Assembly (NCBI GenBank): GCA_024278345.1
Contig: JAJRTK010000021.1
Coordinates: forward strand, 1 to 13,872
Origin: a bacterium
GTDB lineage: Bacteria > CSSED10-310 > JAJRTK01
Reading direction: 5' to 3'
DNA: 13,872 bases
The notes beneath the pieces were generated by a model. That model had not been told where the DNA came from. It did not search any database and saw only the letters and a list, made by a program, of their open reading frames with translations. The number at the start of each line of letters is the position of its first letter. Within the stretch, counting starts at the first letter, position 1. The position numbers were made by a program, and so were the translations under genes. This document shows positions 1 through 13,872 of this stretch, one piece after another.

Positions 1-1
1 G

Positions 2-22
2 AACCCAGAACCAGGAACCCAC
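2..22 (+). repeat. Three heptanucleotide repeats abutting a start codon
   Basis: Three consecutive 7-nt units (AACCCAG, AACCAGG, AACCCAC) run directly into the ATG at 23. The middle unit contains AGGA about seven bases before the ATG, so the repeat itself appears to supply the Shine-Dalgarno sequence. The same repeat family lies downstream of this gene (1589-1700) and just before its paralogue (12721-12748). Confidence 0.8.
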
Positions 23-1588
23 ATGCACCGCTTTTTCAATACCGCCGGACCCTGTGACCCGAAAAAACATTACATGCTCCCGCCGGAACGCCGGATCCCC
101 GGTGTCCACCGCCTCATCGATCAAGAACTCTACTTCGTCATCCACGCGCCACGGCAGGTGGGTAAGACCACCTGTTTCCGCACCCTCGCACAAACTCTCA
201 CCGCCGAGGGAAACTACGCCGCCCTCCACGCAAGTTGTGAAATGGCCCAGGCCATGGGAAAAAACATCGAGGGAGCCGTCCAGGCCATCGTCGAAGCCCT
301 CCTGAAAGAAGCGCGGCTCCAACTTCCCAACGAACTTCGACCCCCAAAAGTCCCCCACGTGAGTTCCGCCACCCGCTTGAACCTCTTCCTGGCACAGTGG
401 GCGGAAACCTGCCCTTTGCCCGTCGTCCTCTTCCTGGACGAAATCGACGCTCTTTTGGACGAAAGCCTCGTCTCCGTCCTCCGCCAGCTCCGGGACGGCT
501 ACATGAGCAGACCCGGCGCCTTCCCACAGTCCGTCGCCCTCATCGGACTCCGCGACGTCCGCGACTACAAGGTCTCCATCCGGCCCAAAACCGCCAGCCT
601 CGGCACCTCTTCACCCTTCAACATCAAGGTCGACTCCATCACCATCCGCAACTTCACACAAGACGAAGTCGCCGAACTCTACCTCCAGCACACCGAAGAA
701 ACCGGCCAAACCTTCACCGATGAAGCCCTGGAAATGGCTTGGGACTTGACCCGCGGTCAGCCCTGGCTCGTCAACGCCCTGGCCCGCCTGGTCGTGGAAA
801 AGGATGTCGCCGACCGCCACACACCCATCACCGCCGCTCACATCGAGGCCGCCAAGGAAGCCATCATCCAGCGCCGCGACACACACCTCGACTCCCTCGT
901 CCACAAGCTCCGCGAGCCACGCGTCCGCCGCATTATCGAACCCATCCTCGCTGGCGAGCTACTCCTGGGGGAACGCCTCGACGACGACCTCGCATACGTC
1001 GAAGACTTGGGACTCATCCAACGACACGACGGCGGCTACGTGCATATCGCAAATCCCATCTACCAGGAAGTGCTTCCCCGCACCCTGGCCTATTCCATCC
1101 AAGGCAACATCCCAAATCCCACCGCATGGTATATCAAAGAGGACGGCTCCCTCGACATTGACGCTCTCCTCAGCGCATTCCTCTCCTTCTGGAAGCAGCA
1201 CGGCGAGCCTCTCATGGCCGCGCAGCCCTACCACGAGATCGCTCCACACCTCGTCCTCATGGCCTTCCTACAGCGCATCGTCAACGGCGGCGGCACCATC
1301 GACCGCGAATACGCCGTCGCCTCCGGCAGGATGGACCTCTGCATCCGCTGGCCTCACCCAAGAAGACTCCAGCTCGAAGCCCTGGAGATCAAGGTCTGGA
1401 AACCCAAAAGACCCGACCCACTCCACGAAGGCCTCCGGCAGCTCACCCGCTACCTCCAAAGACTCGAACTGGACCACGGAGTCCTCGCACTCTTCGACCG
1501 AAGACCCCAGGCCCCACCCATCGAGGAGCGCTCCAAGATGCAACCGCTGACCCACGACGGTAGGCAAATCATCCTGCTACGCCTCTAA
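23..1588 (+). CDS. AAA-like P-loop ATPase with C-terminal PD-(D/E)XK nuclease-like domain
   Basis: A 521-residue soluble protein. The N-terminus (FFNTAGPC, then HYMLPPERR) is the characteristic lead-in of a bacterial AAA-like family resembling AAA_35. A Walker A motif APRQVGKTT lies at residues 42-50 and Walker B VVLFLDEID at 134-142 (D139, E140). Residues of about 300-350 look like a winged-helix segment following the ATPase. The C-terminal part carries the spaced signature of a PD-(D/E)XK nuclease fold: D438, E455-I-K457, then Q473 in a helix with QLTRYL. It is probably an ATP-dependent nuclease or regulator, but its substrate is unknown. A close paralogue begins at 12752, so the two copies bracket the CRISPR-Cas operon as direct repeats. 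The ATG at 23 is chosen because it follows the repeat-borne AGGA and matches the paralogue's start. Whether it takes part in CRISPR immunity is not shown by the sequence. Confidence 0.85.
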   Translation: MHRFFNTAGPCDPKKHYMLPPERRIPGVHRLIDQELYFVIHAPRQVGKTTCFRTLAQTLTAEGNYAALHASCEMAQAMGKNIEGAVQAIVEALLKEARLQLPNELRPPKVPHVSSATRLNLFLAQWAETCPLPVVLFLDEIDALLDESLVSVLRQLRDGYMSRPGAFPQSVALIGLRDVRDYKVSIRPKTASLGTSSPFNIKVDSITIRNFTQDEVAELYLQHTEETGQTFTDEALEMAWDLTRGQPWLVNALARLVVEKDVADRHTPITAAHIEAAKEAIIQRRDTHLDSLVHKLREPRVRRIIEPILAGELLLGERLDDDLAYVEDLGLIQRHDGGYVHIANPIYQEVLPRTLAYSIQGNIPNPTAWYIKEDGSLDIDALLSAFLSFWKQHGEPLMAAQPYHEIAPHLVLMAFLQRIVNGGGTIDREYAVASGRMDLCIRWPHPRRLQLEALEIKVWKPKRPDPLHEGLRQLTRYLQRLELDHGVLALFDRRPQAPPIEERSKMQPLTHDGRQIILLRL

Positions 1589-1700
1589 AACCCAGAACCC
1601 AAAACCAGGAACCCAAAACCCAGAACCAGGAACCCAGAACCCAAAACCAGGAACCCAGAACCAGGAACCCAGAACCAGGAACCCAAAACCCAGAACCCAC
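1589..1700 (+). repeat. Sixteen-unit heptanucleotide tandem array
   Basis: It begins on the base after the stop codon of the upstream ATPase gene. Sixteen in-phase 7-nt units follow: AACCCAG, AACCAGG and AACCCAA in irregular order, ending with AACCCAC. The same final unit ends the short array before that gene, where it directly abuts the ATG. Here it is followed by unrelated sequence. Such arrays change copy number by slippage. Their association with both ATPase copies suggests they travel with the gene. Confidence 0.9.
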
Positions 1701-2060
1701 TTTCCCAGCGTTCGCTTTACCGCGGTTCGGCGCCGCAACGTGCCGCAACGTTCATGGCCTGTTCATGGGCCGCCGGGGTCGGCGCCGTAGCCTGCCTCGA
1801 TGGTCCGCGTCCCCTTCGGGGCGGCGCCCGCGATCCAGGCCCGTTCTTGGTCTTGTCGATGCCGGTCCAGCCTTGTCCATGGGAACTCGCCAAGCGGTTC
1901 AGGCAACTGTTCGGACTCGTCATGGCGACAAGATACAAGGGGTAGCCGTCGTTTGCGGGCTTCAGATGCGAGTTGGGCGCCAACAGGGCTGTGGGTGGAT
2001 TGCCGCCGCGCCATGGTTGAGGGCTTCGGGGCGGAGTCATGGGTGGCGAAAAGCGGACGG

Positions 2061-2097
2061 CAGCGGCCGGATGGCCGCTGATGGGAGCGGAACGCAG
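2061..2097 (+). repeat. Degenerate copy of dispersed hairpin repeat
   Basis: This segment shares CCGGATGGC and the following GATG-x-GAGCGGAACGCA with the repeat at 7650-7700. Its core forms a hairpin CGGCC-GGAT-GGCCG. The other copies form GCGCC-GGAT-GGCGC with the same loop. The stem bases differ but pairing is kept, which suggests the hairpin itself is selected, as in REP-like elements. Confidence 0.55.
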
Positions 2098-2143
2098 CAT
2101 GCATGGGAGTTCCTGAGAGCGGGAAAAAATGGACGAATCATCA

Positions 2144-2176
2144 TTGTCAAATGTACACTTCCTGCATCGCTTATTT
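2144..2176 (+). promoter_or_regulatory. Weak candidate promoter for the cas operon
   Basis: A TTGTCA hexamer at 2144-2149 resembles a -35 box and lies in the only AT-rich part of the upstream region. The best -10-like element, TTATTT at 2171-2176, gives a 21-base spacer, which is longer than ideal. The position about 55 bases before the cas10 start is plausible, but the match is poor. Confidence 0.2.
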
Positions 2177-2229
2177 TTCCGAGCAGCAGATCACAAGAGT
2201 TTCGGGGGTGCGAGAAAGGTGGGATGCTC

Positions 2230-3915
2230 ATGACGAAGATCCTTGTCGTCCTGGATATTCCGGGGATCAAGAACTATGTCTTCAGCTCCAACGTGTTGCG
2301 CGAGATCCAAGGCGCCAGCGCTTTGATCGATCATTTCAGCAGGTGGGAGACGGAGCCCCTACTGCGAGACTGGTTCGCGCAACATTGTTGTGGGAATTCC
2401 GTCAGTGAAGGCTCGGCGGCGGTGGAGGTGGAAAAGATCTTCGCCAACGCCGGCGGCGGTCAGTTCCTGGTCCGGAACTCGCCTGGCGAAGCCGAGGTGC
2501 GCGGGGCGCTTCTTCACGTGGCGCGCGAACTCCGGCACCGGTCCCAGGGCGGTCTGTTTCTGAACTTCGGGATGGCGCGGGTCTCGGATGAAGAGGACGG
2601 CTACCGCAAAGCCTTGGACCAGGCCCACCTCCGCATGCGGCGGCGCAGGAAGTCGGCGCCGAGAACCGGGGTTGCGGCCACCTGGCCCCTCGCGCGGGAA
2701 TGCGACAGCCTGGCCTGCGAACCGGCCAGTCTCCTGGTGGATATGGAGGGCGTAACCGTGGGCGAGGGAGCCCAGCTTTCCGAAAGCGATCCGGAGACTC
2801 GATGGCTCTCCATGGTGGCTTACGGGAAGTTGGAAGCCGCCCGTTGGGCGCGGGGCCGCGACGAGAAGAACCTCTGGGCCGAATTCAGGAGAGAGACGGG
2901 GAAGACTCCCGCGTACAGCCTGGAAAGCCTGGGCAAGAGTGCCCGGCGCACCGGGTATGTGGGCATCCTTTATGCCGACGGCAACAGCATGGGCAAGGTC
3001 GTGCGGAGTATCCCCGATCCGGCGAGCTACCGCGCTTTCTCCGACATCGTGGACAACGCTATCCGAAAGAGCGCCTACACTTTGATCAAGGATCTGACCC
3101 TCAAGGCCTTCCCCCTGCTCCTGGGAGGTGACGACCTGGTCATGATCGTGGCGGCGGATCGGGCCTTGGAATTTGCCGCGCGACTGCCCGGCGAGTTCCA
3201 GCGCCGCTCCAAGGACGGGATCGCCGCCTCCGGAACAGACTGGCTCAGGAAGCGTTGCCCCGACGGGTTTTCCCTCTCCATCGGCGTCGCTTTCGGTCGG
3301 GCCAGCCACCCGTTCCACCTTTTGCTCCACCAGGCAGAACAGCTCTTGAAAAGCGCCAAACGCGACGCGCTGTCGGAAGCGGAGCCCACGAAGAAGGCCA
3401 GGATCGATTTCCACCTGACCCAGAGTTCCTCCACCCGGGAACTCCAGGCTTTGCGGCGGCAGGAATGGAGGTTCACCGAAACGATTCCCACTCCGGGAGG
3501 AAGCCGGGTCATATCCTGCTCCCGGACCTTTCGGCCCTACTCCCCGGAGAGCCTCCGGGCACTATTGGACTGCACCCAGAGACTCCGGGAGGAGAAACTG
3601 CCGCGGAACAAGGCCAGCGCCATGGCCGAGGCCGCGTGGAGCGATTCCCTCCTGCAAGCCGAGATCCTGGCCCTGGAGAACATCGGGCGTCTGAAACCCA
3701 AACACAGAAAGATCCTCGTCGACCTGGAGAAAAAACTCCGATGCTCGGAAACCCCACCCTTCCATGTCATCCCGGATTCCCAGGAACGCCGGGCGTTCGC
3801 CATCGATCTCCAGGAGTGCCTCTCCCTGCAGAGTACGGCCGTGGAGGAAGACGAGGATGCCACGACCGACAAAACACCGGTCGCGGCAGAACACGGTCGT
3901 GAAGGAGGGGGATGA
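2230..3915 (+). CDS. cas10: Cas10, type III CRISPR large subunit (HD-less, GGDD cyclase intact)
   Basis: Large subunit of a type III effector complex, expected to make cyclic oligoadenylates when the complex binds target RNA. The 561-residue protein starts directly with the first palm domain (VLDIPGIKNYVFSSNVLREI near residues 7-26, with FANAGGGQF further on). There is no N-terminal HD nuclease domain, a usual trait of subtype III-D Cas10. The second palm has YADGNSMGK at 248-256, GGDD at 299-302 and a later SIGVAF segment followed by a helix with AEQLLKSAK. The treble-clef zinc site normally seen between the palms appears reduced to CDSLAC. The ATG at 2230 is preferred because AGGTG lies eight bases before it; 2224 is an in-frame alternative. 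The frame stays open upstream to 1765, but that part has no family resemblance. First gene of the operon. Its GC-rich tail ends in EHGREGGG, which encodes a Shine-Dalgarno-like run. Confidence 0.93.
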   Translation: MTKILVVLDIPGIKNYVFSSNVLREIQGASALIDHFSRWETEPLLRDWFAQHCCGNSVSEGSAAVEVEKIFANAGGGQFLVRNSPGEAEVRGALLHVARELRHRSQGGLFLNFGMARVSDEEDGYRKALDQAHLRMRRRRKSAPRTGVAATWPLARECDSLACEPASLLVDMEGVTVGEGAQLSESDPETRWLSMVAYGKLEAARWARGRDEKNLWAEFRRETGKTPAYSLESLGKSARRTGYVGILYADGNSMGKVVRSIPDPASYRAFSDIVDNAIRKSAYTLIKDLTLKAFPLLLGGDDLVMIVAADRALEFAARLPGEFQRRSKDGIAASGTDWLRKRCPDGFSLSIGVAFGRASHPFHLLLHQAEQLLKSAKRDALSEAEPTKKARIDFHLTQSSSTRELQALRRQEWRFTETIPTPGGSRVISCSRTFRPYSPESLRALLDCTQRLREEKLPRNKASAMAEAAWSDSLLQAEILALENIGRLKPKHRKILVDLEKKLRCSETPPFHVIPDSQERRAFAIDLQECLSLQSTAVEEDEDATTDKTPVAAEHGREGGG

Positions 3916-4064
3916 TCCAACGACGGGATGACACACCAATCTCCGGGCCTCCGGCGCCGAGCCTCGAAAACCACTCCGCGAAGCGCGACCGGTCTCCTTC
4001 ACAAGAACTCACCATGGGAAACGAGCCATGCCTGACCTCGAACTTTCCTATCGACTGCAACTGA
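3912..4064 (+). CDS. Possible 50-residue ORF overlapping the cas10 stop
   Basis: An ATG at 3912 overlaps the cas10 stop as ATGA and lies three bases after a strong AAGGAGG. The frame encodes 50 residues rich in polar residues and proline, then ends at 4062-4064, 36 bases inside the following RAMP gene in another frame. It has no recognised domain. It may only couple translation between the two genes, and the spacing from the ribosome-binding site is short, so confidence is low. Confidence 0.2.
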   Translation: MIQRRDDTPISGPPAPSLENHSAKRDRSPSQELTMGNEPCLTSNFPIDCN

Positions 4065-4999
4065 TGGGCCGATGGCACTTCGGAAGCGGCCTGGAACGCG
4101 GCACCCTGGACCGGGCGATCCTTCGGGATGGCCGAGGCGTGCCGTACATTCCTGGTTCTCACCTCAAGGGCCGGCTCCGGGAGGCGGTCGAGTGGATCTG
4201 CCGCATCCTGAAGCTTCCGGTCTTCGAGCCTCACTCGCTGGACGACGAGAGCGCCCGCAGGTTCGCCCTGCCCCAAGCCTCCGGCAACCCCGTGGAGCGC
4301 CTCTTCGGGGCCCGCGACCGGGAGGGCTCCCTGATCGTCGGCCACGCCCACCCAGACGGAACCCGCGCCCAAAAGCTTCTGGCGTCTCCAGACGCTCTCC
4401 TGCCTCTCCGGCGCGTATCCATGGACCGCGGCCTGGGCCGCGCCCGGGACCGGCGGCTCTTTTACACCGAATACGGCTACGGCTTGCCTTCTCAGCCTGC
4501 GGGTGCCGCCGTCACGGAGGACACCGCCACCGCGCCCTCCGTCACCTTCCGCGGCCGCATCCTGGCCCGCCACGTGCCACAACGCCTCCCCACCATCGGC
4601 GAGCCCCTCTTCTCCGGCTGGGAGCCCGGCTGGCCGCTGGATTGGTCCATCCTCGCGGCCTCTCTCCTGGCCCTCGAACGGGTGGGCGGCGACGTGAGCA
4701 CCGGCGCCGGTGCCTGCGAAATCGACCTCGAAAACACGCGATGGCGCCCCGAAAAAGGCCGGGAATGGAAGAGCCTGGACAATCCTCATCGACTCCTGAA
4801 GCCCCTGGAGTCCCTGGGTTGCTTCCCCCTCTTCCAGATGGCCGAACCGGGTTCCCACGGCGCCGAGTCCCGTCTCCCAAGCTTCCTCCAATTCGCCAAG
4901 GACGACCTAGGCTGCTCCCTGGAATCCATCGACCAACAAGCGGAATGGAGAGACGACTGGAGCATGGCCCTGGAATACTTTGATGAGACATCCGCATAG
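4028..4999 (+). CDS. Cas7-type RAMP protein (Csm3-like, type III-D)
   Basis: A 323-residue backbone subunit of the RNA-targeting complex. RAMP features: an N-terminal beta strand leading to GRWHFGSG, then D28 in GTLDRAIL, then YIPGSHLKGRLRE (P42-GSHLKG). D28 aligns with the aspartate that cleaves target RNA in Csm3, so this subunit may be catalytic. A glycine-rich RAMP loop GGDVSTGAG occurs at 220-228. The last 90 residues are a C-terminal extension not needed for the core fold. The start is weakly supported by GGGAAACGAG upstream of ATG 4028. It lies between cas10 and csx10, the order seen in many III-D loci. The gap to cas10 is 112 bases, and the next gene follows after 10 bases. Confidence 0.85.
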   Translation: MPDLELSYRLQLMGRWHFGSGLERGTLDRAILRDGRGVPYIPGSHLKGRLREAVEWICRILKLPVFEPHSLDDESARRFALPQASGNPVERLFGARDREGSLIVGHAHPDGTRAQKLLASPDALLPLRRVSMDRGLGRARDRRLFYTEYGYGLPSQPAGAAVTEDTATAPSVTFRGRILARHVPQRLPTIGEPLFSGWEPGWPLDWSILAASLLALERVGGDVSTGAGACEIDLENTRWRPEKGREWKSLDNPHRLLKPLESLGCFPLFQMAEPGSHGAESRLPSFLQFAKDDLGCSLESIDQQAEWRDDWSMALEYFDETSA

Positions 5000-5009
5000 G
5001 AGCCCAACC

Positions 5010-6368
5010 ATGACCCTGCAGCCCTTGGAACTGAAAGCGACACTCCTGGAACCGGTGGCCATCCGGGCCAACCGCCAGTCCACGCGCTCGGAAGGCCTGG
5101 CCTGGATTCCCGGCTCCACCCTCCTGGGTGCCCTGGCCCACGCCTACCTCCGCTGGGCCGGCGCCCCGGACGACGACGGATTCCAAATCCTGTTCCAGGA
5201 CGAGAACCACTGCCGCTGGGGCTCCCTCCGGACCGGGATCTACCAGCCACCGGCCACCGCCGCAAGCTGCAAGCGGTTCCCCGGCATCTCCGGCGCCACC
5301 ACCTCGAAAAGCGGCGCCACGCCACCCGCCGACTCCGAGGCCCACGGCATCCACGACCTGCTCCTGGCCGAGCTCCTGGCCCTCCGGAAACCGGAAGACG
5401 CCCCCACAGCGATTCTCTGCCGCTGCGGAGAACCCCTCAAGCCCTATCGATCCCCGCTCCTCACCACCTCTTCAAAAAAAGGCGGCCTCCAGTTCGCAGC
5501 ACCAGCACAACCCGTCCGACGAACACGCCTCCACGTGGGCATCCTCAGGACCACTTCCACCGCGGCCAAGCAGATCCTCTTCTCCGAGGAAACCCTCGAC
5601 TGCTGGATCAAAACCGGGGCCGAACCCGGCATCGACGCCTACGAACCCACCATCCTCTCCGGAACCATCGAACTCTCCGACCATGCCAGGAAGACCCTGA
5701 AAAGCCTCCTGGACCTCCTCGACTCCCGCGTCGATGTCGGCGCCTCCCGCTCCCGAGGCCTGGGATCCCTCGAACTGAAGATGGGCCAACCACTCCCAAC
5801 TCCCTCCACCACCCAACTCGACCGGTTCAGCAATCAGGCGGCACACCACCTGTCCGGAACCGATTCCATCTTCACCCTCACCTTTCCCGAGGGCGCCCTC
5901 TTCCTCGACCCCCTCCTACGCTTCACCAACGACCCCGCCGCCGCCATCCCCTGGCTGCCACCCATGCCCAGGGAAGACCAAAAGCCCGAGACCGTCGATG
6001 GCATCACGCCACTCTACGGAAACGCCGAGTTCACCCGCCTCCGAGGATGGCACGGAGCACATGGACTCCCAAGGTCCGACGACCTGGCCCTGGAACCAGG
6101 AGCCATCTTCGCCTACGAAGTCCACCAAGACCAATGGCCCAACGTCCAGGAGCGACTCCTCCAACTCGCCGCCACCGGCGCAGGCCTTCGACGCAACGAA
6201 GGATTGGGCCGCGTCCGGATCTCCGACCCGTTCCACCTCAAATTCGCCTACCAACCCACCGCCCAAACGCCTGGAAGCCACCCCCCCAACGCACCCACCA
6301 ACCACTTAAAAACAAAGCGTTCCACCAAAAATACCCGAAAAAAGAAGAAAAAGAAACGCAAGCGATGA
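5010..6368 (+). CDS. csx10: Csx10, two-domain Cas5-like RAMP of type III-D
   Basis: A 452-residue protein expected to cap the crRNA 5' end in the complex, as Cas5/Cmr3-type subunits do. Two RAMP domains are visible. The first has IPGSTLLGAL at 33-42 and a glycine-rich loop VGASRSRGLGS at 243-253. The second ends in a glycine-rich loop around GLRRNEGLGRV (391-401). A reduced cysteine motif CRCGEPLKPY starts at 137; many family members have a fuller zinc-binding pair here. Between them is the VRRTRLHVGILRTT-type strand typical of Csx10. The C-terminus is a very basic tail after residue 430 (KKKKKKRKR), which could bind nucleic acid or be a slippage product of the A-rich DNA at 6330-6365. ATG 5010 follows AGGAG at 4998-5002. 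An upstream in-frame TTG at 4980 would overlap the previous gene. Confidence 0.82.
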   Translation: MTLQPLELKATLLEPVAIRANRQSTRSEGLAWIPGSTLLGALAHAYLRWAGAPDDDGFQILFQDENHCRWGSLRTGIYQPPATAASCKRFPGISGATTSKSGATPPADSEAHGIHDLLLAELLALRKPEDAPTAILCRCGEPLKPYRSPLLTTSSKKGGLQFAAPAQPVRRTRLHVGILRTTSTAAKQILFSEETLDCWIKTGAEPGIDAYEPTILSGTIELSDHARKTLKSLLDLLDSRVDVGASRSRGLGSLELKMGQPLPTPSTTQLDRFSNQAAHHLSGTDSIFTLTFPEGALFLDPLLRFTNDPAAAIPWLPPMPREDQKPETVDGITPLYGNAEFTRLRGWHGAHGLPRSDDLALEPGAIFAYEVHQDQWPNVQERLLQLAATGAGLRRNEGLGRVRISDPFHLKFAYQPTAQTPGSHPPNAPTNHLKTKRSTKNTRKKKKKKRKR

Positions 6369-6414
6369 CGCCCAACCCTCCACCCCAATCCCACACGCCG
6401 AAGGAGCATCCCTC

Positions 6415-6867
6415 ATGTCCCTGACACGCGACAACAAGACCATCATCGAACAATGGCTCATCAGTCCCGAGGCGCCCGACGCAAAACGACTGGGCAGGGA
6501 AACCGCCAACGCACTGCATCGCAATGCCACTGATGGCGAAGACCAGAAGGCCACCCGGATCATGACCCAAATCCGAGGCATCCAGAACCTAGTCTACTCC
6601 ACCAACCGCTTCTCCGACATCGAGGAAAGCATCTGGAGCCGCATGGGCCGGGACACCAAGAAAACCAGCATCTGGTGGGAAAAAGTCGCCACCGGGGCGC
6701 GAGAACCCGAACTCGGCCATCGCGTCCTGACGGCCCTGACCAAAATCCGCGACTTCATCGAAAACGAAAACGAACTCAAAAAAAGAAAACTCGAAGCCCG
6801 CATCTACGCCGCAAGGCTCTGGATCCGCCGCTTCGTCGCCAGCTACCTCTTCCACCGCAACTCGTGA
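6415..6867 (+). CDS. Csm2/Cas11-like small subunit
   Basis: A 150-residue, mostly helical, charged protein. The segment RIMTQIRGIQNLVYS at residues 48-62 resembles the TxxQIRxxxN signature of Csm2. The C-terminal helix LEARIYAARLWIRRFVASY fits the end of that family, where a conserved aromatic/basic helix packs on the complex. In type III complexes the small subunit lines the crRNA-target duplex opposite the Cas7 backbone. ATG 6415 has a good AAGGAG at 6401-6406. It follows csx10 by 46 bases. Length and gene position match III-D small subunits. Sequence divergence is high in this family, so the call rests on one motif plus context. Confidence 0.65.
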   Translation: MSLTRDNKTIIEQWLISPEAPDAKRLGRETANALHRNATDGEDQKATRIMTQIRGIQNLVYSTNRFSDIEESIWSRMGRDTKKTSIWWEKVATGAREPELGHRVLTALTKIRDFIENENELKKRKLEARIYAARLWIRRFVASYLFHRNS

Positions 6868-6911
6868 CCCGGCACCAGTCCACGAGGTTTCCTCCCAACG
6901 GCTTCTGGCTT

Positions 6912-6962
6912 CCAGGTGGAGGTCCGCTCCCATCGGGCGCCATCCGGCGCACCGCTGCTCGC
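6912..6962 (-). repeat. 51-bp dispersed hairpin repeat, left inverted copy
   Basis: The reverse complement of this segment matches 7650-7700 with four mismatches in 51, and 32 bases match without a break. The core forms a GCGCC/GGCGC hairpin. Together the two copies bracket the unrecognised gene at 7034-7531 as inverted repeats. I see no transposase or target-site duplication, so this may be a REP-like family rather than an insertion sequence. Confidence 0.85.
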
Positions 6963-7033
6963 ACGGCCACACCCGCAGGCGACAACCCGGAACCGCAAAA
7001 GGAGACAACCCCAAAAAAGAACGGAGAACCGCC

Positions 7034-7531
7034 ATGCCAGCCCCAACCGCCACCAAAGAAACTGCAGACCTCTGGTTCATCGAAGAAAAAATCGTGCCCC
7101 TGGCCAAAAAACAGGCCAACCAGGTGGTCCAACATAATCTCCTTCCAAAGGACCACTATAGCCATATGCTCGAAACCGTGGCCCGCATCGGCCGCCAACA
7201 GCCGGAAAAGCTCGAAAAACTCGCCAAAAACCAAAAACAACGAGCAGAAAAACGAATGTCTAATACCAATAAAAGAGAAGGCAACAAGATCATATTTTGG
7301 GAGCTTGTCCTGGAAGCCGTCCAAAGTCGGACAGCCAGCAATCCCCAAAAAAACCCGGGGCTGTATGATCTGGCCAAGGAGCGGATCGGGGATCCTCCAT
7401 CCCCCAACCCGAGCAAGAGCGAAAAGAAGGAACACGGCAAGAAAATCACAGAACTCCTCCACAAGCTCATTCCCGTTTGGAGCCGGAGCTTCTGCATCCG
7501 GATCCGCTACAAGATGGAGGCGCAGCGATGA
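7034..7531 (+). CDS. Unrecognised basic 165-residue protein inside the cas operon
   Basis: No family recognised. The protein is lysine-, arginine- and glutamine-rich, probably alpha-helical, with no signal peptide, membrane segment or cysteine motif. Residues about 52-78 have heptad-like charged repeats (PEKLEKLAKNQKQRAEKR). A middle stretch rich in Pro, Ser and Lys (about 120-140) looks like a flexible linker before a last helix ending in IRIRYKM. ATG 7034 follows ACGGAG at 7021-7026. The central part, around 7255-7310, is visibly richer in A and T than its neighbours. It lies between the small subunit and the two csm3-like genes, so a structural role such as a second small-subunit-like component or an accessory RNA-binding factor is possible. 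The flanking inverted repeats instead raise the possibility of insertion. The function is unknown. Confidence 0.6.
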   Translation: MPAPTATKETADLWFIEEKIVPLAKKQANQVVQHNLLPKDHYSHMLETVARIGRQQPEKLEKLAKNQKQRAEKRMSNTNKREGNKIIFWELVLEAVQSRTASNPQKNPGLYDLAKERIGDPPSPNPSKSEKKEHGKKITELLHKLIPVWSRSFCIRIRYKMEAQR

Positions 7532-7571
7532 GAGCTGTTGCGGGAGCGTCTTTCGTGCAGGCTCGCCGCGC

Positions 7572-7654
7572 CCATGGGTGTCCCGGCGGTGGCCATGGGC
7601 GAGGTGGGGGGAGGGCGGTGCCATGGAGGGTGCCCGGCGGTGGCCATGGGCGAG
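7572..7654 (+). repeat. Direct repeat pair with CCATGG cores
   Basis: A 22-base identical segment (CCCGGCGGTGGCCATGGGCG followed by AG) occurs at 7582-7603 and 7633-7654, a 51-base offset. Each copy is preceded by a CCATGG about ten bases upstream. The second copy runs into the 51-bp hairpin repeat at 7650. The G-rich intervening sequence has no coding character. Confidence 0.8.
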
Positions 7655-7700
7655 CAGCGGTGCGCCGGATGGCGCCCGATGCGAGCGGAACGCAACCTGG
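7650..7700 (+). repeat. 51-bp dispersed hairpin repeat, right copy
   Basis: This copy is inverted relative to 6912-6962 (47 of 51 positions identical) and related to the degenerate copy at 2061-2097. The core GCGCC-GGAT-GGCGC at 7662-7675 forms a perfect 5-bp stem, followed by the conserved GAGCGGAACGCA. It occupies much of the 300-base gap between the 165-residue gene and the first csm3-like gene. Confidence 0.85.
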
Positions 7701-7808
7701 AGCACGTGGAACTGGATCGACGATGGGGAGCGGGTTCTTGGGGAAGAGCTTTGCTGGAAGGGGAGAGATGTCGAGATTGACCTTGAGCGAGGGCCGTGGG
7801 CGCTGTGA
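7680..7808 (+). pseudogene. Possible 3' remnant of a lost gene
   Basis: The frame ending at TGA 7806-7808 reads as a plausible protein C-terminus (WIDDGERVLGEEL, then DVEIDLERGPWAL). It stops 30 bases before the next gene, the spacing expected of an operon neighbour. Upstream it runs into the hairpin repeat, and no start or ribosome-binding site is visible. It could be the tail of a gene truncated when the repeats arrived. Chance open frame in GC-rich DNA is the alternative. Confidence 0.2.
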
Positions 7809-7838
7809 GGCGGGATCCGGCCAAGAAAGGAGATGACG

Positions 7839-8717
7839 ATGTGGGGACCGCACTACGAGTCGCTGCCGGTCCGCTGGCGCGTTGAGCTGGAGATCGAGTT
7901 TTTGACGGCCTGGCGCGTCGGATCGGGCGAGGAAGGGGAGACGACGGACCTGGGGATTCTGCTGGACCCGGACGGGAGGCCGGTTCTTCCTGGATCCTCC
8001 ATCAAGGGGGTGTTCCGGAGCTGCTGCGAGCGGTTGGCGGGGAGCCTGGGGATGTCGGCTTGCCTGCTGGACCGTGGGCTGTCGGGGGTCGATTGTTGGA
8101 ATGGGTTCGCGCACGAGGAGTTCCGAAGTCACCGGGAGTCCGTATCCAAGGGGAAGCCGGGAGCGGTGGAGTTTCGGCGGCGCCTGGAGAGGAAAACCTG
8201 TCATGTGTGCCGTTTTTTCGGGACGACGATGATGGGAGGCCGGGTGGCGTTGTCCGACGGTCGGTTGGTGGCGGAGAGCTGGGCGGAGGTGGTGGAGCGT
8301 CGGGACGGCGTGGTCATCGACCGGGACGAGGGGACAGCCCGGGACGGCCTGAAATACGACTACGATGTGGCTCCTGCGGGGATGACGTTCGCTTCGAGCC
8401 TGGAGTGGATTGACTATCCGAATGCGAAGGATCCGGAGACTGCGGCGCAGACCCGGCGGGAGCGGGCGATGCTGGCGGCCGCGCTCTTCCAGTGGCTTGA
8501 CGGCTTCGCCCTGGGCGGCTTCACGAGCCGCGGCCTGGGCCGGGCGGAGCTGAGGGTGAAGAGCGTGGAGACGGTGGACCTGGGCAACGCGGAGCAGGTA
8601 CGGGAATTCCTGGTCCGGCGCCAATGGGAAAAGGTGGAGGACTGGGAAGAGCGATGGCAGGACTGGATCGAAACGCAGTTCGACGCGGCCCTGGCGGGGG
8701 CTTCCACCACGGCGTGA
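7839..8717 (+). CDS. csm3: Csm3-like Cas7 RAMP (first of pair)
   Basis: A 292-residue crRNA-binding backbone protein with likely target-RNA cleavage. The N-terminal RAMP signature is WRVGSGEE, then D37 in TTDLGILLD, then VLPGSSIKGVFRS (P51-GSSIKG). D37 matches the catalytic aspartate of Csm3. A CHVC pair (C121, C124) followed by RFFG marks the thumb/zinc region. VVIDRDEGTARDGLKYDY is the usual Cas7 segment contacting the crRNA-target kink. The glycine-rich loop GGFTSRGLGRAEL starts near 226. The AAGGAG at 7827-7832 touches the ATG at 7833 but is six bases from the ATG at 7839, so 7839 is chosen. The next gene is a second Csm3-like protein, 52 bases downstream. Confidence 0.88.
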   Translation: MWGPHYESLPVRWRVELEIEFLTAWRVGSGEEGETTDLGILLDPDGRPVLPGSSIKGVFRSCCERLAGSLGMSACLLDRGLSGVDCWNGFAHEEFRSHRESVSKGKPGAVEFRRRLERKTCHVCRFFGTTMMGGRVALSDGRLVAESWAEVVERRDGVVIDRDEGTARDGLKYDYDVAPAGMTFASSLEWIDYPNAKDPETAAQTRRERAMLAAALFQWLDGFALGGFTSRGLGRAELRVKSVETVDLGNAEQVREFLVRRQWEKVEDWEERWQDWIETQFDAALAGASTTA

Positions 8718-8769
8718 CGCCGTTGCGAAACAGGAAAAAACGCCACCTTGGTAAAAAAAGGAGAATCTC

Positions 8770-9732
8770 ATGTTCAAACAATGGTTCTGCCGCTGTGAAG
8801 CCCGTCTCCGGATCGAGCTGGAGGGGCCGCTGCTGGTGAAATCGGGCATCGCCAGCCTGGACGGGCCGGACGCGGGGCCGGTTCTCACGCTCCACGGCGG
8901 GGGCGACGCCATGCCGTTCATCCCCGGGTCCTCTCTCAAGGGCGTCGTGCGCTCGCACCTGGAGCGGATTGCCCGGGGATTGCGGCCAAACAGCGTCTGT
9001 ATTCCTTATTTGAAGGATTCGACGAAGAAGTTGCCCGATGGATCACAAGATTGCGTGGGCTGCGGTTTCCGGTTGCAGGGGCTGGACCTGAAGCCTGGCG
9101 AGGCCTACCGTTCGAGCTGCGCGGCTTGCCGCCTGTTCGGCTCGACGCGCCACAGGGGCAGGATGGGATTCGGCGACGCCTACTGGAGGACCGGGACGCT
9201 GAAACCGGCCATGGAAGTCCGGGATCACGTGGCCATCGACCGGTTCACCGGGGGCGGCGCTGGTGGCCTGAAGTTCGACGTGGAAGTCGTGGCCAGGGGA
9301 ACGTTCGAGACCCGGGTCGTTTTGGAAAACTTCGAGCTTTGGCAGCTCTCGGCCCTGGTCATCGCGCTGGTGGATTTCGAGGACGGCCTGCTTTCCATCG
9401 GCTCCGGTACGTCCCGCGGCCTGGGCCAGGTGCGCGGCGTCATCGAAGATCTCTGGATCGACCTGGTGAAGGCGAACAAGGAGCTAGTGGGCGTCGCCCA
9501 GTTGGCCCCTGAACAGAAGAAGCAGTATGGCTGGTCCGGGTGGGCGGCCAATCCGTCGATCCAGCTACCCGACAACCCGGAGCGCCGCGGCCTGCGTTAC
9601 CGCTACCGGCTGGACGCGGAGTGGCGCGAAGAGGCCTTTGGACAACTGGTTCCCGGATTCCGGAATTTCCTGGCCGAGCGGAATTGGCTCGACGATATCC
9701 AGACTCTTGTTCGCGAAAGGACGCGCTCATGA
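8770..9732 (+). CDS. csm3: Csm3-like Cas7 RAMP (second of pair)
   Basis: A 320-residue Cas7-type subunit. D34 in DGPDAGPVL aligns with the Csm3 cleavage residue, followed by MPFIPGSSLKGVVRS. Two CxxC pairs at C95/C98 and C117/C120 should form a zinc site, with the second leading into RLFGSTRHRG. HVAIDRFTGGGAGGLKFD is the characteristic crRNA-contact segment. A glycine-rich loop GSGTSRGLGQV starts near 211. Compared with the preceding paralogue it has a full zinc site and a longer C-terminal extension (about residues 235-320). Strong ribosome-binding site AAAGGAG sits six bases before ATG 8770. The stop codon overlaps the next start as ATGA (9729-9732), indicating translational coupling. Several distinct Cas7 proteins in one operon is normal for III-D. 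Confidence 0.9.
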   Translation: MFKQWFCRCEARLRIELEGPLLVKSGIASLDGPDAGPVLTLHGGGDAMPFIPGSSLKGVVRSHLERIARGLRPNSVCIPYLKDSTKKLPDGSQDCVGCGFRLQGLDLKPGEAYRSSCAACRLFGSTRHRGRMGFGDAYWRTGTLKPAMEVRDHVAIDRFTGGGAGGLKFDVEVVARGTFETRVVLENFELWQLSALVIALVDFEDGLLSIGSGTSRGLGQVRGVIEDLWIDLVKANKELVGVAQLAPEQKKQYGWSGWAANPSIQLPDNPERRGLRYRYRLDAEWREEAFGQLVPGFRNFLAERNWLDDIQTLVRERTRS

Positions 9733-10301
9733 CTCCCGGAACTCAATGGAGCCTGGCAGCGGGCGATCTGGAGTTCACCGTTCTGGCGCAATTCGCCGAA
9801 AGCATGGCTGCCGGGCTGGCGAAGGCCGACGGGAAGGCGCCCTTCCTCTGGACAGCGCACCCGGCCGCCTGGCGGCTGGAGCCGTGGGCTCCCGGGCTCC
9901 TGGAGGAGACGACCCTGGAAGGCCGGATCTTCGGGCCATCGGGGGAACTCCGGTGGCGCCGCCTGGAAGTGCGAAGGGGCGCCTGCATCCGGGTGGTCTA
10001 CCTGGGCCAGGTGGTCTTGCCTGGCGATGCGCCGTTGAAGGACCAATCCGCCAGGCTGGGCGAGCTGGAACGCCAGCCGGCCAGGCGAGCTGTCCTCTGG
10101 GGCAAGCTCCTTCCCGGTGCCCCGGATGGCCCGGTCTGGATCGAACAGAAGATCCCCCACCGCCTCCGGTATGGCTTCGTCGAGCCTGAGGCGGAGCGGA
10201 TCGCGTTGCTGCGGGAGGCCTGGGAGGCTCCCGACGGGACAGTCCAGTTCTGGCGTTTCGTCGACCTGGTTCCCTGGCGACCGCAAGAAAAGGAGGCCTG
10301 A
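9729..10301 (+). CDS. csx19: Csx19-like type III-D CRISPR-associated protein
   Basis: A 190-residue protein whose ATG overlaps the upstream stop by ATGA. Features recalled from the Csx19 (TIGR03984) family are a central AVLWGKL at about 121-127, EQKIPHRLRYGF starting at 139 and a terminal aromatic-rich QFWRFVDLVPW. The N-terminal half has an LEGRIFGPSGELRWRRLEV strand pair. Csx19 proteins occur with III-D gene sets, but their biochemical role is not established as far as I know. The position among RAMP genes, tight coupling and length all fit. The assignment comes from remembered family patterns rather than a profile search. A divergent small accessory protein of another family remains possible. 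Confidence 0.62.
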   Translation: MTPGTQWSLAAGDLEFTVLAQFAESMAAGLAKADGKAPFLWTAHPAAWRLEPWAPGLLEETTLEGRIFGPSGELRWRRLEVRRGACIRVVYLGQVVLPGDAPLKDQSARLGELERQPARRAVLWGKLLPGAPDGPVWIEQKIPHRLRYGFVEPEAERIALLREAWEAPDGTVQFWRFVDLVPWRPQEKEA

Positions 10302-10303
10302 TC

Positions 10304-11389
10304 ATGCCCGTGGGAGAAGAATTCTGGAACCCGTACCGCTTGATCCCCATGCCGAAGGGACAGCCTCCTCGAAAGGAGCCCCAATACCACCACCGGCCCC
10401 GGGGAAGTTCGGGAACCCTCTGGTGCCGCCTGGAGGCCAAGACCGCGCTCCTGGTGTCGAAGCAGGAAGGGACAGTCAACACCTTCTGGAAATCCAAGAG
10501 AACCAACAAACCGACGATACCCGGCACGTCCCTCATGGGGATGCTCCGGAGCGTCGTGGAGATCGTGGGCCACGGCTGTGCCATCACGTCGAGGAGTGAC
10601 GCTTGCCAGAGCATCGGCGGCCTCTGCGTCGCCTGCCGCATGTTCGGCTGGGTGGGCCAGGGCCAAAGGGATGCCCTCTACCGTGGCCACGTCAATATCG
10701 GCGACGGGGAGATGGATTCGACTCCCACGCCGGAGGCACGCTGGCAAAAGGCCGACGTCTACCTGTCCAGGCCCCGGCCGACTCACGCCTCCTTCTATCC
10801 CGGGCCGAAATCCGCCTACCGGAAGCTCTACCACCACCAGCCGCATTGCAAACAGGACCCGGCGCCTCCCCTTCGGGGAGTTAGGGCCAACACCAGCCTC
10901 AAGCCGGCTCCGGCGGGAACCATCTTCACCTTCCAGGTACGGTTCCGGGATCTGCCCGACAAGCTTCTAGGGCTGCTCCTCTACGCCCTGGTGTTGGAAG
11001 AGGAATGCCAGGCCACCCTCACCGGATGGGACGAAGAGATCGGACAGAAGCGCAAGTTCGAAATCAGGGGTCCCCTCTGTCACAAGCTGGGCCAGGGCAA
11101 GCCCTTGGGCCTGGGCTCCTGCAAGGTTGAAATCGAGAAGGCCCGCTTCTCCGCCGGCCTGAGCCGGTATGCCCCGGAAGGCCTGGCCAAGGCCAGGAAA
11201 ATATTGGAAGGCGATGAGTTGGACAACTGGATTCGGGGCAAAACCGAACCCTATCGAGGGCTGGAGACCAAGACGATGCAAGCGTTCCGGAAGATGACCA
11301 TCTTCGATGCTGACGACCCAAGGAAGTTCCGCTATCCATCGCTGAACTGGTTTAGCGCCAATCCAAATAGAAAGCTGAAGCCGCTTTGA
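10304..11389 (+). CDS. TIGR03986-like CRISPR-associated RAMP protein
   Basis: A 361-residue RAMP. It begins with NPYRLIPMP, similar to the PYxFxPL opening of the TIGR03986 family. It then has TIPGTSLMGMLRSVVEIV (P73-GTSLMG), a cysteine set C92, C101, C108, C111 around GGLCVACRMFG, and a late glycine-rich GKPLGLGSCKVEI starting near 265, a hallmark of that family. Where Csm3 has its catalytic aspartate this protein reads QEGTVNTFW, so it probably does not cleave target RNA. A terminal, Csm5-like position at the crRNA 3' end is a reasonable inference. ATG 10304 follows a strong AAAGGAGG and lies two bases after the csx19 stop. It is shorter than many TIGR03986 members. Confidence 0.78.
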   Translation: MPVGEEFWNPYRLIPMPKGQPPRKEPQYHHRPRGSSGTLWCRLEAKTALLVSKQEGTVNTFWKSKRTNKPTIPGTSLMGMLRSVVEIVGHGCAITSRSDACQSIGGLCVACRMFGWVGQGQRDALYRGHVNIGDGEMDSTPTPEARWQKADVYLSRPRPTHASFYPGPKSAYRKLYHHQPHCKQDPAPPLRGVRANTSLKPAPAGTIFTFQVRFRDLPDKLLGLLLYALVLEEECQATLTGWDEEIGQKRKFEIRGPLCHKLGQGKPLGLGSCKVEIEKARFSAGLSRYAPEGLAKARKILEGDELDNWIRGKTEPYRGLETKTMQAFRKMTIFDADDPRKFRYPSLNWFSANPNRKLKPL

Positions 11390-11429
11390 ACGGGAATCGG
11401 CAGGGGGAAGGAGAGCCTCATGGCCGGCA

Positions 11430-11705
11430 ATGCCAAAGGCAAGACACTTCATCGAACTCCTCTCAGCCAACCGGGACGACTGGCCCCCGGCACTCCAAAA
11501 GCAGGCCGACGCCATCACCTCCCTCGCCCGCGTCCACGCTGCCTGGGACCGACTCGACTACCGGCATGCCCAATCGCTCCTGGAGGAGGAAGGCGACCAG
11601 TTCGACTGGATACCCCAAGGCCGGTGGAGCCGAATGAAACCAAATAGGGAAGCCCGGCGATGGGTCAACGAACTCGCCGCCCAACCCCCTACGACAGCGG
11701 TGTGA
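11430..11705 (+). pseudogene. N-terminal fragment of split, CARF-less Cas02710-like effector
   Basis: A 91-residue frame that resembles the linker region between sensor and nuclease in Cas02710 (TIGR02710) proteins (LARVHAAWDRLDYRHAQSLLEEEGD). The roughly 150-residue N-terminal CARF sensor expected before it is absent, because the preceding RAMP gene ends only 40 bases upstream. The best ribosome-binding site (AAGGAG at 11408-11413) is spaced for an ATG at 11420 in a different, meaningless frame. The ATG at 11430 is in the protein-like frame but 16 bases from that site. The frame ends as VNELAAQPPTTAV-stop because of a 74-nt insertion. Its TGA overlaps the ATG of the downstream fragment (TGATG), so reinitiation is conceivable. 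Confidence 0.55.
11662..11700 (+). repeat. 39-bp direct repeat, copy A
   Basis: Identical over 39 bases to 11736-11774, with 35 bases between them. Both copies encode VNELAAQPPTTA, but they are 74 bases apart, so the duplication changes the reading frame and splits the effector gene. Recombination between the copies would delete exactly 74 bases and rejoin the two frames. Confidence 0.95.
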
Positions 11706-12322
11706 TGGAAGAGCTCGTCCCTGCGATCACGGCGCGGGTCAACGAACTCGCCGCCCAACCCCCTACGACAGCGGAATCTGGTGGGGTGGCCGCCAGGGCG
11801 GAACACCTGCGAAAACTCGGGGTCGCCCTCTTGGTCAACGGCCGACAACGACTCCGGGAGGCACACCTGGAGGATGCCCTCCCCCGGGCCTACCGCATCC
11901 TGGAACTCGTGGGGCAGATGCGCCTCTTCGAAAGGGGCTACGACGCTGCAAGGCTGCCGCCGGACGACGAACATGTGCAACGGGCCTTGAATCTCTTGGA
12001 ACAAAAGAAGAAGGAAAGCTTCTTTTGGGACGAAACCAACTCCTGCTACCTGGCACCGCGCATGCCCGCCACCTACCTCCTGACGTGCCTTGGCGGTCCC
12101 ATGGGGAAGCGTCTTAGCCAGGAAGCGGACAAGGGTGCTCTCCCGCCGCGCCTCAGGAACCGGAGCATCCTCATCCACGGGTTCCAGGCTTCCGCCACCT
12201 CGAGGACCGACGCCGAAAAGCTCTTCCACGGAATGGGCGATCTCTTGGCCGAGGCATTGGGCGATGATTGGACCCGCCTGGAACCCATCGCTCAATCCCT
12301 GGAAGATCCCGGCGCTGTCTAA
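11705..12322 (+). CDS. HEPN ribonuclease domain of Cas02710-like CRISPR effector
   Basis: A 205-residue frame holding a HEPN-type nuclease domain similar to the C-terminal part of Cas02710/Csm6-like effectors. LEDALPRAYRILELVGQMRL (about residues 57-76) corresponds to the conserved YDDAxARxYRxxExxxQ helix. RNRSILIHGF at 151-160 is the RN-x-SIL-x-HG hallmark containing the R-x4-H ribonuclease motif (R153, H158). In intact relatives an N-terminal CARF domain binds cyclic oligoadenylate and activates the HEPN RNase. Here no CARF is present. The start at 11705 overlaps the stop of the upstream fragment as TGATG; 11660 is an in-frame alternative. Removing the 74-nt insertion would give a continuous 272-residue protein. 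The catalytic motif is intact, so the domain may still be active if translated. Confidence 0.68.
   Translation: MEELVPAITARVNELAAQPPTTAESGGVAARAEHLRKLGVALLVNGRQRLREAHLEDALPRAYRILELVGQMRLFERGYDAARLPPDDEHVQRALNLLEQKKKESFFWDETNSCYLAPRMPATYLLTCLGGPMGKRLSQEADKGALPPRLRNRSILIHGFQASATSRTDAEKLFHGMGDLLAEALGDDWTRLEPIAQSLEDPGAV
11736..11774 (+). repeat. 39-bp direct repeat, copy B
   Basis: Perfect second copy of 11662-11700. It reads into the remainder of the effector gene in the downstream frame (VNELAAQPPTTAESGG). The bases beyond each copy differ on both sides, so this is not a simple 74-bp tandem duplication. Confidence 0.95.
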
Positions 12323-12482
12323 ACATCCAACCCGATGACACAGACCGCGGGTTCCAGCCTGTTTCCCAAGAAACGGGGTTCCGCATCCTGCTGGAAATCC
12401 GTGGCTCGCCCACTGGGCGCGCCAGGTCGGCGATCAGCGCAAGGTCATCCTGGAGTAAGGCCGATAGAGCTGAGGAAGAGTG

Positions 12483-12491
12483 TGGTATATT
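12483..12491 (+). promoter_or_regulatory. Extended -10 promoter-like element
   Basis: TGGTATATT fits the extended -10 pattern TGnTATAAT with one mismatch in the hexamer. No good -35 box is seen at the usual distance. It lies just upstream of a cluster of hairpins and would start transcription near 12498. Confidence 0.3.
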
Positions 12492-12497
12492 GTTGGC

Positions 12498-12642
12498 CCC
12501 GTCCATTCTGGCGGCCGCTCCATGCCGCCTGCGCTAGCTCTTGTCGGCGTTCAGCCCTGGAACCGGTTGCGCGATCTCGCTGGGGCACGAGCGGCGATTC
12601 CATCGACTCTGGAATCCATCAACAACCCCGAAGGGGGTTTTT
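12498..12642 (+). ncRNA. Candidate structured small RNA ending at a terminator
   Basis: Between the extended -10 element and the terminator are several hairpins: GGCGGC/GCCGCC at 12510-12529, a small CTCG/CGAG stem near 12577-12592, GATTCCA/TGGAATC at 12596-12616, and the terminator stem. The segment does not match any RNA family I recognise (not tRNA, 4.5S or tmRNA). It could equally be the processed end of the operon transcript. Confidence 0.2.
12624..12642 (+). terminator. Rho-independent terminator
   Basis: AACCCC (12624-12629), loop GAAG and GGGGTT (12634-12639) form a 6-bp stem followed by more T residues. It is the first convincing terminator after the cas operon and lies upstream of the second ATPase copy, so it should separate the two transcription units. 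Confidence 0.65.
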
Positions 12643-12720
12643 CGCTGTTGCGTTCCCGTCAGATCGCACGCTTCGCTCGATACGCGCCCCTCCACGGGAA
12701 AACCGCCGGATACGGCGACC

Positions 12721-12748
12721 AGCCCAAAACCCAGAACCCGGAACCCCC
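12721..12748 (+). repeat. Degenerate heptanucleotide repeats before second ATPase copy
   Basis: Four 7-nt units (AGCCCAA, AACCCAG, AACCCGG, AACCCCC) end three bases before the ATG at 12752. They belong to the family seen at 2-22 and 1589-1700 but are more diverged, and the AGGA ribosome-binding element is reduced to CGGAA. Confidence 0.75.
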
Positions 12749-12751
12749 AAA

Positions 12752-13872
12752 ATGCCCCGCTTTTTCAACACCGCTGGACCCTGCAATCCGCAGGATCACT
12801 ACATGCTCCCACCGGAACGCCGGATCCCCGGCGTCCGGCAACTCATCGACCAGAAGCTCTACTTTGTCATCCACGCTCCCAGGCAGGTGGGCAAGACCAC
12901 CTGTTTCCGCACCCTGGCACGCACTCTCACCGCCGAAGGAAACTACGCCGCCCTCCACGCAAGTTGCGAAATGGCCCAGGCCATGGGGCAAAATATCGAG
13001 GGAGCCATCCAGGCCGTTGTGGAGGCGCTTCTCGAAGAAGCGCGACTGCAGTTCCCCACCGAACTGCGACCCAAGAAGATCCCCGACGTGAGTTCCGCCA
13101 CCCGTCTCAACCTCTTCCTGGCGCAATGGGCGGAGAGTTGCCCCAGGCCCGTCGTCCTCTTCCTGGACGAAATTGATGCTCTCCTGGACCAGAGCCTCGT
13201 CTCCGTCCTCCGCCAGCTCCGGGACGGCTACATGCGCAGACCCGGTGCCTTCCCACAGTCCGTCGCCCTCATCGGACTCCGCGACGTCCGCGACTACAAG
13301 GTCAGCATCCGGCCAAAAACCGCCAGCCTCGGCACCTCCTCTCCCTTCAACATCAAAGTCGATTCCATCACCATCCGCAACTTCACCCAAGGCGAAGTCG
13401 CCGAGCTCTACCTCCAGCACACCGAAGAAACCGGCCAAACCTTCACCGAACAGGCCCTGGAAACCGCCTGGCAACTCACCCGGGGCCAGCCATGGCTCGT
13501 CAACGCCCTGGCCCGCCAAACCGTGGAAAAAGATGTCACCGACCGCAACAACCCCATCACCGCCTCGCACCTGCAAGCCGCCAAGGAAGCCATTATCCAG
13601 CGCCGCGACACACACCTCGACTCCCTCGTCGATAAACTCCGCGAGCCACGCGTCCGACGCATTATCGAACCCATCCTCGCCGGCGAGCTACTCCTGGGGG
13701 AACGCCTAGACGACGACCTCGCATACGTCGAGGATCTCGGGCTCATCGCCGCTGATCCTCGCGGAGAGGCTCGCATCGCCAATCCCATCTACCGGGAAGT
13801 CATCCCCAGGGCCCTGGCATACGGCGCCCAGAGAACCATCCCCCACCAACCAGCCTGGTACATCAAAAAAGA
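12752..13872 (+). CDS. AAA-like ATPase/PD-(D/E)XK family protein, second copy (truncated by window end)
   Basis: The frame runs open from ATG 12752 to the window end, giving at least 373 residues of a close paralogue of the protein at 23-1588. The lead-in FFNTAGPC and HYMLPPERR, Walker A APRQVGKTT (42-50) and Walker B VVLFLDEID occupy the same residue positions. Identity is very high through about residue 330, also at DNA level. It then drops around residues 343-370 (GLIAADPRGEARIANPIYRE against GLIQRHDGGYVHIANPIYQE). The C-terminal nuclease-like domain lies outside the window, so its catalytic residues cannot be checked. The start is set by alignment with the first copy. A terminator lies upstream, so it is probably transcribed separately from the cas genes. 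Confidence 0.88.
   Translation, partial: MPRFFNTAGPCNPQDHYMLPPERRIPGVRQLIDQKLYFVIHAPRQVGKTTCFRTLARTLTAEGNYAALHASCEMAQAMGQNIEGAIQAVVEALLEEARLQFPTELRPKKIPDVSSATRLNLFLAQWAESCPRPVVLFLDEIDALLDQSLVSVLRQLRDGYMRRPGAFPQSVALIGLRDVRDYKVSIRPKTASLGTSSPFNIKVDSITIRNFTQGEVAELYLQHTEETGQTFTEQALETAWQLTRGQPWLVNALARQTVEKDVTDRNNPITASHLQAAKEAIIQRRDTHLDSLVDKLREPRVRRIIEPILAGELLLGERLDDDLAYVEDLGLIAADPRGEARIANPIYREVIPRALAYGAQRTIPHQPAWYIKK

Follow-up and report, generated by a model that had tools for sequence, protein, structure and literature searches.

The gene X, a small open reading frame in an operon of an RNA-targeting type III-D CRISPR system, is likely to encode a second subunit of Cas11 type, so far unannotated, in a widespread III-D branch with two Cas11 proteins, which gives a likely identity to a formerly unrecognised gene. 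The window, i.e. the whole stretch of 13,872 nucleotides analysed, is located on contig C326 of an assembly of 6.06 Mb. In our opinion, it is highly probable that X encodes an additional Cas11 (small subunit), strongly diverged and paralogous to the one encoded adjacently upstream. The product of X would join the effector complex as a subunit of its belly.

The operon is arranged in the order Cas10, Cas7a, Csx10, small subunit, X, Cas7b, Cas7c, Csx19 and Cas7d (Table 1). The presence of csx10, as well as of csx19 and four cas7 genes together with cas10, places it in subtype III-D. The true start of Csx19 is probably situated further inside the open frame, near the end of Cas7c. The first small subunit of the window does not match a Csm2 model by itself and is identified through its family.

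Table 1. Features of the III-D operon of the window and the support for their assignment.
Feature	Position	Strand	Basis
Cas10 with GGDD motif	2230..3915	+	PADLOC Cas10 3.7e-64; GGDD in sequence
Cas7a (III-D)	4028..4999	+	PDLC02110 Cas7_IIId 3.7e-13
Csx10 (Cas5 of III-D)	4980..6368	+	TIGR02674 1.4e-25, below its curated cut-off; PADLOC Cas5_IIId 6.8e-28
First small subunit (Cas11a / Csm2-type, III-D)	6415..6867	+	family matches PADLOC Csm2 models
Ribosome-binding site GGAG of X	7023..7026	+	sequence
X, proposed cas11b (second Cas11-type small subunit)	7034..7531	+	orthologues, slot, profile homology
Cas7b (Csx7/Csm3-like)	7833..8717	+	TIGR02581 4.2e-29
Cas7c (Csx7/Csm3-like)	8770..9732	+	TIGR02581 3.1e-32
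Csx19, open frame	9540..10301	+	TIGR03984 6.1e-06; PADLOC Csx19 3.1e-06
Cas7d (TIGR03986 family)	10304..11389	+	TIGR03986 6.4e-41

X encodes 165 amino acids, starts with ATG and ends with TGA, and the stretch AACGGAGAACCGCCATG places GGAG 7 bases 5' of the start codon. These data agree with the preliminary description, made from the letters of the DNA, which had reported a 165-residue frame with its own ribosome-binding site between the small subunit and the paired csm3-like genes of a III-D operon. The same description had called the protein basic and helical. Basicity holds for X itself (predicted pI 9.9, charge about +13) but is not a conserved trait of its family, in which the charges of orthologues range from about -7 to +13. 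Helical character is predicted by an all-helix AlphaFold2 single-sequence model with six helices, whose pLDDT of 48.9 makes it usable for this character only; the corresponding prediction for Cas11a reached 44.3. X alone gave no match above chance in Pfam, NCBIfam and PADLOC, and these collections hold no model for its family. Searches of genome contigs, made twice, and of viral contigs for related loci found no relatives, and a match to C437 at E 0.5 was dismissed as chance.

The genome contains a second III-D operon, which is divided between the contigs C201 (Cas10, Cas7a, Csx10 and small subunit) and C161 (X, Cas7b and Cas7c). Its X stands at the same place and is 47% identical to that of the window over 162 aligned residues, which makes X the fastest-evolving of the seven operon genes compared between the two operons; the first small subunits share 57% identity, and the other genes 58-72%. 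Over the 162 codons, the differences at the three codon positions number 63/54/93, a pattern by which X is recognised as a coding gene. In G003, a genome of another family of the same phylum, X was found at the same operon place with E 9.4e-11 to the window protein, and the two sequences are clear orthologues. X is a real gene, beyond a chance open reading frame, because it has homologues in the same slot of the second operon and of G003 and shows this pattern of codon differences.

An insertion sequence, whose terminal inverted repeats CATGGCAATCGCAT are 14 bp long, interrupts X of the second operon, and the assembly breaks there too (L041 = G000:C201 5417-5520; L008 = G000:C161 1-130). Contig C201 ends within X with the terminal repeat, C161 starts with its inverted copy, and both junctions bear AGAGATCGTGC, an 11-base target duplication. 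The remaining genes of this operon seen on the two contigs are open. X may be dispensable in the second operon or supplied by the window operon, or the second operon may be on its way out. Besides these two operons, the genome has a third locus of III-D type (L042, G000:C71, 131-1817), where a Cas11 domain of the single type (E about 2.8e-18) seems to form a fusion with Csx10. G003 also has a fused operon of III-D type (L043, G003:C195, 7048-15141) in addition to its two-Cas11 operon.

Loci bearing Csx10 or Cas7c were gathered from searches over about 1,300 genomes in all, and their open reading frames were mapped. Two small frames between csx10 and the paired cas7 genes were found in 16 III-D loci from at least five phyla: the window, the sister operon rejoined from its two contigs, G003, G134, G038, G020, nine loci in the phylum of G208, and L092 from the latter phylum, which is cut by a contig end and has X visible. 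Allowing for such cuts, all of them have the gene order Cas10-Cas7a-Csx10-Cas11a-X-Cas7b-Cas7c-Csx19-Cas7d, so that X, like Cas11, lies amid the genes for core subunits within the effector operon. In nine other loci, a single small frame stands between csx10 and cas7b, and in at least ten the genes are fused in the manner of III-Dv, with no room for X.

Proteins of the first slot match PADLOC Csm2 models in 9 of 12 cases (best 5.5e-15 and 2.5e-15), and for a single-slot protein the match to the small-subunit model of III-D is at 4.6e-11; by these matches, both groups are assigned to the Cas11 small subunits. By hhalign, the second-slot (A4) and first-slot (A5) profiles align collinearly in 135 columns with a probability of 97.6 and an E-value of 3e-12; leaving out the window clade gave E 1.1e-12. 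An HMM trained on first-slot and single-slot proteins, with no X, recovered most second-slot proteins, including those of G038 (1.7e-8, the best), G020 (5.6e-8) and L095 (4.5e-7), with further matches at 1.2e-6, 4.3e-5 and weaker. Only one of the 13 X proteins reaches a Csm2 model, namely that of G020, residues 8-105 of 132 of which match the III-D model PDLC01474 at E 0.0018. Both families have the motif SQ..GL, followed about 20 residues later by Q..R, and their C-terminal helix reads REFI..L.AE.. or RxFIR..VA.YE. Judging from profiles and motifs, the X family is homologous to the Csm2/Cas11-type small subunits of III-D systems. An early profile comparison of three X with two Cas11a sequences only gave no signal; intermediates were required. 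A search of the X and Cas11a alignments against profiles of solved structures returned chance matches only, with no Cas11 for either family.

Within the X family, divergence is greatest in the window clade. Compared directly with Cas11 alone, its X proteins gave no significant score (E 0.029 to 0.33), and therefore their link to Cas11 rests on intermediates and position. With G134 and the window clade left out of training, an HMM of the X family found X of G134 at 6.8e-5 (leave-one-out) and X of G003 at 0.0013. The three window-clade sequences compared with a profile made from the remaining Cas11 and X proteins scored 35.8 (probability 77, E 2.1e-5), against maxima of 14.7 with 99 column-shuffled targets and 14.3 with 60 query shuffles, 159 controls in all. 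Homology to Cas11 is seen directly for the X family, and for the window clade through the intermediates and this combined profile.

On the Cas10 tree, the two-Cas11 loci cluster together (2 changes vs a shuffled mean of 11.3), and the window operons are sister to the two-Cas11 locus of G134 with support 99/99, a placement that further supports the link of window-clade X. The free tree of small subunits puts window-clade X beside window-clade Cas11a (92/60), on a long branch, as would be expected if this X were a Cas11 paralogue produced in this phylum by duplication of its own Cas11a, sharing the slot by chance. We regard such a separate origin as rather unlikely, since the likelihood rises slightly, by 2.97 (p-AU 0.61), when all X proteins are held together in the tree, window-clade X occupies the same slot as X of other phyla, and the sister locus in G134 carries an X that is recognised by the family HMM. 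The topology test does not speak against a single origin of X.

If X is a second small subunit, it would join the effector complex as a helical subunit of the belly. It would line the inner side of the Cas7 filament, with Cas11a and the helical C-terminal domain of Cas10 as its neighbours. From its own fixed position, X would touch the crRNA-target duplex and the Cas7 active sites, and the belly would consist of two different subunits rather than repeats of one Cas11. Four different cas7 genes predict a non-repeating backbone, and a heterotypic belly with X fits this; a complex of such a kind, with X in its own position, would be the simplest reading of four cas7 and two cas11 genes. It is from this arrangement that we infer the role of X as a second belly subunit of fixed position. 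The preliminary description had offered a second small-subunit-like component or an RNA-binding accessory; the former proposal gains support from the homology to Cas11 through the orthologous family and from the common slot in the 16 loci, and the latter has found no support of its own. That description had also named two outcomes that would speak against its proposal, a lack of orthologues in any other III-D locus and homologues found only in unrelated mobile contexts; what was found is the reverse, orthologues in at least five phyla in the same operon slot.

The rapid evolution of X, together with its interruption in a second operon whose other visible genes are open, could also point to a Cas11-derived accessory acting outside the complex, such as a factor for its assembly, or a protein that competes with Cas11a and so tunes the activation of Cas10. 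We consider this improbable, because the position of X among core subunit genes is conserved across phyla, and all other genes from cas10 to cas7d encode known complex subunits, including Csx19, which has been demonstrated to be one of the core subunits of III-Dv (PMC11026444).

A dispersed repeat with a core near TCCGCTCCCATCGGGCGCCATCCGGC has copies in the window at 6911-6962, 7650-7701 and 2066-2101, and the second operon has a diverged copy too, located between its small subunit and X. The first two copies form 52-nt inverted arms, 92% complementary, on both sides of X, but the repeat occurs in at least 40 copies across the genome, so that X as a repeat-flanked mobile cassette was ruled out. 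A passenger gene, an option kept in the preliminary description, here one unrelated to CRISPR function and inserted between these arms, is hardly credible, given that the slot is maintained in genomes of other phyla, which contradicts it, and that the X family is homologous to Cas11.

The nearest known relatives of the X family are the Csm2/Cas11 proteins of III-D (PADLOC PDLC01474, PDLC01011), likewise small proteins, helical as predicted for X, encoded after csx10 in the effector operon, which have in common with X the SQ..GL and C-terminal helix motifs and a collinear alignment; X differs from them as an extra, separately encoded paralogue next to a normal Cas11. SsoCsm, the III-D complex of Saccharolobus solfataricus, is also a multi-gene effector with several different Cas7 subunits, but it has a single cas11 gene, whose product is present in five copies (PMC9945777), whereas operons of the window type have two different cas11-like genes. 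The III-Dv complex of Synechocystis contains one copy of each subunit; its Cas11 domain and the C-terminus of Cas10 follow the Cas7 filament, and at the cleavage sites there are arginines from the Cas7-Cas5-Cas11 subunit (PMC11026444). The order Cas10, Cas7, Cas5, Cas11, two Cas7, Csx19, Cas7 and the absence of repeated subunits resemble the window operon, but the III-Dv subunits are fused and include a single Cas11 domain (PMC11026444); the fused-type loci that we examined showed no counterpart of X. In III-G, Csx26 is another diverged small protein in a proposed Cas11-related role (PMC12669027); it was set apart by its description, being proposed to replace Cas11, while X is encoded beside a normal one.

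In open-access main texts, we found no paper on III-D systems with two different Cas11 genes. Whereas the III-D complexes described thus far possess a single Cas11 gene or domain, two different Cas11 proteins are probably present in III-D effectors of several phyla. Such operons bear on the question of how multi-subunit type III complexes became fused and single-protein effectors; these systems offer a direct test of position-specific roles of small subunits, and X would be the missing subunit for rebuilding such a complex. We suggest, tentatively and with more doubt than certainty, that the widespread multi-gene III-D branch has a belly of Cas11a and Cas11b, one of each in fixed positions, with a dedicated protein for each crRNA position. 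If so, the length of crRNA would be fixed, every Cas7 cleavage site, like the Cas10 switch, would have a small-subunit partner of its own, and these complexes would represent a stage one step before the III-Dv and III-E fusions.

A Csx1/Csm6-type effector 3' of Cas7d (window 11430-12322) looks decayed. It consists of a linker-like part (11430-11705) and a HEPN part (11660-12322) in differing frames, a 39-nt piece is duplicated at 11662 and 11736, and no CARF domain was found for it within the window; the orthologue in L010 is of full length (442 aa). The whole CRISPR operon is flanked by two AAA-type ATPase genes in direct orientation (window 23-1588 and 12335-13872). The first 300 nt of these copies, 12,729 bases apart, are 85% identical, and the pair may be a mark of a duplication or a mobile unit. 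A short tandem array of AGAACCCAGAACCAGGAACCC-like units is located at 1587-1712, 3' of the first ATPase gene.

What the first reader, a model, noticed from the sequence alone, without database searches (positions are those of the whole stretch)
11430..12322. HEPN effector gene split by a 74-nt insertion that could revert precisely
Two 39-bp identical direct repeats (11662-11700 and 11736-11774) lie 74 bases apart inside the Cas02710-like effector gene. Both encode the same residues but in different frames. Deleting one repeat plus the 35-base spacer restores a continuous 272-codon frame. RecA-dependent or slippage deletion could therefore switch the RNase back on, making this a candidate on/off switch for a toxic immune effector. 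The stop and restart overlap (TGATG) also allows low-level production of the HEPN domain alone. Simple pseudogene decay is the conservative reading.
Basis: partly seen in the sequence, partly recalled or inferred. Interest (0 to 1): 0.72.

Follow-up and report, generated by a model that had tools for sequence, protein, structure and literature searches.

The report
Misplaced CRISPR spacer in immune gene
A broken CRISPR-associated RNase gene carries a 74-base insert shaped like a CRISPR repeat-spacer-repeat, most simply explained as the cell's own spacer-inserting machinery hitting the wrong place; because the gene has also lost its sensor half, it is a dead gene rather than an on/off switch.

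Summary
The two 39-bp repeats are real and exact. A 90%-identical intact paralogue in the same genome has a single copy, so the window carries a 74-nt insertion: a 39-bp target duplication plus 35 foreign nucleotides. The paralogue also shows that the window gene lost 515 nt, its whole CARF sensor domain, and that its ribosome-binding site and start codon are out of frame. Excising the 74 nt would therefore not restore a sensor-controlled effector, so the proposed switch is not supported.

The insertion has CRISPR geometry. The genome's own arrays have 37-nt repeats with spacers of 33-41 nt (one has period exactly 74), and Cas1 is encoded at four loci. In 1.57 Mb of this genome, 7 of 13 isolated direct-repeat pairs of 30 nt or more have 35-39-bp arms and 33-37-nt spacers. 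Two sites resemble native repeats: the window (20/37, p=0.004) and a unit in a PFOR gene (21/37, p=0.0005), whose spacer matches another chromosomal gene.

An independent cyanobacterium carries a 73-nt insertion of the same kind in its own CARF-HEPN gene; two relatives lack exactly 73 nt.

Best explanation: natural off-target spacer integration by Cas1-Cas2 into an immune effector gene.

The parts
11408..11422 (+). ribosome-binding site (AAGGAG 11408-11413) and natural start codon ATG 11420, conserved in the paralogue; out of frame with the body of the gene since the CARF deletion
   Evidence: BLASTN to paralogue L002; sequence
11420..11647 (+). frame opened by the natural start: 75 aa, then TAG (the paralogue's DNA reads TAT here)
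   Evidence: ORF list, alignment
11448..11452 (+). deletion junction: 515 nt net missing relative to the paralogue = the CARF domain
   Evidence: junction printed
11430..11705 (+). ORF A: linker (6H) part, from an internal ATG to TGA 11703-11705
   Evidence: Csm6_6H weak match E=0.003
11662..11700 (+). direct repeat copy 1 (39 bp). If read as a 37-nt CRISPR-like repeat, best register is 11662-11698 on the minus strand (20/37 to the genome's own I-C repeat)
11701..11735 (+). 35-nt foreign 'spacer' (37 nt, 11699-11735, in the best register); found nowhere else in the genome with up to 3 mismatches
11736..11774 (+). direct repeat copy 2 (39 bp), identical to copy 1; both differ from the single copy of the paralogue at 2 places
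11703..11707 (+). TGATG stop/restart overlap, lying inside the inserted spacer
11660..12322 (+). ORF B: HEPN domain (residues 56-179 match PF09670), R-x4-H motif RSILIH at 12161-12178 kept
2230..3915 (+). Cas10 with GGDD (3124-3135), the presumed maker of cyclic oligoadenylate signals
   Evidence: sequence
4028..11389 (+). rest of the type III-D-like effector operon: RAMP/Cas7-like genes, Csx10 (4980-6368), Csx19 (9729-10301), TIGR03986 RAMP (10304-11389)

Best explanation
The 74-nt segment is an off-target CRISPR adaptation event. A Cas1-Cas2 integrase of this genome joined a 35-37-nt prespacer to the two ends of a roughly 37-bp stretch inside the CARF-HEPN effector gene, and gap filling duplicated that stretch, exactly as a repeat is duplicated in a real array. 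The result is a one-spacer 'neo-CRISPR' unit that shifts the frame. Shown here: the insertion, its dimensions, their match to the genome's own arrays, the recurrence of such units elsewhere in the genome, and the resemblance of the site to the I-C repeat. Inferred: that Cas1-Cas2 did it, and which of the adaptation modules (I-C on contig C296 most likely). The gene was also destroyed by a separate 515-nt deletion of its CARF domain, so it is a recent pseudogene; loss of a toxic effector was probably tolerated or selected because intact paralogues exist (C234, C429).
For: Insertion proven against an intact paralogue and 11 orthologues. Native arrays: 37-nt repeat and period 74 on C280 next to cas1/cas2; 37-nt repeats with 38-41-nt spacers on C71; I-C array with 37-nt repeat and 33-34-nt spacers on C296. 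Cas1 at four loci, including I-C and I-E. Of 13 isolated, non-contig-end repeat pairs of 30 nt or more in 1.57 Mb of this genome, 7 have 35-39-bp arms and 33-37-nt spacers, with 37 as the modal arm length. Site resemblance, best over registers, strands and three native repeats: window 20/37, p=0.0044; PFOR unit (C291) 21/37, p=0.00045; C255 unit p=0.03. The spacer of the C291 unit matches 25/26 nt of another chromosomal gene, cut off by the contig end. Independent parallel: a Leptolyngbyaceae MAG with 36-37-nt native repeats has a 39-bp/34-nt unit in its own CARF-HEPN gene, and two relatives lack exactly 73 nt. Cas1-Cas2 use of repeat-like sites outside arrays is documented (PMC8047081; PMC11788318).
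Against: The source of the window's own spacer was not found. Most other units (C297, C405, C206, C254) do not resemble native repeats, and the Leptolyngbyaceae site does not either. The C254 pair is 35 bp, not 37. A 37-nt spacer is longer than the two I-C spacers seen (33, 34). Some repeat pairs with 36-37-bp arms have shorter spacers (15-29 nt), which CRISPR geometry does not predict. The genome is a fragmented MAG (550 contigs), reads are not available and assembly error cannot be excluded.
Confidence: 0.74

Rival explanations
1. Repair accident: a staggered or resected double-strand break was filled in (duplicating 39 bp) and 35 nt of filler DNA were ligated in by end joining or template switching. 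The gene is then ordinary pseudogene decay.
For: The gene carries another lesion, a 515-nt deletion. A captured piece of another gene, as in the C291 unit, also fits filler DNA.
Against: Repair should give variable duplication and filler lengths; here arm lengths cluster at 37 and spacers at 33-37 across the genome, matching the native arrays. Two sites resemble native repeats.
Confidence: 0.14
2. Reversible on/off switch: the repeat pair deletes and restores the effector in part of the population.
For: Perfect 39-bp repeats 35 nt apart can recombine; spacer loss by repeat recombination is known in arrays (general knowledge). Precise reversal is possible in principle.
Against: The window gene has no CARF domain and its start codon is out of frame, so reversal does not restore the effector. 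No variant without the insert was found or could be sought.
Confidence: 0.03
3. Assembly artefact or chimera between the near-identical paralogous loci of this MAG.
For: 550 contigs, paralogous CRISPR loci 90% alike, and contig ends in flanking repeat genes.
Against: The 35-nt piece occurs nowhere else in the assembly, and both copies carry two window-specific bases against the paralogue. A similar unit in an unrelated MAG has proper empty sites in relatives.
Confidence: 0.07

Closest known systems
Off-target (non-canonical) spacer integration / neo-CRISPR loci, Nivala, Shipman and Church 2018 (doi 10.1038/s41564-017-0097-z; cited in PMC9456107 and PMC11788318; original not held)
   Same: A prespacer-sized piece flanked by a duplication of CRISPR-repeat length at a chromosomal site, some sites resembling the repeat.
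   Different: Natural, several per genome in an uncultured bacterium, and lying inside the CRISPR system's own CARF-HEPN effector gene, in two unrelated bacteria. From memory, that paper already proposed a few natural cases (Yersinia pestis, Sulfolobus islandicus).
Csm6 / Cas02710 (TIGR02710, PF09670) CARF-HEPN ribonuclease
   Same: HEPN domain with R-x4-H and position at the end of a type III operon.
   Different: CARF domain deleted, natural start out of frame, 74-nt insertion: a pseudogene.
Phase-variable genes with recombining direct repeats
   Same: Direct repeats whose deletion would change the reading frame.
   Different: Repeats arose by target duplication around a foreign piece; no alternative state seen; reversal would not restore function.

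Membership tests
Cas1-Cas2 off-target integration (neo-CRISPR unit) | Target duplication of the length of the native repeat | tested here: met
   39 bp (37 plus 2 that can match by chance) against 37-nt native repeats
Cas1-Cas2 off-target integration (neo-CRISPR unit) | Insert of spacer length, absent from the empty site | tested here: met
   35-37 nt against 33-41 in native arrays; absent from paralogue and orthologues
Cas1-Cas2 off-target integration (neo-CRISPR unit) | Genome encodes adaptation proteins | tested here: met
   Cas1 at four loci; Cas2 and Cas4 beside I-C Cas1
Cas1-Cas2 off-target integration (neo-CRISPR unit) | Site resembles native repeat or leader-repeat junction | tested here: met
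   20/37 to the I-C repeat, p=0.0044; not met for several sister units
Cas1-Cas2 off-target integration (neo-CRISPR unit) | Spacer derives from captured DNA of known source | tested here: inconclusive
   No source for the window spacer; source-like match for the C291 unit
Csm6/Cas02710 effector | HEPN domain with R-x4-H | tested here: met
   PF09670 E=1.3e-13; RSILIH
Csm6/Cas02710 effector | N-terminal CARF domain and one open frame | tested here: not met
   515 nt deleted, frames split
Type III-D CRISPR-Cas locus | Cas10, Csx10, Csx19 and several Cas7-like RAMPs | tested here: met
   Csx10 E=1e-25, Csx19 E=3e-6, Cas10, TIGR03986, though below several curated cut-offs
Phase-variable switch | Both states observed in a population | not testable with these tools
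   no reads held

The most novel reading that the evidence does not exclude
The CRISPR integrase acts as a recurrent, inherently reversible mutator of its own system: stray spacer integration into CARF-HEPN effector genes shifts their frame and silences a toxic effector during self-targeting, and repeat recombination can later undo it. The window copy would be one that decayed further after silencing.
Probability: 0.08. Interest if true: 0.88.

Novelty: new member of a known kind. Interest (0 to 1): 0.62.

Why it matters
If right, stray spacer integration is not only a laboratory by-product but leaves several scars per genome in nature, recognisable by a duplication of the native repeat length around a spacer-sized piece. 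That makes integrase fidelity in the wild, the birth of new arrays, and the mutational cost of adaptive immunity measurable from genome sequences alone. Two independent hits in CARF-HEPN effectors raise the testable question whether losing a toxic type III effector is selected.

Tried and rejected
Search for the 35-nt piece in the own genome (up to 3 mismatches), in phage records and in viral contigs: nothing. Spacers of two sister units in viral contigs and one in the own genome: nothing. Same-phylum genomes are too distant for DNA empty-site comparison of the PFOR unit; the unit lies in a linker absent or different in the one alignable relative. Similarity between the window's and the cyanobacterial 39-mers (18/39, p=0.016) was considered and left as too weak. 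Short-spacer pairs (C14, C101, C8, C508) were not counted as CRISPR-like. An excess of units in effector genes could not be shown: one unit in roughly 0.09 Mb of effector sequence (my estimate) against none in the rest of 1.03 Mb of named control loci.

Full report
Observation. The window carries two identical 39-bp copies at 11662-11700 and 11736-11774, 74 nt apart start to start. ORF A (11430-11705) ends in a TGA that overlaps an ATG of ORF B (11660-12322) as TGATG; both frames read VNELAAQPPTTA across their copy. ORF B matches the Csm6 HEPN domain (PF09670, E=1.3e-13) and TIGR02710; ORF A weakly matches the Csm6 6H linker. Upstream lies a type III-D-like operon: Cas10 with GGDD, several RAMPs, Csx10, Csx19.

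What the gene used to be. The window is contig C326 of a 6.06-Mb MAG in 550 contigs. The same MAG holds a close paralogue on C234: 447 aa, CARF + linker + HEPN, one open frame. BLASTN shows two lesions in the window copy. First, 515 nt net are missing at about 11448-11452, which removes the CARF domain and puts the natural start (ATG 11420 behind AAGGAG) out of frame. Second, the paralogue has one copy of the 39-mer where the window has two plus 35 foreign nt. Both window copies share the two differences from the paralogue, so the duplication is younger than the split of the two genes. Eleven orthologues (38-46% identity, 439 aa or longer) have no insertion here. dN/dS against the paralogue is about 0.2-0.4: most divergence accumulated under selection, so the gene broke recently. 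A third own-genome copy (C429) is intact; a fourth (C377) is also frame-broken.

Why the switch idea fails. Precise loss of 74 nt would leave a gene without the sensor domain and with its natural start out of frame. Low-level HEPN-only product by TGATG restart is possible but untested. I did not build or fold the sequence without the insert.

What made the insertion. A 35-nt piece between 39-bp copies is a repeat-spacer-repeat. Native arrays of the genome: C280, 37-nt repeat, 37-nt spacers, period exactly 74, beside cas1 and cas2; C71 and C291, 37-nt repeat, spacers 38-41; C296, type I-C (Csd2, Cas4, Cas1c, Cas2), 37-nt repeat, spacers 33-34; C243 encodes type I-E Cas1e; C377 has a further Cas1.

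It is not alone. In 1.57 Mb of the genome I scanned for two-copy repeats with no third copy or other repeat nearby. Thirteen isolated pairs of 30 nt or more lie away from contig ends; seven have 35-39-bp arms and 33-37-nt spacers: the window, C291 (38/34, inside a pyruvate-ferredoxin oxidoreductase gene, in frame), C297 (37/35, after a stop codon), C255 (37/35, intergenic), C405 (37/33, one mismatch), C206 (37/36, four mismatches) and C254 (35/35). Decreasing identity suggests different ages. One unit on C252 is 29/32, period 61, the dimensions of type I-E. Two contigs (C291, C297) were first fetched because of a CRISPR pattern, so the sample is not fully random.

Site and source. The best ungapped identity to three native repeats over registers and strands is 20/37 for the window (I-C repeat, minus strand, p=0.0044 against random genomic 39-mers), 21/37 for C291 (C71 repeat, p=0.00045) and 17/37 for C255 (p=0.03); other units are at chance. 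The C291 spacer matches 25 of 26 nt at the end of contig C271, in a cyclase-like coding sequence: captured chromosomal DNA. No source was found for the window spacer.

Independent parallel. Scanning 1.03 Mb of named loci fetched as relatives of the effector gave one comparable non-array unit: 39/34, period 73, in a Leptolyngbyaceae MAG (L244), inside that organism's own CARF-HEPN gene and frame-shifting. Two relatives lack exactly 73 nt at that place. That genome has native repeats of 36 and 37 nt with periods near 71-76. Its site does not resemble them.

Conclusion. The geometry, recurrence, site resemblance and presence of several adaptation modules make off-target Cas1-Cas2 integration the best explanation (0.74). 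Use of repeat-like sites outside arrays is established for Cas1-Cas2 (PMC8047081; PMC11788318; Nivala et al. 2018 cited there and in PMC9456107), and the reaction's unusually short donor and long target are described in PMC8390005. Novelty lies in the natural recurrence and in the hit on the system's own effector. Repair filler, assembly error and reversible switching remain as rivals; reads and a census of arm length against native repeat length would decide.

Noticed in passing
L026 (C291) 4274-4383: In-frame 72-nt repeat-spacer-repeat unit inside a pyruvate-ferredoxin oxidoreductase gene; the arm GTCGAGGCTCCAGACCTTCCGATGACGAGATCGAAAC strongly resembles the native repeat.
   Followed up: yes
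L244 4510-4621 (CALIDI010000059.1): 73-nt unit of the same kind in the CARF-HEPN gene of a Leptolyngbyaceae MAG; two relatives have the empty site.
   Followed up: yes
L164 (C252) 10284-10373: Solitary 29-bp/32-nt unit, period 61, the dimensions of type I-E, in a genome that encodes Cas1e.
   Followed up: partly
L025 (C71) 7781-7805 and L012 (C296) 9254-9279: Two arrays of different type (III-associated and I-C) hold spacers overlapping by 25-26 nt: the same target was sampled by both systems.
   Followed up: no
window 18-1143 and 12747-13872: Two copies of an AAA-ATPase-like gene (MHRFFNTAGPCDP...) flank the type III locus at both contig ends and recur at C234; they may mediate recombination between paralogous CRISPR loci.
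   Followed up: no
L011 (C377) 14917-18146: Cas1 in a 650-aa open frame overlapping a primase-like (AEP-TOTE) ORF next to a type III-B operon.
   Followed up: no
L041 6465, L048 4096, L035 3336, L135 310: Isolated repeat pairs with 36-37-bp arms but spacers of only 15-29 nt; unexplained if arm length is set by the integrase.
   Followed up: no
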